From Candidatus Scalindua japonica (lineage in GTDB: Bacteria; Planctomycetota; Brocadiia; Brocadiales; Scalinduaceae): a DNA stretch of 64,000 bases. This document shows positions 1 through 64,000 of this stretch, piece after piece. Location of the stretch: assembly GCF_002443295.1 (NCBI RefSeq), contig NZ_BAOS01000003.1, positions 1 to 64,000 of the forward strand, in the 5' to 3' direction. Numbering within the stretch: position 1 is the first letter of the stretch; each line of letters begins with the position of its first letter. Position numbers and translations under genes: made by a program. The notes under the pieces were generated by a model. The model made no database searches. It was not told the DNA's origin and saw nothing but the letters and a program-made list of their open reading frames with translations.

Positions 1-993
1 GTTGTCAGGGAAAACATTGAAGATATTCCTATTAATGATATTGGCAAAGTACTTCCGTTTAATGGTGACAATCTCGGTGAACTGGATACATTGAAAGTTA
101 GCGATGTTGCAACTGCTAATAATGAAATGAGAAACGCAATAGAAAAGAGGGTTGGAAATGCAGATAACATAACTGTTTATTATTCATGTTTCTTTAACCC
201 GAATCAAAAAAGGGATGAAGTTGTAATTAATTATCACTTTCTTTATGCATATGATCCTAAGACTGAAAAAGATGGACAACGGTTTAAAATAGCGTCTCAT
301 GTTTTTGACCGTGAAAGTATCAGTATCGTTTTTAACTGGGACAGGAATAATCCGAAAATCGAACCTCAACCAGATTCGGTATTATATGGCGCACATCTCC
401 CGGGTCAGACAATAACATTAAAAAGGAAGGACAACGGTGAGGAGCAGGCATGGTCTACAGGACGAGTTAAACTGAAGTGGAAAGATGTTGCAATTGTTAA
501 AAATGAGAAAATGGGTAAGTTCCATCCGGTTGTAGCCGTCGCATTGGGATCTCATGCTCCATATCCGGTATGGGGAAATTATGTTGTTGATCCGGGGAAG
601 ATGCTTCCATCATTGACGGAACCAGCAAGGGCGGGCAAAGGATTGATCCCGGTTTGCTATGAGAACAATAAGAGGAAACTTGAAGAAGTGTTTGAAAGTA
701 AAGATGTTAGTTTTTACAAATTAGCAGATTTAGAATTAGATTCTATTACCAGCACTTCAAAAAACAGTATTTTGGCATTCAGTGGTGATGTGGTAGACAT
801 CATTGGAGGAAATAATGCCAAGTTTCCACCGTTTACTAAACGTGAAACTGAAATAGACAAATATGTTAATGGTACTGCAGACGATCCGGTCCATATTTGG
901 GACCTCAATAAAGTAGATAAAACGGATGATACAAAGTTTGCTGATTTGGTTAATAAAATTGAAAAAAGTTTGACAGAAGGAATGGTAAGATAA
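1..993 (+). CDS. Vps62-like protein, 5'-truncated by window edge
   Basis: The frame is open from base 1, so the true start lies outside the window. At least 331 residues are visible. The core holds a stretch reading HPVVAVALGSHAPYPVWGNY, which resembles the 'hPvvyvA.gsHasyp..G.y' signature I associate with Vps62/DUF946-type proteins. No signal peptide or membrane span is visible in the part present. It is followed by a metallophosphoesterase pseudogene and a giant membrane protein on the same strand, so it may belong to that uncharacterised cluster. The family assignment rests on one motif and is tentative. The reading frame itself is convincing because of its length and normal codon use. Its biochemical role is unknown. 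Confidence 0.65.
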   Translation, partial: VVRENIEDIPINDIGKVLPFNGDNLGELDTLKVSDVATANNEMRNAIEKRVGNADNITVYYSCFFNPNQKRDEVVINYHFLYAYDPKTEKDGQRFKIASHVFDRESISIVFNWDRNNPKIEPQPDSVLYGAHLPGQTITLKRKDNGEEQAWSTGRVKLKWKDVAIVKNEKMGKFHPVVAVALGSHAPYPVWGNYVVDPGKMLPSLTEPARAGKGLIPVCYENNKRKLEEVFESKDVSFYKLADLELDSITSTSKNSILAFSGDVVDIIGGNNAKFPPFTKRETEIDKYVNGTADDPVHIWDLNKVDKTDDTKFADLVNKIEKSLTEGMVR

Positions 994-1052
994 TAAATCC
1001 ATGTTGATATTATTTTAAACTACCAGGTACAAAAAAATTAAGGAATTCAAAT

Positions 1053-1427
1053 ATGATAAAAGAAAAAGTGAAAATATTCCTGTCAGACTTACACGTTGGA
1101 GACGGATGACCTGCTGCTGATTTTACACCCTCAAAGGAAGATGTATTTACAAAAGTTTAAAATGAACTCTCCTCTTCCTATGGTAAAGGGAGTGTGTTAA
1201 TAATGCTTGGTGATATTTTCGACTTAATCGAATAGAAAGAGGATGATCCTGTAAAAGCTATCGATTTTGCTGTTAAGAAAGACGATGCATTTGTTACGGC
1301 ACTGAAAAACTGGCTGAGAAAAGGGAATAAGCTGTTTTAACTGAAGAAAAAAATGAATTTCCCTAAAAAGAAGAAACCCGTAGAAGAAGATCCCGCGTAT
1401 GCCGTTGATACTGATCTGTTTACATGA
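1053..1427 (+). pseudogene. Metallophosphoesterase remnant with four in-frame stops
   Basis: Reading from ATG 1053 in one unbroken frame gives a calcineurin-like phosphoesterase N-terminus. It has FLSDLHVGDG (metal-binding D-x-H motif) and, about 40 residues on, VLIMLGDIFDLIE (GD motif). Stops fall in the same frame at 1107 (TGA), 1158 (TAA), 1233 (TAG) and 1338 (TAA), with a terminal TGA at 1425. No frameshift is needed. The expected GNHD motif is absent. The sequence jumps from a 'GNKLF' segment to a lysine-rich tail (MNFPKKKKPVEED), which suggests an internal deletion as well. An intact ancestor probably sat between the Vps62-like gene and the large membrane protein. It is almost certainly non-functional now. 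Confidence 0.75.
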
Positions 1428-1492
1428 TAAACAAAAGGATAATTTACGTTAATCATTAAACTTAAAGTAAACTTTACCATTAAAAAATTATT

Positions 1493-2980
1493 ATGGATGA
1501 GAAAAAAGAGAGTAAATCTTCACTTCCACTTCCTGCCCTCCTGCTAATATCTGTTTTCATAGCTGGAGGTGTGGTCAAATACATTGCGCCTATGGATTCA
1601 ATGCGTCCTTCACATAATAGAAGAAATGTGGAAACACAATTTGGTGATGAAAGAGTGTTGTCCCGTATGTGGCAAGATCCTTTGCAGACGGTTGATCAAT
1701 ATATAAAGAGACAAAAAAAGGAAGAGAGAATAGCTGTTAATAACCCTCAACCGTTAGGTTTCAAGGAAAGTCCATTATTAATTTTACCGGTATTTACCGG
1801 GTCAGGTAATAGTGCTGAAGATTCTGAAGTGAGGTTGCGTAGCCGGTACGCTCTGCTTTCAGCACTTCACACAGCAGGGTATAAGTCAAAAAATGCATCT
1901 CATATTGGGGCCTTTAATCTCAAAGAGTTCAGAGAACTATATCTGAGGGAAAAATATAAGGATGATTGGTCACGTTATGATCAGGATGCCTTTATTCCTT
2001 TTGAGTGGTTTGTCCCAGACCCTTTTATGGTTACAAGTTTTGTGGGAAAACAGAATAAAAAATTAACTGAATACAAAAGCATATTAGTTATCTGGTTAAG
2101 TGAGAGGTATTTTAATGATGAAATAATCTGCCAATTAAAATATCTGCATGATTATTTATTTAATTTATTTAAATGCAAAGAAGATGATGAGCTATGTTTT
2201 AAGATTATTGGCCCTACCAATTCCACACTGCTTGAAAAAATGTTATCTGAAGCGGAAAAAGGCTCATTGTTCATGACAAGTTGTGATATCTCAAATTGGA
2301 AACACTTATTGAAATTTATCAAGAATGACAAAAAAGTATTAAGGAGAGAACTGCTTATATCTAAATTGAATTATTACCCGTATGAAAAGATAAAAAACAT
2401 TGATGATGTAAATCAATTAGACGATAAGATGAAGAATAATATCCTAGATGCATTTAATGAAATTAAGGACGACTTGTCATTTTATAAGAACAACAAGGAT
2501 GAAATTGATAATACGAGTATTATGCATAAGTCTTCGATACAAGATAAATTTAAAAAACTTAAAGCTGATAAAATATTAGATAAATCGGGAAAACTGTTAA
2601 TAGAAAAAGATGATTTGACAAATCCTCAAAAATGGGATATTGAACGATTCAATGTGGCAATCTTAAAGCAACTTTATGAACAAAAGGGTAAAACTATGCA
2701 TATGTACTCTCCCTGGTCAACTGCTGAACCATTTTTTATGTCTAATAGCGATTTTCGAGAAAAAAAAGTGGGAGGATCTCAAGAGATCGTGGAAATTATG
2801 AGAGATCCTTCTTTAATTTTAGAAGGTAATATTGACTGGGAGTCATTATTAGACAAGATTAAAAAAGGTTCAAATAAAATAGAAAATAATACTCTTAATA
2901 GAGGAATGAAAATATTGGAATCTAAACTGAATGCCGATCAGTTAGAAAATATTAAAAAGAAAAAAATACAAACGAATTAG
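1493..2980 (+). CDS. Receptor-like membrane-anchored protein, N-terminal part
   Basis: This encodes 495 residues from ATG 1493. A cytosolic charged N-tip is followed by one membrane anchor (about residues 11-30, LPALLLISVFIAGG). A large soluble region follows, with LLILPVFTGSG near residue 97 and SILVIWLSERYF near 197. I do not recognise a named domain; the alternating hydrophobic strands suggest a Rossmann or periplasmic-binding-like fold. The frame ends just after an A7 run (2960-2966). The -1 frame continues without a stop into the next coding region, which has no ribosome-binding site of its own. I therefore regard both as one protein of about 1,415 residues. A segment near residue 315 (NNILDAFNEIKDDLSFYK) recurs downstream of the shift as QNIVKAFNNIKDNLAFYK. 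Confidence 0.65.
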   Translation: MDEKKESKSSLPLPALLLISVFIAGGVVKYIAPMDSMRPSHNRRNVETQFGDERVLSRMWQDPLQTVDQYIKRQKKEERIAVNNPQPLGFKESPLLILPVFTGSGNSAEDSEVRLRSRYALLSALHTAGYKSKNASHIGAFNLKEFRELYLREKYKDDWSRYDQDAFIPFEWFVPDPFMVTSFVGKQNKKLTEYKSILVIWLSERYFNDEIICQLKYLHDYLFNLFKCKEDDELCFKIIGPTNSTLLEKMLSEAEKGSLFMTSCDISNWKHLLKFIKNDKKVLRRELLISKLNYYPYEKIKNIDDVNQLDDKMKNNILDAFNEIKDDLSFYKNNKDEIDNTSIMHKSSIQDKFKKLKADKILDKSGKLLIEKDDLTNPQKWDIERFNVAILKQLYEQKGKTMHMYSPWSTAEPFFMSNSDFREKKVGGSQEIVEIMRDPSLILEGNIDWESLLDKIKKGSNKIENNTLNRGMKILESKLNADQLENIKKKKIQTN

Positions 2981-3114
2981 GATTTGAAACGAAACAGAAT
3001 ATAGTAAAAGCGTTTAATAATATTAAGGATAATTTAGCATTTTATAAAGAAGTAATTGCTGGAAATGGTATTGAAATACTTGAAATAAAAGAGGCGTATG
3101 ATGATATTATCGGA

Positions 3115-5745
3115 TTGTTTGATAAAGCTGGAAATTTAGAGAAAGCAGAGTCTGATTTAACAGATTTAGAAAAAAAGAAAATTGTATGGTTTAATATTGC
3201 TGCTTTGAATCAACTTTTTCCTAATATTTTGTCAAAGAGTTTAAAGTCTAAAAATAATTATTTAGATGTTTTATCATCAGCAGATATCTCTTTTAATAGA
3301 ACGATCCATATAGATCGGTGTCTGACGGATTCATTGGTAGTGGAGTTACGCAAAAGAGGTGTAGATATGTCCAATGAGGGAACTGATCATATAGTGCTTA
3401 TCGGTGAGTGGGACTCCTTTTATGGCAGGGCTTTGCCAATGTCATTTGCTCTGTCCATTGAAAAATACCGTATGAAATCTTCAAAGAGAAAGAAAAAATT
3501 GATTGATAAAAGATTGTTTCCGAAGCGGATTCATAGATTGGCTTATATGTATGGAATAGATGGAATATTGCCTGGTGATGAAGGGGATTCAATTAATCCT
3601 GTTGTGGATAAACCAGACAAAATATTACAAAAAGAAAACAGATCTCATAAAGGTTATTACAAACCAGAGTTTAAACAACCTTTGGGTAAAGCCCAGTACG
3701 ACTATATACGCCGTCTGGTAAAAAGGATTAGGCGATTACCGTTTAGTGGTTATGAAGAGACTGAGTCAATGACGTCGAATTATAATGCTGAAATTCGCGC
3801 AATCGGTGTGTTGGGTGGTGATATTTATGATAAACTTCTGATCTTTAGGGCTTTGCGTCCTGAATATCCAAATGCTATATTCTTTACTAACGATCTGGAT
3901 GCACGTCTTTTTCACGAGACCGAGTTAAAGTGGACACGAAATCTTATCGTAGCTTCAAGTTACGGCCTTCAATTACATCCGGAATTGCAAAAGGATATTC
4001 CTCCGTTTCGCTACAGTTATCAGAGTTCACTGTTTGCAGCAACTTTGCAAGTATTGGGTATCAGAGACATTAACCTGGAGAGAGAGAAACCACATAACAT
4101 TCTTCCAAGAATATTTGAAATTGGAAGAAATGGGCCTTATGATTTAACTCCATTTTCGAATCTGAAAGAGGATCAGGCTGTTCCTTTGCATCCCAAACAT
4201 TATGTACAATGGCAAAGTAAAGTATTCAATAGGGGATTTTGGTTGTATATTTTTCTTACGGTTGTTTTTCCATGTCTCATGTTTATGGTTTTAATTTCTA
4301 TAAAATTAAAGGAGATTAAATATTTAGTATCCGATTTATACAAAAAAAAGAAACAGTTACCAGCTTTAAACCATAATAATTCTTTAAAGATAAAAATATT
4401 GCAAATGTTTAGTAAGGTTATCAAGAACTTTAACAAATTAACATTCGAGGGAAATAAACAAATAAGAGTTTTGCAAATGTTTAGTAAAGTTATCGAGAAC
4501 TTTAACAAATTAACATTCGAGGGAATTAAAAAAGAAAGAGTTTTCTGGTCATTTGTTTTATCCATTCCATGTTTGATTTCCTTTATAGCTCTATCGTCTA
4601 TTATTTATTTAGATTTCCGGTGCGGAGAGGGTGAACCTCTGACATTTTTAGATGGCATCAGTATTTGGCCTGCTGTATTGATTCGTTTATTTTGTGGGGT
4701 TCTCGCAATATACTTTATTTTATTATCCAATTATAATTTTATCCACAGTGAAGGTGTCATAGATAATCATTATAGCCAAAGAAATGCTGATGACATCTCA
4801 GTTGCATGGCATAAGTACAGAATTAAAGAGGGTGGTGTTAAGAAATGTATGGGCTATGCCGTATTTTTTGCATTAGTCTATTTATGTGTAGTACTTGTAG
4901 TCTTGATTATATTTGGATGGCCTCCTGTCCCTTTTCGTGGAAGCTTAAGCTTTTATACGGATAGCTTTATACTGGGGTTCAGTTTGTTGCTTATGAGTCT
5001 CCTCGCATGGTTTGTATTTAATAGAGTCTATTATTGTAGAAATTTCTTTTCTGACATAGATGATTCACATAAAGACAATTTTGTATCGAATAATGATAAA
5101 AGTTGTTCTATCCGTAAAATTATTGGTAAGGGTAAATGTGTCAGGAAAGATAATGATTGTCAGAAAGAAGTTAGCTCATGTCTGCAAAAATATGATACGA
5201 ATCTGACTGAAAAAATTCAAGCAGAATATTCAAAAATCTGGGTTATAGCTAAAAGAACTGAAGCGATTGGGAAAATGATACTTTATTCTTTTATTGTTTT
5301 TGCGATCCTTTTGATTTCCCGAAACCAGTTTTTCGATTGTTGGACGTGGCCAATTCCATTAATATTTGTTATCGGTACTTCAATTTGCATAGGAATCTAC
5401 TACTCATTTATACTATTCTATTCTGCAAATAATATTCGTAAACAGACAATAACCCGTCTTTACCAAATTAGGTTACAATTAATGGGTATTCAAATTCCAT
5501 CTATAAAAAAGAATGATCGTAAGAAAATGAGGAACGAACAAAGGTTGATTAATGACGATATATCGAAGTTGACCGAACGAAAAACAAAGTACATAGAATG
5601 CATGATTAACGATATCAAGGATTTAAAAGATGGAGCGTTTACACCGCTTGGTCGTAACCATCTGCTCATTGCAGTGTTAACACCTTTGGGTGGAATAGGC
5701 TCTCTTGCAATACTACCACATTTGATACAATTGTTTGGTAAATAG
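3115..5745 (+). CDS. Receptor-like membrane protein, C-terminal part (probable -1 frame continuation)
   Basis: The frame is open from 2956, so the nominal TTG start at 3115 is only the first permitted codon. No Shine-Dalgarno precedes it. The soluble part contains HIVLIGEWDSFYGRALP, then IRAIGVLGGDIYDKLLIFRA and NAIFFTNDLDARLFH. These motifs look like a periplasmic-binding or receptor-like fold. The C-terminal 500 residues carry about seven or eight hydrophobic segments (for example near residues 375, 480, 520, 580, 625 and 720, plus a pair near 740-760), separated by charged loops and a coiled-coil stretch. Residues about 429-476 are two near-identical 24-residue repeats. Function unknown; a ligand-sensing membrane protein is an inference. 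Confidence 0.7.
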   Translation: MFDKAGNLEKAESDLTDLEKKKIVWFNIAALNQLFPNILSKSLKSKNNYLDVLSSADISFNRTIHIDRCLTDSLVVELRKRGVDMSNEGTDHIVLIGEWDSFYGRALPMSFALSIEKYRMKSSKRKKKLIDKRLFPKRIHRLAYMYGIDGILPGDEGDSINPVVDKPDKILQKENRSHKGYYKPEFKQPLGKAQYDYIRRLVKRIRRLPFSGYEETESMTSNYNAEIRAIGVLGGDIYDKLLIFRALRPEYPNAIFFTNDLDARLFHETELKWTRNLIVASSYGLQLHPELQKDIPPFRYSYQSSLFAATLQVLGIRDINLEREKPHNILPRIFEIGRNGPYDLTPFSNLKEDQAVPLHPKHYVQWQSKVFNRGFWLYIFLTVVFPCLMFMVLISIKLKEIKYLVSDLYKKKKQLPALNHNNSLKIKILQMFSKVIKNFNKLTFEGNKQIRVLQMFSKVIENFNKLTFEGIKKERVFWSFVLSIPCLISFIALSSIIYLDFRCGEGEPLTFLDGISIWPAVLIRLFCGVLAIYFILLSNYNFIHSEGVIDNHYSQRNADDISVAWHKYRIKEGGVKKCMGYAVFFALVYLCVVLVVLIIFGWPPVPFRGSLSFYTDSFILGFSLLLMSLLAWFVFNRVYYCRNFFSDIDDSHKDNFVSNNDKSCSIRKIIGKGKCVRKDNDCQKEVSSCLQKYDTNLTEKIQAEYSKIWVIAKRTEAIGKMILYSFIVFAILLISRNQFFDCWTWPIPLIFVIGTSICIGIYYSFILFYSANNIRKQTITRLYQIRLQLMGIQIPSIKKNDRKKMRNEQRLINDDISKLTERKTKYIECMINDIKDLKDGAFTPLGRNHLLIAVLTPLGGIGSLAILPHLIQLFGK
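4399..4542 (+). repeat. Two tandem 72-bp copies inside the membrane protein
   Basis: The unit beginning TTGCAAATGTTTAGTAA occurs at 4399-4470 and again at 4471-4542 with only a few substitutions. Each copy encodes one 24-residue block (LQMFSKVI-NFNKLTFEG...). The length is a multiple of three, so the frame is kept. The block is amphipathic and lies in a cytosolic-looking loop after the first C-terminal membrane segment. The high nucleotide identity indicates a recent duplication. Confidence 0.9.
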
Positions 5746-5946
5746 GTAATTTAATTATATCGGAAATTACATTTTAACTGCTTATATTGCAAGAATATAC
5801 AATTTTGTATAAATGTTGTATGGCCCGTTTTATAAACGTGCCTCTCCAGAATGCCAATTTTTGATAGTAATATTATAACAGATCGTTATAAACCGTTGAT
5901 GACTTGTGATAACCTTATGTTGAGCCAATCTCTGTTTCCTCTAAAA

Positions 5947-8433
5947 TCACTGCTTTGAGATTAACTCTCCTAATGAGGAAAAAATATTTTGTAGCACGTC
6001 TTTTTCTGGAAGAGGGATCTTCAGATATTTCTGTCCCGTCTTTTCATCACTTTCAATCAAGGCACCTCTCTTTTTGCTTTTAGTATCTACCGGTACCTCA
6101 ATAGCATTACTGAGATTAGTTAAAAGTTGAGCGCCAGCTTTCAGAAGGTTACTCAACTGTTCAGATTTTTCAACTCCGGTTTCGGTAGGGGGGGCAGTTT
6201 TTTTGGCAGGTTCTTCATTTTTTTCTTTTAACTCCGCGGCTATTTCATCACTCTCTTCTTCCCGTTTTTCCTGTTTTTCAATAGCAGGGTCAGATTTTTC
6301 CAATGTTTCTGTTACGGTTTCTACTGTTTTTACAAATCTGCTTACCTGTGATTCTCCAACCATTACTACGTCTTCTCCTTCGGAATCGAGCACTCCGGCA
6401 AAAAGTGACTTTTTAAACTTTAAGAGTTCCAATATCCTTGCTTCAATAGACTCAGATGAGATGAAGTTTATTACACGTACGCTTCTTTTCTGACCCAGTC
6501 TGTGTACGCGTCCAATTCTCTGTTCCAGGATTGCGGGGTTCCAGGGAATGTCCATGTTGATCACAATAGAACCACTCTGCAGGTTTAAACCGACCCCTCC
6601 AGCATCAGTCGACAAGAAAACCATGCACTCAGGGTCTTCCTTAAACTGGGTCATCAGTTCCTTTCTCTGCTTTGAGGGGACATTCCCGTTCAGATGCACG
6701 TATTTAATGCCGTTTCTTGCAAGAACATGTTCAACTAATTCAGTCATTCTAAGCCACTGGCTGAAGATAACGGCTTTTTCATTGCCATCAATAATAAGTT
6801 CTTTTAGAATGACTTCAAGTTCATCAATCTTTGGGCCATGAATAGTCTTTTTATCAATCAGATAGGTATTGTCTGCTGCCATACGCATAAAATTAAGAGC
6901 AATCAGTAACCGTCTCTGGTCTGCTTCACACAGAAATTTATAACGTCGCCACTTTGCCACCAATCTAACCACAATATCATAATTTTCATCATGGATAACG
7001 TACTGCTCTTTTGTCATTGGAACAAAGAAGTTCTTGTCAATCCGTTCCGGAAGTTGTTTTAATACTTCATCTTTTTTTCTTCTTATCAGCACATTACCCA
7101 ATGAATTCCTGATAGATTTAAGGTCCTTATATCCAATAACTTTGCCTCCCTCATCTACTATCCTGTGCATCTGGACGAACCGGTATAGTGGGCCAAGATG
7201 GTGTCTGTCAATAAGCTCCATGATAGAGTGCAGCTCTTCAATTTTGTTTTCAATGGGTGTTCCGGTAAGTACTATAGCAAATGTTGAATCCAACTGTTTT
7301 ACATATTTTGCGGTCCGTGTCTTCCAGTTCTTTATTCTCTGGGCTTCATCGAGGATGATAAGGTCCGGAGACCAATTCCTTATATATTCAATATCTCTGA
7401 AGATAAGCTCATAATTAACAAGTTTGTAGAAGGACTCATTAAGATATAACTGTCGTCTGTGATGGTTGAGTCCTTCAATTACACAGGAAGTCCTATTACA
7501 GAATTTTTCTATCTCTCCATTCCACTGATGTTTTAATGACGTTGGAGAAACTATTAATACTTTTTTGATATTAAAGAGCTTTGCCATCAACTCGGCTGCA
7601 GTAAGCGCCTGGATTGTCTTTCCCAAACCCATATCGTCGCCAATTAAGCATCTCCCTGCCTTAACCGCAAACAAAGCACCTTCCTTCTGGTATGGATATA
7701 ACTCTGTTTTTAATATATTTTTGAATAAAGGGCTTTTAATCCCTTGCTTTAGCTTTTTTTTGATAACGTTTTCTCTGTGTGCGGTATCCTGGTGTTCGGC
7801 CACAAAAGACATGACATCATCATAGCATCGTACTTCATGTTTATTGTTTTTAGGAATAGCATTAAACAGTTGAGGAAAATTGAGAATTTGCTCATCTTTC
7901 AGCACATTGTACGTGTTAAAAAATTTTTTCATTAACTTCGACAGGCTTGATGGAATATCTTTTCCTTGACGTAACCTTATCTCACGCTTGAGCCCATAAT
8001 GCAGGTATATTTCAGAAAATGGGAGAGCATGTGTTTCTGCAAAAGCTTTTTTAGCGCCTCTTTTTTTCTTTAGCTTAAATAGGGTAAATTCGATGTGTTT
8101 ACATGTGCCAAGGTTGTTAATACTATAATCAGGGCATGAGCAGAAATTATCACTTGGCTTGTCTCCACGAATTGAAATCTTATATGTTTTTTCAGTTTCC
8201 GGATTTGTTACTAGAAACTCAGAAAATATGGAATGGTTGCCTGCATTTTTCAGTTTGAATTTCTGCTGTTCTGCAAACTGTTTTCTGAGAAGCCGTTGCC
8301 ACTCTTCCAGTCCAATATCCTCTGGTTTATGTGTCTTTGACACCTTTAATTTAATAGGTCTCTTTTTCTGGTTTTTTTTGATTTTTGTGCTTCGTCTCTT
8401 TTTGGCGGATTTGTCTCCAATTGTACTTTTCAT
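5947..8433 (-). CDS. SNF2-family helicase with N-terminal SWIM zinc finger
   Basis: This is an 828-residue DNA-dependent ATPase/translocase. A lysine-rich N-terminus leads to a SWIM finger (C98-x-C100...C111-x-H113). The SNF2 core follows: Walker A GDDMGLGKT (about 265-273), LIVSPTSLKHQW, the Walker B-type DEAQ (362-365), LTGTPIENK (about 389), and helicase motifs V/VI ending in IEQRIGRVHRLGQKR-like residues (ILEQRIGRVHRLGQ). After the core comes a Glu/Lys-rich coiled-coil tail of about 150 residues, which is unusual for the family. It lies convergent to the upstream giant gene and 154 bases from the release-factor-like gene. The role is probably in nucleoprotein remodelling or repair; the substrate cannot be told from sequence. 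Confidence 0.93.
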   Translation of the reverse strand: MKSTIGDKSAKKRRSTKIKKNQKKRPIKLKVSKTHKPEDIGLEEWQRLLRKQFAEQQKFKLKNAGNHSIFSEFLVTNPETEKTYKISIRGDKPSDNFCSCPDYSINNLGTCKHIEFTLFKLKKKRGAKKAFAETHALPFSEIYLHYGLKREIRLRQGKDIPSSLSKLMKKFFNTYNVLKDEQILNFPQLFNAIPKNNKHEVRCYDDVMSFVAEHQDTAHRENVIKKKLKQGIKSPLFKNILKTELYPYQKEGALFAVKAGRCLIGDDMGLGKTIQALTAAELMAKLFNIKKVLIVSPTSLKHQWNGEIEKFCNRTSCVIEGLNHHRRQLYLNESFYKLVNYELIFRDIEYIRNWSPDLIILDEAQRIKNWKTRTAKYVKQLDSTFAIVLTGTPIENKIEELHSIMELIDRHHLGPLYRFVQMHRIVDEGGKVIGYKDLKSIRNSLGNVLIRRKKDEVLKQLPERIDKNFFVPMTKEQYVIHDENYDIVVRLVAKWRRYKFLCEADQRRLLIALNFMRMAADNTYLIDKKTIHGPKIDELEVILKELIIDGNEKAVIFSQWLRMTELVEHVLARNGIKYVHLNGNVPSKQRKELMTQFKEDPECMVFLSTDAGGVGLNLQSGSIVINMDIPWNPAILEQRIGRVHRLGQKRSVRVINFISSESIEARILELLKFKKSLFAGVLDSEGEDVVMVGESQVSRFVKTVETVTETLEKSDPAIEKQEKREEESDEIAAELKEKNEEPAKKTAPPTETGVEKSEQLSNLLKAGAQLLTNLSNAIEVPVDTKSKKRGALIESDEKTGQKYLKIPLPEKDVLQNIFSSLGELISKQ

Positions 8434-8587
8434 GATGAAAAAAAACTACTCCCTCTAAATGTTTAGAATGGTCTCTTGAAATTGACTTATCTGTTGTAAG
8501 CTTTGCAAATTAGCTGTCTACTAATAGCATTATAATTAAACACCAGTGAATGTCAATGTAACGGTGATTAACGGTGGGTTGCCTTTC

Positions 8588-8989
8588 TTATATCTCATCT
8601 GCTTTTTCTTGTTTTTCTTGATCAGGTTTAACTGGAGCAGATTTCTCTTTTGCACGTTTTCTGTTTTTTCTCTTTTGTCTCCTGATCTTCTCAATGCGTT
8701 TTTTCTCTTCTCTGGTAAATCCATTCTGTAAACGCTCTATCTGATCTAAGAGTGTACGGCGCGCGAAAAATCTATTGAGAGCTTGAGACCGCTCTCTCTG
8801 GTATTTAACAGTAATATCTGTTGGGATGTGACGAAGGCATACACAGGACGATGTTTTGTTTACTTTCTGTCCTCCAGGCCCTGAGGAACGAATAAATCGT
8901 TCTTCAAGATCATTTTCACTGACATTCAGTTCCCGCATTCTGTCAAGGAGGGCTTTTTCCTTTTTTTCAGATATGTTAAATATAGACAT
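8588..8989 (-). CDS. Release-factor-like peptidyl-tRNA hydrolase (GGQ domain protein)
   Basis: It encodes 133 residues from ATG 8989 (MSIFNISEKK). A longer frame to 9079 would add 30 unconserved residues. The class I release-factor catalytic domain is present, with RSSGPGGQKVNKTSS placing the GGQ at residues 39-41. It is followed by a very basic Arg/Lys-rich tail typical of ribosome-binding ArfB/RF-like proteins. The codon-recognition domain of RF1/RF2 is absent. By family, such proteins hydrolyse peptidyl-tRNA on stalled ribosomes or act as RF-like rescue factors. Which of these applies here is not decidable. It is a single gene, with no operon partner closer than 150 bases. Confidence 0.88.
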   Translation of the reverse strand: MSIFNISEKKEKALLDRMRELNVSENDLEERFIRSSGPGGQKVNKTSSCVCLRHIPTDITVKYQRERSQALNRFFARRTLLDQIERLQNGFTREEKKRIEKIRRQKRKNRKRAKEKSAPVKPDQEKQEKADEI

Positions 8990-9185
8990 AATATATTTCG
9001 TTGCTATTTGTTGTTTAAAAGAGTATATCAGATTAAATAGAAATTTGCTATGTAACAACCTGCATGAAAAGGTATGCATTTAAGTACGGTAAAAATCATG
9101 TAATTGATTATACTGACTGGAAAGAGATGTTCAATAAACTATGTGTCTGAACTTATTATTGTAAAATAAGCAAAAGGGGGTAAAC

Positions 9186-9725
9186 ATGCAAATCAGGACA
9201 AAAGGTATTAACCATCCGGCTCTCTATGGGAGGAATCTTGATGAGACGATCCATTTTTATACTGAAGTATTAGGGATGAAATTAGTGCTGCGCCAGCCGA
9301 ATCTTGTGGACCCGAAATTGACTCATCTATTCTTTTCTGCTGGTAACGGTGCTTTTGTCGCTTTCTTCATACCCAATGATGACTCCGAAATTGAGCTGAG
9401 CAAAGGAAGTGAAGGGCTCGGTTCAATGCAGCATTTAGCATTTAATTTAGATATGCCAATTGAAGAAGCTATGGATGTGTTGGACCGGAACAGAATCAAA
9501 TTTAAGGGGCCAATTGATCGGGGATACGAGTGCTCCCTCTATTTTTACGATCCTAACGGAATAAAGCTGGAATTGATGACGTGGAAAACAGCTTTGCCTC
9601 CCGGATCAAATGAAGCAGAAGTCATCGCCAGGGCTCAGAAAATTCGTGAAAAAGAGAATGATTATAATATAGAGGATCAGCATGTTCGACAAGCAATGAA
9701 TGAGCTTGGTTTTTCTTTAGATTAG
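9186..9725 (+). CDS. VOC-family protein (glyoxalase/dioxygenase fold)
   Basis: It encodes 179 residues and has a strong purine-rich RBS (aaaaggggg) just before ATG 9186. The N-terminal HPALYGRNLDETIHFYTEVL and the later FYDPNGIKLELMTW are the paired metal-site strands of the vicinal-oxygen-chelate superfamily: the His of the first motif and the Glu of KLELMTW. A charged C-terminal helix of about 40 residues follows. The family includes glyoxalase I, extradiol dioxygenases and fosfomycin-type resistance proteins. The substrate cannot be assigned. It stands alone, between the release-factor-like gene and a transposable element. Confidence 0.88.
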   Translation: MQIRTKGINHPALYGRNLDETIHFYTEVLGMKLVLRQPNLVDPKLTHLFFSAGNGAFVAFFIPNDDSEIELSKGSEGLGSMQHLAFNLDMPIEEAMDVLDRNRIKFKGPIDRGYECSLYFYDPNGIKLELMTWKTALPPGSNEAEVIARAQKIREKENDYNIEDQHVRQAMNELGFSLD

Positions 9726-9777
9726 ATTGAGATAACAGAATAAACACAATACCCGGGGATAGATTTTTACTAAATAT

Positions 9778-10367
9778 CAGCGACATCCGGTTAGGTTTTT
9801 GCGTATACCGCTTTTGTCATACCCGCCCGCCTGTACCTATTTGGGCAGGAATTCCTTTATTTATCGGGTATCTATGTGACGCGTCCAATCTGGATTCCCG
9901 CTTAAGCTTTTCCTCGCAAGCTTTAAGCGGGGAGCATGCCTGCCCGAATAGGTGCCTGTCTCCACCAGAATGACACCCGCCAGAATGACACCCGCCAGAA
10001 TGACATTGTCGGGCTGGTTGTAGGGCTGGCGAACGGCTGGCCGGGCAAGAAGGACGGATAGAAAAAATACGAAAAATAAAATTGCCAAAAATAAAACAAA
10101 AGATAATGATAGTCGCTGTAGGGTGGGCACTGCCCACCAAAAACATTCTACATCCGGAAAAAAAATCGTAGGGTGCGTTTTACGCACCAAAAACATGACA
10201 GCATAATCAAGTATTTGTTTAATATATAACACCATTGCTGTATCCAACGTTGTTAGTGGTGCATAGAATGCACCCTACTTGTTTTTTGGCGAACGGTGGA
10301 GCCGGGCGGGAATGACAGTTTTGGAGCATTAATTTGCAATACGCAAAAAGCTAACCGGATGATGCTG
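9778..10367. mobile_element. MITE-like non-autonomous element with 29-bp TIRs and 9-bp TSD
   Basis: The left end (9778-9806) begins CAGCGACATCCGGTTAGG. The reverse complement of the right end (10339-10367) begins CAGCATCATCCGGTTAGC. The two 29-base ends differ at only three positions. The same nine bases, ACTAAATAT, lie immediately outside both ends (9769-9777 and 10368-10376), as expected of a target-site duplication. No transposase frame is present inside. The 590-bp interior holds three tandem 'CCAGAATGACA(CCCG)' units near 9965-10003 and several perfect palindromes. It is probably mobilised in trans by an unseen transposase. Confidence 0.85.
10118..10278. repeat. Three short palindromes within the MITE
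   Basis: GTAGGGTGGGCACTGCCCACC (10118-10138), GTAGGGTGCGTTTTACGCACC (10168-10188) and GGTGCATAGAATGCACCCTAC (about 10258-10278) are variants of one small palindromic repeat. The second is linked by a conserved spacer (AACATTCTACATCCGGAAA) to the first. The same spacer and palindrome recur at 21228-21320, far from this element. Confidence 0.85.
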
Positions 10368-10457
10368 ACTAAATATTAAGGTTAAATGTCCAGGTAAAAA
10401 TTTGTATAATGTTATGATTAATTGATATTGAGAACCATTTTTAGAAGTGGAGTGTCT

Positions 10458-12011
10458 ATGGATAGTAATTTTTCTTACTGGAGAATGGTAATAATAGGTG
10501 TGCTTTCTCTCTTGTTAATTGTTGCCATATCCTTTTTCTTTTATTTTGAACATATATATTTTAATTACAATCCGAAGGAGGCTACCTTCTCTAAATTAGA
10601 AAATATCAGAAACAAAAAAAAAGCGAAAGTAATAAGGTATTTAGACCAGCAGAAAGAGAGAGGGATCAAGGTGTGTCAGAACAGCGATATTAAAGATTAT
10701 TTCAAGAAACTTCTTTATCTATACAGTAATCATGGATATGGAGGTATAGAATATGCCATAATAGAAAGTGTGGTTAACAAGCTTTTTGTGATTGAATTAG
10801 ATAAGTTTTATGATCTTCTCTTTATAGATGCAGAGGGAGATGTTTTCTTTTCTGTCAAGAAGGAAGATGACTTCCTGGGTAACATACATGAAGAACGCTT
10901 TAATGGCGTTTCATTATTTGAAAAGATACGAAAGATACAAACCAGAGAGACAGAGTTTGTTGATTATGAGTATTACTCTATTTCGGATGAACCGGCTTCT
11001 TTTTTTATCACTCCTGTGCTTAAAGCAGACAAGATACAAGGCTATATTGTATTGCAACTGCCGATTAACGATATCAATTGCATATTAACAGAAAGGCAGG
11101 GCCTGGGAAGAACAGGTGAAGTGTATTTAGTAAATTACAATCAGTTAATGATAACACAATCCAGGTTTGTTGAAGATAACACAATATTAACCAAACAGAT
11201 CGATACTGAGGCCGTAAGGAACGCCATATTGGAGAAGAGAGGGAACAAGATAATCAAAGATTATCGCGATAAAAGAGTTTTCAGCTCTTATGAGCAGTTT
11301 GATTATGAAGGGACGGAATGGATTATCGTAGCAGAAATAGATGAAGATGAAGTTATTACAGAAATCTATCTGAGCAGGGAAAAGGAGCTTTTTAACAAAG
11401 TTACTGATTATCTGTCAAAATATTCTTATCAGAATGATATACAAAAGGTATTTGGAAAGGAGTGGAAACAGAAAAACAGTTCTGTTAAGGTTGATTTTAA
11501 GGAGTTTCAAAAGAGTAAAAACGGCCAATCGCTTTATACCGAAGGTATTGCGACATGTACTGCAATGACTATTGGCTATCCTGGCAAATTTGGATATCTG
11601 CTCCATATTACCCCCACAGATGGGTCATACAGGAACGTCGGGTTTCTCACCAGGTTGTTATTAAGAGACAGCTATACTGACTTTGTGGAAAGAGTTATGA
11701 GCGGTATCTGTAGGTATGATATTCTCCAATGTGAGAAATCACAGTTGCGGATTGGTCTTATGGCAACTCATGATGACAGTTTTAAGAATATCATTCGCAA
11801 ACTTACAGAACATGGAGTTGAACTATCTCAAATAAAGGTGCTTTATAAAAAAAATTATCAAAAAGTAGATGTTGTTTTTGATTATAGAAATGATCAGGTA
11901 TGGAGCCTGTGGGGGGGCAAAGGGTTTAAAATGGTCTATACGGATGAATATGAAAATGCCCCTGATATTGGTGAACTAATTAAAAAATTGAGTAATTATA
12001 ACCGAGTATAA
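10458..12011 (+). CDS. Membrane dCache sensor fused to a CheD-like domain
   Basis: ATG 10458 is preferred to an upstream TTG at 10422 because GGAG lies six bases before it; it gives 517 residues. Topology: an N-terminal membrane helix (about residues 10-33), then a periplasmic double-Cache-type sensor with the typical GRTGEVYLVNYNQLMITQS and GTEWIIVAEID segments. About 170 C-terminal residues follow that resemble chemoreceptor deamidase CheD: a small-residue motif with Cys (GIATCTAMTIG) and His about 14 residues later (LLHITP). No second membrane helix, HAMP or methyl-accepting helix is obvious. The CheD match is by pattern only. The cytochrome c'-like gene follows after 25 bases and is probably co-transcribed. 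Confidence 0.7.
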   Translation: MDSNFSYWRMVIIGVLSLLLIVAISFFFYFEHIYFNYNPKEATFSKLENIRNKKKAKVIRYLDQQKERGIKVCQNSDIKDYFKKLLYLYSNHGYGGIEYAIIESVVNKLFVIELDKFYDLLFIDAEGDVFFSVKKEDDFLGNIHEERFNGVSLFEKIRKIQTRETEFVDYEYYSISDEPASFFITPVLKADKIQGYIVLQLPINDINCILTERQGLGRTGEVYLVNYNQLMITQSRFVEDNTILTKQIDTEAVRNAILEKRGNKIIKDYRDKRVFSSYEQFDYEGTEWIIVAEIDEDEVITEIYLSREKELFNKVTDYLSKYSYQNDIQKVFGKEWKQKNSSVKVDFKEFQKSKNGQSLYTEGIATCTAMTIGYPGKFGYLLHITPTDGSYRNVGFLTRLLLRDSYTDFVERVMSGICRYDILQCEKSQLRIGLMATHDDSFKNIIRKLTEHGVELSQIKVLYKKNYQKVDVVFDYRNDQVWSLWGGKGFKMVYTDEYENAPDIGELIKKLSNYNRV

Positions 12012-12036
12012 TGTTAGCTTTAAGGTTGGGAAAATC

Positions 12037-12531
12037 ATGAAACCACATTGGCTTATTGTGCCGTTAATAATATTATTGATACCGCTTTTTATCTTATCCA
12101 GGGACAAGTTTGAGTATAGGGGTGAGATTTCGGACGAGGGGTTAGATTTAAATAAACAAGAGATGAATGTATTGATTCATGAGGAAGAGAAGGAGAATAA
12201 TATTTATGAAAATGTAACCAAATTCAGGATGCATATGAAATCACTTGATGAATACTACGACGCACTGACAGAGTCAATTGAAATTCAGAGCTGGGACGAC
12301 ATATCCAAATATGCATTGATGTTGAAAAACACATCACCATTGATCTTTACAGGGATGAGGAAGGTAGATTTGCCAAAGGATTTTGTGCTTTTAGATACCG
12401 CCTTCCATTTTCAAGCCCTTGCGGTAGTAGCGGCGTGTGAATCAAGAGAGATGGTCAAGATGAATATTGAATATGAGAAATTACAGAAAACATGTGATGA
12501 TTGTCATGAAAAATATAAGGACAGAGAGTAG
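12037..12531 (+). CDS. Membrane-anchored cytochrome c'-like monoheme protein
   Basis: It encodes 164 residues. An N-terminal hydrophobic segment (residues 4-20, signal or anchor) is followed by a helical soluble domain ending in CDDCHEKYK, which is a single CxxCH heme-c attachment motif only a few residues from the C-terminus. This is the position seen in class II (cytochrome c') four-helix-bundle cytochromes. Axial His is provided by CH; a sixth ligand is not evident. It is periplasmic, 25 bases downstream of the dCache/CheD-like gene, suggesting a signalling or gas/redox-sensing pair. Its stop is only three bases from the stop of the convergent oadB gene. Confidence 0.85.
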   Translation: MKPHWLIVPLIILLIPLFILSRDKFEYRGEISDEGLDLNKQEMNVLIHEEEKENNIYENVTKFRMHMKSLDEYYDALTESIEIQSWDDISKYALMLKNTSPLIFTGMRKVDLPKDFVLLDTAFHFQALAVVAACESREMVKMNIEYEKLQKTCDDCHEKYKDRE

Positions 12532-12533
12532 CG

Positions 12534-14102
12534 TTACATGAACACTGCGAGAAGTATACCGGCCGCAACTGCAGAGCCAATCACGCCTGCCACATTTGGT
12601 CCCATTGCGTGCATTAGAAGAAAATTGTGAGGGTCTTCATCCAGTCCAATTTTATTAGACACTCTTGCTGCCATAGGTACTGCCGAAACCCCTGCAGATC
12701 CAATCAGCGGATTGATTTTATTCTTCGATGAGAATATATTCATAATTTTTGCCATGATCACACCGGCAGCAGTTCCGAATGAGAAAGCAAACAAACCCAG
12801 AACAATAATACCTAGAGTTTCCATGTTGAGAAATTTATCTGCAGACAACTTACTTCCGACACCCAGTCCCAGGAATATTGTTACAATATTGATCAGCGCG
12901 TTCTGAGTCGTATCACTCAACCGTTTGACTACCAGAGACTCCCGCATAAGATTACCAAACATAAGGAAACCTATAAGCGGCGCTGCGGATGGAAGAAGCA
13001 GTGCTGTGAGTACAATAACAACAATCGGGAAGATTATCTTCTCGCGATGTGATACATATCTAAGCTGTTTCATCTTGATCTTGCGTTCATCTTCAGTAGT
13101 TAACAGCTTCATGATAGGCGGTTGAATAATTGGCACCAGGGCCATATAAGAGTATGCGGCAACCGCTATTGAACCTAACAGTCTCGGGCTCAGCTTGGAG
13201 GCAAGGAAGATAGACGTAGGCCCGTCAGCACCTCCGATTATCGCAATGGATGAAGCATCTTTTAGTGAGAAGTCTATGCCGGGAACAAGTTTGGTAAGTA
13301 TTATTGCCCCGATAAGGGTTGTAAAGATACCGAACTGCGCGGCCGCGCCAAGCAGTGTAGTGCGAGGGTTGGCAAGTAGTGGCCCAAAGTCAGTCATCGC
13401 TCCGACACCCATAAATATAATCAGTGGAAAGATTCCCGTCTTTATACCGGAATCATAGACATATCGAATGATCCCGCCTTCGTCGTTAATGAAGGCAAGT
13501 GGGATATTTGAAAGCACCGCGCCCATGCCAATAGGTATAAGAAGCAGAGGTTCAAACCCTCTCGCAATTCCCAGATAAATCAGAAGCAAACCTACACTGA
13601 TCATCAGCAACTTGCCGATACCTTCAGTCCAATTTGCGGAATTGTCAGAGATCATAGCGTACAAACCAGTGCTTTTCAACAAATTACTGAATACCGTTTT
13701 AAAGGATAATTTATCTTCAATCTTCTTCACTTCTGTAGAGTGGACTACGATATCCTGCTTTTTAATCTTAAGGAGAGACGCTCCTGCATCTAAAGGGGTA
13801 AACTTCTTATAAAGATCTTTGTTGATATAGGAAACGTTACCCGAAACACCGGAAGTAATAGTAATCTTGTTATGACCTTTATCCACAATGAGGGCAAGAA
13901 AATCACCTTCTCTGACATTGTCACCTACTTTTAGCTCCGCACCATTTTTTATTGATACTTTCAGAAGCATCGATTTAGATGGTATTTTTACTGTCACCGT
14001 ATTTTGGGAAGTAGCTGAATACTCCTGTGCGCTTAATGTGCAGGTAAACGCAAAAAATGAGATAAGCAAAATGAAGGCTATTCGTTTATGTAAAATATTC
14101 AT
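12534..14102 (-). CDS. oadB: Na+-translocating decarboxylase beta subunit with extra N-terminal barrel domain
   Basis: It encodes 522 residues, longer than the usual roughly 375-430. Residues 1-25 look like a signal peptide or first membrane helix. Residues about 33-115 form a biotinyl/lipoyl-like barrel ([20 protein letters not shown]), with a lipoyl-type Asp-Lys at 74-75. The OadB/GcdB/MmdB membrane core follows, with [10 protein letters not shown] and IPLAF...DEGG motifs typical of the Na+ channel. The beta subunit couples decarboxylation of carboxybiotin to Na+ export. The gene lies downstream of oadA and oadG on the same strand. Whether the extra domain is modified, and which side of the membrane it faces, is unknown. 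Confidence 0.9.
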
Positions 14103-14251
14103 TTCGTAAAATATATGACTCTTAAATCAATGTTAAATTATATAGTTTTTTCAAAAGACGAGGTTCTTCGGTCGTTCCTCTCTCAGAGTGACACGTTGAG
14201 ATGTCATTCTGAATGTGGTGAAGCAAAATGAAGGCCCTTTTGCACGTCTCT

Positions 14252-16030
14252 CTATTCTATCATAGCAAGCGTGTCACCATTCTTCACATTGTCACCAACT
14301 GCTACTTCTATTGCAATAATCCTACAATCTTTTGGAGCTTTAACAGGAGATTCCATTTTCATCGCTTCAAGGACGAGAATTTCTTCACCTTCCTTTACCG
14401 TATCGCCCACATTTGTTTCAACGCGCATAACGGAACCCGGCATACTGGCAACAATCGGCTCGCCTTTAATAGCAATCGCGGGTCCAGTTGGCACGATTGT
14501 CTGAACAACACCGGTACCTTCAGCCACAGTAACGTTAAATGATTTGCCGTCAACGGTAACGGTGTAATTGCCGGTACTATCCGTGCTTTTAGTCTTTGCG
14601 GTTGAAGGTGCTTTGGCTTCCGCTTCAGGAGTTATTTTTCTTATATTTTCCTTCATGTTTCCCTTAAGGAACTCTATCCCTTTTTCACCGCATGCATACG
14701 CTATAAAGATATTTTCGTCATTTACCTCAAGGCTGTTTTCTTGAAGGGTTTTTGTGGCTTGCGGGATACCAGGTTCAAGTATTTCAAGCGGATGACCGTC
14801 AAATGGCTTTTTACCCAACTGTTCCTCCGCAATTTTAACAATTTCAGGATCAGGGCTTGAAGGTGTGCGTCCAAAATAACCGAGTATCATATTACCATAA
14901 CCATCTGTAATCTTTTTCCATTTGCCCTGCGTTACATTAGCATATGCCTGCTGGAAATAGAACTGTGATACCGGAGTAACCGATGTGGCAAAGCCACCCT
15001 TTTTGACGACTTCAGTCATCTCTCTTATTACTTCCGGATAGAGATGAAGCGTTCCCGTATCACGCATCATCATGGTGTTTGCTGTTAAAGCACCTCCCGG
15101 CATTGGAGAAAGAGGGATTATTGGAGATACCTGTTTTGCCTCAATTGGTATAAAATAATCCTTCATACACTCTTCAAAAATCTTTTCTGCTTCCACAATT
15201 TTCATAATGTCTACATCAATCGTCCACTCTTTACCCTTAAGGGCATGCCACATTGAAATGATGTCAGGTTGACATGTTCCTCCGCATACGGGGCTCTTTG
15301 CGAGGTCAATACCAAGGTTGTTGTCTTTAGTCGCCGCTCCTTCAATTGCCGCCAGGTTACACGCTACACTTACACCCGCAGTGTCATGTGTGTGGAACCA
15401 TATTAACGCGTCTTCTCCGAGAATTTCCCGTGCTCCTTTAAATGTGTCATACACCTTCTGTGGGTTGGCTGTTCCGCTCGCATCTTTAAAACAAACCGAA
15501 TCAAAAGGAAGTCCTGAGTCCAGAATCGCTCTCAGGCGTTGAAGGTAAAACGTGGATGTGTGCGCTTCTTCACACTCTTCCGGGAGGTCCATCAGAGTTA
15601 TGCACACTTGATGATGGAGTCCCGCGTCAGTTATACACTTACCTGAATATTCGAGGTTTTGAATATCGTTGAGTGCATCGAAATTGCGGATAGTAGTCAT
15701 TCCGTGCTTCTTAAAGAGGACGGCATGAAGGTTTATAATATCTTTGGGAGCCTGAGACAGGGCTACTACATTTATACCCCTGGCAAGAGTCTGGAGATTC
15801 GCGTCAGGACCTGCAAACTTCCTGAAAGTATCCATCATGTGAAATGCTGATTCGTTACAATAAAAGAAAAGAGATTGAAATCTGGCGCCGCCACCGGCTT
15901 CCATATGCTTAATCCCAGCTTCCGCGGACGCCTCTACTGCCGGCATAAAATCCTGAGTAAGCACACGCGCGCCATAAACAGACTGAAATCCATCTCTGAA
16001 TGATGTGTCCATAAATCTGACTTTTTTCAC
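14252..16030 (-). CDS. oadA: Biotin-carrying carboxyltransferase (oxaloacetate decarboxylase alpha / PycB type)
   Basis: It encodes about 592 residues. I chose GTG 16030 because the GAAAGGG box lies about seven bases before it; a GTG at 16039 abuts that box. The N-terminal TIM-barrel carboxyltransferase has the DTSFRDGFQS metal-site motif and FKDASGTANP (carboxybiotin-binding Lys). A conserved PYC_OADA linker domain follows, and then a C-terminal biotinyl domain with EAMKMES, where Lys carries biotin. It transfers CO2 from oxaloacetate or a related acid to biotin for decarboxylation by OadB. It could alternatively serve as pyruvate carboxylase subunit B, but the neighbouring oadB and oadG favour the Na+-pump role. 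Confidence 0.93.
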   Translation of the reverse strand: MKKVRFMDTSFRDGFQSVYGARVLTQDFMPAVEASAEAGIKHMEAGGGARFQSLFFYCNESAFHMMDTFRKFAGPDANLQTLARGINVVALSQAPKDIINLHAVLFKKHGMTTIRNFDALNDIQNLEYSGKCITDAGLHHQVCITLMDLPEECEEAHTSTFYLQRLRAILDSGLPFDSVCFKDASGTANPQKVYDTFKGAREILGEDALIWFHTHDTAGVSVACNLAAIEGAATKDNNLGIDLAKSPVCGGTCQPDIISMWHALKGKEWTIDVDIMKIVEAEKIFEECMKDYFIPIEAKQVSPIIPLSPMPGGALTANTMMMRDTGTLHLYPEVIREMTEVVKKGGFATSVTPVSQFYFQQAYANVTQGKWKKITDGYGNMILGYFGRTPSSPDPEIVKIAEEQLGKKPFDGHPLEILEPGIPQATKTLQENSLEVNDENIFIAYACGEKGIEFLKGNMKENIRKITPEAEAKAPSTAKTKSTDSTGNYTVTVDGKSFNVTVAEGTGVVQTIVPTGPAIAIKGEPIVASMPGSVMRVETNVGDTVKEGEEILVLEAMKMESPVKAPKDCRIIAIEVAVGDNVKNGDTLAMIE

Positions 16031-16096
16031 AATAGTCACCCTTTCATATAATATAAAAGTATATTGTTTTCTGCGATAGTATAACAGGTTTTGAAA

Positions 16097-16183
16097 TGGT
16101 GGATTACGCGAAGCGAACCCACCTGGCTTTTACATCTTTCTATAATATAAGCTTTTGATGGATTCGCTTCGCGTAATCCACCA
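16097..16183. repeat. Perfect 21-bp inverted repeat between oadG and oadA
   Basis: TGGTGGATTACGCGAAGCGAA at 16097-16117 is exactly reverse-complementary to 16163-16183. The loop is 45 bases. The left arm with its flank also forms a smaller nested hairpin (GGTGG...CCACC, to about 16122). There is no T-run, so it is not a simple terminator. It sits in the oadG-oadA spacer, where it could modulate mRNA stability or be a small mobile palindrome. Confidence 0.9.
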
Positions 16184-16214
16184 TACGTCTTATTTACATT
16201 TTTGTACTAACGTA

Positions 16215-16466
16215 TTAAACTTTTCTGTATGCATGTATAGCGGCAGAGATGACTGCCGTCTGTACATGGCTACCACTTGCTGGCATACTTTTTCTCTTTT
16301 TCTTATTTTTTCGCGCAAGATCTGCTTCCGCCATGGCAGATTCCTCATTGCGAGTATGTTCTCTGGTGAAATACTCAAGTAGTGATATGGCAGCATTCAG
16401 AAGTACAAGGAAAACAAACACAATCCCCATACCGATAAACATCAACATAATTGCGTTGCCGATCAT
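16215..16466 (-). CDS. oadG: Decarboxylase gamma subunit (OadG family)
   Basis: It encodes 83 residues: one membrane helix at residues 5-27 (MLMFIGMGIVFVFLVLLN), then a charged Glu/Lys-rich cytosolic stretch, and a C-terminal block VQTAVISAAIHAYRK. That block is the conserved OadG/methylmalonyl-CoA decarboxylase-delta tail. The subunit assembles the membrane beta and soluble alpha subunits and binds metal in characterised enzymes. Its ATG overlaps the birA stop as TAATG, indicating translational coupling. The order birA-oadG-oadA-oadB on the minus strand supports one transcription unit, despite spacers of 140-180 bases around oadA. Confidence 0.9.
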   Translation of the reverse strand: MIGNAIMLMFIGMGIVFVFLVLLNAAISLLEYFTREHTRNEESAMAEADLARKNKKKRKSMPASGSHVQTAVISAAIHAYRKV

Positions 16467-17263
16467 TACTGTTTCCTCATTAAATAAGAATTATGAAACT
16501 CTATTTCTCCGGAATTCAGGCTGATAATGCCGCGCTTTTCACATTTGAAAAGCAATGTGCCGTCATCGTTCAGATCAATTATTTTTCCGGAGTATGAATT
16601 CTGTTTAACGTCTGTAAAAATAATATGTTCATTGACAAATGCCAGTCTTTTTTTTATCTCCTGCCGGTTTTGCGAAAAACCAGTCTGGCACAATACATTA
16701 AAACAATTTATTATAATTTCAAGAAGTTTTTCCAATAAAATTTTGCGTACAACTTTATGGCGTAACTCGGATCGCAGTGAAGTGGCTGGAATATCAATAC
16801 CGGTAAGGGATTTATCCGTACTGTTGATATTGATGCCTATTCCCAGCACGCCACATACTCTTTTCTCAGTTGCCGTTATTTCACAGAGTATTCCGGATAT
16901 TTTTTTCCCCTCTATAAGCACATCATTTGGCCATTTTACAGATGGTTTCAGTCCATAACCTTCAAGTAGCTGGGCAATAGACAGGGCCGCAATCTGTGTT
17001 AAATTCTGTCTTCGTTCCTGTTCCAGCGTCGTCAGTGGCAACAGTAACGAGAATGTCAGGTCCTGGCCCGGCTCAGAGTTCCATATTCGGGTAAAACGGC
17101 CTCTCCCACATGTCTGTTTGTCTGCCCAGATTACCGAGAAATCCGGCAATTCGGCGTAATGCTGTTTAAGAAACGCATTGGTTGAGTTCAATTCAGCATA
17201 TTTATAAATTGTATATGCCTCTTTGTCAGTTTTGATTATTTTCGGTTTTAATTCAGTGTTCAT
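16466..17263 (-). CDS. birA: Biotin-[acetyl-CoA-carboxylase]-type ligase
   Basis: It encodes 265 residues. The catalytic core shows CGRGRFTRIWNSEPG (ATP/biotin loop GRGR), KWPNDVLIEGKKISGIL, and a C-terminal SH3-like domain. No N-terminal helix-turn-helix is present, so this is a group I ligase without the repressor function of E. coli BirA. It activates biotin as biotinyl-AMP and attaches it to the acceptor lysine, here most likely the EAMKM lysine of the neighbouring OadA. It lies 40 bases downstream of typA and overlaps oadG by TAATG, so it is probably co-expressed with the decarboxylase. Confidence 0.93.
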   Translation of the reverse strand: MNTELKPKIIKTDKEAYTIYKYAELNSTNAFLKQHYAELPDFSVIWADKQTCGRGRFTRIWNSEPGQDLTFSLLLPLTTLEQERRQNLTQIAALSIAQLLEGYGLKPSVKWPNDVLIEGKKISGILCEITATEKRVCGVLGIGININSTDKSLTGIDIPATSLRSELRHKVVRKILLEKLLEIIINCFNVLCQTGFSQNRQEIKKRLAFVNEHIIFTDVKQNSYSGKIIDLNDDGTLLFKCEKRGIISLNSGEIEFHNSYLMRKQ

Positions 17264-17303
17264 AAATAAATGGTCACTATTGTTTTTCTATTAGACGTAG
17301 TTT

Positions 17304-19130
17304 CTATTTTGATACACCATGTGCAGCTATTCTATTACGTTTGCGGTCAGTTTCCTTCAACAGCTTTTTCCTGATACGAAAGGTTTTGGGGGTAATCTCT
17401 ATCAGCTCATCATCTTCTATGTACTCAAGTGCCATTTCAAGAGTCAACTCCCTTGGAGGAGACAGCTTAATGGACTTGTCCGCTGTTGCAGACCTCATAT
17501 TTGTCGCTTTTTTTGCACGGCATACATTTACCGCTATATCTTTCTGGTCACAATGTTCACCAACTACCATACCTTCATAAACTTTGTCACCCGGTTTGAC
17601 AAACATGACACCTCGGTCGCGTAACCCATCAAGGGCATATGCCATCACATCACCGTTTGACATTGATGCTATAACACCTACAGGTCTGTGTGGAATGGCA
17701 CCTTTAAAATACTCGTATTCATGGAAATTATGGTACATGATTGCTGTCCCCTGGGTGGAGCTGAGCAGTCTTAATCTTAACCCTACCAGACCGCGTGATG
17801 GAAGCTTGAACTCAAAATGAATTCTTCCATTGCTCTCGCGCATATTCAACATCTCTCCCTTTCTTGCCCCAAGTAAAGAAATCACCTGACCGTCAAACTC
17901 TTTAGGGACGTCTATTACAAGAAACTCTATGGGTTCCGCTTTTTTTCCATTAATTTCTTTGTAAATAACTTTAGGTTTCGCGACCTGAAGCTCGTAGCCC
18001 TCTCTCCTCATACTCTCAATCAATACAGACAGGTGCAGCAAACCTCTTCCTGATACGTGAAACGAGTCTCTCGATTTATCATCATGCACTTTCAATGAAA
18101 CGTTAGAACGTAATTCCCTGTATAATCTCTCCCTCAAATTACGGCTTGTCACATATTTTCCATCTTGTCCCGCAAAAGGTGAATCATTTACAGAGAACAA
18201 CATGGACAATGTAGGCTCGTCAATATTTATAACAGGAAGCGGTTTTGGGTTACTGACATCCGCCAGAGTATCACCGATCTCAATGTTCTCTATTCCGGTA
18301 ATTGCTACAATGTCTCCGGCAATCGCCTCCTTTATGCTTTTGCGTTCAAGACCGGCAAATGAATAGATCTCCGAAATTCTTTCATTACATTTCTCTCCAT
18401 TTCTCTTGAGCCAAGCGACATTGCTGCCTGCACGCACACATCCGTTTACAATCTTTCCTATTCCAATCCTGCCAACGTAATCATTGTAATCCTGTGCCTG
18501 TATAAGCATTTGAAACCGTTCATCAGGGTTTGTCGTTGGTGGGGGGATGTGTTCTACTATGGCGTCGAGGAGTGGAGTTAATACTTTGCTCTCCTCATCC
18601 ACTTCGCGCTTCGCGTATCCATCTCTGGCGCTTGCGTAAACTACCGGAAAGTCTAATTGCTCGTCATCAGCATTCAAGTCTACAAACAGGTCGAATACTT
18701 CGTTCAGGACGTCGTTTGGCCTCGCTTCAGGCCTGTCTATCTTATTGATAACAACGATAGGTTTGAGGTGATAGCCCAAAGCCTTCTGCAATACGTATCT
18801 TGTCTGAGGCATGGGGCCTTCATACGCGTCAACCAGCAGCAACACACCTTCAGCCATCTTTAAAGTGCGCTCTACTTCACCTCCAAAATCCGTATGGCCG
18901 GGAGTGTCTATTATGTTTAATTTGATATTTTTGTATTGGACAGAGAAGTTTTTCGCGACAATAGTTATCCCTCGCTCTTTCTCCTGATCGTTAGAGTCCA
19001 TTACACGTTCTGCAACCTGCTGATTTGCGCGGAATACACCGGTCTGCTTCAACATCTGGTCTACTAACGTTGTTTTGCCATGGTCTACATGGGCGATTAT
19101 AGCTATGTTTCTTATATTATTTATTTCCAC
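17304..19130 (-). CDS. typA: Ribosome-associated GTPase TypA/BipA
   Basis: It encodes 608 residues, the normal family length. G1 is AHVDHGKTTL at about residues 13-22, G2/switch is ERGITI, G3 is DTPGHTDFGGEVE and G4 is NKIDRPEA. EF-G-like domains II, III and V and the BipA-specific C-terminal domain follow. It is a translational GTPase that binds the 70S ribosome and supports growth in stress or cold and 50S assembly. It appears to be the first gene of the minus-strand unit leading into birA-oadG-oadA-oadB. The 520-base spacer upstream is where its promoter would lie. Confidence 0.97.
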   Translation of the reverse strand: MEINNIRNIAIIAHVDHGKTTLVDQMLKQTGVFRANQQVAERVMDSNDQEKERGITIVAKNFSVQYKNIKLNIIDTPGHTDFGGEVERTLKMAEGVLLLVDAYEGPMPQTRYVLQKALGYHLKPIVVINKIDRPEARPNDVLNEVFDLFVDLNADDEQLDFPVVYASARDGYAKREVDEESKVLTPLLDAIVEHIPPPTTNPDERFQMLIQAQDYNDYVGRIGIGKIVNGCVRAGSNVAWLKRNGEKCNERISEIYSFAGLERKSIKEAIAGDIVAITGIENIEIGDTLADVSNPKPLPVINIDEPTLSMLFSVNDSPFAGQDGKYVTSRNLRERLYRELRSNVSLKVHDDKSRDSFHVSGRGLLHLSVLIESMRREGYELQVAKPKVIYKEINGKKAEPIEFLVIDVPKEFDGQVISLLGARKGEMLNMRESNGRIHFEFKLPSRGLVGLRLRLLSSTQGTAIMYHNFHEYEYFKGAIPHRPVGVIASMSNGDVMAYALDGLRDRGVMFVKPGDKVYEGMVVGEHCDQKDIAVNVCRAKKATNMRSATADKSIKLSPPRELTLEMALEYIEDDELIEITPKTFRIRKKLLKETDRKRNRIAAHGVSK

Positions 19131-19653
19131 AATTACTTCCTGTTTGTATGAGTTGATTCAATGCTGACTTTTGCAGCACTTGAATTAATAAAAGGTAAAA
19201 TATCACTGTTAAGCGTGCATATATTATCAGCGCAAAGATCCCGACAAAAAATGAATTCGTGATAATTCGTATCTGTTTTTCTCTTGCAATATCAACTTTG
19301 CGTTCTTTGCGGTGAAATAATTACGATACTGTTTCTCGTAAACTGCACTTTCCGTATGCAGTAGAAGAGAAATAAGAATTTCCAGAATTTAAATTCCTTA
19401 TTATATAGATAATTTCTTAATATAACAGTAAAAAATATCATTAGTGCATTGTATGGTGTTTACATCATCTGTCATTCCCGTATTCCCTTAGTTGTGGAAA
19501 TCCCGGATGTGCAGATCTATAGAAGCCGGAATTGTAGAGGAAACATGCGTCATTGGAGTGCCTGTTAAAAAGTCATAAGTTGATATTTTATATTGATATA
19601 AACAAAGCAAATAATATAATTAAAAAACATTTAGCATAAAAAAGTACTTATTA
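19131..19653. other. Non-coding spacer upstream of typA
   Basis: I see no convincing gene here. It contains a fragment near 19468-19560 (gTCATTCCCG...CGGAATTG...) that resembles the degenerate 'TCATTCCCG' style dispersed repeats of the MITE interior. The typA promoter should be in the part nearest 19131. Confidence 0.5.
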
Positions 19654-20010
19654 TTGGTTATTAAAAAACTGACTGAAGAAGATTATGAAAAACTTGCGCG
19701 AATAGTGGATGGATTGAACGAAACTGAAGTGCTTGAAATAATGAAAGTCCTACCCAATGCTTTATCTGCAAAAGTAATCTCTGCATTGCCACCAAATCTT
19801 GTAGCAACTCTTTTGATTCAATTACCATCAGACTTGCTTGAAAAGATTATTGGTGATCTGGCTATTTCATATTATATTCCATGTTTCCGGATTATTAAGT
19901 TTGCCGTTTTAATAGAAAGAATAAATTTCAGTTTGTTTATTTTGTTGATTTATATTTTATTTCATATCGGAATATCTGAGACGGCAGTACTCCACTCACT
20001 AACTCATTGA
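19654..20010 (+). CDS. Small hypothetical protein with MgtE-N-like helical repeats
   Basis: The frame gives 118 residues from TTG 19654, with no clear RBS. Residues about 5-68 contain alternating helices of the style LNETEVLEIMKVLPNALS...LPPNLVATLLIQLPSDLLEKI. This recalls the repeated LPPE helices of the MgtE N-terminal or FliG-like superhelix. The remaining 50 residues are hydrophobic and unlike that fold, so the gene may be a truncated fragment running into unrelated sequence. The 3' end overlaps the convergent small gene at 19999. Treated as doubtful. Confidence 0.35.
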   Translation: MVIKKLTEEDYEKLARIVDGLNETEVLEIMKVLPNALSAKVISALPPNLVATLLIQLPSDLLEKIIGDLAISYYIPCFRIIKFAVLIERINFSLFILLIYILFHIGISETAVLHSLTH

Positions 20011-20349
20011 ATGGTTTTGTTGTGTTACTTCAAGAGTTGTTTCAAATGATTTTGAAATATTTTCTGTCTTTACAAATGATCCGATTTTTTCTAGTTTCTT
20101 CATTCTCTCTGTTTGTCTGATCATTACCGTTTTTATATCGGCATATTCAGCGTGAAATTTGTCTTGTTGTTTCTGTACTGTTTTTAACTCATCTTCAAGA
20201 TTTAAAATCGTCTCGTTCGTGTGGAGAAGCATCGCCTTCAAGGTTTCTAACGATGCTCCAGGATTTTCTGATTTGTTTAGTTCATCAGAATTACTCCTGG
20301 TACAAATAATAAAAATTGACAAAATACAAATGGTGAGAATATTCTTCAT
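19999..20349 (-). CDS. Small secreted coiled-coil protein, possible lipoprotein
   Basis: It encodes 116 residues. An N-terminal hydrophobic signal (MKNILTICILSIFIICTRSN) includes a Cys that could act as a loose lipobox. About 90 residues with heptad-like spacing and no other Cys follow (LEDELKTVQKQQDKFHAEYA). Only a coiled coil can be inferred. It is the downstream gene of a pair with the 97-residue coiled-coil gene at 20414-20704, 64 bases apart on the same strand. Function unknown. Confidence 0.6.
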   Translation of the reverse strand: MKNILTICILSIFIICTRSNSDELNKSENPGASLETLKAMLLHTNETILNLEDELKTVQKQQDKFHAEYADIKTVMIRQTERMKKLEKIGSFVKTENISKSFETTLEVTQQNHSMS

Positions 20350-20413
20350 TAAATTTTTCTTCTGAGTAGATTTCGTAAATTATTGCAAATAAATATCATC
20401 GAATAATATGCTA

Positions 20414-20704
20414 CTAATCCTTGAATTTAGACATAACTGCTTCAGTGTAACTGATCATATCATCAAAAATACTATCTACACCATCTCTCAGGCCTTCCCA
20501 AACACTTTCATGAGCCTGCTCTAACTCTTCATGTTTTTTTCTGGCAAGTTTCTGTTTGGTCTTCAGTCGCTCAATATGGTCAATAATTTCTACTTTATCA
20601 TCAATTGTGGCCTTCTCAACCTGGACTTCCAATTCCTCTATTTTTCGGTCCCATTCTCTTAATTCTTCATCTAATTTACGAATATAATCTTTTCTTGCAC
20701 TCAT
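20414..20704 (-). CDS. Small cytosolic coiled-coil protein
   Basis: It encodes 96 residues from the second of two adjacent ATGs (20704). The AGGAGG box lies six to seven bases before this ATG and only four before the first. It is almost entirely helical with Glu/Lys heptads (LDEELREWDRKIEELEVQ). The C-terminus is VWEGLRDGVDSIFDDMISY, reminiscent of small coiled-coil stress proteins of environmental bacteria. There is no signal peptide or cysteine. The strong RBS suggests high expression. Confidence 0.75.
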   Translation of the reverse strand: MSARKDYIRKLDEELREWDRKIEELEVQVEKATIDDKVEIIDHIERLKTKQKLARKKHEELEQAHESVWEGLRDGVDSIFDDMISYTEAVMSKFKD

Positions 20705-20844
20705 CATAAACCTCCTTCACCCTTTATCTATTATCTGGAAATAAAGTAAAACTTTAAAACCTCCTTCAGTTATGATAAATGTAATAAAAATGAAAGGCAA
20801 GATAAATTATTCAGGTGTTAATATTGAGAGTTTGTTATACATGC

Positions 20845-20985
20845 GTTAGAAAGCTGACATTTGAAGATATTTTTTGGCATTTGGTGTAATTGATATATAC
20901 CAAGCAAGTTACACAAAATATGACTATGCATTTCAGGGAAAAGGTGTTAGAAAGCTGACGAATGGCTTTTTTTGTTAGTTTTCGT
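20845..20985 (+). promoter_or_regulatory. Repeated GTTAGAAAGCTGAC element upstream of a PEP-CTERM fragment
   Basis: GTTAGAAAGCTGAC occurs exactly at 20845-20858 and 20946-20959. The second copy is followed by a GTTAGTTTTCG partner in opposite sense near 20974. A related arrangement (GTTAAAAAACTTAC, GTTAGTTTTTTAAC, GTTAAAAAACTAAC) lies at 25535-25660, before the PEP-CTERM gene at 25888. A shared regulatory or recombination role is inferred. Confidence 0.45.
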
Positions 20986-21202
20986 GTTATTACATAAGTT
21001 TCTGAATATTAATGAATTAAATAAGTTTATGCTTAATTATCATAACTGGAGTGTTAATTGCAGATTAATATACAATGTAAATCCTTTTACCATTCAGTCT
21101 GTACCCGAACCCTCCCCTGGGATACTCTTAGGTCTTGCTCTCGCAGGGTTGGTGGGAGTTGGTGTAGTGAGAAAAATTAAAAAGAAAGGAGTGGGTTATT
21201 AA
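20972..21202 (+). pseudogene. Detached PEP-CTERM sorting signal (gene fragment)
   Basis: The last 32 residues (about 21107-21202) are a complete sorting module: VPEPSP, then a hydrophobic helix GILLGLALAGLVGVGVV, then the basic tail RKIKKK. The 43 residues before it have no signal peptide or recognisable domain and begin at a TTG without RBS. It is best read as the 3' end of a PEP-CTERM gene whose body has been lost. The tail closely resembles those of the PEP-CTERM proteins at 24052-24705 and 25888-26517. Confidence 0.7.
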
Positions 21203-21227
21203 AAAAGAGGAAAAAGAAGAAAGTAAG

Positions 21228-21320
21228 TTGTTAGCGGTGCATGGAATGCACCCTACTTCCCACCAGAAACATTCTACATCCGGAAACAAAAATCGTAGGG
21301 TGCGTTTTACGCACCAGAAC
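21228..21320. repeat. Dispersed palindrome block shared with the MITE interior
   Basis: GGTGCATGGAATGCACCCTAC, the spacer AACATTCTACATCCGGAAA and GTAGGGTGCGTTTTACGCACC match, in shuffled order, the repeats at 10118-10278. About 60 bases (from CCCACC through the second palindrome) are nearly identical to 10134-10190. It sits between the PEP-CTERM fragment and the HigB gene. Confidence 0.9.
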
Positions 21321-21370
21321 CACTTCTATATTTTGCTTGTTGCGTGTAGCGCAATGTGCTACTATCAAAC

Positions 21371-21649
21371 ATGATTAAATCATTGAAACATAATGGTCTT
21401 AAGAAATTCTATGAATCCGGCAATAAAGCAGGGATTAAGAACAACCATAACAATAAACTACGAATACAATTAACCGCGTTAAATACAGCGATTTTTATTG
21501 AGGATGTGGACTTGCCAGGTTTTAGACTTCACTCGTTAAAGGGTAAGAGAAAAGGGCTCTGGGCAATAGATATCAGTAAAAACTGGAGAATAGTATTTAG
21601 ATTTGACGAAGGCAGCGTTTATGTTGTCGATTATGAGGACTATCACTAA
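21371..21649 (+). CDS. higB: HigB-type toxin (RelE/ParE superfamily mRNA interferase)
   Basis: It encodes 92 residues from ATG 21371; an upstream GTG adds only five. Typical RelE-fold segments are present: GLKKFYESGNKAGI, LPGFRLHSLKGKRKGLWAIDI, NWRIVFRF and VYVVDYEDYH. The conserved basic and aromatic residues of HigB match the reverse toxin-antitoxin order. By family it is a ribosome-dependent endoribonuclease. It overlaps the antitoxin start by TAATG, so the two are translated together. Confidence 0.93.
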   Translation: MIKSLKHNGLKKFYESGNKAGIKNNHNNKLRIQLTALNTAIFIEDVDLPGFRLHSLKGKRKGLWAIDISKNWRIVFRFDEGSVYVVDYEDYH

Positions 21650-21939
21650 TGAACATGTTTAATCCACCCCACCCAGGTGCATTTATCAAAGAGGTTTTTC
21701 TCGAACCGTATGGTATTAGTTATCGAACTGTTGCTGCAAAGTTAAAGGTGTCTCCATCAACCTTTCAGCGTTTGATTAAACAACAAAGCAATATTACACC
21801 GGAAATGGCTTTACGCCTATCCAAGACATTAGGGCGCTCACCAGAAAGTTGGTTAATTATGCAAGACAATTATAATTTATGGCAGGCCAAACAATATTTA
21901 AATATTGATGAAGTAGAAAAATTGGCCATACCTGTCTGA
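21649..21939 (+). CDS. higA: HigA-type antitoxin (XRE family)
   Basis: It encodes 96 residues. PPHPGAFIKEVFLEPYGIS is the characteristic HigA N-terminus. A helix-turn-helix follows (VAAKLKVSPSTFQRLIKQQ), then ITPEMALRLSKTLGRSPESW. It neutralises HigB by binding it and, by family, represses its own operon. It overlaps higB by one base. The pair sits among repeats and decayed genes, consistent with accessory DNA. Confidence 0.95.
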   Translation: MNMFNPPHPGAFIKEVFLEPYGISYRTVAAKLKVSPSTFQRLIKQQSNITPEMALRLSKTLGRSPESWLIMQDNYNLWQAKQYLNIDEVEKLAIPV

Positions 21940-22093
21940 CGAGCGCATGAAGCCAACCTGCAGATGTATGTGTGATTTAATATATTTATTGAGGCTGCCG
22001 CTTGGCGTGTTGAAATCCATTAGTTGATTAAAAAAAAGGGGGGGGTATCCGCCAAAAAGCGGCGGCCAATCCCTGGGATGAGGAGGAATTAAA

Positions 22094-22192
22094 ATGCCAG
22101 CTATTTCGATTATTTTCTGTATTCTGATACGCTTGTTTTATAAGGATGCCGATAAGCATGATAAGTCACACATTCACTCTGAATATCAATGA
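22094..22192 (+). pseudogene. Truncated DUF4160 protein
   Basis: A perfect RBS (GAGGAGG) precedes ATG 22094. The 32 codons read MPAISIIFCILIRLFYKDAD...HIHSEYQ and then stop. This matches the start of DUF4160 proteins ('MPxIS.f.GI.IRmyy.D...PHfH.eY'), which normally continue for 50 or more residues. The break falls right after the His-x-His segment. Confidence 0.75.
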
Positions 22193-22194
22193 AA

Positions 22195-22308
22195 ATGTGA
22201 GAAGTTAAACCGGATGAAAACTACAAACGTAAAATCATTACTGATGATGGGGTGTGAAACCTCACTGAAAACGTGCCGAATCTATTCTGTCAGGAGTGTT
22301 CTGATTAA
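22195..22308 (+). pseudogene. Decayed DUF2442 partner
   Basis: Reading from ATG 22195, after an immediate stop, the frame gives EVKPDENYKRKIITDDGV and then another stop. This resembles the N-terminus of DUF2442 ('V.p..nY.L.i.FddGe'). In other genomes DUF4160 and DUF2442 genes are often adjacent, which supports reading the two remnants as one deleted pair. The last in-frame stop abuts the next gene. Confidence 0.55.
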
Positions 22309-22743
22309 ATGAGTAAGAGCTTATTATATCGTTTGTTCGGTCTTCGTAAAGTACCAGCCAGAGCCAGAGAGCGACTTGAAAATGAAGGTATTGTATTCGA
22401 TGAAGAAGGTACAAGTTGTGCATTATATTACAAAAATTTCCGGTGTTCGCATAAATATTCTGGTCGAGGATGGGAAAGTCTGGCTGTTGGTAGCCTTGTG
22501 ATAACCCGGCGCTCTTTCTACATTCAATTTCCCTATATGATTCTATGTGACAAACCTGTTGAGGATGTTGTTAAATATCTTGAGTTAGAACTTAAAGGGC
22601 CTGATAAATTAGTAATGAAGTTTGAGGTTGAAAAGATCTTCGAACCATCAACTGGAAGTTTAACCTGTTATTGGCGTACCGATAACGCTTCTGCAATATT
22701 TAACCACATTTGTGATTTACAAGCGAACCATGCGGGGTGTTAA
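22309..22743 (+). CDS. Hypothetical protein, PH-like fold suspected
   Basis: It encodes 144 residues starting MSKSLLYRLFGLRKVPARAR. The rest alternates short beta strands (GSLVITRRSFYIQF, LVMKFEVEKIF, GSLTCYWRTD) and ends with a helix, the layout of a bacterial PH-like domain. The opening 'LFYRLFGLxKxPA' with 'LExEGI' is familiar from uncharacterised proteins in diverse bacteria; I do not know a function. There is no signal peptide or membrane segment. It lies 370 bases after higA and directly after the DUF2442 remnant. Confidence 0.7.
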   Translation: MSKSLLYRLFGLRKVPARARERLENEGIVFDEEGTSCALYYKNFRCSHKYSGRGWESLAVGSLVITRRSFYIQFPYMILCDKPVEDVVKYLELELKGPDKLVMKFEVEKIFEPSTGSLTCYWRTDNASAIFNHICDLQANHAGC

Positions 22744-22971
22744 ACTGAATAAATGATAGCGTTAAGGAGGGGGGGGATAAATGTACTTAAAGAAGCGTGC
22801 GGCTTATTAAATATGGCCTTTCTGCATATTACACGCAAAACACACAAATGCCATAAGAGTGAATTTCTCTTTAGATTTTTGTGAGATAGTAAGTGTTGGT
22901 TACATATTGTAAACGATCAGATTTTGACAAGTAGCATACTACCATATTATTTTTAATAAGGAGGCTTTGTG

Positions 22972-23907
22972 ATGAAAATGAAATTATTTGTTGCAACTAT
23001 TTTTATAGTATTGATGTTTTTAGAAAGTACCGTTTCTGCGCAATACACGATTGTCATTGATGAAATCGATGTTCCACCGCACGTAGTACAAAAGGTAGCT
23101 GAAGATAAAAACTGTTCAACAAGTGATGATTTTGCCAGTATTACGGGAAGTGAATATCTTGATACGGCAAAAAAGCTTGGTGAACACCTCAGCATAGACA
23201 AAACAACAATTAATGTAGATATAAAAGGTCTTTTCGCTGCCGAGACGGTAAGCCAGGACAACAAAATTACCATGGTATTTAATGGTAAATTCAATATGAT
23301 CATGTGGGATATGAAGAAAGTTATTCAAATGACACCGGCAGAGATTGAAGGCATGGCTAAACAGGCTGAAAATATGATGGGTCAAATGCAGAAAAACATG
23401 CCGGATATCAGCAAATTACTGGATGGCGCAAACCTGACGCCGGAACAGAAAGCAGCAGCCATGCAGGCAATGCCTGGTATGTTCAATAATAAAAATGTGC
23501 CAGAACCTGAATCGGCTGTTAAAGCAACCGATAAAACAAGGACTATTACAGGTATGCCGGCAACATTGTACTTGATTAAAGATGGCAATACTACGAAGGG
23601 TATATGGGCTTCAGATGTTGACAAAAGACTTGCCGATAAATACGAGGAGGTCGGAAAGAGTTTTGATGCTATGACCCCAATGAAAAAAGAGAAGAAAAAA
23701 GAGTGGGAACTTCTTCCGGGAAAGTATCCCCTGGAAACAGTAGAAGTTAATGATGGCGGTTATAGAGGTCCGAAAGTTGGTTTACGCATGACTAAAGAGA
23801 TCAGAAGAGGTAATCCTCCTGAAAAGGCTTATTACGTACCTGGCAGTGAAGACGGTTTTCAAGTAGGCGGCACGGAACTCTTGATGAGTGGTTTTATGAA
23901 GAGATAA
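22972..23907 (+). CDS. Secreted protein of unknown function
   Basis: It encodes 311 residues. ATG 22972 lies seven bases after AGGAGG; the codon before it is a GTG. A clear Sec signal peptide ends VSAQ near residue 23. The mature part starts with a beta-rich region (YTIVIDEIDVPPHVVQKV), followed by a Met/Gln-rich amphipathic stretch (ENMMGQMQKNMPDISKLL and TPEQKAAAMQAMPGM). A beta-rich C-terminal half follows (TRTITGMPATLYLIKDGNTT). This layout resembles periplasmic DUF4412-like proteins, but I would not assign it firmly. It is a single gene. Confidence 0.75.
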   Translation: MKMKLFVATIFIVLMFLESTVSAQYTIVIDEIDVPPHVVQKVAEDKNCSTSDDFASITGSEYLDTAKKLGEHLSIDKTTINVDIKGLFAAETVSQDNKITMVFNGKFNMIMWDMKKVIQMTPAEIEGMAKQAENMMGQMQKNMPDISKLLDGANLTPEQKAAAMQAMPGMFNNKNVPEPESAVKATDKTRTITGMPATLYLIKDGNTTKGIWASDVDKRLADKYEEVGKSFDAMTPMKKEKKKEWELLPGKYPLETVEVNDGGYRGPKVGLRMTKEIRRGNPPEKAYYVPGSEDGFQVGGTELLMSGFMKR

Positions 23908-24051
23908 GGTTTGTTCTGTTGTATCAATTAAATACTTCATAACCTTGCTTCTGGACGTGTAGAAAGATGAAGATCGGCATAACAAACACCTACATCCACA
24001 TAGTAATGATAAATGTAGGTGCTTGTATAATGAGACTATATGTGCATATTA

Positions 24052-24705
24052 TTAACAGCTATTAACAACCTTCTTCTGTTTAATCTTTCTCACTGCCCCT
24101 GCTCCTACTATCCCTGATAGGCTGATACCAATGAGTAGACTGAGTGAAGGCTCTGGGACTTGTGAGCTTCCTCTCCCGTACACAGAAAAATGGGAAAGGC
24201 CGTTTCCATTGCCAACCATTGACGATGTCCAGAATCCACTCGTTGCTGACGTTGGTATGAGGTAAAGATTAAAAGATGTTGCTTGTTTGAGCGCTATCAT
24301 TAGATCAGAATAGCCGGTCACTAGGCTTGGGGTCATCGAAAAAGTACCATTATTTACATTGCCTCCTCCAGTAACAGATAGTCCTATATCCGTGTCCGTG
24401 TTCGTGGTCTGGTTTCCATTCTGATTGGTATTTACTTTTTGTAAAAAATCCCAGTCATTAAACCCAAATGCGCTAGTTCCCCCGATATTGTTAACATTAG
24501 TATTTGATCCACTGTCATTGTCATCTTTGTCGTTGCCCGATTCTTGCAAAACAGCAGTAGCTAATGCATTATTATATAAACTGTCAGAACTAATGTCTTT
24601 CAAAAGATCTGCACTCGCGAATCGTAAACCAGAAAAAGTGAATAATGAAATAATAAATATACTTGCGTAACCAAATTTTTTTGACCCTGCTAGCAGTTTC
24701 TTCAT
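24052..24705 (-). CDS. PEP-CTERM exported protein, Asn/Thr-rich
   Basis: It encodes 217 residues. The N-terminal signal (about residues 12-32, ending RFASA) is followed by a low-complexity mature region rich in Asn, Asp, Gly and Thr (NQNGNQTTNTDTD). The C-terminus is a PEP-CTERM module: VPEPS, hydrophobic LSLLIGISLSGIVGAGAV and basic RKIKQKK. By family it is exported by Sec, processed by an exosortase and placed in the envelope or extracellular matrix. No exosortase gene lies in this window. A degraded copy of its N-terminal region is at 26815-26902. Confidence 0.88.
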   Translation of the reverse strand: MKKLLAGSKKFGYASIFIISLFTFSGLRFASADLLKDISSDSLYNNALATAVLQESGNDKDDNDSGSNTNVNNIGGTSAFGFNDWDFLQKVNTNQNGNQTTNTDTDIGLSVTGGGNVNNGTFSMTPSLVTGYSDLMIALKQATSFNLYLIPTSATSGFWTSSMVGNGNGLSHFSVYGRGSSQVPEPSLSLLIGISLSGIVGAGAVRKIKQKKVVNSC

Positions 24706-25368
24706 ATCTTATTCTCATACCTAAAGATTTTAAAAGTTAAACTGTAACAATTATTGCAAAATAACCATTAATTGTCAATAATAGTTGTTTATGATCTCAA
24801 GCATATTTTTTCTCCTCCTCGACTTTTTAGTAATGTCGGGTTCCGTATGATGTAAATTAGATATACCGCACAAATGACTGCTTCTCTATTTTATTATAAA
24901 CTTTTTCCAAACTCTTTAATAAATTACCTTTTTTGTTGCTTGCTTGTCACATGCCATAGCCGGGCAGTTAAACCTTAACTCACTCATGTAATACTAGGAA
25001 ACAATTGACACCATCTTTTGTAAGCCTTTGTTTATTGGATATTTAAAAAGTCAAGCAAATTTGTCGTAAGACCTTATTTATAGTCTTGATGTTGGGTACT
25101 CTCCTCGCTACTATACCACTATTAACTCGACGAACTACCAAAATGATATACCATCATTAGATGTATATGCATTTCATAAATTAGGTTTATTAAAACAGGG
25201 AAGTAAATAAATGGACTTTTCTTTGCTTCCCCATTAAATAGTAATCTGAATTTTTTTGAAGTGATTTGTGAATGGTTAAGGGCTTTGTTTCAAAATGTGG
25301 TTGCGTATCAGTTACAATGTCTGACCATAGAATATCTTTATTGCTAAAAGTAATAAGGTTAATTCACT

Positions 25369-25478
25369 ATTGAACAGGCTGTCCGAGAATAGGTATTTTT
25401 ACCAATTTGTGAGTCATAAGCTCTTTAGTATCAATACTAAATTTTTGCAATTTTGCATTCTCGGACAGCCTGTTCAAT
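25369..25478. repeat. Perfect 22-bp inverted repeat, 110 bp end to end
   Basis: ATTGAACAGGCTGTCCGAGA at 25369 onward is exactly mirrored by the segment ending at 25478 (arms 25369-25390 and 25457-25478). The loop is 66 bases, AT-rich and without a frame. The arms look like transposon ends, and the whole could be a small solo MITE. No flanking target duplication is evident. Confidence 0.9.
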
Positions 25479-25527
25479 ACGTCACACGATATCACGTTTC
25501 GGTTTTATAGGTAGGGCATAGTGCAAT

Positions 25528-25577
25528 GAAAAGCGTTAAAAAACTTACATTTGCTGTTAGTTTTTTAACGCTTTCGT
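25528..25577. repeat. Inverted repeat AAGCGTTAAAAAACT / AGTTTTTTAACGCTT
   Basis: Arms at about 25530-25545 and 25559-25575 pair over about 15 bases with a short loop. The core GTTAAAAAACT recurs at 25647, and a related sequence occurs upstream of the PEP-CTERM fragment at 20845-20985. It could be an operator, or a bidirectional terminator-like hairpin. Confidence 0.6.
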
Positions 25578-25747
25578 AAGTGTCTAAATTATTAGTGCTT
25601 GCATAATTACAGAGTGTATAATCTGTAGTTCGGATAAATTGGTTGTGTTAAAAAACTAACGAAATGTTTAATAACTAATTTATTTATAATTATTTTAAGA
25701 CCAAATATATCAAGCACTTAGATACTATATTATATAATTCCATTTTT

Positions 25748-25762
25748 TGGTACTAAACATGC
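25748..25762 (+). promoter_or_regulatory. Possible sigma-54 promoter of the PEP-CTERM gene
   Basis: TGGTACTAAACATGC has GG and GC separated by exactly ten bases and matches TGGCAC-N5-TTGC at eight of ten positions. It lies about 125 bases before ATG 25888. Sigma-54 control of PEP-CTERM genes is known in some bacteria; here it is only a pattern match. Confidence 0.35.
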
Positions 25763-25887
25763 CATTTTAGTGTATTGAAGATGATATATTAAATAATTGC
25801 ATAAAGAGAAGCTATAGGCTTTGATAATTGAGCCGTATAGAAGTTAATTTTTTTTTTGTAAGTTTAAATCACTCAAGGAGGCAGACA

Positions 25888-26517
25888 ATGAGTAGAAAAA
25901 TTTTAAGTATTACAAAACCAGAGACAATCTTATTTGTGCATAAGGTCGTATTTATATGTTTAGTCTTAGCTATTTCTATGGTATTAGCTACGCAGGCACA
26001 GGGGGACCTTATAATAACACCAGGTGACGAAGTCACTTCTGGGAATCAAACTTCAAATAGGGCTATCATCGACAAACTGATAACAGATGGATATATATCA
26101 AGTGCCGCTGATAGCGTATACAAACAGGATGTGGGCGGCTCGGAAAGTGGAGTGGCAGCAGGTTCGTACGAGACAACCTTCTCTAATACTTCTGGTGATC
26201 CAGAAGACGCATTGATCGAATATGTAGGTACAGGAGCATTTATAAGTGATGCATTTGCCTTAGTCAAAGATGGGAATCACACACCGGCATGGTATGGCTT
26301 TGATCTCAGTTCAAGCGGTTTAAATTGGAATGGAACGGAAAGTCTTAGTTTCGAAGATTTCTGGCCGGCAGGAGGAGCCATCTCACACGTAGAAATTTTT
26401 GGAAGTGTAAGTGTCCCTGAACCATCCCTAGAGTTACTACTAGGCCTTAGTTTAATAGGGTTAGTTGGAGTAGGGGCAGTGAGAAAGATTAAACAGAAGA
26501 AGGTAGCTAGCTGTTAG
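25888..26517 (+). CDS. PEP-CTERM exported protein
   Basis: It encodes 209 residues. ATG 25888 follows AGGAGG by six bases, which rules out the upstream TTG 25828. The signal region is long: about 20 residues precede a hydrophobic core (VVFICLVLAISMVLAT) ending near AQG. The mature part is acidic and Ser/Gly-rich (GGSESGVAAGSYETTFSNTS). The sorting tail is VPEPS, LELLLGLSLIGLVGVGAV and RKIKQKK. The tail is nearly the same as in the gene at 24052-24705 although the bodies differ, which suggests tail exchange or strong conservation by one exosortase. Confidence 0.87.
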   Translation: MSRKILSITKPETILFVHKVVFICLVLAISMVLATQAQGDLIITPGDEVTSGNQTSNRAIIDKLITDGYISSAADSVYKQDVGGSESGVAAGSYETTFSNTSGDPEDALIEYVGTGAFISDAFALVKDGNHTPAWYGFDLSSSGLNWNGTESLSFEDFWPAGGAISHVEIFGSVSVPEPSLELLLGLSLIGLVGVGAVRKIKQKKVASC

Positions 26518-26814
26518 ATAACTATTTAGAGCAGACGCATAAACTTCATATAGTGCTTGAAAATTATTAATTTACTATATATCGTATGTATGCGAGCCGA
26601 GTTTATGCGTAGTCTTTGTAGTAATATTTCTTTGTAGTAATATTTCCTTAAATATACACCTACTTTCATCATAAATAGATGGATTTATGTGTTTTTGTAT
26701 TCAAAACTTTTTTGCCAAAATGGTTCAAGCCCTTTTTTATGGAGAAAAGTTGTTACTATTTTTAATGTGCTGATATCAACATTAAAAAACAATAAATTGT
26801 TATATATTGTTAAC
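26518..26814. other. Non-coding spacer with hairpin and short tandem repeat
   Basis: ACGCATAAACT (26535-26545) is complementary to AGTTTATGCGT (26600-26610) with a 54-base loop, a possible 3' end structure of the PEP-CTERM mRNA. TTTGTAGTAATATTTC is tandemly duplicated just after it (about 26615-26646). No gene is seen. Confidence 0.6.
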
Positions 26815-26902
26815 TTCGTTCTCTGAATCGTTGCCCGATGCTTGCAAAACATTAGTAGCTAATACTAAGGTATCTCCACGTTTAGAACTAATGTCTTTTC
26901 TT
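26815..26902 (-). pseudogene. Remnant of a paralogue of the PEP-CTERM gene at 24052-24705
   Basis: The minus strand reads KDISSKRGDTLVLATNVLQA then SGNDSEN. The intact protein has KDISSDSLYNNALATAVLQE then SGNDKDD. Nucleotide similarity to 24530-24604 is obvious. Neither the signal peptide nor the sorting tail is left. The fragment abuts the 3' end of the TPR gene. Confidence 0.75.
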
Positions 26903-26911
26903 TAAACATTA

Positions 26912-27763
26912 TCAAGGGTTACATACGGAACATGGTACTGCTCCGTCTCGTATAGCGTGTTCTCTGGACTGGAAATCGATAGTATCATCAGGGCTGCTTG
27001 GTAACTCTTCGCAATCGGGCAGGTGAAAGTTACGGGAAAATTTGGAAGAGTATACGTGGCCTTTCCATCTGTTCAGCGTTTGTGTTGTTCCTTGTTTTCC
27101 TGGTCTGGTACCTGGTTCCTGCTTGAGGGCACTGTCCCAGGTAGACTGTAAATGGTCGTGATAGTGTTTTGCCATAGAGTGCCTGCCTTGAGCGGTGTAT
27201 AGTGTTATCAGGTTGTTCAGCAGTGTTGCTATATCCTGATGGCCAGGTTCCAGTGTTTTTTCCTTAATCTGTAGCGCACGTTTATAGAGAGGAATGCTTT
27301 CCGATAATCTGCCCTGGGCCTGATAAAGCAGCGCCAGATTATCAAGATCAGCAGCAACATTGACGTGGTCCTTTCCTAAAGCAGCTTCATTAATTTTAAG
27401 TGCCTGTACGTAGAGAGGCTCTGTATTGGAGTATTTGCCATGTGAAAAATAGAGTAGCCCCAGGATAGTCATGGATGCGGCAGTCTCAGGATGATCTGAT
27501 CCAAATTTCTCTTCAGTAATTTCTAATGCTTTCTCAGCAGCTTTCACTGCTTCGTGATATTGTCCTTTTTTGTTAAGCACAAGTGCTTTTGTCTGCAGTT
27601 CAGTTAAAGACATATCTTGAGAGTAAGCCGGAAATGAGAAAGCCAGAAATGAAAAAACCGGAAATGAAAACACAAGAACAGCTACTATCAGCATTACCAA
27701 AGGCGCTGTTTTAATGGCGGGGAGTACTGTGTGTTCTGAAGGTGTTGTAATTGGTTTAATCAT
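26912..27763 (-). CDS. Exported TPR protein with C-terminal Ada-like zinc-binding motif
   Basis: It encodes 283 residues. A hydrophobic signal region (about 23-47) contains the pentad-like run VFSFPVFSFLAFSFPAYS, encoded by 15-base repeats, and ends near AYSQD. Four tetratricopeptide (kinesin-light-chain-like) repeats follow at about 54-225 (LNKKGQYHEAVKAAEKALEI and LALLYQAQGRLSESIPLYKR). The last 45 residues contain FHLPDCEELP...SREHAIRDGAVPCSVCNP, the C-x(n)-CxxC pattern of the Ada-type metal-binding fold. The TPRs would mediate protein contacts; the zinc module in an exported protein is unexpected. Confidence 0.85.
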   Translation of the reverse strand: MIKPITTPSEHTVLPAIKTAPLVMLIVAVLVFSFPVFSFLAFSFPAYSQDMSLTELQTKALVLNKKGQYHEAVKAAEKALEITEEKFGSDHPETAASMTILGLLYFSHGKYSNTEPLYVQALKINEAALGKDHVNVAADLDNLALLYQAQGRLSESIPLYKRALQIKEKTLEPGHQDIATLLNNLITLYTAQGRHSMAKHYHDHLQSTWDSALKQEPGTRPGKQGTTQTLNRWKGHVYSSKFSRNFHLPDCEELPSSPDDTIDFQSREHAIRDGAVPCSVCNP

Positions 27764-27826
27764 CTTAATAGTATAATATATAAATAATTTGATAATTATT
27801 AAACAAAATATTAAGATGCATACATA

Positions 27827-28276
27827 ATGCTAAGAAATGCTCATGTAGATGACGTAGAAGAGATGAACAGGTTGGTAAATCAATTCGCGAAAAAAGATCT
27901 GATGTTACCAAGGCCTTTGAGCGATTTATATGAGAATATACGCGATTATTATGTTTATATAGAGAACGGGAACATAAAAGGGTGCGCGGCGTTACATGTC
28001 TTCTGGAAGGACCTGGCAGAGATCAAGTCGGTAGCAGTTGAAGAAGATTCCCAGAAAAAGGGAATTGGAAAAGAACTGGTTCAAAAATGTTTAGATGAGG
28101 GGAAGGTGCTCGGTATTAACAGGTTATTTGTATTGACATATATTCCAGAGTTTTTTGAACATATGGGTTTCAAGCGTGTTGATAAAGAGCTTCTGCCTCA
28201 CAAGATATGGACAGAATGTGTAAAGTGCTATAAATTTCCTGACTGTGGAGAAGTCCCTCTGATGATTGAGATTTGA
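27827..28276 (+). CDS. GNAT N-acetyltransferase, ArgA-like N-acetylglutamate synthase
   Basis: It encodes 149 residues. The GNAT fold is complete: beta strands with GCAALHVFWKDLAEIKSVAV, the acetyl-CoA pyrophosphate loop Q-K-K-G-I-G-K-E-L (motif A) and the C-terminal FFEHMGFKRVDKELLPHKIW. The latter 'F..GF....LP.k.w..C..C' is typical of short ArgA-type N-acetylglutamate synthases of arginine synthesis. No other arg gene is nearby, so the substrate is inferred. It is divergent from the TPR gene (63 bases) and convergent with hemC. Confidence 0.85.
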   Translation: MLRNAHVDDVEEMNRLVNQFAKKDLMLPRPLSDLYENIRDYYVYIENGNIKGCAALHVFWKDLAEIKSVAVEEDSQKKGIGKELVQKCLDEGKVLGINRLFVLTYIPEFFEHMGFKRVDKELLPHKIWTECVKCYKFPDCGEVPLMIEI

Positions 28277-28336
28277 TTAATCATGGAATACTTCATGGAC
28301 AGGCGGCAAAAGAGATGTTTGTAGACTATAGACAGT

Positions 28337-28378
28337 AAAAAAACAGGGACGCAAACTGAATTATTCATTTTGTGTCCC
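28337..28378 (-). terminator. Rho-independent terminator of hemC
   Basis: On the minus strand GGGACACAAA pairs with TTTGCGTCCC over ten positions with one G-T pair. TGTTTTTTTA follows directly. It lies about 50 bases past the hemC stop. The plus strand has no T-run, so it acts in one direction only. Confidence 0.75.
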
Positions 28379-28428
28379 ATGGTTAATCATCTTTAGTATT
28401 TTGCGGTTTTGAGAAAAGTCCGGTTAAC

Positions 28429-29397
28429 TCACTCTTCAGCCACATTTGCCTTTATGTCATCAAGGATTTTCCGCCCTCCTCTTCCGATCAGCTTGTTTGC
28501 AAGTTCGATACCCATTGTATAGTAATCGTCAACTTTGCCTTCAACAGAGTCTCTGATAATGGTAGACCCGTCGAGTGAACACACAACCGCTTCCATTTTC
28601 ATATTGACCGGGAACACTACTTCCGCGTGAGCGCCAATCGGGACCTGGCATCCTCCCTGAAGCCTGTGTAAAAGCACTCTTTCAGCCCTTACCGCATGCC
28701 TGGTATCATAGTCTATTAAGATTTTAATCATATTTATTATCTGTTCATCATTCACTCGGTTTTCTATACAGAGCGCTCCCTGTCCAACGGCATGGAGCAT
28801 TATGTCAAATGGGATTATCTCACTGGACACATCACCGCGTCCCAGCCTGTTAAGACCGGCTTGCGCGACAATAATTGCGTCGAGTTCACCTGACTCCAGT
28901 TTGCCTATTCTCGTGTCCAGGTTTCCTCTGAGGTCAACTATGTTAAGGTCCTGCCTGACTGCAATGACCTGTGCTCTTCGCCTCAAGCTGCTGGTTCCAA
29001 GTGTCGCGCCCTGAGGAAGTTCTTTCAGAGGAAGGTTGTCCCTGCTTATTAATGCGTCATGAGGGTCTTCGCGTTTCGTTACCGCGCCAATCTCAAGGCC
29101 GTCAGGGATTGCTGTAGGCATGTCCTTTGCGCTGTGGACCACCAGGTCAACCCTCTTGTCAAGCAGGGCCTCCTCAAGCTCTTTTGTAAAGAGACCGACA
29201 TCTCCAATTTTGGCAAGCGGTGTATCCAGTATTTTGTCACCGGTTGTCTTTATGACTTCAATAACAAATTCTGTCTCTTTATACTTTTTTTCCAGTTCAG
29301 ATTTCACCCAATTTGCCTGGATTAAGGCCAATGTGCTTCCCCTTGAACCAATAACTATTTTATCTCTATTTTCCAAAAAACCGCTCCTATCTGTCAT
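28429..29397 (-). CDS. hemC: Porphobilinogen deaminase (hydroxymethylbilane synthase)
   Basis: It encodes 322 residues from ATG 29397 (MTDRSGFLEN); the longer frame to 29448 would add a spurious hydrophobic leader. Key motifs are IGSRGSTLALIQANWV, HSAKDMPT (catalytic Asp and substrate-binding Lys), GTSSLRRRAQ, and GGCQVPIGAHA with the Cys that holds the dipyrromethane cofactor. It polymerises four porphobilinogens into hydroxymethylbilane for heme and siroheme synthesis. It is divergent from aroA, with about 200 bases between the starts. Confidence 0.97.
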   Translation of the reverse strand: MTDRSGFLENRDKIVIGSRGSTLALIQANWVKSELEKKYKETEFVIEVIKTTGDKILDTPLAKIGDVGLFTKELEEALLDKRVDLVVHSAKDMPTAIPDGLEIGAVTKREDPHDALISRDNLPLKELPQGATLGTSSLRRRAQVIAVRQDLNIVDLRGNLDTRIGKLESGELDAIIVAQAGLNRLGRGDVSSEIIPFDIMLHAVGQGALCIENRVNDEQIINMIKILIDYDTRHAVRAERVLLHRLQGGCQVPIGAHAEVVFPVNMKMEAVVCSLDGSTIIRDSVEGKVDDYYTMGIELANKLIGRGGRKILDDIKANVAEE

Positions 29398-29604
29398 ATT
29401 AATACAAATCATAAATACACAAAATATCAAAGATACTATTTGTCTCATAAATCAATTTTTTTGTCAATACTTTTTAGTTGTTTTCTGTCAAATGAGACTC
29501 GATGTAAAAGAGGTATTATATATAAACTGTTTATGACTTACGCGTTTCTCCTTGATGAAAGGTGGATGTCAGTCTATAATTTCTTTTTTGAAAGGAAACA
29601 GACG

Positions 29605-30870
29605 ATGATAGAAATAAAACCTGTTGATAAGATAAATGCAACTGTCAGGGTCCCAGGTTCTAAGAGCTATACGAACAGGGCGTTAATAACCGCTTTACTT
29701 GCAAATGGTGAGTCTGTGGTAAAGAATGCTTTGTTAAGCGAAGACACCAGGGTCATGATCTCATGCCTGGGTGAGCTTGGTATACAGATAGAGGTAATAG
29801 CGGAAGAAAACAGATTGATAGTAAAAGGGTGTGGGGGGAAGATACCGGTAGAGAGGGCAGGTTTATTTGCACGTAACGCCGGGACTGTTGTGCGATTTAT
29901 GACCGCAGCGCTGACTCTCGGTAACGGGCAGTATGAGATAGATGGTATCGAACGTATGAGACAGAGGCCCATACAGCAGTTAATTGACGCATTAAATAAA
30001 CTTGGTGCAAATGTTGTATCCAGGGACGGTAACGGTTGTCCGCCCGTCTTAATTAATGCTGCCGGTTTAAGGGGAGGAACAGTAGAGATTCCGGGTAATA
30101 TAAGTAGTCAATATATCAGCGCCATTCTTTTGGCCGCGCCTTATGCAGATAGTGATGTACGTATAGTTGTGATTGATGAACTTGCATCAAAGAATTATGT
30201 CGATATGACAATAGATGTTATGAACAGATTTGGCGTTGTGGTAGAGAGGGATTCATACAAAGAATTTATTATTAAGTCAGGCGGGGGGTATAAAGGTTGT
30301 GAGTTTATGGTGGAGCCGGATGCATCTGGTGCTTCATATTTCTTTGCTGCCGCAGCTATTACCGGAGGTAAGGTAAGGGTTGAGGGCCTGGGTGATAGAT
30401 CACTGCAGGGTGATACGAAATTTGTTGATATTCTGAGTAAAATGGGATGCAGTATGAAGAAGTCTCGAGACTGGTTGGAAGTTGAGGGTGGTGAATTAAG
30501 CGGAATAGACATAGATATGAATGATACTCCCGATGTAGTGCAGACCCTTGCACCTGTTGCGGTTTTCGCGAAGGGGAAGACACGCATTAGAAATGTGAGA
30601 AATCTCAGATTCAAAGAGACAGATCGTATTACGGCAATTGTTAACGAGCTGAAAAAGGCAGGCGTAGAGACAAGAGAGTTTGAAGACGGTATTGAAATAG
30701 TTCCGTCACCACCACATTCCGCTGAGATATCAACCTATAATGACCATCGTATGGCAATGAGTTTTGCCCTTCTCGGTTTAAGGACCAAAGGGATAAAGAT
30801 AAAGAACCCGGAATGTGTTGAAAAAACGTTTCCGGATTTCTTTGAAAGATTGCAGAAATTATATCATTAG
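29605..30870 (+). CDS. aroA: 3-phosphoshikimate 1-carboxyvinyltransferase (EPSP synthase)
   Basis: It encodes 421 residues from ATG 29605, preceded by AAAGGA. The frame extends 165 bases upstream without homology to the family. PEP/shikimate-binding motifs are present: VPGSKSYTNRALI, LFARNAGTVVRFMTAALTL, MRQRPIQQL, and NLRFKETDRITAIVNELKK near the C-terminus. It transfers enolpyruvate from PEP to shikimate-3-phosphate in the chorismate pathway. The stop is followed after about ten bases by the TIGR03790-type gene in the same frame, so the two are likely co-transcribed. Confidence 0.97.
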   Translation: MIEIKPVDKINATVRVPGSKSYTNRALITALLANGESVVKNALLSEDTRVMISCLGELGIQIEVIAEENRLIVKGCGGKIPVERAGLFARNAGTVVRFMTAALTLGNGQYEIDGIERMRQRPIQQLIDALNKLGANVVSRDGNGCPPVLINAAGLRGGTVEIPGNISSQYISAILLAAPYADSDVRIVVIDELASKNYVDMTIDVMNRFGVVVERDSYKEFIIKSGGGYKGCEFMVEPDASGASYFFAAAAITGGKVRVEGLGDRSLQGDTKFVDILSKMGCSMKKSRDWLEVEGGELSGIDIDMNDTPDVVQTLAPVAVFAKGKTRIRNVRNLRFKETDRITAIVNELKKAGVETREFEDGIEIVPSPPHSAEISTYNDHRMAMSFALLGLRTKGIKIKNPECVEKTFPDFFERLQKLYH

Positions 30871-30879
30871 GAGTTATTC

Positions 30880-32529
30880 ATCAGAAATTTCTATTCTATT
30901 CCCATATTAACTATCTTGCTGTTGGTCATAGCGGTTAGTCCGGCGCATGCACTGCTATCTACAGATCTTATTGTTGTTTATAATAAGAATATGCCGGAGA
31001 GTAAGAACGTCGCTACTTATTATGCTTCTAAAAGAGGTGTTCCCGTCTCTAATCTTGTGGGGGTAGATGTGCCAGATTCTGAGATTATCCACGGAGTTTA
31101 CTATGATGCAAACCTGGTCCCACCGGTACGCAGTGCGGTTAATAAACTTAAACTTTCAGGCCTTAACCCTGCCATTCTTCTTGTATACGGAATCCCGCTT
31201 CGTATAGAAGAAACTACTAAGCCGGCTGTACGTAAAGAATATGGTGAATTAACATCCAATAAAGTGAAAGAGTACAAGAGACTGCTGCAGCAACAGGGAA
31301 GAGAGCTTGAAAAGATACTTGATAAAGGGAAGATAACGACACTTACCTATGAAAAACAGAGTTTAGAAGCTCTACAGACACAGGAGGTAATTAAAAGTGT
31401 CAGTAAGACTATTTTGAAGGCATCTGAGTATATCAGGCAATATGTATCGGTGGCTGAAATGGAAGATTATTCGAAGGTTGTTTCGCTCCTGTTCAGGATG
31501 GCGGGAATGGCGCCTATTGTTAAAGACGTTAAAAACCAGGTCTCTTCTATGGACGAGAAGGATAGGACTGTTTTTCTACGTAACAATAATTTCCTTAAAT
31601 TTAACACGATTCTTAACAGTCAGCTTGCAGAGATTCAATTCAGAGGTTTTACCCCTGAAAAAGCCCTTGAAGTGTCTACCATTATCCGAATGGTCAATGG
31701 CGTGATTGGTGAATTGCTGTTCTGGGAAGCGCAGTACAGGAATGGTAAGATAGAGATGACATCAGCTTCGGTAGATAGTGAATTAACATTAGTTCTTGCT
31801 GAAAACTTTCAACGTTCCAAATGGTTGTTAAATCCATTTATGATAAATTATGCGAAGATGCCGGGGATTGAATTTATCAGAAGAAAGACCGTTATGGTGG
31901 GACGTCTGGATGCACCCTCGCCTGATATGGCTAAACGTCTGGTTGATGATGCCATGCAAGCTGAGAAGAGTGGCCTTACCGGGACTATGTATATAGATGC
32001 TCGGGGTCTTAGTGAAGCTGTTGCAAAGGACAGCTACGGTCTCTACGACGCGCATCTGCTACGTCTACATAAAATTGTTCAATCTAAGAGTTCGTTTCCC
32101 GTAGTACTTAATGACAAGCCAGGGTTGTTTCCCGAGAAATCTTGTACCGATGCGGCTTTATATGTTGGTTGGTACTCACTTGCTAATTATGTAGATTCAT
32201 TTGAATGGAAAAAGGGGGCTGTGGGTTTCCACATAGCAAGTTCCGAGGCAAGTACGCTTAAGAAAAAGGGGAGTCAGGTGTGGTGTAAACGGATGATAGA
32301 AGAGGGAGTTGCAGCAACAATAGGGCCGGTCAGTGAACCATATCTCTCTTCTTTCCCTTTACCTGATCTGTTTTTTCCTCTGCTGATGACGGGTAAACTA
32401 ACATTGCTCGAGACTTATTTTAGAAGTACACCTCATATTTCCTGGCGACAAATTTTGATAGGTGACCCATTATATACACCGTTTAGAAAAAACCCTGTAA
32501 TAGACCTTGATTCTCTGGGGAAAATGTAG
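30880..32529 (+). CDS. TIGR03790-family exported protein, probable AUC start
   Basis: The body from TTD-LIVVYNKNMPESKNVA onward matches the TIGR03790 family (conserved VVYN...S..vA.YYa.kR.vp..n). The only conventional start is TTG 30916, giving a clipped leader. Read from ATC 30880, the product has a textbook signal peptide: RN, hydrophobic FYSIPILTILLLVIAV, cleavage after AHA. AGGAG lies six bases before the ATC. The frame has no ATG, GTG or TTG between the aroA stop and 30916. The family function is unknown; members often occur in genomes with PEP-CTERM proteins. Confidence 0.82.
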   Translation: MRNFYSIPILTILLLVIAVSPAHALLSTDLIVVYNKNMPESKNVATYYASKRGVPVSNLVGVDVPDSEIIHGVYYDANLVPPVRSAVNKLKLSGLNPAILLVYGIPLRIEETTKPAVRKEYGELTSNKVKEYKRLLQQQGRELEKILDKGKITTLTYEKQSLEALQTQEVIKSVSKTILKASEYIRQYVSVAEMEDYSKVVSLLFRMAGMAPIVKDVKNQVSSMDEKDRTVFLRNNNFLKFNTILNSQLAEIQFRGFTPEKALEVSTIIRMVNGVIGELLFWEAQYRNGKIEMTSASVDSELTLVLAENFQRSKWLLNPFMINYAKMPGIEFIRRKTVMVGRLDAPSPDMAKRLVDDAMQAEKSGLTGTMYIDARGLSEAVAKDSYGLYDAHLLRLHKIVQSKSSFPVVLNDKPGLFPEKSCTDAALYVGWYSLANYVDSFEWKKGAVGFHIASSEASTLKKKGSQVWCKRMIEEGVAATIGPVSEPYLSSFPLPDLFFPLLMTGKLTLLETYFRSTPHISWRQILIGDPLYTPFRKNPVIDLDSLGKM

Positions 32530-32543
32530 ATAATTATAAAACA

Positions 32544-33257
32544 ATGCTAAATAAATCCAGTATACTACAAAAAGCCTGGTTCCCAAGAGTTTTCCCCTTT
32601 CTCCTTTTTATCGCCTTTATTGCCCTGGAGAGCCTCATAGACTTTCTTTCTCAATACTATGCTCCACTGGTGAAAGTTGCTGAGTATGACGGCTACATTT
32701 TTTATCCGGTTAAGACGGTACTGGTAGCAGTTTCCCTCCTGCTTTTATGGAATAGATACTCTGAGATTGATATTAAGAAGGGGCTTTCTGGAAAGAACCT
32801 TTTAATAGGGTTTTTCTCAGGTGTTGCAGTTTTTGTTCTATGGATTAACATGGATATGAAGTTTGCGACTCTGAAAGAACCAGAGGCGTATAACCCATTC
32901 ATTTTTAACAATTCTTTCCTCTTTTATCTGATAATATCATTCAGGCTTTTTGGGTCTTCTGTGGTAGTTCCGGTCTTCGAGGAGTTGTTCTGGAGGTCTT
33001 TTGTACTGCGGTATATTATCAACCCGAAGTTTGAGAATGTACCGATAGGGAAGTTTACCTGGGTTTCGTTTGTGATAGCATCTGTCTTCTTTGGTTTCGA
33101 GCATAATCTCTGGCTCGCGGGGATTATGGCAGGTGTATCCTATAGCCTGATCCTGTATTTCACAAGAAACCTGTTCGTAGCTATGTTCTCTCATGGAATA
33201 ACAAATCTGTTTCTTGGCATTTACGTGATAAAAACAGACAACTGGCAATTCTGGTAA
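32544..33257 (+). CDS. CPBP/CAAX-type intramembrane protease, PEP-CTERM-associated subtype
   Basis: It encodes 237 residues with seven or eight membrane segments. The glutamate-pair motif FEELFWRSFV (EExxxR), FFGFEHNLWLAGI with the first His, and FVAMFSHGITNLFLG with the second His make a complete Abi/CPBP active site. The general layout fits the CAAX-protease-related family described with PEP-CTERM/exosortase systems (TIGR03008), which fits the four PEP-CTERM loci in this window. It follows the TIGR03790 gene by 14 bases and is probably in the aroA unit. The substrate is unknown. Confidence 0.88.
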   Translation: MLNKSSILQKAWFPRVFPFLLFIAFIALESLIDFLSQYYAPLVKVAEYDGYIFYPVKTVLVAVSLLLLWNRYSEIDIKKGLSGKNLLIGFFSGVAVFVLWINMDMKFATLKEPEAYNPFIFNNSFLFYLIISFRLFGSSVVVPVFEELFWRSFVLRYIINPKFENVPIGKFTWVSFVIASVFFGFEHNLWLAGIMAGVSYSLILYFTRNLFVAMFSHGITNLFLGIYVIKTDNWQFW

Positions 33258-33373
33258 GGAAATGTCTGCCTTCGAAATTGAGGGTATGTAATACCAATTC
33301 TCCGTCTATTATCAACACAAACAGAGAGGACTTAAGTTAATAATTTTTCTTATAATAATTAATATATTTTTTC

Positions 33374-33402
33374 TTGATTTCATGTTTAATTTTTGTTATA
33401 AG
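33374..33402 (+). promoter_or_regulatory. Sigma-70 promoter of the cold-shock gene
   Basis: The -35 is TTGATT (33374-33379), followed by an exact 17-base spacer and -10 TATAAG (33397-33402). The predicted transcript starts near 33409, leaving a leader of about 117 bases before the csp ATG. Confidence 0.7.
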
Positions 33403-33417
33403 ACCTCCTTTAGAACT

Positions 33418-33500
33418 CAAGGTTGTATTGTAATATAGTATTATAATAAGTTGTAATATTATGGCTACAAGGTAACAACCTTGTGGCTTTTTTTATTTTT
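33418..33500 (+). promoter_or_regulatory. Leader with mutually exclusive hairpins (candidate cold-shock attenuator)
   Basis: Terminator form: GGCTACAAGG (33463-33472) pairs with CCTTGTGGCT (33479-33488), followed by a T-run (to about 33500). Alternative form: CAAGGTTGT (33418-33426) pairs perfectly with ACAACCTTG (33475-33483), which overlaps the loop and 3' arm of the terminator. The first arm would be among the first bases transcribed. Confidence 0.6.
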
Positions 33501-33525
33501 GCTTTGAAGAAGGGGGTGTAGCAGT

Positions 33526-33726
33526 ATGCCAACAGGTACAGTTAAGTGGTTTAACGACAAAAAGGGATTTGGTTTTATTTCTATTGAAGGCGGAGAGGAT
33601 GTTTTTGTTCATCACACTTCTATTGAGAGTGATGGATTCAGAACATTAGAAGAAGGAGACAACGTCGATTTTGAAATTGTGCAGGGCGAAAAAGGCAGTA
33701 AAGCTGAAAAGGTTAAAAAAATATAG
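33526..33726 (+). CDS. Cold-shock protein, CspA family
   Basis: It encodes 66 residues, the standard single cold-shock domain. RNP1 is KGFGFIS (about 14-20) and RNP2 is [10 protein letters not shown] (about 25-34). The start is [13 protein letters not shown] and the RBS AAGGGGG lies about nine bases upstream. It binds single-stranded RNA/DNA and acts as an RNA chaperone. The long structured leader and a strong terminator downstream make it a monocistronic, probably temperature-regulated unit. Confidence 0.97.
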
Positions 33727-33841
33727 TTATTATTATTTTTAACGCACTCCCACATATTTTAAATCCCGGTATACACAATTACTGTTGTTGATTGAAGTAT
33801 GGAATTGCTTCTTGAGCTTATGGGATGACCTTATCTCGTAC

Positions 33842-33884
33842 CCCCCCCAATATCTTCTAAAAGATATTGGGGGTATTTTATTTA
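33842..33884 (+). terminator. Rho-independent terminator downstream of csp
   Basis: CCCCCAATATCTT pairs perfectly with AAGATATTGGGGG across a CTAA loop (33844-33874). TATTTTATTTAATT follows. It is about 120 bases past the csp stop. Confidence 0.9.
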
Positions 33885-33938
33885 ATTAGTAATGTGATAT
33901 GTCTCTCTGGTTGAGTGTAGTAAAAACAGATTAACCAT

Positions 33939-34532
33939 TTATTCTATTACACTCATATTCTTGATGGTTATGTCCTTTATTGGCACATCTCTGAACATAC
34001 CAAAGGCATGTGTCCTTGTCCTGCCAATAGTATCAACCACATCCATACCCTCTATAACTTCACCAAAAACAGCATATCCAAAACCGCTTGAGGTGTTGTC
34101 CTTATGGTTGAGAAAATCATTGTTCACTAAATTGATGAAGAACTGTGCCGTGGCGCTATTAATAACATTTGTCCTCGCCATGGCGAGTGTACCTCTCTTG
34201 TTATTTAACCCTCTCCGTGCTTCATTTTTAATGGGATCCTTAACAGGTTTTTGATTCATTTTTTTATCAAAACCACCGCCCTGGATCATAAAATTCGGTA
34301 TGACTCTATGGAAAATAAGGTTGTTGTAGAAACCTTCAGATACATATGACAAAAAGTTCTTAACAGTAATTGGCGCTTCCTGTTCGTACAATTCAATAGT
34401 AATATTGCCCTTTGATGTTTCCATTAAAACCTTAGGATTAGCGTATGCAGGATTAAGTTTCATACAAATCAGGCTGAACAAGACAAAAGCGATAAATGAT
34501 ATTGCTCCCTTGTTTATGTAGTGTTTAAGCAT
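33939..34532 (-). CDS. ppiA: Periplasmic cyclophilin-type peptidyl-prolyl isomerase
   Basis: It encodes 197 residues with AGGAG eight bases before ATG. The Sec signal spans about residues 10-31 and ends AYA. The cyclophilin domain carries FHRVIPNFMIQGGGF (catalytic Arg, Phe and Gln-type residues), GTLAMARTNVINSATAQFFINL and a FGYAVFGEVIEGMDVVD ending. It catalyses cis-trans isomerisation of prolyl bonds in exported proteins. It converges on csp and has no operon partner. Confidence 0.93.
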   Translation of the reverse strand: MLKHYINKGAISFIAFVLFSLICMKLNPAYANPKVLMETSKGNITIELYEQEAPITVKNFLSYVSEGFYNNLIFHRVIPNFMIQGGGFDKKMNQKPVKDPIKNEARRGLNNKRGTLAMARTNVINSATAQFFINLVNNDFLNHKDNTSSGFGYAVFGEVIEGMDVVDTIGRTRTHAFGMFRDVPIKDITIKNMSVIE

Positions 34533-34836
34533 TTTATCTCCTGGTAAATAATCTTAAAAAAATTTTAATTTCATCAATTTAATCATAGAAATAGTAATTA
34601 TTCAATCACTTTATAGATATTGCAATGGTGAATACGTTACTTTGATCAAAACGGCTGTGTTTATTATCATAAATGGAAATCATTATAAGCCTGTTCGGGA
34701 AACGGGCACTACAGGCACATGCCATGATATTCCTATTGATCGGGGATTTATTTCCAATTTGATTTAACGGTAATTGCTGGTAAGATAATAGACTGCCTCA
34801 AGGCTTTAATTTTAGATATTGGTCAAAATTCATCAA
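34533..34836. other. Spacer between divergent ppiA and hyuB
   Basis: There is no gene, strong hairpin or repeat that I can support. It must hold both promoters. Confidence 0.5.
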
Positions 34837-36417
34837 ATGTTCAATCCCATTAACCTGGAAATATTCAACAACCTGTTTTCTACGATTTGTGAAGAGATGG
34901 GTGTTGTATTGTGCAAATCTTCTTTTTCCACGAATATAAAAGAGCGTAAGGATTTTTCATGCGCATTGTTTGATAGCAGGGGTGAAATGGTTGCCCAGGC
35001 AGAACACCTTCCTGTGCATCTGGCATCCATGTCCATGTCAGTTAAAGAGGCAATAACGGCTCTGGAAATGAGTGATGGTGATGCTGTGATATTAAATGAT
35101 CCCTTTCAAGGAGGGACGCATCTTCCGGATATTACGTTAGTGACTCCTTTCTTTTATAAAGGCAGAAAAAAACCTGTTTTTTATGTGGCTAACAGGGCTC
35201 ATCATTCAGATGTAGGAGGGATGGTGCCGGGTTCCATGTGTAATGCTACTGAAATATATCAGGAAGGGATTCGAATTCCACCTGTCAAGATAGTGATGGG
35301 CAACGTGATCAACAGTGAAATCATGAATATCATAACTTCTAATGTAAGAACACCTGAGGAGCGTGAATGGGATATAATCGCGCAGATTTCAGCCAATAGA
35401 GTTGGCAAGCAGAGGTTACGTGAATTGTGTGAAAAATATGGGAAAAACGAAGCGGTAAAATATTCATCTGAGCTTCAGGACTATTCTGCCAGAATAATGA
35501 AATCCGTAATTAAAGGAATACCTGATGGAGAGTATTCGTTTAGTGATTATCTTGATGATGATGGTGTGGCGGAGAAACCCGTCAGGATTAAGGTGTGTAT
35601 CAAAATAAAAGGAAACTCGGTGAGTGTTGACTTTTCCGGTAGCAGCAGGCAGGTTGGAGGTTCTGTTAACGCGGTATACGCGGTTACTGTTTCCTGTGTC
35701 TTTTATGTATTTCGATGTCTGGTTGACGGTGATATACCATCAAATTCCGGTTGTATGAGATCAATCAGTATAACCGCGCCGGAAGGTTCAGTAGTAAATG
35801 CCAGAGTGCCGAGTGCTGTATCCGGTGGTAATGTTGAGACCTCTCAGAGGATAGTTGATGTAGTTTTCGGGGCACTGTCAAAAGCTATATGTGGAAATAT
35901 TCCCGCGGCAAGCAGCGGGACGATGAACAATATTGCCATTGGTGGATACGATGCTTTAAAAGGTAATCATTTTACCTATTATGAGACTATCGCGGGCGGT
36001 ATGGGTGCAAGGCCAGATTCAGATGGTATTAACGCCATTCACACCCATATGACAAATACACTGAATACTCCTGTTGAAGCTATTGAACACAACTATCCTT
36101 TCAGGATCAGGCAATACAAAATACGCCCTGCATCAGGTGGTATGGGGAGATATAAGGGGGGGCATGGAATAATCAGAGATTACGAATTCTTTCAAGCTGC
36201 AACCGTTAGTATCTTGTCTGATAGAAGAATACACGCACCGTACGGTTTAATGGGTGGTAAAAATGGCCAGGTTGGACAAAATATTCTGATTTCAAAAAAC
36301 AGGAAACGTAAACTACCGTCTAAGACAACTATTAATGTGGATAAGGGAGACATTATCAGTATACACACTCCCGGAGGTGGTGGATTTGGAAGGAAGAAAA
36401 ATTTAAAAGTGAGTTAA
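34837..36417 (+). CDS. hyuB: Hydantoinase B/oxoprolinase family protein
   Basis: It encodes 526 residues from ATG 34837 (MFNPINLEIFNN); a TTG at 34819 adds six unconserved residues. Family landmarks: MGVVLCKSSFSTNIKERKDF, DPFQGGTHLPDITLVTPFF, VANRAHHSDVGGMVPGSM and, near the C-terminus, GGMGRYKGGHGIIRDYEF and HTPGGGGFG. It is the beta-type subunit of ATP-dependent hydantoinases, 5-oxoprolinases and acetone-type carboxylases. The partner HyuA (ATPase) subunit is not adjacent, so the substrate is undefined. A lone HyuB is unusual. Confidence 0.93.
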   Translation: MFNPINLEIFNNLFSTICEEMGVVLCKSSFSTNIKERKDFSCALFDSRGEMVAQAEHLPVHLASMSMSVKEAITALEMSDGDAVILNDPFQGGTHLPDITLVTPFFYKGRKKPVFYVANRAHHSDVGGMVPGSMCNATEIYQEGIRIPPVKIVMGNVINSEIMNIITSNVRTPEEREWDIIAQISANRVGKQRLRELCEKYGKNEAVKYSSELQDYSARIMKSVIKGIPDGEYSFSDYLDDDGVAEKPVRIKVCIKIKGNSVSVDFSGSSRQVGGSVNAVYAVTVSCVFYVFRCLVDGDIPSNSGCMRSISITAPEGSVVNARVPSAVSGGNVETSQRIVDVVFGALSKAICGNIPAASSGTMNNIAIGGYDALKGNHFTYYETIAGGMGARPDSDGINAIHTHMTNTLNTPVEAIEHNYPFRIRQYKIRPASGGMGRYKGGHGIIRDYEFFQAATVSILSDRRIHAPYGLMGGKNGQVGQNILISKNRKRKLPSKTTINVDKGDIISIHTPGGGGFGRKKNLKVS

Positions 36418-36499
36418 AATTGAGCGAGAAAACATCCTTCGACTCCCCGCCCCTACCGGTACGGACGGCAAGTCGAAGTGTTATCAACATAAAATACCT

Positions 36500-37549
36500 A
36501 TGAACAAAACTCAGCCAAAAAAGATTTTTATAGAAAAAGAGATAATTAATTCTCCTGTTACCCGGGAGATACTCGACAAATTGCCGGGTATAACAATTGA
36601 ATATATTGATGATTATCGAAGGATCAGGATCGATGGAGACAGTGTTGATCATATATACAAAAAAAGTAAGGAGTACCTGGCGCTGGCATGTAAAAGGGGT
36701 GAAACGGTAAAGCAGTTCAGGTGCAGGGACGGCATAGTGGGGAATACGGAATATTTTATTGGGCATGGCAATAATTGCAGTTTAGATTGTGACTATTGTT
36801 TTCTTCAATGCTACTTTGATAACGCTGTGCCTACTGTATTTGTAAATCACGATGAGATGCTGGATGAAATAAGAGACGTTTTACTTGCAGAAAGCGATAA
36901 AAAGATAGTATTCCATGCCGGTGAATTGTGCGATGCCCTGGCCTTTGACGATCTGACAGGTCTGTCATATAAACTTATTCCACTGTTTTCAGAGTATCCC
37001 GATGCGCGGTTGGAACTGAGGACAAAAACAACTACCATAGAGAATTTATTAAAAATAGAGGCGGTGGATAACGTTGTTGTTTCATGGACTTTCAGTCCCA
37101 GGATAATTGTAGACAATCATGAGCATAAAGCGCCTTCGTTAGAGGAAAGAATATGTGCGGCAGTAGATATCCAGCAAGCAGGCTATAATGTGGGAGTATG
37201 TCTTGATCCGATTATACTGTGTGACAATTGGTTTGAGCATTACAAAGCAATGCTTGAGATACTCTTTGAAAGAGTGGATATGGAGAGGGTTAAGTTCATA
37301 AGTCTTGGCGGTTTCAGATATCTTCCGTCTTTGACCAGGATAATAAGAGAAAGAAATCCGCAGACGAATCTTCTGCTGGGTGAATTTGTGCCGTGTGTTG
37401 ATGGGAAACATCGGTACTTCAGACCCATTAGAGTAGAAGCATATAAGGAAATAGGGCAGGTTATAAGGGACCTGTCTAAAGGTGTTAAGATTTCACTCTG
37501 CATGGAAACACCTGAGGTTTGGAACTCAGTAAAAGACGTTTTGAAATAA
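36500..37549 (+). CDS. SPL-family radical SAM protein
   Basis: It encodes 349 residues. The radical SAM cluster is C93-x3-C97-x2-C100 (NNCSLDCDYCFLQCYF), with 'QCYFDN' following as in spore photoproduct lyase. The downstream motif IVFHAGELCDALAFDD and VSWTFSPR match the SPL group. The spore enzyme repairs 5-thyminyl-dihydrothymine, but many members come from non-sporulating bacteria and their role is unknown. An 80-base AT-poor spacer with a degenerate repeat separates it from hyuB. The next Cys-rich gene follows after 40 bases. Confidence 0.9.
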   Translation: MNKTQPKKIFIEKEIINSPVTREILDKLPGITIEYIDDYRRIRIDGDSVDHIYKKSKEYLALACKRGETVKQFRCRDGIVGNTEYFIGHGNNCSLDCDYCFLQCYFDNAVPTVFVNHDEMLDEIRDVLLAESDKKIVFHAGELCDALAFDDLTGLSYKLIPLFSEYPDARLELRTKTTTIENLLKIEAVDNVVVSWTFSPRIIVDNHEHKAPSLEERICAAVDIQQAGYNVGVCLDPIILCDNWFEHYKAMLEILFERVDMERVKFISLGGFRYLPSLTRIIRERNPQTNLLLGEFVPCVDGKHRYFRPIRVEAYKEIGQVIRDLSKGVKISLCMETPEVWNSVKDVLK

Positions 37550-37589
37550 AAGAAATATCTAACTGGTAGGGAATTTGACGAGAAAGTAT

Positions 37590-38168
37590 ATGAGCAGGTT
37601 ATTCCCAATAATTGAAAATATAAAAGTGGATTTAAAGTCACTTATTTCAATCAAACATACATGTGACCCTGAGATTTGCAGTGAGAAGGGATCTTGTTGT
37701 TCTGAGTATGAAGTATGTATGGAGAAGCGGGAAGTTGATAAAATAGTTACTCACATACCTGAAGCGGCAAAATTTGCACCTCAATTAATAGCAAATGGAA
37801 CCTATAGGAATATTTTTGAAGAAACAGATGATAATCTTGTTTCCATAGATACAGATGAAGAGAATCAATGTCTCTTTGCCTGGCGTAATGGCAAGGGAGA
37901 GGCTTTATGTTCACTGCACAGCCATGCATTAAAAAACAATCTTTCATTTTATGATACAAAACCTGAATCGTGCTGCCTCTGGCCTCTGGCTATTTATGAT
38001 GGGAGTCCGAAAATCCTGACAGTCCAGGACGATGCATTCAATTTTGATTGTAATAAGAGACATAAATCGGAAAAAGCCAGACTTGATCCGGAAATCTCTT
38101 CAATTATTAATAACGTGTATGGAACAAAGATGTTAACCGGTATTAATCATGCAATTTCTATAATGTAA
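37590..38168 (+). CDS. Cys-rich protein, YkgJ/DUF3109-like metal-binding
   Basis: It encodes 192 residues from ATG 37590; a TTG at 37575 is also possible. Cysteines cluster in TCDPEICSEKGSCCSEYEVC, then CLFAW, CSLHSHAL, and ESCCLWPLAI with FNFDC at the end. This repeats the CxxC/CC pattern of putative zinc/iron-binding YkgJ-type or DUF3109 proteins. It is predicted cytosolic and lies immediately after the SPL-type gene, so it may be functionally linked to it. The exact role is unknown. Confidence 0.8.
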   Translation: MSRLFPIIENIKVDLKSLISIKHTCDPEICSEKGSCCSEYEVCMEKREVDKIVTHIPEAAKFAPQLIANGTYRNIFEETDDNLVSIDTDEENQCLFAWRNGKGEALCSLHSHALKNNLSFYDTKPESCCLWPLAIYDGSPKILTVQDDAFNFDCNKRHKSEKARLDPEISSIINNVYGTKMLTGINHAISIM

Positions 38169-38178
38169 TAACTATTTC

Positions 38179-38376
38179 ATGTCTAAATTCTATAACCCGA
38201 AACGCAGTAGAAATATTTTTGATCCAGAGGATGAAAAGCCTTTCAAACTGAGCCGTTCAAAGATTGATCTTTTCCTGGAATGTCCTCGCTGCTTCTATAT
38301 CGACCGTAGACTTGGTGTGGGGCGTGTGTCAGGTTTTCCGTTTAATTTGAACAGTGCAGTTGATGATGTAGTATAA
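38179..38376 (+). pseudogene. N-terminal fragment of a PD-(D/E)XK-nuclease-like protein
   Basis: There are 65 codons beginning MSKFYNPKRSRNIFDPEDEK. PFKLSRSKIDLFLECPRCFY and RRLGVGR follow, a well-conserved opening of proteins annotated as PD-(D/E)XK nuclease-like, which run to over 200 residues. Here the frame stops right after FPFNLNSAVDDVV. The nuclease catalytic residues would lie beyond the stop. The gene is therefore truncated. Confidence 0.7.
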
Positions 38377-38507
38377 GGGTCGCTTAAAAATATATCCTTT
38401 ACATTTTTATCATAGATTAACAAATGGGCGGTATGTAAAAACGAGTTTGTCCGTGTTCTTAAACTTCAGGTATTTCAGGCACTTTTAACTTAACACTTAT
38501 TTAGTAT

Positions 38508-38720
38508 ATGTTATCCGATAAAGAGTATCTCTCAAAGCTAGCAAAAGCACGTATGCCTTTTGGTAAATATAAGAATATGTTACTGGTTGATTTGCCTGAG
38601 TGGTATATCGTATGGTCTGTACAGAATGGAGTTCCGGAAGGCGAACTTGGTGATATGATAAAATGTGTATATGAAATCAAATTGAATGGATTGGAGTACT
38701 TGTTTAAACCGTTACGTTAA
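38508..38720 (+). CDS. DUF3820-family small protein
   Basis: It encodes 70 residues. RMPFGKYKNMLLVDLPEWYI and YEIKLNGLEYLFKPLR are the two conserved blocks of DUF3820 (often called putative quorum-sensing-regulated virulence factor). No RBS stands out, but the protein is complete by family length. There is no signal or cysteine. The molecular function is unknown; the fold is related to exonuclease-associated modules in some longer proteins. Confidence 0.85.
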   Translation: MLSDKEYLSKLAKARMPFGKYKNMLLVDLPEWYIVWSVQNGVPEGELGDMIKCVYEIKLNGLEYLFKPLR

Positions 38721-39095
38721 TCAGTTGGAAAGTCAACAATATTTGATCACTAATCAACAGATTGCTTAGCTCTTTATGTGAGATTAAGGGATTGTGGCTA
38801 CTTATTAAAGCAGTTTAATGAAAAGAGGAAAACGGACGATTCAGATTGAACGAGCCGCGTGGATACTCAATAATGGAATTCTGGCATGAGTAAATTAACA
38901 AAAACCATACCGAACATTTCTGGTTTATTCTAAAAAAACGTTTGACTTTCGTAACTATTTTACTTATTTTACAAACAACCTTATTTTTGACAAGTCAGGA
39001 TCAAATAGGGGATATATCTATCTACGATTTCTTGATTGCTGGCTTAGTGTTTTACTAATTAAATTAAAAAATTTATAAGGGGAGGATATAAAGCT
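38721..39095. other. Spacer upstream of the PEP-CTERM gene
   Basis: There is no gene I can support. The last bases hold an AAGGGGAGG Shine-Dalgarno for ATG 39096. I find no clear GTTAGAAAGCTGAC-type element here, unlike upstream of the PEP-CTERM loci at 20972 and 25888. Confidence 0.5.
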
Positions 39096-39776
39096 ATGGT
39101 ATCAACAAAGGTATCCGTGTTTTTGACAATAGTGGTAGTTTTTTTTGGTATGATGGTTAAAACAAGTGCAGACCCTGTATTAATAACAACTTACACAAAC
39201 GAGACTGTTTTTAAGAATGCGCTCAGCTCCTTCACGACACACAATTTTGATTCCTTCACCCTAAATGATGGTACTTTATTTGGGCAACCGTATGAGAATC
39301 TTGACCAGCAAATTTCAGGTATAGACTTTGACAACGCTGTTGTTTTTCCGGGAGGTTCCGGTGGAACATCTAATTCTGCTCCAAATGTTGTTTTGAATGC
39401 TGATTTGTCTTTAGACAGCCCCATTGTATTTACATTTGACACTCCGGTGCTTGCTGTTGGTTTGTTTAATACCAGTCTTGTTGATCGTGAACGTTTTGAT
39501 ATATTCGATGAGAGTGATAACCTGTTAGCCTCTATTGAATTGCCAGACTTAGTTGTGAATTTTGGTGGATTTATATCTAACGTTGGTATCGCCAGAGGCG
39601 AAGTGGTTGGAATAAATCCTACAAATGGAAGTATCTACATTGACGACTTAACTGTCGGGCCAACAGCAAACGTGGTTCCAGAGCCATCGGCTAAAATTCT
39701 TTTTAGCATCATGGGTTTCTTAGGACTGGCAGGAGCAGGATTAAGATGCAGGTGGAAAAAGAAAACAGTTAATTAA
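39096..39776 (+). CDS. PEP-CTERM exported protein with beta-sandwich-like body
   Basis: It encodes 226 residues with a strong RBS (GGGGAGG). The Sec signal ends near TSA at about residue 25. The mature region (TTHNFDSFTLNDGTLFGQPY ... VFTFDTPVLAVGLFNT) resembles the secreted PEP-CTERM proteins that open with an 'F..aL......nFEsf..G' motif and carry a carbohydrate-module-like fold. The sorting tail is VVPEPSAKILFSIMGFLGL, AGAG and the basic LRCRWKKK. The tail differs from the RKIKQKK type of the other PEP-CTERM loci. Confidence 0.88.
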   Translation: MVSTKVSVFLTIVVVFFGMMVKTSADPVLITTYTNETVFKNALSSFTTHNFDSFTLNDGTLFGQPYENLDQQISGIDFDNAVVFPGGSGGTSNSAPNVVLNADLSLDSPIVFTFDTPVLAVGLFNTSLVDRERFDIFDESDNLLASIELPDLVVNFGGFISNVGIARGEVVGINPTNGSIYIDDLTVGPTANVVPEPSAKILFSIMGFLGLAGAGLRCRWKKKTVN

Positions 39777-39984
39777 ACCAGGAAGTCGCTAAATAAATAA
39801 TATAATTTACGATACAAACACCTTTATATTTCATGAACAGTTGGGGGGGGAGGGGGATGATTATGGGGATTTTTTTGACTAAACCAAACACACCATTAAT
39901 CTCTCTTCTATCCTTCGCAAAGCAAATTCCCGCTTTCAAATTTAAACGGACACTTCTTAGAAAAAAAGATGAATGAATGAAGTA

Positions 39985-40950
39985 TTAAATCTGATAGTCT
40001 ACTTCATATTTTTTCACGGTATTTTTCTGTTTGAAAATAAGGTATGGTGAATCAACGGTTACTGTTGTATAGGGTGGAACTGATCGTGTCAACCAGACAT
40101 TTCCACCTATGATTGAACCTTTCTGTATTACCGTATTACCGCCAAGGATTGTTGACCCGGCGTATATGGTAACATCATCCTCGATTGTAGGGTGTCTCTT
40201 TTTGTTTTCCTGCCTGATCTTGTCTACGTTAGTCAGGCTGAATGCTCCCAGCGTGACATGCTGATAGAACTTCACATTTTTACCAATAACAGCCGTGCTT
40301 CCAATTACGACACCGGTCCCATGATCAATAAAAAACCCCGGTCCTATCTTTGCCCCGGGATTGATATCTATTCCTGTTTTTTCGTGAATATATTCACTCA
40401 TCATCCTGGGTATATAAGGCACATTCTGCAGTTCCAGAAAATGGGCGAGACGATGAACCGATATTGACCGTACTGATGGATAGCTGAGTACAACCTCAAA
40501 ATAACTTGACGCTGCAGGATCTCCTTTGTATGCGGCATTAATATCCTTGTTTACAATTTCTCTAATCTCAGGAATGTTTTCAAGCAAAAGGTATGCAATC
40601 TCGACTGAACAGTCCCAGCACTCTCCTTCGGTACGTTTGCAGTTAGCACCCTCCTTACATTCATGCATTAAGCTCTTCTGTATTAAATCAGAGAGGCATT
40701 CCAGTGCACTGGAGCATTGTGCCATAAGATACGTATCCAGATGATCTTTATTACCGGTTGCTTCCTCATAAAAGCCGGGAAACATGATTGTCAACAGTAG
40801 TTTTACCAGTTTTTGCACTTCATGTTTTGATGGGAGATTGGGCCCTTCCAGATGGTTAATCCCACCATGTTTCTCATATGAGCTGGCCAGTGCCTTAGTA
40901 ATATAGCTTAAACGAGGTGCGTTTTTATCGCTGTTTATGGAATTGTTCAT
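39985..40950 (-). CDS. cysE: Serine O-acetyltransferase
   Basis: It encodes 321 residues with an N-terminal helical extension (about 160 residues). The left-handed beta-helix hexapeptide domain follows: GIDINPGAKIGPGFFIDHGT, VVIGSTAVIGKNVKFYQHVTLG, and TIYAGSTILGGNTVIQKGS. The His of IDHGTG is the catalytic base. Its long N-terminus has a Cys-rich stretch (CKEGANCKRTEGECWDC), which resembles the EpsC/plant-type serine acetyltransferases. It starts one base after the cysK stop and forms an operon with it for O-acetylserine and cysteine synthesis. Confidence 0.93.
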   Translation of the reverse strand: MNNSINSDKNAPRLSYITKALASSYEKHGGINHLEGPNLPSKHEVQKLVKLLLTIMFPGFYEEATGNKDHLDTYLMAQCSSALECLSDLIQKSLMHECKEGANCKRTEGECWDCSVEIAYLLLENIPEIREIVNKDINAAYKGDPAASSYFEVVLSYPSVRSISVHRLAHFLELQNVPYIPRMMSEYIHEKTGIDINPGAKIGPGFFIDHGTGVVIGSTAVIGKNVKFYQHVTLGAFSLTNVDKIRQENKKRHPTIEDDVTIYAGSTILGGNTVIQKGSIIGGNVWLTRSVPPYTTVTVDSPYLIFKQKNTVKKYEVDYQI

Positions 40951-40951
40951 T

Positions 40952-41884
40952 TTAGTCTTTTTCTACATCCTTAAATAAATCCGTAGATATATAGCGTTCT
41001 CCCAGACTTGGTATTACCACAAGAACATTCTTACCGGGCCCGGCTTCTCTGGCAATCTGTAAGCCGACATGCATATTTGCTCCGGAAGAAATTCCACAAC
41101 AGATCCCTTCTTCCTTCGCGATACGTCTTGCCATGATAAATGCATCATTACTTATAACCTGTCGAACTTCATCTACAACATCTTTATTATAAATGCCGGG
41201 TACAAACCCTGCACCTATTCCCTGAATTTTATGCGGCCCGGGTTCCCCTCCTGAAAGTACAGGTGATTCTACCGGTTCTACTGCTACATTTTTTATATTT
41301 GTGAAATGTTTCTTCAGCGCCTCACCTGCCCCGGTTATTGTTCCTCCGGTACCCACACCTGCTACAAAATAGTGGAGCTCTTTTCCCTCGAAGTCTTTGA
41401 TTATTTCAGGGCCGGTTGTTTCACGATGTATTTTTGGATTAGCAGGATTGTCAAATTGTTGAGGCTGAAAATAACCTTTTTCTTTCACAAGCTCTGCTGC
41501 CTTTTCAATAGCACCTTTCATGCCTTTAGGACCTTCTGTAAGGACAATTTCGGCTCCAAAGTATCTGAGAAGAGCACGCCTCTCCAGACTCATGGTCTCA
41601 GGCATAGTAAAAACGGCCTTGTACCCCTTAACTGTAGCGACCATTGCCAGTGCTATTCCCGTATTACCTGATGTAGGTTCTACTATTGTGTCTCCGGGCT
41701 TCAGTAAACCTTTTTTTTCGGCATCCTCTATCATTACCAAGCCGATACGGTCTTTGACGCTGCCGCCTGGGTTAAACATCTCCAGTTTTCCAAAGAGATT
41801 AGCGCAATTCTCATCGGTCAGGTTGTTTATTTTAACTATGGGTGTCCTTCCGATAGTCGCTAGGATATCATCATAAATAGGCAT
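40952..41884 (-). CDS. cysK: Cysteine synthase A (O-acetylserine sulfhydrylase)
   Basis: It encodes 310 residues. PLP lysine K44 lies in [19 protein letters not shown]-phosphate/asparagine loop [11 protein letters not shown] follows at about 69-79. [15 protein letters not shown] is the glycine-rich loop and [12 protein letters not shown] sits near the C-terminus. It converts O-acetylserine and sulfide to cysteine. The upstream RBS is AGGAGA. It is the first gene of cysK-cysE; CysE binding via the CysE C-terminal Ile is known in other bacteria, and here CysE does end in Ile. Confidence 0.96.
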
Positions 41885-41938
41885 TTGTTTCTCCTGTAAT
41901 AATTAATTCAAGGTTTATTTAATAAGAAAAGCGGGTGT

Positions 41939-42451
41939 TCAGGGTGGAGTTGCCGGGTTGACACCTGCTTGCTTTGACAGCACTTTACTTCTCTCAATAG
42001 ATTGTAATGCAAGGTATTGCTCACCAAATTTGTTTATATTCTGTAGCTCTGTGTCAAATTGTCCATAGTGGTTCTCTTCGTCTATGACAAGCTCTTCAAA
42101 AAGTTTTCGTGAAACAGAATCCGCATTTGAGCCACATTCCATTGCAAGCTTATTGTAGAGTATGGCGCTGTTTTCTTCCATCGATTTCGCCCCTGTCAGC
42201 ATATCTTTTACTATGTGGATCTTTTCTGTGCTGGTTGATGGCTGCATTTCTACATCACCTTTCAGAAATAAAATTCTTTCAGCAAGCCGTTCAATATGCA
42301 TCATCTCTTCTATTGCTATTTTTCTGAAAAGGTTAGCCAGCAGGTCAAATCCCTGATCACTACAATGAAAGTGGAAATACATATATTGATGAACCCCGCT
42401 TAACTCTTCAGCTAAAGCCTGGTTTAGCGGTTTTATACTTTTTTCATACAT
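41939..42451 (-). CDS. bfr: Bacterioferritin
   Basis: It encodes 170 residues forming a four-helix bundle with an AGGAGG before ATG 42451. Diiron ligands are in LAEELSGVHQYMYFHFHC, IEEMMHIERLAERILFLKG (Glu, Met for heme, His) and VIDEENHYGQFDTELQ (Glu, His). The heme-ligand Met of the EEMMH segment is retained. It stores iron as a 24-mer with ferroxidase activity. It lies about 55 bases upstream of cysK on the same strand. Confidence 0.94.
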   Translation of the reverse strand: MYEKSIKPLNQALAEELSGVHQYMYFHFHCSDQGFDLLANLFRKIAIEEMMHIERLAERILFLKGDVEMQPSTSTEKIHIVKDMLTGAKSMEENSAILYNKLAMECGSNADSVSRKLFEELVIDEENHYGQFDTELQNINKFGEQYLALQSIERSKVLSKQAGVNPATPP

Positions 42452-42734
42452 GGGAACCTCCTATGGAGAATTTATCAATTTATTGAATACACCTGTCATT
42501 TAATATTATATTTAAAACCAACACGTAGTATATCATATTAATTATTTCCTTCCTATCAACCTTTTATTTAGCAAAATCTGAAGGTGGCTTATCGTTACTT
42601 TCTATTAAACGTTTGACAGACAGCACTTTTCACTGTTATATTTTGAAAATTGATGAGATGTATCAGGCATTAAGAGACTCAGATTACTGTTTATCCGTAG
42701 TTGTCCTTTTTGTTGGATCTTTCTGAATCTATTC

Positions 42735-43283
42735 ATGAAAAACGATATTGACGAGGTCTTAATCTCTGAAACTGAATTAAAAAACAGGGTTAGTGCGCTC
42801 GCACAAAAACTTATTACAGATTACTGGCATAAAAATCTTACCATCATCGGTGTTTTAAATGGCAGTCTCATTTTTCTTTCCGACTTAATCCGGCAGATGC
42901 CTTTTTCCCTCAAGATAGATACTGTCAGGGCAAACACTTATACAGGTGCTTCAACTTTCCCCAATCCGGAGACAGAAATTATTAACAATGTTAATGTAAA
43001 TATTAAGGGGGAACATGTACTTGTCGTGGATGACATACTGGATACAGGGAAGACTCTTTCTGAAATTGTCCGGGTTATTACTAAACATAATCCCTTATCA
43101 ATAAAGGTGTGTGTGCTCCTTAATAAAACGGCAAGGAGGGCGATAGATATTGTTCCTGATTATTGTTGTTTTGAGATTGAGGATAAATTTGTAGTTGGTT
43201 ACGGCCTGGATTTTGATAACAGGTACAGGAACTTGCCTTTTATTGCTGTTTTGAGAGAAGATATCTATCATTCCTGTTTATAA
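42735..43283 (+). CDS. hpt: Hypoxanthine phosphoribosyltransferase
   Basis: It encodes 182 residues. The PRPP-binding motif VLVVDDILDTGKT is at about 95-107. The purine-contact KFVVGYGLDFDNRYRNLPFI follows. It salvages hypoxanthine and guanine to IMP/GMP. The start ATG 42735 has no strong RBS. It is followed by trkH after 11 bases, making an unusual but close pair. Confidence 0.95.
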   Translation: MKNDIDEVLISETELKNRVSALAQKLITDYWHKNLTIIGVLNGSLIFLSDLIRQMPFSLKIDTVRANTYTGASTFPNPETEIINNVNVNIKGEHVLVVDDILDTGKTLSEIVRVITKHNPLSIKVCVLLNKTARRAIDIVPDYCCFEIEDKFVVGYGLDFDNRYRNLPFIAVLREDIYHSCL

Positions 43284-43294
43284 AATGAAAATAA

Positions 43295-44641
43295 ATGTTT
43301 AGAAGAGCATTTAAAAATTTCAGCGCAAAACCGGGAGTAACACTTGGTCTGAGTTTTTTTACCTTTATTGTTATTGGCACTATTTTACTAATGCTGCCGG
43401 TGGCAACTGTCAATGGTAAAGGTACGTCATTAGTAGACGCCTTGTTTACTTCCACATCTGCGCTCTGTGTCACCGGACTTACCGTCCATGATACTTCTCT
43501 CTTTTTTTCACGTTTTGGCCATATTGTTATCATAATCCTTATACAACTTGGTGGACTTGGGTTAATGACATCATATGCTTTTTTCAGTATTGTAATTGGT
43601 AAAAAACTCCTTATGTCTCAACAGGTTAAAATGAAGGGCGTACTTAATGCAGAAAATGGAGAAATTAAGAAAATAATTATCTTTATAATAATTTCGACAT
43701 TTGTTTTTGAGGCTATTGGGGCTGTTGTATTAGTTGCTCATTGGTCTCACCAAACAGTCGATGATTATATATTTATATCTATATTTCATTCAATCAGTGC
43801 ATTCTGCAATGCGGGGTTTTCGCTTTTCAGTAATAGCTTGATCGGCTACAGTAATGATTTAGTTGTAAACATAACTATTGGGTTTCTTGTCGTATCAGGG
43901 GGTCTGGGTTTTGTTGTATTATCCAACCTTCTAGACTATTTTTCATTTTTTAATAAAAAAGATAAAAAAAAGAGGGTAAATTTACATACGAAGATAGTGT
44001 TGACGATGACGGTGATTTTAATTATAGTGGGGGCAATACTTTACTACATATTTGAGTATAATAACTCACTAGAACTATTTTCAGTCAGGGACAAAATATC
44101 TGTCTCTTTTTTCCAATCTATAACGACCAGGACCGCAGGATTTACGATGGTTGATATAGGCAGCCTTGCAACACCTACTTTTTTATACTTTATTTTTTTT
44201 ATGTTTATTGGTGGTGCGTCCGGTTCTGCTGCGGGAGGCATCAAAGTAGGTACTTTTTTTCTTATTATAGCAGTGGTTTACAATATGTTCCGAGGAAGGG
44301 AAGAGGTAGAAGTTTTTGATCGAACAATTCACCGACGAACAGTACAAAAAGCTGTTTCTATCGCAACACTCTCTTTATTAACAATATTACTGTTTTGCCT
44401 GATGTTACTATACACAGAGGATGCTCCTTTCCATGCAGTTGTCTTTGAAGCATTTTCAGCATTTGGGACTGTTGGTCTCAGTACCGGACTAAGCGCTGAT
44501 TTATCAGTAATTGGAAAGGTTTTAGTGAGCTTATTAATATTTATCGGAAGAATAGGGCCGTTGACTCTCGCGTTTATTCTTGGTCAAGAGATTGCTGAAA
44601 GGAAAATCCGTTTCCCGGAAGAGAGAATAATAGTGGGTTGA
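43295..44641 (+). CDS. trkH: TrkH/KtrB-family potassium channel subunit
   Basis: It encodes 448 residues with about ten membrane segments and pore loops. Selectivity-filter-like segments are STSALCVTGLTV, SISAFCNAGFSLF, TTRTAGFTMVDI and FSAFGTVGLSTGL, one per repeat. These are the four glycine-centred repeats of the TrkH/KtrB fold. The length fits KtrB better than the 480-residue TrkH. It takes up K+ with Na+ or H+ and is gated by the cytoplasmic RCK subunit encoded ten bases downstream. Confidence 0.95.
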   Translation: MFRRAFKNFSAKPGVTLGLSFFTFIVIGTILLMLPVATVNGKGTSLVDALFTSTSALCVTGLTVHDTSLFFSRFGHIVIIILIQLGGLGLMTSYAFFSIVIGKKLLMSQQVKMKGVLNAENGEIKKIIIFIIISTFVFEAIGAVVLVAHWSHQTVDDYIFISIFHSISAFCNAGFSLFSNSLIGYSNDLVVNITIGFLVVSGGLGFVVLSNLLDYFSFFNKKDKKKRVNLHTKIVLTMTVILIIVGAILYYIFEYNNSLELFSVRDKISVSFFQSITTRTAGFTMVDIGSLATPTFLYFIFFMFIGGASGSAAGGIKVGTFFLIIAVVYNMFRGREEVEVFDRTIHRRTVQKAVSIATLSLLTILLFCLMLLYTEDAPFHAVVFEAFSAFGTVGLSTGLSADLSVIGKVLVSLLIFIGRIGPLTLAFILGQEIAERKIRFPEERIIVG

Positions 44642-44650
44642 TAATTAATC

Positions 44651-45343
44651 ATGAGACAGTTTGCAGTAATCGGTTTAGGAAGGTTTGGTTTCAAGATTGC
44701 CGAAGTTCTGGCTGCCAAGGGGGCACAGGTCATGGCTTTAGACAAAGATATTTGTTTGATTGATAAGGCCAGGGATGTTGTTGCCGAGGCGGTGCAATTA
44801 GAGTGCACTGATGAACAAGCGTTAATGCAGAGTGGTGTTCAGGGTGTTGATGTTGCCGTTGTGAGTATTGGAGAAGATGTTGAATCCAGTATATTAACCA
44901 CCGCAATCTTAAAAAATCTTGGTATTAAAGAGATTGTTGCGAGAGCGGGTACAAGGTTACATGCGCAAATACTGAAGGAGGTGGGCGCGACAAGAGTGGT
45001 TTTTCCCGAAGAAGACATGGGGCTTCGGGTTGCTAACAGTATTTTTGCACCTGGGGTCCTGGATTATGTTGAATTAGGCGCTGACTATAATCTTGCCGAG
45101 ATAGAGATAAAGGGTGGTTTTATAGGAAAGTCTTTTGGGGAGCTCGGTCTTAAATCGAGATACGGTGTTAATGTAATTATGATCATGAAAAACATAGAAG
45201 GGGAGGCTGGTGAAGACGGCGAATCTACCGAGAAACATATTAAGGAGCTGCCAACTCCAGAATACGTGTTAGGCGCTAAAGATATTCTGGTTGTTGTTGG
45301 CGATAGTAAGGATATAGAAGTTCTGGAAAAACATATAAAATAG
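44651..45343 (+). CDS. trkA: RCK-type regulatory subunit of the potassium channel
   Basis: It encodes 230 residues. The N-terminal Rossmann NAD/ATP-binding motif GLGRFGFKIAEVLAAKGAQV is at about 7-26, with DKDICL ending the second strand. The RCK-C domain starts at about 138 (VELGADYNLAEIEIKGGFIGK). It is a single-RCK protein, like KtrA, rather than the two-RCK TrkA. It controls TrkH by nucleotide binding. Confidence 0.95.
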   Translation: MRQFAVIGLGRFGFKIAEVLAAKGAQVMALDKDICLIDKARDVVAEAVQLECTDEQALMQSGVQGVDVAVVSIGEDVESSILTTAILKNLGIKEIVARAGTRLHAQILKEVGATRVVFPEEDMGLRVANSIFAPGVLDYVELGADYNLAEIEIKGGFIGKSFGELGLKSRYGVNVIMIMKNIEGEAGEDGESTEKHIKELPTPEYVLGAKDILVVVGDSKDIEVLEKHIK

Positions 45344-45357
45344 TTAAAGGAGTTCTA

Positions 45358-46224
45358 TTGAGAACTATAGCATTAATAAATCAAAAGGGCGGTGTGGGTA
45401 AAACAACTACGGCTGTTAATTTAAGCGCCTGTCTCGCATCACTGGGCAAAAGGGTAGTGTTGATAGATCTTGATCCACAGGGTAATTCAAGTTCATGGCT
45501 GGGAATAGATATTAATCATCTGAATAAATCGATGGTTAATGTATTTCAAGATGAGCTGCCGATAAGTGAAATCTTACACGATACATGTGTGAAAGATATG
45601 TGGATTGCCCCGTCAAACGTTACATTGGCATCTGTTGAACGAACGTTAGCAAACAAACTTGAAAATGATACTATATTGAAAAAAAGCATTGATCTTTTGA
45701 AAGATCACTATTTATATGGTAATTGCCGTTCAGAATATGTCATTCTGGACTGCCCTCCATCGCTTGGGTTACTTACTGTTAACGCGTTGTCAGCCGTCAG
45801 GGAAGTGTTTATTCCTCTGGAAACAAAGGTGATGGCGCTCAATGGCCTGGTTACTTTGATTAATACGGTAAATCTTGTCAAGGATACGCTCAATCCTCTC
45901 CTCGAAGTCACAGGGATTATTGCCTGTATGTTTGATAAAAGAACAAACTTGAGCAATAAGGTGGTAGAGACGATTAAGGACAAGTTTCATGACAAGCTGT
46001 TCAAGTCTATTATCAGGGAAAACACTCAACTGGCGGAGTGCCCTATCTCCGGACAGCCTATTACCCTGTACGCTCCGGAGAGTCGCGGCACACAGGACTA
46101 TATGGATCTGGCCAGAGAAGTTATCAGCAGTACAGGAGAGATTCATCTCAGTAACTATACAACCGAGGGGGAGAGAGAGGTTGCTCGACATTATCACGAT
46201 GGCGAAGATTGTATAAATACATAA
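45358..46224 (+). CDS. parA: ParA-family ATPase
   Basis: It encodes 288 residues starting at TTG 45358, well supported by AAGGAG five bases before it. Deviant Walker A is KGGVGKTT (about 9-16), VVLIDLDPQGNSSSWLG is the switch I region and YVILDCPPSLGLLTVNAL is Walker B. It is a typical Soj/ParA chromosome-partition ATPase. No parB follows. It overlaps by one base (TAATG) with a truncated threonine aldolase. Confidence 0.95.
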   Translation: MRTIALINQKGGVGKTTTAVNLSACLASLGKRVVLIDLDPQGNSSSWLGIDINHLNKSMVNVFQDELPISEILHDTCVKDMWIAPSNVTLASVERTLANKLENDTILKKSIDLLKDHYLYGNCRSEYVILDCPPSLGLLTVNALSAVREVFIPLETKVMALNGLVTLINTVNLVKDTLNPLLEVTGIIACMFDKRTNLSNKVVETIKDKFHDKLFKSIIRENTQLAECPISGQPITLYAPESRGTQDYMDLAREVISSTGEIHLSNYTTEGEREVARHYHDGEDCINT

Positions 46225-46781
46225 TGAGGATTGTCGACTTACGAAGTGATACGGTTACTACTCCAACATTAAAGATGCGTCAGGCCATGAAGGACGCGGA
46301 GGTGGGTGATGATGGGTTCGGTGACGATCCCACCACAAACAGGCTTGAAAAAATAGCGTCTGACCGTGCTGGAAAGGAAGACGCTATTTTTGTTCCCAGT
46401 GGTATAATGGGGAATTTGATATCAATAATGGTGCTTACAAAGCCGGGTGACGGTGTGATATGTGACCGGCTTGCGCACATAAATACGATGGTTGCCGGGA
46501 GTACTGCGGCTCTGACGGGAACAACAATATGCCCTTTAGATGTGAATGAATCAGGCCATTTTAACCTTAACCTGAGAACAGTACAGACAAATATTATATG
46601 TTACAAATTTGAATTACCAGAACTGAATTGTAAGGATTTTGTGGATAGTGTTGCCGGAAAGGGTGTTCGCGCTGTCCATCTATATGGGAATTGTGGAAGA
46701 ATGGTTACTCATAAGGACCTGAACGAATCCGACATTGCTTATGTACTGGAAGTTTTTAAGGATACAGTGTCAGAATACTGA
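46224..46781 (+). pseudogene. Threonine aldolase with internal in-frame deletion
   Basis: The start is ATG 46224 in TAATG with parA. Residues about 1-115 match the N-terminal half of PLP-dependent L-(allo)-threonine aldolase (IVDLRSDTVTTPTLKMRQAM, GDDGFGDDPTTNRLE, IFVPSGIMGNL). The next residues jump to the family C-terminal domain (TNIICYKF ... KGVRAVHLYGNCGRMVTHKD). About 150 residues, including the region of the catalytic PLP lysine, are missing without a frameshift. The product could fold but would be catalytically dead; I call it a pseudogene. Confidence 0.8.
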
Positions 46782-46974
46782 AAGTTAAAGTGGCCTGGGT
46801 GGTGGGGGGGCCATACAACTGTAGTAATAATTCACTTTAATCATATTATAAGCAGATAAAATATTTTGTTTACTAATTTATGATTTATGATAAGATGTTA
46901 AATTCTGTAAATCCTTGTATTAACAGAAATAAAAGCCGTACAGTTTAATATAAATAATTGAATAATAAATACCT

Positions 46975-47331
46975 ATGTTAGTAAGTTACATTCCAATTCT
47001 GATTCTACTTCTGGTAGTAATGGGTTTTGCCATTTCTAACATCATCATTTCTGCAGCGGTCGGCCGTCAGAAACCGTCTGCTGAAAAGCTTTCTACGTAT
47101 GAATGTGGTATAGAGCCGACAGGCACAGCCAGGGAGAGGTTTTCAGTAAAGTTTTATTTAATAGCAATGATGTTTGTTGTGTTTGATATCGAGGTAGTTT
47201 TTCTCTATCCCTGGGCGGTTGCGTTTAAGTCATTAAAACTCTTTGGCTTAATTGAAATGGGGATATTCATACTGATTTTACTGTTTTGCTATGTGTATAT
47301 CTGGAAACGAGGTGCTCTCGAATGGGAATAG
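46975..47331 (+). CDS. nuoA: NADH-quinone oxidoreductase subunit A
   Basis: It encodes 118 residues with three membrane helices (6-28, 61-81, 88-111). [26 protein letters not shown] carries the loop with the conserved ECG, but here it is given in part: [15 protein letters not shown]. It sits in the complex I membrane arm next to NuoH near the quinone site. It is the first gene of a 14-gene operon; the 190-base spacer upstream should contain the promoter. It overlaps nuoB by ten bases. Confidence 0.96.
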
Positions 47332-47807
47332 AGACTGTCTTTGGGGACAATATACTCACTACAAACATTGACAAGGTGGTTAATTGGGCCAGAAAGAACT
47401 CACTGTGGCCTATGCCTTTTGGTCTGGCATGTTGTGCCATAGAAATGATGTCAACAGTGGCGCCAAGATACGACCTTGCCAGGTTTGGGGCTGAAGTTTT
47501 CAGGTTTTCACCTCGTCAGTCTGACCTGATGATTGTTGCAGGTACAGTTACATATAAAATGGCTGCTGTAACAAGAAAAATTTACGATCAGATGCCGGAA
47601 CCCAAATGGGTAATCGCGATGGGTGCATGTGCGTCTTCCGGTGGAATTTTTGATACTTATGCTACTGTTCAGGGAGTGGAAGAGATTCTTCCTGTGGATA
47701 TCTACATACCGGGATGTCCTCCCCGTCCTGAGGCATTGATACATGCAGTAATGGAATTACAGGAAAAAATAAAGAAAGAATCTGTACTGGATAGCGGAGA
47801 TAAGTAA
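47322..47807 (+). CDS. nuoB: NADH-quinone oxidoreductase subunit B
   Basis: It encodes 161 residues from ATG 47322 with a GAGGT box nine bases before it; longer readings are unlikely. Cluster N2 ligands are Cys37/Cys38 ([11 protein letters not shown]), Cys103 (MGACASSGG) and Cys132 ([10 protein letters not shown]). It holds the terminal [4Fe-4S] that reduces quinone. A 100-base gap with a hairpin separates it from nuoC. Confidence 0.97.
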
Positions 47808-47825
47808 GTAATCGTACAAACAAAA

Positions 47826-47883
47826 TTAACAAATCCCTCTTTGCACTCTCATAAGTGTAGTGGGTGAAGAGAGGGATTTGTTA
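47826..47883. repeat. Inverted repeat in the nuoB-nuoC spacer
   Basis: TTAACAAATCCCTCT (47826-47840) pairs perfectly with AGAGGGATTTGTTAA (47869-47883); the loop is 28 bases. There is no T-run, so it is not a classic terminator. It is the only long stem-loop between nuoA and nuoG. Confidence 0.85.
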
Positions 47884-47907
47884 AATTATCCTATAATTTT
47901 TAAAACC

Positions 47908-48414
47908 ATGACTGAAGATATTACGATAGGGAAAAGGTTAAAAGCAGCGTATCCGGAAGCCGTAATTGACGGAAAAACATTCCGGGGTGAACTCACCATA
48001 AATATCAAAAAGGCCTTTATACAAAGGGCTGCTGAATTCCTCCATAATGATAATGAATCAGCCTTTGATTATCTTTCGGATTTGTGTGGTGTTGATTTGT
48101 CTCGTTTAGACGGTAGCAATAACTTTGAAGTAGTTTATCATTTATATTCTATAAAGTTAAATCACAGGCTACGTCTTAAAGTGAAAATACCCGCTTCAAA
48201 TCCAAGAATCGATACGGTCACTAATGTCTGGAAGACTGCTGACTGGCATGAGAGAGAAACCTACGATATGTTTGGCATTATCTTTAAAGGACATCCGAAT
48301 TTAGAAAGAATTTTAACACCGGAAGGTTTTGAAGGGTATCCATTGAGAAAAGATTATCCGCTTAAAGGCAGACAGCCGAAATCTCTTAAGAGTGTTTACA
48401 GAGAAGGAAGATAA
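47908..48414 (+). CDS. nuoC: NADH-quinone oxidoreductase subunit C
   Basis: It encodes 168 residues from ATG 47908. A frame extension to GTG 47860 overlaps the inverted repeat and is unlikely. VWKTADWHERETYDMFGIIF and FEGYPLRKDYPLKGRQP are the NuoC signature (30-kDa subunit). It sits in the peripheral arm beside NuoD. It overlaps nuoD by TAATG. Confidence 0.95.
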   Translation: MTEDITIGKRLKAAYPEAVIDGKTFRGELTINIKKAFIQRAAEFLHNDNESAFDYLSDLCGVDLSRLDGSNNFEVVYHLYSIKLNHRLRLKVKIPASNPRIDTVTNVWKTADWHERETYDMFGIIFKGHPNLERILTPEGFEGYPLRKDYPLKGRQPKSLKSVYREGR

Positions 48415-49595
48415 TGACCGCAACGACAACAGAACAGGTGATGACTATAAATATGGGCCCACAGCACCCCAGTACGCATGGTGTTTTGAGACTATTACTT
48501 GAGCTGGACGGTGAGACGATAGTCAAAGTCACCCCTGATATCGGATATCTTCATCGTGGTATAGAAAAGCTTGCGGAGCATAAAACATACCATCAATTTA
48601 TTCCACTTACGGACCGTCTTGATTATCTGGCGCCAATGTCTAACAATATGGGCTATGCCCTTGCGGTAGAGAAGTTGCTGGATATAGAACTGCCTGAAAG
48701 ATCACATTATATAAGAGTCATTATGTGTGAACTTACAAGGATTTCATCACATCTTCTATGGCTGGCAACACATGCGCTTGATATTGGTGCAATGACAGTT
48801 TTTTTCTACTGTTTTCGTGAGAGAGAAACACTTAATGATATTTTTGAAATGGTTGCCGGAGCGCGAATGAACCTTTCATATATCAGGATAGGAGGTGTAG
48901 CCAGAGATTTACCTGAGGGCTTTATTGAAAAGACAAAAGAATTTATTAACGCATTTCCGGGCAGGTTAAAAGATTATGAAACACTTCTTACAAAAAATAA
49001 GATATGGATGATGAGGACTAAGGGTGTTGGAGTTATTTCAGCGGACGATGCGATTAATTATGGTTTGAGCGGGCCGAGTTTAAGGGGTTCCGGGGTAAGG
49101 TGGGACGTTAGAAAAACTGAACCGTATGCGGCATATGATGAGATGGATTTCCTTGTGCCTGTTGGTACAAACGGTGATGTATACGATCGCTATCTTGTAA
49201 GGTTAGAAGAGATGCGTCAGAGTAATGAGATTATACGCCAGGCCATGGATAATCTCCCGGGAGGTGAATACATTGCGGATATTCCTGATGTTACTTTACC
49301 GAAAAAGGAGGAACTCAAACAGAGTATGGAGACTCTCATTCACCATTTCAAGATCGTAACCGGAGGTATTTGTCCGCCGGCTGGTGAAGTATATGCGTGT
49401 GTAGAAGCTCCTAAGGGTGAACTTGGATATTATATAATCAGTGACGGGACTAAGAACCCATATAGAGTAAAAATCAGACCTCCGTCATTTGTTAATTTAG
49501 AGTCTCTACAACAGATGATACTGGGTCGCCTGCTTGCTGATGTGGTTGCTGTAATTGGAAGCCTGGATATTGTCTTAGGAGAAATTGACCGTTAG
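48414..49595 (+). CDS. nuoD: NADH-quinone oxidoreductase subunit D
   Basis: It encodes 393 residues. The hydrogenase-large-subunit-like fold lacks NiFe cysteines. NMGPQHPSTHGVLRLLLELD is the quinone-site N-terminus, followed by IGYLHRGIEKLAE and YVxDIPDVTLP-type sequence (GGEYIADIPD). The C-terminal SLDIVLGEIDR is typical. It forms the quinone cavity with NuoB. Confidence 0.97.
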   Translation: MTATTTEQVMTINMGPQHPSTHGVLRLLLELDGETIVKVTPDIGYLHRGIEKLAEHKTYHQFIPLTDRLDYLAPMSNNMGYALAVEKLLDIELPERSHYIRVIMCELTRISSHLLWLATHALDIGAMTVFFYCFRERETLNDIFEMVAGARMNLSYIRIGGVARDLPEGFIEKTKEFINAFPGRLKDYETLLTKNKIWMMRTKGVGVISADDAINYGLSGPSLRGSGVRWDVRKTEPYAAYDEMDFLVPVGTNGDVYDRYLVRLEEMRQSNEIIRQAMDNLPGGEYIADIPDVTLPKKEELKQSMETLIHHFKIVTGGICPPAGEVYACVEAPKGELGYYIISDGTKNPYRVKIRPPSFVNLESLQQMILGRLLADVVAVIGSLDIVLGEIDR

Positions 49596-49616
49596 TGCTT
49601 TGGGAATGATAACAGA

Positions 49617-50126
49617 ATGGGTAAAAGAAAAAAACAATCTATAGAAAAAAAAGCTTTAGACCTGACTAAGGCAGAAGAAATATTAGATATTTATGAAGGT
49701 ATGGATGGCGCATTAATCCCTGTTTTGCAAAAAATACAGAATGAATATGGCTACATACAGGAAGAGACTGTCAATCTTGTCTCTGAAAGGATGAATATCA
49801 GTGCCAGTGAAATTATAGGGGTTGCTACATTTTATTCGCAATTCCGTCTGGAGCCTATAGGTGTACATATGATTAAGGTCTGTTGTGGGACTGCTTGCCA
49901 TGTCAAAGGGGCTAATAAATTGACGAGTGAATTTTCAAAAAAACTGGATGTTGCGGTGGGTTCTACTACTAAGGACAGGATGTTTACCCTTGAAGAAGTC
50001 GCTTGTCTGGGAGCATGCTCTCTTGCGCCTATTATAACGTTAGATGGAGATGTTCATGGTAACCTTGTTCCTGATAATGTCGGCAATATAATCCAGGGGA
50101 TCGGGAAACACGGAAAAACTAAATAG
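49617..50126 (+). CDS. nuoE: NADH dehydrogenase subunit E (thioredoxin-like 2Fe-2S)
   Basis: It encodes 169 residues. A helical N-terminal part leads to a thioredoxin-like ferredoxin with four Cys: KVCCGTACHVKGA (two ligands) and EVACLGACSLAP (two ligands). This carries cluster N1a. It follows nuoD after 21 bases, with nuoF two bases on. Confidence 0.95.
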   Translation: MGKRKKQSIEKKALDLTKAEEILDIYEGMDGALIPVLQKIQNEYGYIQEETVNLVSERMNISASEIIGVATFYSQFRLEPIGVHMIKVCCGTACHVKGANKLTSEFSKKLDVAVGSTTKDRMFTLEEVACLGACSLAPIITLDGDVHGNLVPDNVGNIIQGIGKHGKTK

Positions 50127-50128
50127 AG

Positions 50129-51976
50129 ATGGCTAAGAAAAAAACATCAATAGCAAAGAAAAATATAACGCTAAAACGGCCGAAAATTATTGTGGGTATG
50201 GGTACCTGTGGTCTGGGAGCTGGCGCTAGAAATGTATTGGAGAGTGTAGAAAAAGAGCTCAAAAAGCAGAATATTTCTGCTGATGTAGTGAGTACAGGTT
50301 GTATAGGACTATGTTCTTACGAGGTTCTTTTAGACGTGATTGTGCCCGGATATCCACGTGTCACCTATTCAAAAGTGAAGCCAGACACTGTTCCGAAGAT
50401 AATAGAAGAGCATGTGGGTAAAGGTAACGTGGTACAGAAACTTGCAATGTCACAAATGTGTCTTGAAGGTGACGGTGTTCAGCAATATAGCGATTTGCCG
50501 TTTTTTGATGATCTTGATCAAAATAAGAACCAGGTGAAACTCGTAACCAAAAACTGTGGGATTATTGACCCTGAAGACATAGATGAATATATAATGACTG
50601 GTGGATATAAAGCGTTAGAAACAATATTAACCACGATGACACCGAAAGAAGTCATTGCCGAGGTAGGCAGGTCTGGTCTTAGAGGCCGTGGAGGTGGTGG
50701 TTTTGATACGGGTTGGAAATGGGAGTCTACCGCTAAATATGAAGCAGACGAAAAATATATAATTTGTAATGCTGATGAAGGTGATCCCGGAGCATTTATG
50801 GATAGAAGTCTGATGGAGGGTGATCCCCATGCTCTGCTCGAAGGTATGGTTATTGGAGGATACGCGACCGGCTCTTCAAGTGGATATATTTATATACGCG
50901 CGGAATACCCACTGGCTATTGAACGGTTAAATATTGCGATCCGTCAGGCAAAGGAAAGAGGGTATCTGGGGGAAAATATCCTGAACAGTGGATACAGCCT
51001 TGATATGATTATTAAACAGGGTGCGGGTGCGTTTGTCTGTGGGGAGTCAACCGCGTTACAGTTCTCAATAGAGGGCAAACGTGGTATGCCAAGGACAAGG
51101 CCGCCTCAATCGGTGGAAGCGGGCCTATGGGACAAACCTACATGCCTGAATAATGTTGAAACATTTGCTAATGTGCCAATTATTATTAATCGTGGTGCTG
51201 CCTGGTATTCCAAAATTGGTACGGAAAAGAGTAAAGGTACAAAAATTTTTGCACTTACGGGAAATGTTAAATATGCCGGACTGATTGAGGTACCGATGGG
51301 TATAACGGTAAGAGAAATTGTTTTTGATATTGGTGGAGGGGTGCCAAAGAAGAAAAAATTTAAAGCGGTACAGATTGGAGGGCCTTCAGGTGGTTGTTTG
51401 CCGGAAACTTACCTGGATTCTCCCATAGACTATGAGTCGCTTAAAAGTGCGGGCGCCATGATGGGCTCAGGGAGCCTTGTTGTGGTGGATGAAACAACAT
51501 GCATGGTGGATATGGCAAGGTTTTTTCTCGATTTCTGTACACACGAATCATGTGGTAAATGTCCTCCATGCAGGGTTGGTACTGTCCTTATGCTGGATAT
51601 CCTTAACAGGATTACTCAGGGAGAAGGTGTTGAGGAGGACATTGAGACATTGGAGAAAATGTGTGATGAGGTAAGGACGATGTCACTTTGCGGTCTGGGT
51701 CAGTCTGCGCCTAATCCTGTGAAATCTACTCTAAGATATTTTCGTGATGAATATCTGGCGCATATTCGTGACAAGGAGTGTCCAACGGCAACATGTGTCG
51801 CGCTTCATAAATACACCGTTATTCCGGATAAATGCACAAAGTGTACGCTTTGCATAAGAAATTGTCCGGTGGATGCAATATCAGGATCACGTGATGAAGT
51901 TGCGTTTATTGATAAAGAGAAATGTATTGAATGCAATTTGTGTTATGACAAATGTAATTTTATGGCAATTAAGTAA
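50129..51976 (+). CDS. nuoF: NuoF fused to extra Fe-S domains (HndC-type)
   Basis: It encodes 615 residues, compared with about 440 for a plain NuoF. The N-terminal 110 residues are an extra thioredoxin-like 2Fe-2S domain (GMGTCGLGAGA, TGCIGLCSYE). The NuoF core has GRSGLRGRGGGGFDTG (NADH/FMN), CNADEGDPGAFMDR and ESCGKCPPCRVGT (cluster N3). The C-terminus adds a two-[4Fe-4S] ferredoxin (CTKCTLCIRNCP and CIECNLCYDKC). The layout matches HndC-type NADH/NADP-linked electron-input subunits, but it is encoded inside a full nuo operon. Confidence 0.95.
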   Translation: MAKKKTSIAKKNITLKRPKIIVGMGTCGLGAGARNVLESVEKELKKQNISADVVSTGCIGLCSYEVLLDVIVPGYPRVTYSKVKPDTVPKIIEEHVGKGNVVQKLAMSQMCLEGDGVQQYSDLPFFDDLDQNKNQVKLVTKNCGIIDPEDIDEYIMTGGYKALETILTTMTPKEVIAEVGRSGLRGRGGGGFDTGWKWESTAKYEADEKYIICNADEGDPGAFMDRSLMEGDPHALLEGMVIGGYATGSSSGYIYIRAEYPLAIERLNIAIRQAKERGYLGENILNSGYSLDMIIKQGAGAFVCGESTALQFSIEGKRGMPRTRPPQSVEAGLWDKPTCLNNVETFANVPIIINRGAAWYSKIGTEKSKGTKIFALTGNVKYAGLIEVPMGITVREIVFDIGGGVPKKKKFKAVQIGGPSGGCLPETYLDSPIDYESLKSAGAMMGSGSLVVVDETTCMVDMARFFLDFCTHESCGKCPPCRVGTVLMLDILNRITQGEGVEEDIETLEKMCDEVRTMSLCGLGQSAPNPVKSTLRYFRDEYLAHIRDKECPTATCVALHKYTVIPDKCTKCTLCIRNCPVDAISGSRDEVAFIDKEKCIECNLCYDKCNFMAIK

Positions 51977-51978
51977 TT

Positions 51979-54627
51979 ATGATAAATCTTAAGATTGATA
52001 ATAAGGATATCAGCGTCCCCCAGGGTACAAATGTATTTAAGGCCGCTAAGGACAACGGCATATATATTCCAGGCTTATGCTATCATCCGAAGTTGACTCA
52101 ATATGGAGGCTGTAGGCTATGCATGGTTGAAATAACCGAGCGGGGAAGAACAAGGCATAGATTTTCCTGTGCTCAGCCTGTCGCGGAAGGTATGACGGTA
52201 AAAACTAAAACCCCTCAGACTGAGAAGTATACCAGGTCTGTTATGGAATACCTGTTGGCACACCATCCTCTTGATTGTCCAACATGTGACAAGTCAGGAG
52301 AGTGTGGTTTACAGGAGGTCACGCATGATCTAAATTTAAAAGCGGGTAGATTTAAGAGCGCGAGGTTGGACGAACCGATGAGACGGGATAATCCGCTCCT
52401 GGAGTATAATTCAAACAGATGTATTCTCTGTAGCAGGTGCGTTAAAGTATGTAAGGAGATTGCGGGTGTCGGCGCAATTGATTATCAAAACAGGGGGTTT
52501 AAGACGATTGTCGGTACGGCGTTTAATAAACCATTAGATTGCAGTTTTTGCGGTGGTTGTGTATCGGTATGTCCAACAGGTTCGTGGCAGGACAGGACTC
52601 TTAAATTCAGGGCCAGGCCGTGGGAATTGAAAAAAACCCCAACGATTTGCACATATTGCGCGGTTGGTTGTAGCCTGGTAATAAATACCAAAAAAAATGA
52701 AGTAATGAGGATTACTCCGGATAAAAACCTCGAACTGGGGGTAAATGAAGGTAATCTGTGTGTAAAGGGGAAGTTTGGCCACGAGTTTATCAATTCAGAC
52801 AAGCGGATTAAAACCCCTTTGATAAAAAAGGGTGGTAAATTGCGTTCGGTCTCATGGGACGCTGCTCTTGAGTACATATCAAAAAAATTCAGTGAAATAA
52901 TATCCGACCGTGGAGGAAATGCCATTGGTGGTATTGGTTCCGAGAAATGTACTAATGAGGATAATTACCTGTTTCAGAAGTTCTGCAGGGCGGTATTAGG
53001 AACAAATAACATAGACAATATATCTAATATGAAATCTCCTTCGCTTAATCGCTTGATTAATAATTCTGTTGCATATGGGATGGCTTCAACATCACTTGAA
53101 GGAATAGAAAACGCGGACACGGTATTCTTTGTAGGCGCGGACGTGAGTGAAGCGCATCCTGTTGTCGGGAGTATGGTGAGAAAGGCCATTAGAAAAAATA
53201 AGACTAAAGTTATAATAGCCAACGCGAGAAATGTTGAATTTGGCTGTGAGACAAGAAATCTTTTTCGTATAAATTACAAGCTTGGGACGCAAACCGCATT
53301 AATCAATGCAATGATTAAGGTTGTTGTTGACGAAAAGCTTATTGATTTGAAAAAGGCTGCTGCTAAGACAGAAAATTTCAATGAATTACGAGCATCATTG
53401 AATGACCCGGAAACAGGGCTCAAGAAAGTTTCGAAGGCAACAAATATTTCTGAGGATGCTATAAGGGAGGCCTCTGTTTTGATAGCAAAAGCAGAAAATT
53501 GCTATGTTATCTGTGGGAAGGATATCCAGGAAGATCCGTCAGGTGAGCAGACGATAGAGGCATTAATGAACCTTTGCGCGTTAATAAATAAGGGCGATAC
53601 CGATAAAGTTTCAATTGTTTTTTCAAGGGTAAATAATAATTCTCAAGGGGTGAATGATATGGGTGTCGTGCCGGATTATCTGCCTGGATACATAGATATA
53701 ACTGATCAGGGGTACAGAGATGCAGTTGAAGAGTCATGGGGGATGAAACTACCTGATGATCTTCTTGGCAAAGATTTTGGCAAAGATTCAGGTGATATTT
53801 TTGATCTTGCCGTTAAGAAAAAGGTGAGAGCTCTCTATGTAATGGGAGAGAACCCTGTCGTTAACTATCCGAATGGTAAGAAGGTGAAAGACGCTTTTAA
53901 AAAAGCTGAATTTGTCGTTGTACAGGATAGCTTTCTTACAGAAACTGCAGAATTAGCTGATGTGGTACTACCATCATCAACATATGTTGAAAAGGGAGGT
54001 ACATTCACAAATATGGGGATGACAGTGCAGCGGCTGCACAAGGCTATACCACAGGTGGGTGACTCTAAACCGGATTGGCAGATAGTATGCGCGCTTGCGG
54101 AAAAGATGGGTCATACATTTCCGTATACAACATCCAAGGACATTGTAGATGAGATAGGTACCAGTGTCCCAATATATGAAGGAATTGAAATTAACAGATT
54201 ACGCAGGAAAGGGTTTCACTGGATACTCTCTTTATACTATAAGACAAAAGCAGAAATATACAGATTTGAAATTACGTCAAAGAAGGCCGGTTCAGCAGTA
54301 AAGAAAAACAGGAATTATCCGTTCATTATGTTAACTGGCTCCAGCTTAAGACATCTGGGAACATATTCAAGAAATTCAGAGTCACTTGTATCTCTTGCAT
54401 CCGAATGTTTTGTCGAGATTAACAGGCTTGACGCGAGGAAAGCGGATATCATAGACGGTGACATGGTAAAAATCGAATCAGCAAGAGGTAAGTTAAAACT
54501 CAAAGCAAAGATTACCGGCAGGGTGCCTGAAGGAACCGTTTTTGTATCTGAGGATTACGAGTGGGTCCCGGTTAATAGTCTACGTGGTGATGGATATACA
54601 AATGTAAAAATAACCAAAACGAAATAG
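51979..54627 (+). CDS. nuoG: NuoG, long form with bis-MGD oxidoreductase-like domain
   Basis: It encodes 882 residues. N-terminal 2Fe-2S: Cys34, Cys45, Cys48, Cys64. The His-Cys 4Fe-4S motif includes HHPLDCPTCDKSGEC at about 97-112. Two ferredoxin-type 4Fe-4S sites follow (CILCSRCVKVC, CSFCGGCVSVCP), then a molybdopterin-like 4Fe-4S (CTYCAVGCSL...GNLCVKG). Where formate dehydrogenases have a catalytic Cys/Sec, this protein reads ISNMKSPSLNRL, so it lacks that residue. It is therefore an electron-transfer NuoG, not an FDH. A 156-base gap leads to nuoH. Confidence 0.94.
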   Translation: MINLKIDNKDISVPQGTNVFKAAKDNGIYIPGLCYHPKLTQYGGCRLCMVEITERGRTRHRFSCAQPVAEGMTVKTKTPQTEKYTRSVMEYLLAHHPLDCPTCDKSGECGLQEVTHDLNLKAGRFKSARLDEPMRRDNPLLEYNSNRCILCSRCVKVCKEIAGVGAIDYQNRGFKTIVGTAFNKPLDCSFCGGCVSVCPTGSWQDRTLKFRARPWELKKTPTICTYCAVGCSLVINTKKNEVMRITPDKNLELGVNEGNLCVKGKFGHEFINSDKRIKTPLIKKGGKLRSVSWDAALEYISKKFSEIISDRGGNAIGGIGSEKCTNEDNYLFQKFCRAVLGTNNIDNISNMKSPSLNRLINNSVAYGMASTSLEGIENADTVFFVGADVSEAHPVVGSMVRKAIRKNKTKVIIANARNVEFGCETRNLFRINYKLGTQTALINAMIKVVVDEKLIDLKKAAAKTENFNELRASLNDPETGLKKVSKATNISEDAIREASVLIAKAENCYVICGKDIQEDPSGEQTIEALMNLCALINKGDTDKVSIVFSRVNNNSQGVNDMGVVPDYLPGYIDITDQGYRDAVEESWGMKLPDDLLGKDFGKDSGDIFDLAVKKKVRALYVMGENPVVNYPNGKKVKDAFKKAEFVVVQDSFLTETAELADVVLPSSTYVEKGGTFTNMGMTVQRLHKAIPQVGDSKPDWQIVCALAEKMGHTFPYTTSKDIVDEIGTSVPIYEGIEINRLRRKGFHWILSLYYKTKAEIYRFEITSKKAGSAVKKNRNYPFIMLTGSSLRHLGTYSRNSESLVSLASECFVEINRLDARKADIIDGDMVKIESARGKLKLKAKITGRVPEGTVFVSEDYEWVPVNSLRGDGYTNVKITKTK

Positions 54628-54783
54628 AGAAGTGTGCTTTGATTGTATTCCGGAGCCTTCACGAATGTGAGGTGGATTTAACTAATGAGTAGCATGGGTA
54701 TTGCTCACCATACATGAATATCTTTAAGGTCAGCAGAAAACGCTAATTAAAAAATTACAATTAGACGAAAGAATAAAAAATAA

Positions 54784-55773
54784 ATGTCAAATGCAATTGC
54801 TTACGCAATACTTTCTACAATTAAGATAGGAGTGGTAATCGGTGTGTTACTGCTGGTAATAGCATATCTTATCTGGGTTGAAAGGAAAGTTATGGCCCAT
54901 ATGCAGGTAAGGCTTGGCCCTATGAGAGTGGGATGGCATGGCTTGCTTCAGCCGATTGCGGATGGACTTAAATTATTATTAAAGGAAGATATAATTCCGC
55001 AGAACGCCAGCAAAATTCTGTTTATCGTGTCACCTGCAATTGCCATGGTTCCTGCTCTGTTGACAATCGCTGTCATCCCCTTTGGGGATACAATAAGTAT
55101 CATGGGTATAAGTATCGATATGGTGATAACAGACGTGAACATTGGTATACTATTCATCCTTGCCGTTACTTCTGTAGGTGTATATGGGATTCTATTAGGT
55201 GGTTGGTCATCTAACAATAAATATTCATTGCTGGGTGGATTGAGATCCTCTGCGCAGATGATTAGTTATGAATTGTCAATGGGATTGTCGTTGATTGGGG
55301 TTATTATGATGACAGAATCATTAAGCCTCGTAGATATTATTGATGCTCAGGCAGGATTGTGGTTTGTTGTGCTGCAGCCATTAGCTTTTGTCGTGTATGC
55401 GATAAGCGCTATAGCGGAGACGAACAGGTGCCCTTTTGATTTACCTGAAGCGGAGACAGAGTTGGTTTCCGGTTTCCATACGGAGTACAGCAGTATGAAG
55501 TTCGCGTTGTTTTTCATGGCAGAATATGCAAATATTATTACCGTATCTGCCGTTGCTGTTACATTCTTTTTCGGTGGCTGGAGAGGCCCGTTTCTGCCTC
55601 CTGTCGTCTGGTTCTTAATAAAGATGGCTCTGTGTATATTCTTTTTTGTATGGTTGAGATCAACCTTTCCAAGGTTCAGGATTGACCAGCTAATGAAGTT
55701 TGCATGGAAAATTTTACTTCCGGCGGCAATAGTAAATGTTTTGATCACAGCGATTGTGATGACATTTTTATAA
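54784..55773 (+). CDS. nuoH: NADH-quinone oxidoreductase subunit H
   Basis: It encodes 329 residues with about eight membrane helices. VERKVMAHMQVRLGPMRVGW and GLLQPIADGLKLLLKED are the quinone-gate loops. ETNRCPFDLPEAETELVSGF is the acidic loop characteristic of NuoH. It connects quinone reduction to the proton-pumping arm. A 240-base spacer with 21 tandem 9-bp repeats separates it from nuoI. Confidence 0.97.
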   Translation: MSNAIAYAILSTIKIGVVIGVLLLVIAYLIWVERKVMAHMQVRLGPMRVGWHGLLQPIADGLKLLLKEDIIPQNASKILFIVSPAIAMVPALLTIAVIPFGDTISIMGISIDMVITDVNIGILFILAVTSVGVYGILLGGWSSNNKYSLLGGLRSSAQMISYELSMGLSLIGVIMMTESLSLVDIIDAQAGLWFVVLQPLAFVVYAISAIAETNRCPFDLPEAETELVSGFHTEYSSMKFALFFMAEYANIITVSAVAVTFFFGGWRGPFLPPVVWFLIKMALCIFFFVWLRSTFPRFRIDQLMKFAWKILLPAAIVNVLITAIVMTFL

Positions 55774-55781
55774 ACTGCTCA

Positions 55782-55970
55782 AATAGTTTAAACGGCTTAA
55801 ACAGCTTAAACAGCTTAAACAGCTTAAACAGCTTAAACAGCTTAAACGGCTTAAACAGCTTAAACAGCTTAAACGGCTTAAACGGCTTAAACAGCTTAAA
55901 CAGCTTAAACAGCTTAAACGGCTTAAACGGCTTAAACAGCTTAAACGGCTTAAACCGCTTAAACAGTTTA
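55782..55970. repeat. 21 tandem copies of a 9-bp unit (AACAGCTTA/AACGGCTTA)
   Basis: From AATAGTTTA (55782) to AACAGTTTA (55970) the sequence is exactly 21 nine-base units. Most read AACAGCTTA or AACGGCTTA. Adjoining units create TTAAAC...GTTTAAA-like half-palindromes. There are no spacers, so it is not a CRISPR. A frame across it would give LNSLNG-type repeats, but I do not regard that as a gene. A related pair lies at 63779-63800. Confidence 0.97.
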
Positions 55971-56013
55971 AACTGTCAAAACAGTTAAATATGATTTTTT
56001 TAAGACGTTAAAT

Positions 56014-56490
56014 ATGATAAAACCATTGATACAAGGTTTAGCGCTTACGATAAAGTATTTTCTTAGCCCGTCTAAGATTGTTACCATGCAGTACCCTGAT
56101 GAGAAATGGAAGCCTTATCCACGCTTCAGGGGCCTTCATGAATTACAGAGAGATGAAGATGGGAAAGAGAAGTGTGTTGCTTGCGGGCTCTGTGCGGAGG
56201 TCTGTCCTTCTGAATGTATCAGTCTTGAAGGCGCCGAAAACGCGTATGGCGAGAGATACGCCGAGACTTATGAAATCGATATGTTCCGTTGTATTTTCTG
56301 TGGTTACTGTGAAGAAGTCTGCCCGGAGGAGGCTATATTCTTAAGGCAGAACTATGAGCTGGCTACAGGAAACCCGAAAGACAATATTTATACTAAAGAA
56401 AAACTATTAGTGCCAATTAAGAAAAAAGCAATGAAAAAATCCAGTAAGAAAGTAAAGAAAAAAATAAATAAGGTCTATTCATATGGTTGA
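56014..56490 (+). CDS. nuoI: NADH-quinone oxidoreductase subunit I
   Basis: It encodes 158 residues. Two [4Fe-4S] ferredoxin motifs: CVACGLCAEVCPSEC and CIFCGYCEEVCPEEA, carrying N6a and N6b. The C-terminus is very lysine-rich (KKKAMKKSSKKVKKK), which is unusual and could anchor to lipid heads or rRNA-like polyanions. It overlaps nuoJ by eight bases. Confidence 0.96.
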   Translation: MIKPLIQGLALTIKYFLSPSKIVTMQYPDEKWKPYPRFRGLHELQRDEDGKEKCVACGLCAEVCPSECISLEGAENAYGERYAETYEIDMFRCIFCGYCEEVCPEEAIFLRQNYELATGNPKDNIYTKEKLLVPIKKKAMKKSSKKVKKKINKVYSYG

Positions 56491-57019
56491 AAGTTTGTTG
56501 TTCATAATAATGAGTTTAATAACGATTGTCTGTGCACTTTGCGTGGTCTTCCAGAAGAATCCGATATACAGTGCAGTTTTTTTAATTCAGACAATGGTTT
56601 CTCTTGCAGTACTGTATGTACTGTTGCATGCTGAGTTTGTTGCCGCGGTTCAAGTCATGGTATACGCGGGTGCAATAATGGTGATTTTTGTTTTTGTTAT
56701 CATGTTGCTCAATTTGAATAAAGATGAAGTGGAGAGTAGCAGGGATAAGCTGCCAATGCAAAAAAAACCTGCCATTATGCTTGGATCGGTCCTTATTGTG
56801 ATGATAGGTATTATTATGACAAGGACAATCTTTAAAGTAAAAGCAGGGGAGTATTCACCGGAGGTTGTAGATCAGATTGGGAACACGCAGCTGATCGGTA
56901 AAATGTTATTTACGAAATACGTATTACCCTTTGAAATCGCGTCTATAATCTTATTTGCTGCTATTGTAGGGGCCATAGTTTTAGCAAAAAAACAAATTAT
57001 AAAGGATGAGGATTTATGA
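56483..57019 (+). CDS. nuoJ: NADH-quinone oxidoreductase subunit J
   Basis: It encodes 178 residues with five membrane helices (about 1-20, 28-49, 55-75, 92-112, 145-165). [20 protein letters not shown] is the conserved third helix with a pi-bulge glycine. It overlaps nuoI by eight bases and nuoK by four (ATGA). Confidence 0.96.
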
Positions 57020-57321
57020 CGGTTCCGTTGACCTGGTATTTAATACTTTCCGGTATTCTGTTTTCAATAGGGGCAGTGGGCGTATTGATCAAAAGAAACG
57101 CGTTGGTTATTTTCATGTGTATTGAATTGATGTTAAATGCGGTAAATCTCGCGTTTGTAACATTTTCCCGTCAACAGGATTCGATGGATGGGCAGATCTT
57201 TGTTTTTTTTGTAATGACAGTAGCAGCGGCAGAGGCGGTAGTCGGCCTTGCAATAATAATTGCTTTATTCAGGAACAAAGCTACTGTTAACGTAGATGAT
57301 ATAAACATAATGAAGTGGTAA
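57016..57321 (+). CDS. nuoK: NADH-quinone oxidoreductase subunit K
   Basis: It encodes 101 residues with three membrane helices. [12 protein letters not shown] carries the conserved Glu of the first channel half. [16 protein letters not shown] holds the second Glu. It is the standard length. It overlaps nuoJ by ATGA; nuoL follows after 15 bases. Confidence 0.97.
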
Positions 57322-57336
57322 AAGGATAGAATAATA

Positions 57337-59280
57337 ATGTCAATTATCAGTGGAATTTCTTTTTTAGATTTAATCTGTTTTGTGCTTTTGTTTCCGCTTG
57401 TGGGAGCGATCATAAACGGTTTTCTGGGAAAGAGACTTAATAAGTCTATAGTAGGCTTTATAGGATGCGCCGCGATCGGCTTATCGTTTATTGTTGCGGT
57501 ACTGGTGCTTCTTGACCTGCTGAAGCTTGCACCTGAACACAGGGTGTTTGAGAAGGATTATTTTACCTGGATCGGTTCCGGTACTTTTGAGGCACTTGCC
57601 GGCTTACAGGTAGATCCGCTTTCAGTTGTAATGATACTTGTAGTTACCGGTGTAGGATTTCTTATCCATGTATATTCTATAGGCTATATGCATGAAGATG
57701 AAAGTTTCTATAGGTATTTTACTTATCTGAATTTATTCACGTTCTCAATGCTTCTTCTTGTGCTGGCCAATAACTTTCTTCTGATGTTTATAGGATGGGA
57801 AGGAGTTGGCTTGTGTTCATATCTTTTAATCGGATTCTGGTTTGAGAAGAAATCAGCGTCTGCCGCTGGAAAGAAGGCATTTATTGTAAACAGAGTAGGT
57901 GACTTTGGCTTTATCCTTGCCATACTGTTCATCTTTGTCACCTTTCATACTATAGACTTTACTGAAGTTTTTCATGCTGCGCCGGAGCATCTGCAAACGG
58001 GTAGTTCAATTATCGTAATCATTACACTCCTGCTATTCGTGGGCGCCGTTGGAAAATCAGCGCAAATTCCACTTTATACATGGCTTCCTGATGCTATGGA
58101 GGGTCCTACTCCGGTCAGTGCGTTGATTCACGCTGCGACAATGGTTACTGCCGGAGTCTATATGGTTGTAAGGTGTAACGTATTATATACCTTGTCACCG
58201 TTTTCATTGTCAGTTGTTGCGGTAATAGGTGGGGCCACTGCGTTGTTTGCGGCAACTATTGGCCTTGCTCAGAATGACATAAAAAGGGTCCTTGCGTATT
58301 CCACTGTAAGTCAAATAGGTTACATGTTCCTCGCTTGTGGGTTGGGCGCATATATTACCGGTGTATTCCATCTGATTACACACGCTTTTTTCAAGGCATT
58401 ACTGTTTCTCGGTTCAGGAAGTGTAATCCATGGCCTGGGTGGAGAGCAAGACATGAGAAAGATGGGCGCTCTGAAAAAATATATGCCTGTAACCTATATA
58501 ACGTTTTTTATAGGAACACTCGCAATTGCCGGTATACCGCCGTTTGCCGGCTTTTTCAGTAAGGATGAAATACTGCTGGAGGCGTATACAAAAGGAAACC
58601 TTTTCTTATGGGGCCTAGGCGCTTTCGCCGCTCTATTAACCGCCTTTTACATGTTCAGGTTGCTTTTTATGACATTTCATGGGAAATCAAGGATGGACAG
58701 TGATGTTGAGGCGCACGTTCATGAATCTCCAAAAAGCATACTTGTTCCATTGATAGTACTTGCCATTCTCTCGGTATTCGGTGGTTTTCTTGGTTTTCCA
58801 ACATTGAGTGCGATAAATAATTTTCTTGCTCCGGTTATAGGAGACGGACATCACGGGTTGGCTCATGGAGGGGAGGAGCATCATCCTTCTTTCGTCCTGA
58901 TGTTCTCTATGATGGGTGTATCGACCGGTATTGCTATTGTAGGGATTATGCTGGCTTTTATAATGTATATTTCCAGACCTGATCTCCCGGGAGCGATAGC
59001 CAGAAATTTTAAATGGATGTATAAAGTCATATTTAACAAATACTATGTCGACGAAATTTACGATGAAACGTTTGTTAAACCGACTATATGGTTTTCACGA
59101 GGTTTATGGAAAATAGTAGATGTGGGAATGATTGATGGATTTGTAAATGCGGTTGGAAGGCTCGTAATACTCAAAGGAGAAGTGTTAAAACTATTCCAGA
59201 CAGGATTTGTTCGTAACTATGCGTTTTCTATAATGCTGGGTGGAATTATAATAATAGTCTGTTCTATATTATTTTTATAA
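57337..59280 (+). CDS. nuoL: NADH-quinone oxidoreductase subunit L
   Basis: It encodes 647 residues. The antiporter-like 14-helix core has FIGWEGVGLCSYLLIGFWF, LPDAMEGPTPVSALIHAATM and AATIGLAQNDIKRVLAYSTV. The C-terminal lateral helix region (about 540-600) and final membrane helix are present. A His-rich loop (GDGHHGLAHGGEEHH) near residue 505-520 is notable. It pumps protons, or possibly Na+, as the distal subunit. Confidence 0.97.
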   Translation: MSIISGISFLDLICFVLLFPLVGAIINGFLGKRLNKSIVGFIGCAAIGLSFIVAVLVLLDLLKLAPEHRVFEKDYFTWIGSGTFEALAGLQVDPLSVVMILVVTGVGFLIHVYSIGYMHEDESFYRYFTYLNLFTFSMLLLVLANNFLLMFIGWEGVGLCSYLLIGFWFEKKSASAAGKKAFIVNRVGDFGFILAILFIFVTFHTIDFTEVFHAAPEHLQTGSSIIVIITLLLFVGAVGKSAQIPLYTWLPDAMEGPTPVSALIHAATMVTAGVYMVVRCNVLYTLSPFSLSVVAVIGGATALFAATIGLAQNDIKRVLAYSTVSQIGYMFLACGLGAYITGVFHLITHAFFKALLFLGSGSVIHGLGGEQDMRKMGALKKYMPVTYITFFIGTLAIAGIPPFAGFFSKDEILLEAYTKGNLFLWGLGAFAALLTAFYMFRLLFMTFHGKSRMDSDVEAHVHESPKSILVPLIVLAILSVFGGFLGFPTLSAINNFLAPVIGDGHHGLAHGGEEHHPSFVLMFSMMGVSTGIAIVGIMLAFIMYISRPDLPGAIARNFKWMYKVIFNKYYVDEIYDETFVKPTIWFSRGLWKIVDVGMIDGFVNAVGRLVILKGEVLKLFQTGFVRNYAFSIMLGGIIIIVCSILFL

Positions 59281-59308
59281 ACATTTGTAGTTAAGGTTTT
59301 TATATATA

Positions 59309-60928
59309 ATGAATTGTTCTTGTCCGATACTTACTATAGTTACATTTCTACCTCTATTTGGGGCGATATTTCTTCTCTTCATTAATGGTGAGAAGCAGGA
59401 GAGGATCAAGCGTATTGCCCTTGCGATCGCCATAGCGGATTTTATAATTTCACTGCCCCTGTTCTTCTTATTCAAATCAGATACATCTGAATTTCAATTT
59501 GTAAGAGATGTACCATGGATAAAAGAATTTGGAATAAATTATCATGTAGGTATTGACGGTATAAGCCTTTTTTTGTTCCTGTTGACAAGTTTCCTTACGA
59601 TGATTTGCATACTGGCTTCGTGGAATGTAAAAAACAGGATAAAAGAGTATATGATCGCAATGCTTATTCTTGAGACAGGGATGCTGGGAGTATTCATCTC
59701 TCTTGACCTCTTTCTCTTTTACGTATTCTGGGAACTAATGCTGATCCCGATGTATCTGTTAATTGGTGTCTGGGGAGGCCCGCGAAGGATTTATGCTACA
59801 ATAAAGTTTTTCGTCTATACAATGGCGGGTAGTGTTTTGATGCTGGTTGCCATATTGGTCCTTTATTTCAAATATCACAACGCAACAGGTGAATACACAT
59901 TTGACCTGTTGAAAATATACAACCTTGACATTCCCATGGGGGCCCAATTCTGGCTCTTTCTTGCATTCTTTTTCGCGTTTGCGATAAAGGTACCGATGTT
60001 TCCGTTTCATACATGGTTGCCTGATGCTCATGTAGAGGCCCCAACAGCCGGCAGTGTTATACTGGCCGGTGTATTGTTGAAGATGGGGACTTATGGATTT
60101 ATCCGTTTCAGTTTACCGATGTTTCCTTATGCAAGTCATCAGTTTGTACCTCTTATTGGCTGGCTGGCTGTTGCCGGTATTATTTATGGAGCGCTTGTAG
60201 CTATGGTACAGGAAGATCTCAAGAAGCTGGTCGCGTACTCAAGTGTCAGCCATCTTGGCTATGTAATACTGGGTATATTTGTGTTTAATGTCCAGGGAAT
60301 GCAAGGTGCGATCCTTCAGATGATAAACCATGGCTTGAGTACAGGCGGATTGTTCCTGGCTGTTGGTATGTTATATGAAAGGAGACATACAAGGATGATT
60401 GCCGACTATGGCGGTGTTACGAAGAAAATGCCGATGTTCGCGGTCTTCTTTCTGATTATGACATTGTCATCTATCGGGCTGCCAGGGTTAAATGGTTTTG
60501 TAGGTGAATTCCTGGTATTACTTGGGACATTTAAGTCAAACGTGTACCTGGCAATTTTTGCGACAACCGGAGTAATTCTTTCAGCATGCTACATGCTCTG
60601 GATGTTCCAGAGGGTCATGTTCAATAAAATTACCAACCCGGAAAATGAGAAACTGAAAGATATTAACAAACGTGAATGGGCGCTGTTTTTGCCGATAACG
60701 ATCCTTGTCTTCTGGATTGGTATTTACCCAAAACCCCTATTGTCACGAATGGATGCATCCGTAAATCATCTCTTAACACAGGTGGATGAAAAATATAAAA
60801 TGATGTTGAATAGGTCGGGAAAGAGTGAAGATGGACTTGTAGTTAGTGAAAGTAAGAGTACGGATTATATAAAAAGTGAAGGCGTGATGAGTGGGCCTTC
60901 ATATAACCATGTTAATGAGGTTGATTAG
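59309..60928 (+). CDS. nuoM: NADH-quinone oxidoreductase subunit M
   Basis: It encodes 539 residues. The antiporter-like subunit has [40 protein letters not shown] and [20 protein letters not shown]. The C-terminal 60 residues are soluble and Ser/Lys-rich, a little longer than usual. nuoN starts three bases after its stop. Confidence 0.97.
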
Positions 60929-60931
60929 TCT

Positions 60932-62383
60932 ATGGAAATAGTTATTCCTCCATTTGATTTAAAAAGTATAGCGCCCATCGTGATAATTTCTATCGCGGCG
61001 ATATTAATACTTATTGCCGATGTCTTCTGCAGGAAGGTTTTCAAGGATAGTTTAGGATACATAAGTTTTCTCGTAGTTGCTGTTACGGGAGTCATTGCCT
61101 ATGCACAGACAGGACAAAACGTATACTCATTCAGTGACATGTTTGTCGTAGATAACTTTTCAGTATTCTTCAATCTGGTATTCCTGTTCAGTACGTCTAT
61201 TGTAATTCTCATGTCTGACAATTATATAAAACAGGAGGGGGTGAATTATGGTGAATACTACACGCTATTACTGTTTGCCACTGTTGGAATGATGCTGATG
61301 GCGGGTGCGTCTGACCTGCTCACGGTTTTTCTCGGGCTTGAAATAATGTCAATTTCGCTTTATGTACTGGCCGGTTTCACGCGGGACAAAGTACGTTCAA
61401 ACGAAGCTTCTTTAAAATACTTTCTGCTTGGGGCGTTTGTAACAGGATTCCTTCTTTATGGTATCGCCTTGTTATACGGAGCGACCGGTACAACCAACCT
61501 GAAGGAAATTGCCGCATACATTTCTGAAAATTCCGGATTTTCAAACCCAATGATTATTGCCGGTGCCTCGCTGCTTATAGTTGGTTTTGGATTTAAGATT
61601 GCGTGTGTACCTTTTCATAAATGGTCTCCTGACGTTTACGAAGGTTCGCCAACACCGGTTACCGCTTTTATGTCGGTTGGGCCGAAGGCAGCCGCTTTTG
61701 CCATTTTTCTGAGAGTCTTTTTCGTGGCCCTGCCAGATCTCGAACAGAAGTGGTCAATAATTCTGTGGGTCCTGGCCGTCCTTACCATGACAGTGGGAAA
61801 TCTGGTAGCCATTTCACAGACAAATATAAAAAGGATGTTGGCATACTCAAGCATCGCGCATGCGGGGTACGCGCTTGTTGCGATTATTGTTGGAGGTGAT
61901 TACGGGATTGCTGGCCTGCTGTTCTATATGCTTGCGTATACATTTATGAACCTGGGTGCATTTGCTGTGATCATTGTGCTCGGTAGAAAAGGAGAGGAGA
62001 ACGCCAATATTGAAGACTTTAGCGGTCTCGGTCAGAAACATCCTCTGCTGGCGGTAGTAATGTCCATATTCATGTTCTCCCTGGCAGGCATACCGCCATT
62101 AATAGGGTTTATGGGAAAATTCTACATCTTCAGTGCTGCTATTAAATCTGGATTTCTCATACTGGCGATTATTGGTGTAATCAACAGTGTGATATCCGTT
62201 TACTACTATTTAAGAGTTACCGTTGTAATCTATATGAAAAACCCTGAACGAGAATTCACGCCGCTTTCACTTTCACCATTCATCATCTTTGCTATCCTGG
62301 TTACCGTCTTCGGCACAATATTTTTCGGTATTTTCCCCTCAAAGATAATCGCGTTCGCCCAGAAGTCTGCTGTTTTGTTTTAA
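60932..62383 (+). CDS. nuoN: NADH-quinone oxidoreductase subunit N
   Basis: It encodes 483 residues. The third antiporter-like subunit has LTVFLGLEIMSISLYVLAGF, FHKWSPDVYEGSPTPVTAFM and NIKRMLAYSSIAHAGYALVA. It is the last nuo gene; no clear terminator hairpin follows before the decayed insertion sequence. Confidence 0.97.
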   Translation: MEIVIPPFDLKSIAPIVIISIAAILILIADVFCRKVFKDSLGYISFLVVAVTGVIAYAQTGQNVYSFSDMFVVDNFSVFFNLVFLFSTSIVILMSDNYIKQEGVNYGEYYTLLLFATVGMMLMAGASDLLTVFLGLEIMSISLYVLAGFTRDKVRSNEASLKYFLLGAFVTGFLLYGIALLYGATGTTNLKEIAAYISENSGFSNPMIIAGASLLIVGFGFKIACVPFHKWSPDVYEGSPTPVTAFMSVGPKAAAFAIFLRVFFVALPDLEQKWSIILWVLAVLTMTVGNLVAISQTNIKRMLAYSSIAHAGYALVAIIVGGDYGIAGLLFYMLAYTFMNLGAFAVIIVLGRKGEENANIEDFSGLGQKHPLLAVVMSIFMFSLAGIPPLIGFMGKFYIFSAAIKSGFLILAIIGVINSVISVYYYLRVTVVIYMKNPEREFTPLSLSPFIIFAILVTVFGTIFFGIFPSKIIAFAQKSAVLF

Positions 62384-62616
62384 CATATCCTCGTGCTAAT
62401 TTGTGAAATTAGTGTCTAAAGCCTTCTTTGTCAATCTCTTTTTTCTTAACATAAAAAAACTGTATGATTATTATCACCTTTTTCTCAATTCAACATACAT
62501 AAAACTATTCCGCACACAGGATGGAGTGGAGAGCTATTCTATACTAGATGTTTAAGTTAAAAAAGGATTTAGACACATGAAACGTCTTGCCTGAAACCAT
62601 TTTACTCGAATCATAA

Positions 62617-63756
62617 CCTAAGTTCGACAAACAATTCTAAGAAAAGAGTGTAAAGTCGACTGAATCAAATAAAAACAAGTTGTAATTTAATTTTATTGTT
62701 TACCCAGTCACAGTGATGTGTAGTACTTGCTCTTGGAAATAAATTGCTCTGCTTGCCAAAGTCGCCCCCCATTGCGATAATCAGTATCATTATGTTTATT
62801 CGCGAAAAGACAAAAAAGTCCAGGGGCAAAAAGATATATATTTGACATCAGCTGATAGAATCAGTTCGCACCACAGCAGGCCCGAGACAGCAAATAGTTT
62901 TAAATCCTGGATAGCTTCAGCTACCTGAAGATAAATGGAAAGAGCTTGCCAATTGTATTGAAGAATTGTTAACCAATTAAAGACGTTGCAGTAAAAGAAA
63001 ACACTCAATATGAGCAAGGAGCAATAGAACGAGAGTTGTCGAATCGTGCGAAGGAGATATTTTCTCTAAAAGAGATAGAAATTTTATATGATTTAACGAA
63101 TACCTATTTCGAAGGAAGCAAGAGGGGTAGTATAATAGCCAAGCATTACAAGTCAAAGGAGAAACAGGAAGCAGACGGACGGTAAAGTGACTGATAATCA
63201 ATTTGAAAAAAATGAGCAATGCGCACAAATGAGGCATCGCTTGGTACCTATGTGTTACGGACAAACCGTCCTGATCTTTGTTCTGAGGAGATATCCAGCA
63301 TTCATAGATCTCTGACAACACGAGTAGATAGTTTTAGAAACATGAAAGGCAATCTGGGTTTGCGTCCAAACGTTCATCATGCCGATATCCCAACTCTTGC
63401 CCATGTACATATCGCAGTATTGGCTTATCATATGCTTACAGGCATATTAAAAAAATTACGAACAGCGGATGTTCATTATAATTGGAATACGATTCGTAAT
63501 ATTCTTGCAACACATGTAAGGGTAACAACCAATATGAACACAGAGGATGGACACGTTATTGACGTCAGAACATACACAACCAACAGAAAAGCAGCATATG
63601 ATTTACAAAAAGCTACATATTAAACATACACCTTTAGGAAGGAAATACATGAAATCATCTGTTAAAATGCAAAGATGTAGTGCCGAAAATTGAGACACGG
63701 AAAACTTAATTACCTGTAATTATGAGAGCTGAAAATTTTATTTGTTGAACTTCGGC
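62617..63756 (+). mobile_element. Decayed IS1634-like (DDE) insertion sequence
   Basis: Ends: CCTAAGTTCGACAAACAA at 62617 and the reverse complement of 63739-63756 (CCGAAGTTCAACAAATAA) pair as imperfect inverted repeats. Inside, three pieces of one transposase are in different frames: the N-terminus MFIREKTKKSRGKK...ESVRT from 62792 with in-frame stops, a middle piece EIEILYDLTNTYFEGSKRG near 63066-63129, and an open C-terminus from 63219. Each piece fits the IS1634/IS4-type transposases. The deletion and stops make it immobile. Confidence 0.75.
63219..63623 (+). pseudogene. C-terminal fragment of IS1634-like transposase
   Basis: There are 134 codons. GTYVLRTNRPDLCSEEISSI, DSFRNMKGNLGLRPNVHHAD and VHIAVLAYHMLTGILKKLR match the C-terminal region of the family (the 'F R.mK..L..RP.fH' block follows the third catalytic residue). 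The first two catalytic Asp residues are in the lost middle. The frame is intact but has no start of its own. Confidence 0.8.
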
Positions 63757-63777
63757 TAATAACCGTTCTCCTTTATG

Positions 63778-63800
63778 AACAGCTTAAACAGTTTAAACAA
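63778..63800. repeat. Short copy of the nuoH-nuoI 9-bp unit
   Basis: AACAGCTTAAACAGTTTAAAC is the same unit as in the 55782-55970 array, here in about two copies. It lies 33 bases before the four-helix-bundle gene. Confidence 0.85.
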
Positions 63801-63832
63801 TTTCTTTACAATTTTTACATGGAGGTAATACA

Positions 63833-64000
63833 ATGTCTGCTAAATATTTCGAAGATTTAGAAGCCTGGAAACTGTCAAGAAAATTGACAAATCAGATTTA
63901 TAAGATAAGTAATGATGGCAGATTTGCCAGAGACTACGGTCTACGTGATCAGATAAGGAGGGCCGCGGTTTCAATCATGTCAAACATTGCTGAAGGATAT
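63833..64000 (+). CDS. Four-helix-bundle protein (23S rRNA IVS-type), 3'-truncated by window edge
   Basis: The first 56 residues are visible. GGAGG lies seven bases before ATG 63833. [19 protein letters not shown] and [18 protein letters not shown] are the two signature helices of the TIGR02436/S23 four-helix-bundle family, often encoded within 23S rRNA intervening sequences but also free-standing. It is complete apart from the C-terminal half outside the window. Confidence 0.92.

What the first reader, a model, noticed from the sequence alone, without database searches (positions are those of the whole stretch)
10458..12531. dCache sensor fused directly to a CheD-like domain, paired with a cytochrome c'-like protein
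A single membrane helix and a double-Cache-type sensor run straight into a domain with a CheD-style Cys...His arrangement (GIATC...LLHITP). No HAMP or signalling helices lie between. CheD normally acts as a separate soluble deamidase of chemoreceptors. The adjacent periplasmic-looking CxxCH protein suggests a redox- or gas-linked signalling module. I know of no described fusion of this kind, but I could not search.
Basis: partly seen in the sequence, partly recalled or inferred. Interest (0 to 1): 0.6.

Follow-up and report, generated by a model that had tools for sequence, protein, structure and literature searches.

The report
Exported sensor–CheD fusion protein family
An anammox bacterium encodes a sensor joined to an enzyme-like domain with the fold of CheD, the protein that chemically adjusts chemotaxis receptors; the whole fusion appears to sit outside the cytoplasm, and in other bacteria its gene lies beside chemotaxis-receptor genes, so receptors might be adjusted from the outside.

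Summary
Window 10458-12011 encodes a 517-aa protein: one N-terminal membrane helix, a double Cache sensor (Pfam E 3e-15), then a C-terminal domain that no Pfam or NCBIfam model names. AlphaFold plus Foldseek puts that domain in the CheD / CNF1-YfiH cysteine-hydrolase fold; the best PDB match is Thermotoga CheD (E 1.6e-7). The CheD triad (Thr361, Cys367, His383) is present in all 29 distinct relatives read.

(1) There is no convincing second membrane helix, and relatives carry signal-peptide-like, lipobox-like or anchor N-termini. The CheD-like domain is therefore predicted to lie outside the cytoplasm, out of reach of CheD's usual substrate. (2) The cytochrome c' is a multicopy Scalindua family, adjacent only within that clade, and is not the conserved partner.

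The partner suggested by gene order is the chemoreceptor. In 7 of 15 non-Brocadiales loci an MCP gene is the next or next-but-one gene on the same strand, and 25 of 25 carrier genomes checked encode MCPs. Best reading: a ligand-controlled, exported CheD-fold cysteine hydrolase working with chemoreceptors from outside. Activity and substrate are untested. New variant of a known kind.

The parts
10458..12011 (+). dCache-CheD-like fusion gene, 517 aa
   Evidence: ORF; full-length relatives in Brocadiales and other phyla
10485..10541 (+). N-terminal membrane helix / signal anchor, residues 10-28; short basic N-terminus in relatives predicts N-in, C-out
   Evidence: hydropathy 2.94 over 19 residues, next best segment 1.18
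10572..11342 (+). double Cache sensor domain, residues about 39-295
   Evidence: Pfam dCache_1 75-292 E 3.2e-15; AlphaFold model and Foldseek to 3lid, 2p7j, TlpC and PctA sensor domains
11343..11420 (+). two helices linking sensor to C-terminal domain, residues 296-321; not hydrophobic
   Evidence: AlphaFold full-length model pLDDT 88; no TM
11442..12008 (+). CheD-fold (CNF1/YfiH-like cysteine hydrolase) domain, residues about 329-517
   Evidence: AlphaFold pLDDT 85, pTM 0.84; Foldseek best PDB match CheD 2f9z_C E 1.6e-7, then NTAN1, YfiH, CNF
11538..11540 (+). Thr361, counterpart of CheD Thr21
   Evidence: invariant in 29 of 29 distinct relatives; in register with 2f9z
11556..11558 (+). Cys367, counterpart of CheD nucleophile Cys27
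   Evidence: invariant in 29 of 29; the only Cys in the whole protein in L075 and L085
11604..11606 (+). His383, counterpart of CheD His44
   Evidence: invariant in 29 of 29; Cys-His spacing 16 here, 17 in CheD (PMC7022378)
12037..12531 (+). TM-anchored cytochrome c'-like protein, 164 aa, same strand, 25 bp downstream; clade-restricted neighbour, not a conserved part
   Evidence: Cytochrom_C_2 25.5 bits vs cut-off 26.5; CxxCH at 12493-12507; distribution

Best explanation
It is an exported, membrane-anchored sensor-enzyme. A chemoreceptor-type double Cache domain binds a small ligand outside the cytoplasm. Through a short helical linker it controls a CheD-fold cysteine hydrolase domain (Cys367 nucleophile, His383 base, Thr361 orienting residue) that lies in the same compartment. 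The most likely job is to hydrolyse an amide (deamidation or amidase chemistry) on an extracytoplasmic target linked to chemoreception, most probably through a partner chemoreceptor. Shown by computation: architecture, fold, triad conservation, absence of a convincing second TM, gene linkage to MCPs outside Brocadiales. Inferred: export (about 0.93), catalytic activity (about 0.7), functional partnership with MCPs (about 0.6), a receptor's outer domain as the actual substrate (about 0.25). In Scalindua no MCP is adjacent and a cytochrome c' sits beside it instead.
For: Fold: AlphaFold C-terminal model pTM 0.84; best PDB match CheD E 1.6e-7, TM 0.66 to target, followed by the same superfamily: NTAN1, YfiH, CNF. 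Sequence: best of 177,635 PDB sequences is CheD with T/C/H in register, though E is only 0.35; hhalign P 0.0012 to Brocadiales CheD; a scan of 345 genomes of another phylum with the family profile gave one off-family hit, a canonical 162-aa CheD, E 2e-4. Triad 29 of 29. Topology: one strong N-terminal hydrophobic segment; signal-peptide-like or lipobox-like N-termini in relatives. MCP as next or next-but-one gene on the same strand in L081, L083, L085, L112, L113, L114, L115, 7 of 15 non-Brocadiales loci; CheW in the L083 and L085 clusters; MCPs in 25 of 25 carrier genomes against 42 of 61 Brocadiales overall.
Against: No activity data. The Pfam CheD model hits no member and NCBIfam CheD models hit a few members only at E 0.04-0.13, so sequence divergence is large. 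In Brocadiales, including the window, no MCP is adjacent. A scan for CheD-like Gln sites in the outer domains of partner MCPs found no consistent excess. The MCP sensor type found beside the fusion also occurs without it (G702, G709).
Confidence: 0.55

Rival explanations
1. The CheD-fold domain is no longer an enzyme; it docks onto the outer domain of a partner chemoreceptor and passes on the ligand state of the Cache domain, like a periplasmic binding protein.
For: MCP gene linkage; several linked MCPs have large helical outer domains; CheD itself binds helical receptor bundles (established knowledge).
Against: All three triad residues are invariant in 29 of 29 relatives, which docking alone does not require.
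Confidence: 0.18
2. The domain is an amidase for a small extracytoplasmic molecule (amino-acid amide, peptide or cell-wall fragment); the product or its removal is what the MCP senses.
For: NTAN1, in the same fold, acts on peptide termini (PMC7022378), and a YfiH structure holds UDP-MurNAc (7f3v title); the dCache is a small-molecule sensor fold.
Against: Nearest structure is CheD, a protein deamidase, not YfiH.
Confidence: 0.2
3. A cytoplasmic CheD tethered to a sensor, acting on ordinary chemoreceptors in the usual way.
For: CheD fold and triad; MCP linkage.
Against: No convincing second TM in any family member; signal-peptide-like or lipobox-like N-termini in relatives; a separate canonical CheD gene exists in this genome and in 11 of the 13 Brocadiales carriers.
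Confidence: 0.04
4. A redox- or NO-sensing module formed with the neighbouring cytochrome c'.
For: Adjacent same-strand cytochrome in the window and in L066-L068, near it in L069; a short CxxCH protein follows the fusion in L072.
Against: The cytochrome is a multicopy family in all 13 genomes of the genus, including seven without the fusion, and is unlinked in G321; no such gene sits beside the fusion in nearly all other lineages.
Confidence: 0.05

Closest known systems
CheD, chemoreceptor glutamine deamidase (PF03975; Thermotoga 2F9Z)
   Same: Fold, Thr-Cys-His triad and its approximate spacing, link to MCP genes in several lineages
   Different: CheD is a soluble cytoplasmic single domain; here it is fused to dCache, predicted exported, lacks the CheD Gly-rich C-terminal motifs (FGGA, GG..G) and is not hit by the Pfam CheD model
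CNF1/YfiH-like cysteine hydrolases (NTAN1, YfiH, CNF)
   Same: Fold and Cys-His-Ser/Thr active-site plan
   Different: Lower structural similarity than to CheD; other substrates and compartments
dCache_1 chemoreceptors
   Same: Sensor fold; the dCache resembles that of MCPs in the same genomes (e.g. G000:C28, L085)
   Different: No second TM, HAMP or MCP signalling domain after the sensor
Stand-alone heme Cache proteins (sCache_heme, PMC12889525)
   Same: Exported Cache proteins without cytoplasmic output
   Different: Single Cache with covalent heme; no enzyme-like domain

Membership tests
[quoted passage not shown]
   Foldseek E 1.6e-7 CheD, 6e-5 NTAN1, 7e-4 YfiH, 2e-3 CNF
[quoted passage not shown]
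   register; 29 of 29 relatives; triad definition PMC7022378; model coordinates could not be inspected
CheD (PF03975) | match to the family profile above cut-off | tested here: not met
   no hit in 23 members nor in the own genome at this locus; NCBIfam CheD only E 0.04-0.13
CheD (PF03975) | FGGA and GG..G motifs of the C-terminal half | tested here: not met
   present in Brocadiales CheD, absent in the family alignment
CheD (PF03975) | soluble cytoplasmic protein acting on the MCP cytoplasmic bundle | tested here: not met
   predicted exported: one N-terminal TM or signal sequence, no convincing later TM; experiment needed to confirm
CheD (PF03975) | glutamine deamidase activity | not testable with these tools
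   needs biochemistry
dCache_1 sensor | Pfam match and fold | tested here: met
   56.8 bits vs cut-off 45; Foldseek
dCache_1 sensor | ligand binding | not testable with these tools
   ligand unknown
Cytochrome c' (neighbour) | Pfam match above cut-off and CxxCH | tested here: inconclusive
   25.5 vs 26.5 bits; CxxCH present

The most novel reading that the evidence does not exclude
Chemoreceptors are covalently tuned from outside the cell membrane: an exported, ligand-gated CheD relative deamidates Gln or Asn side chains on the outer sensory domain of a partner MCP, an adaptation step that does not depend on the cytoplasmic CheR/CheB/CheD system.
Probability: 0.22. Interest if true: 0.85.

Novelty: new variant of a known kind. 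Interest (0 to 1): 0.62.

Why it matters
CheD is known as a cytoplasmic modifier of chemoreceptor signalling helices. A conserved family with the same fold and intact triad, fused to an extracellular sensor, predicted exported and encoded next to MCP genes in several phyla, suggests that receptors or their ligands may be modified enzymatically on the outer side. Clear single-residue mutants (C367, H383, T361) and gene pairs make this testable.

Tried and rejected
Single-sequence searches for the C-terminal domain in Pfam, NCBIfam and PDB gave nothing useful, and a single-protein scan of genome contigs found nothing; only the alignment reached distant relatives. Viral contigs held no relatives. 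Stand-alone copies of the domain were not seen in 392 Planctomycetota or 345 genomes of the second phylum. CheD-like Q/E consensus sites in outer domains of linked MCPs: no consistent excess over shuffles. Co-occurrence of the multi-repeat MCP sensor with the fusion: strong in one sample (all 4 carriers; 2 of 341 others at E<1e-50), but three of the four genomes supplied the query, and in the fourth the MCP is on another contig. Redox module with cytochrome c': rejected as the conserved partner. Cytoplasmic placement: rejected on topology.

Full report
What is in the sequence. The gene at 10458-12011 (+) encodes 517 residues; the cytochrome-like gene follows 25 bp later at 12037-12531. Pfam finds dCache_1 at residues 75-292 (E 3.2e-15) and nothing credible beyond it; NCBIfam and phmmer against PDB also give nothing for the C-terminal part. 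The window belongs to a Planctomycetota genome of the same order as the known anammox genera (Brocadiales); its nearest named relatives, 67-74% identical over the full protein, are Candidatus Scalindua MAGs.

A real family. The same full-length architecture occurs in 13 other proteins of the order. A profile-guided scan of GTDB genomes found 22 loci, including Thiomargarita, Desulfocapsaceae, Desulfobacteraceae, Spirochaetia, Phycisphaerae, Pirellulales, Magnetococcales and Nitrospinia MAGs, all of them dCache plus C-terminal domain, about 490-547 aa. Four more proteins came from genomes of the phylum of the Desulfobacteraceae MAG. It is rare and patchy: 8 of 392 Planctomycetota and 4 of 345 genomes of the second phylum, the fifth hit there being an ordinary CheD.

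Fold. AlphaFold2 on the family alignment gives pLDDT 85 and pTM 0.84 for the C-terminal domain and pLDDT 88, pTM 0.83 for the full protein. Foldseek against PDB ranks Thermotoga CheD first (E 1.6e-7, TM 0.66 of target), then human NTAN1, YfiH and CNF catalytic domains: exactly the CNF1/YfiH-like cysteine hydrolases (family description in PMC7022378). Sequence alone is weak but points the same way: CheD 2f9z is the best PDB sequence hit, E 0.35, with Thr/Cys/His in register; hhalign to Brocadiales CheD gives P 0.0012 over the same stretch; and the only off-family hit of the profile in 345 genomes is a canonical CheD, E 2e-4, encoded near CheA- and CheC-like sequence by inspection. The triad is T361, C367, H383; it is present in 29 of 29 distinct members, and two members (L075, L085) have no other cysteine. 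Published triads are Cys27/His44/Thr21 in CheD and Cys75/His92/Ser69 in NTAN1. The C-terminal half lacks the CheD FGGA and GG..G motifs, and the Pfam CheD model does not match. So it shares the fold and active-site plan of CheD but should not be filed as a member of the CheD family.

Topology. The only strong hydrophobic stretch is at the N-terminus (residues 10-28; KD 2.94, next 1.18). Borderline later peaks (1.6-1.7) in three relatives fall inside the folded domains. Relatives show SPase I-like sites (L081, L083, L077, L114, L115), lipobox-like motifs (L084, L080, Kuenenia and Brocadia) or an anchor (motif inspection, not a trained predictor). For contrast, the nearest own-genome dCache protein, L002, does have a hydrophobic segment after its Cache domain (sequence read). 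The CheD-fold domain is therefore predicted to be on the same, outer side as the sensor. Canonical CheD is encoded separately in this genome.

Neighbours. In 7 of 15 non-Brocadiales loci an MCP gene is the next or next-but-one gene on the same strand: L112, L113 (MCPs on both sides), L114, L115, L083, L085 (MCP-CheW-fusion) and L081 (a TPR gene between); L083 reads fusion-MCP-CheW; L082 is followed by an HBM-HAMP-PAS gene cut by the contig end. With 2-33 MCPs per genome a random gene would show this about 1% of the time; binomial probability about 2e-10, or 1e-7 at 3% (the rates are my estimates, and the loci are not fully independent). All 25 carrier genomes checked encode MCPs, against 42 of 61 genomes of the order overall (hypergeometric 0.004 for the 13 carriers in the order, not corrected for relatedness). 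Within the order no MCP is adjacent; Anammoxibacter has one about 2.8 kb away on the other strand (L071).

Cytochrome. The window's cytochrome neighbour is conserved in L066-L068 and lies one gene further in L069, but the family has 3-7 copies per genome in all 13 genomes of the genus, seven of which lack the fusion, and in G321 the two genes are on different contigs. It is a local neighbour, not the defining partner. A different short CxxCH protein follows the fusion in L072.

Mechanism. The best account is a ligand-controlled exported cysteine hydrolase associated with chemoreception. Several linked MCPs have large helical outer domains, and CheD acts on helical receptor bundles (established knowledge), so outer-face deamidation is conceivable; but others have dCache sensors, and a scan for CheD-type Gln sites gave no consistent excess. 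The substrate remains open between a receptor domain, a small amide, and no reaction at all.

Literature. The held library (no subscription journals) showed no CheD fusion to Cache and no exported CheD; the Cache survey reports known output domains and does not mention CheD (PMC4822843). Absence there is not proof of novelty.

Noticed in passing
L083:6600-9545, L112:2513-5212, L113:8180-10927, L114:4148-6499, L115:3969-6341: MCPs with unusually long (about 400-530 aa) multi-repeat helical outer domains, distantly similar to each other and poorly covered by HBM/4HB models.
   Followed up: partly
L085:6204-7517: A peptidyl-arginine/agmatine-deiminase-like gene (PAD_porph) directly downstream of the fusion in a Nitrospinia locus.
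   Followed up: no
L069:2-2938: A histidine kinase with a Tll0287-like (heme Cache, NO-sensor type) domain near the fusion in a Scalindua-related planctomycete.
   Followed up: no
genus of the window; e.g. G000:C34:33904-34665: The cytochrome c'-like family has 3-7 copies per genome, some in tandem.
   Followed up: partly
L002 (G000:C13): A dCache protein with a hydrophobic segment after the sensor and no output domain, nearest own-genome relative of the sensor half.
   Followed up: partly
L076, L078, L087: In Kuenenia/Brocadia-type genomes the fusion follows a DUF4175 gene and a TPR/peptidase-MA gene on the same strand.
   Followed up: no
window 9960-10005: Short direct repeats (ccagaatgacacccg) in the intergenic stretch upstream.
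   Followed up: no
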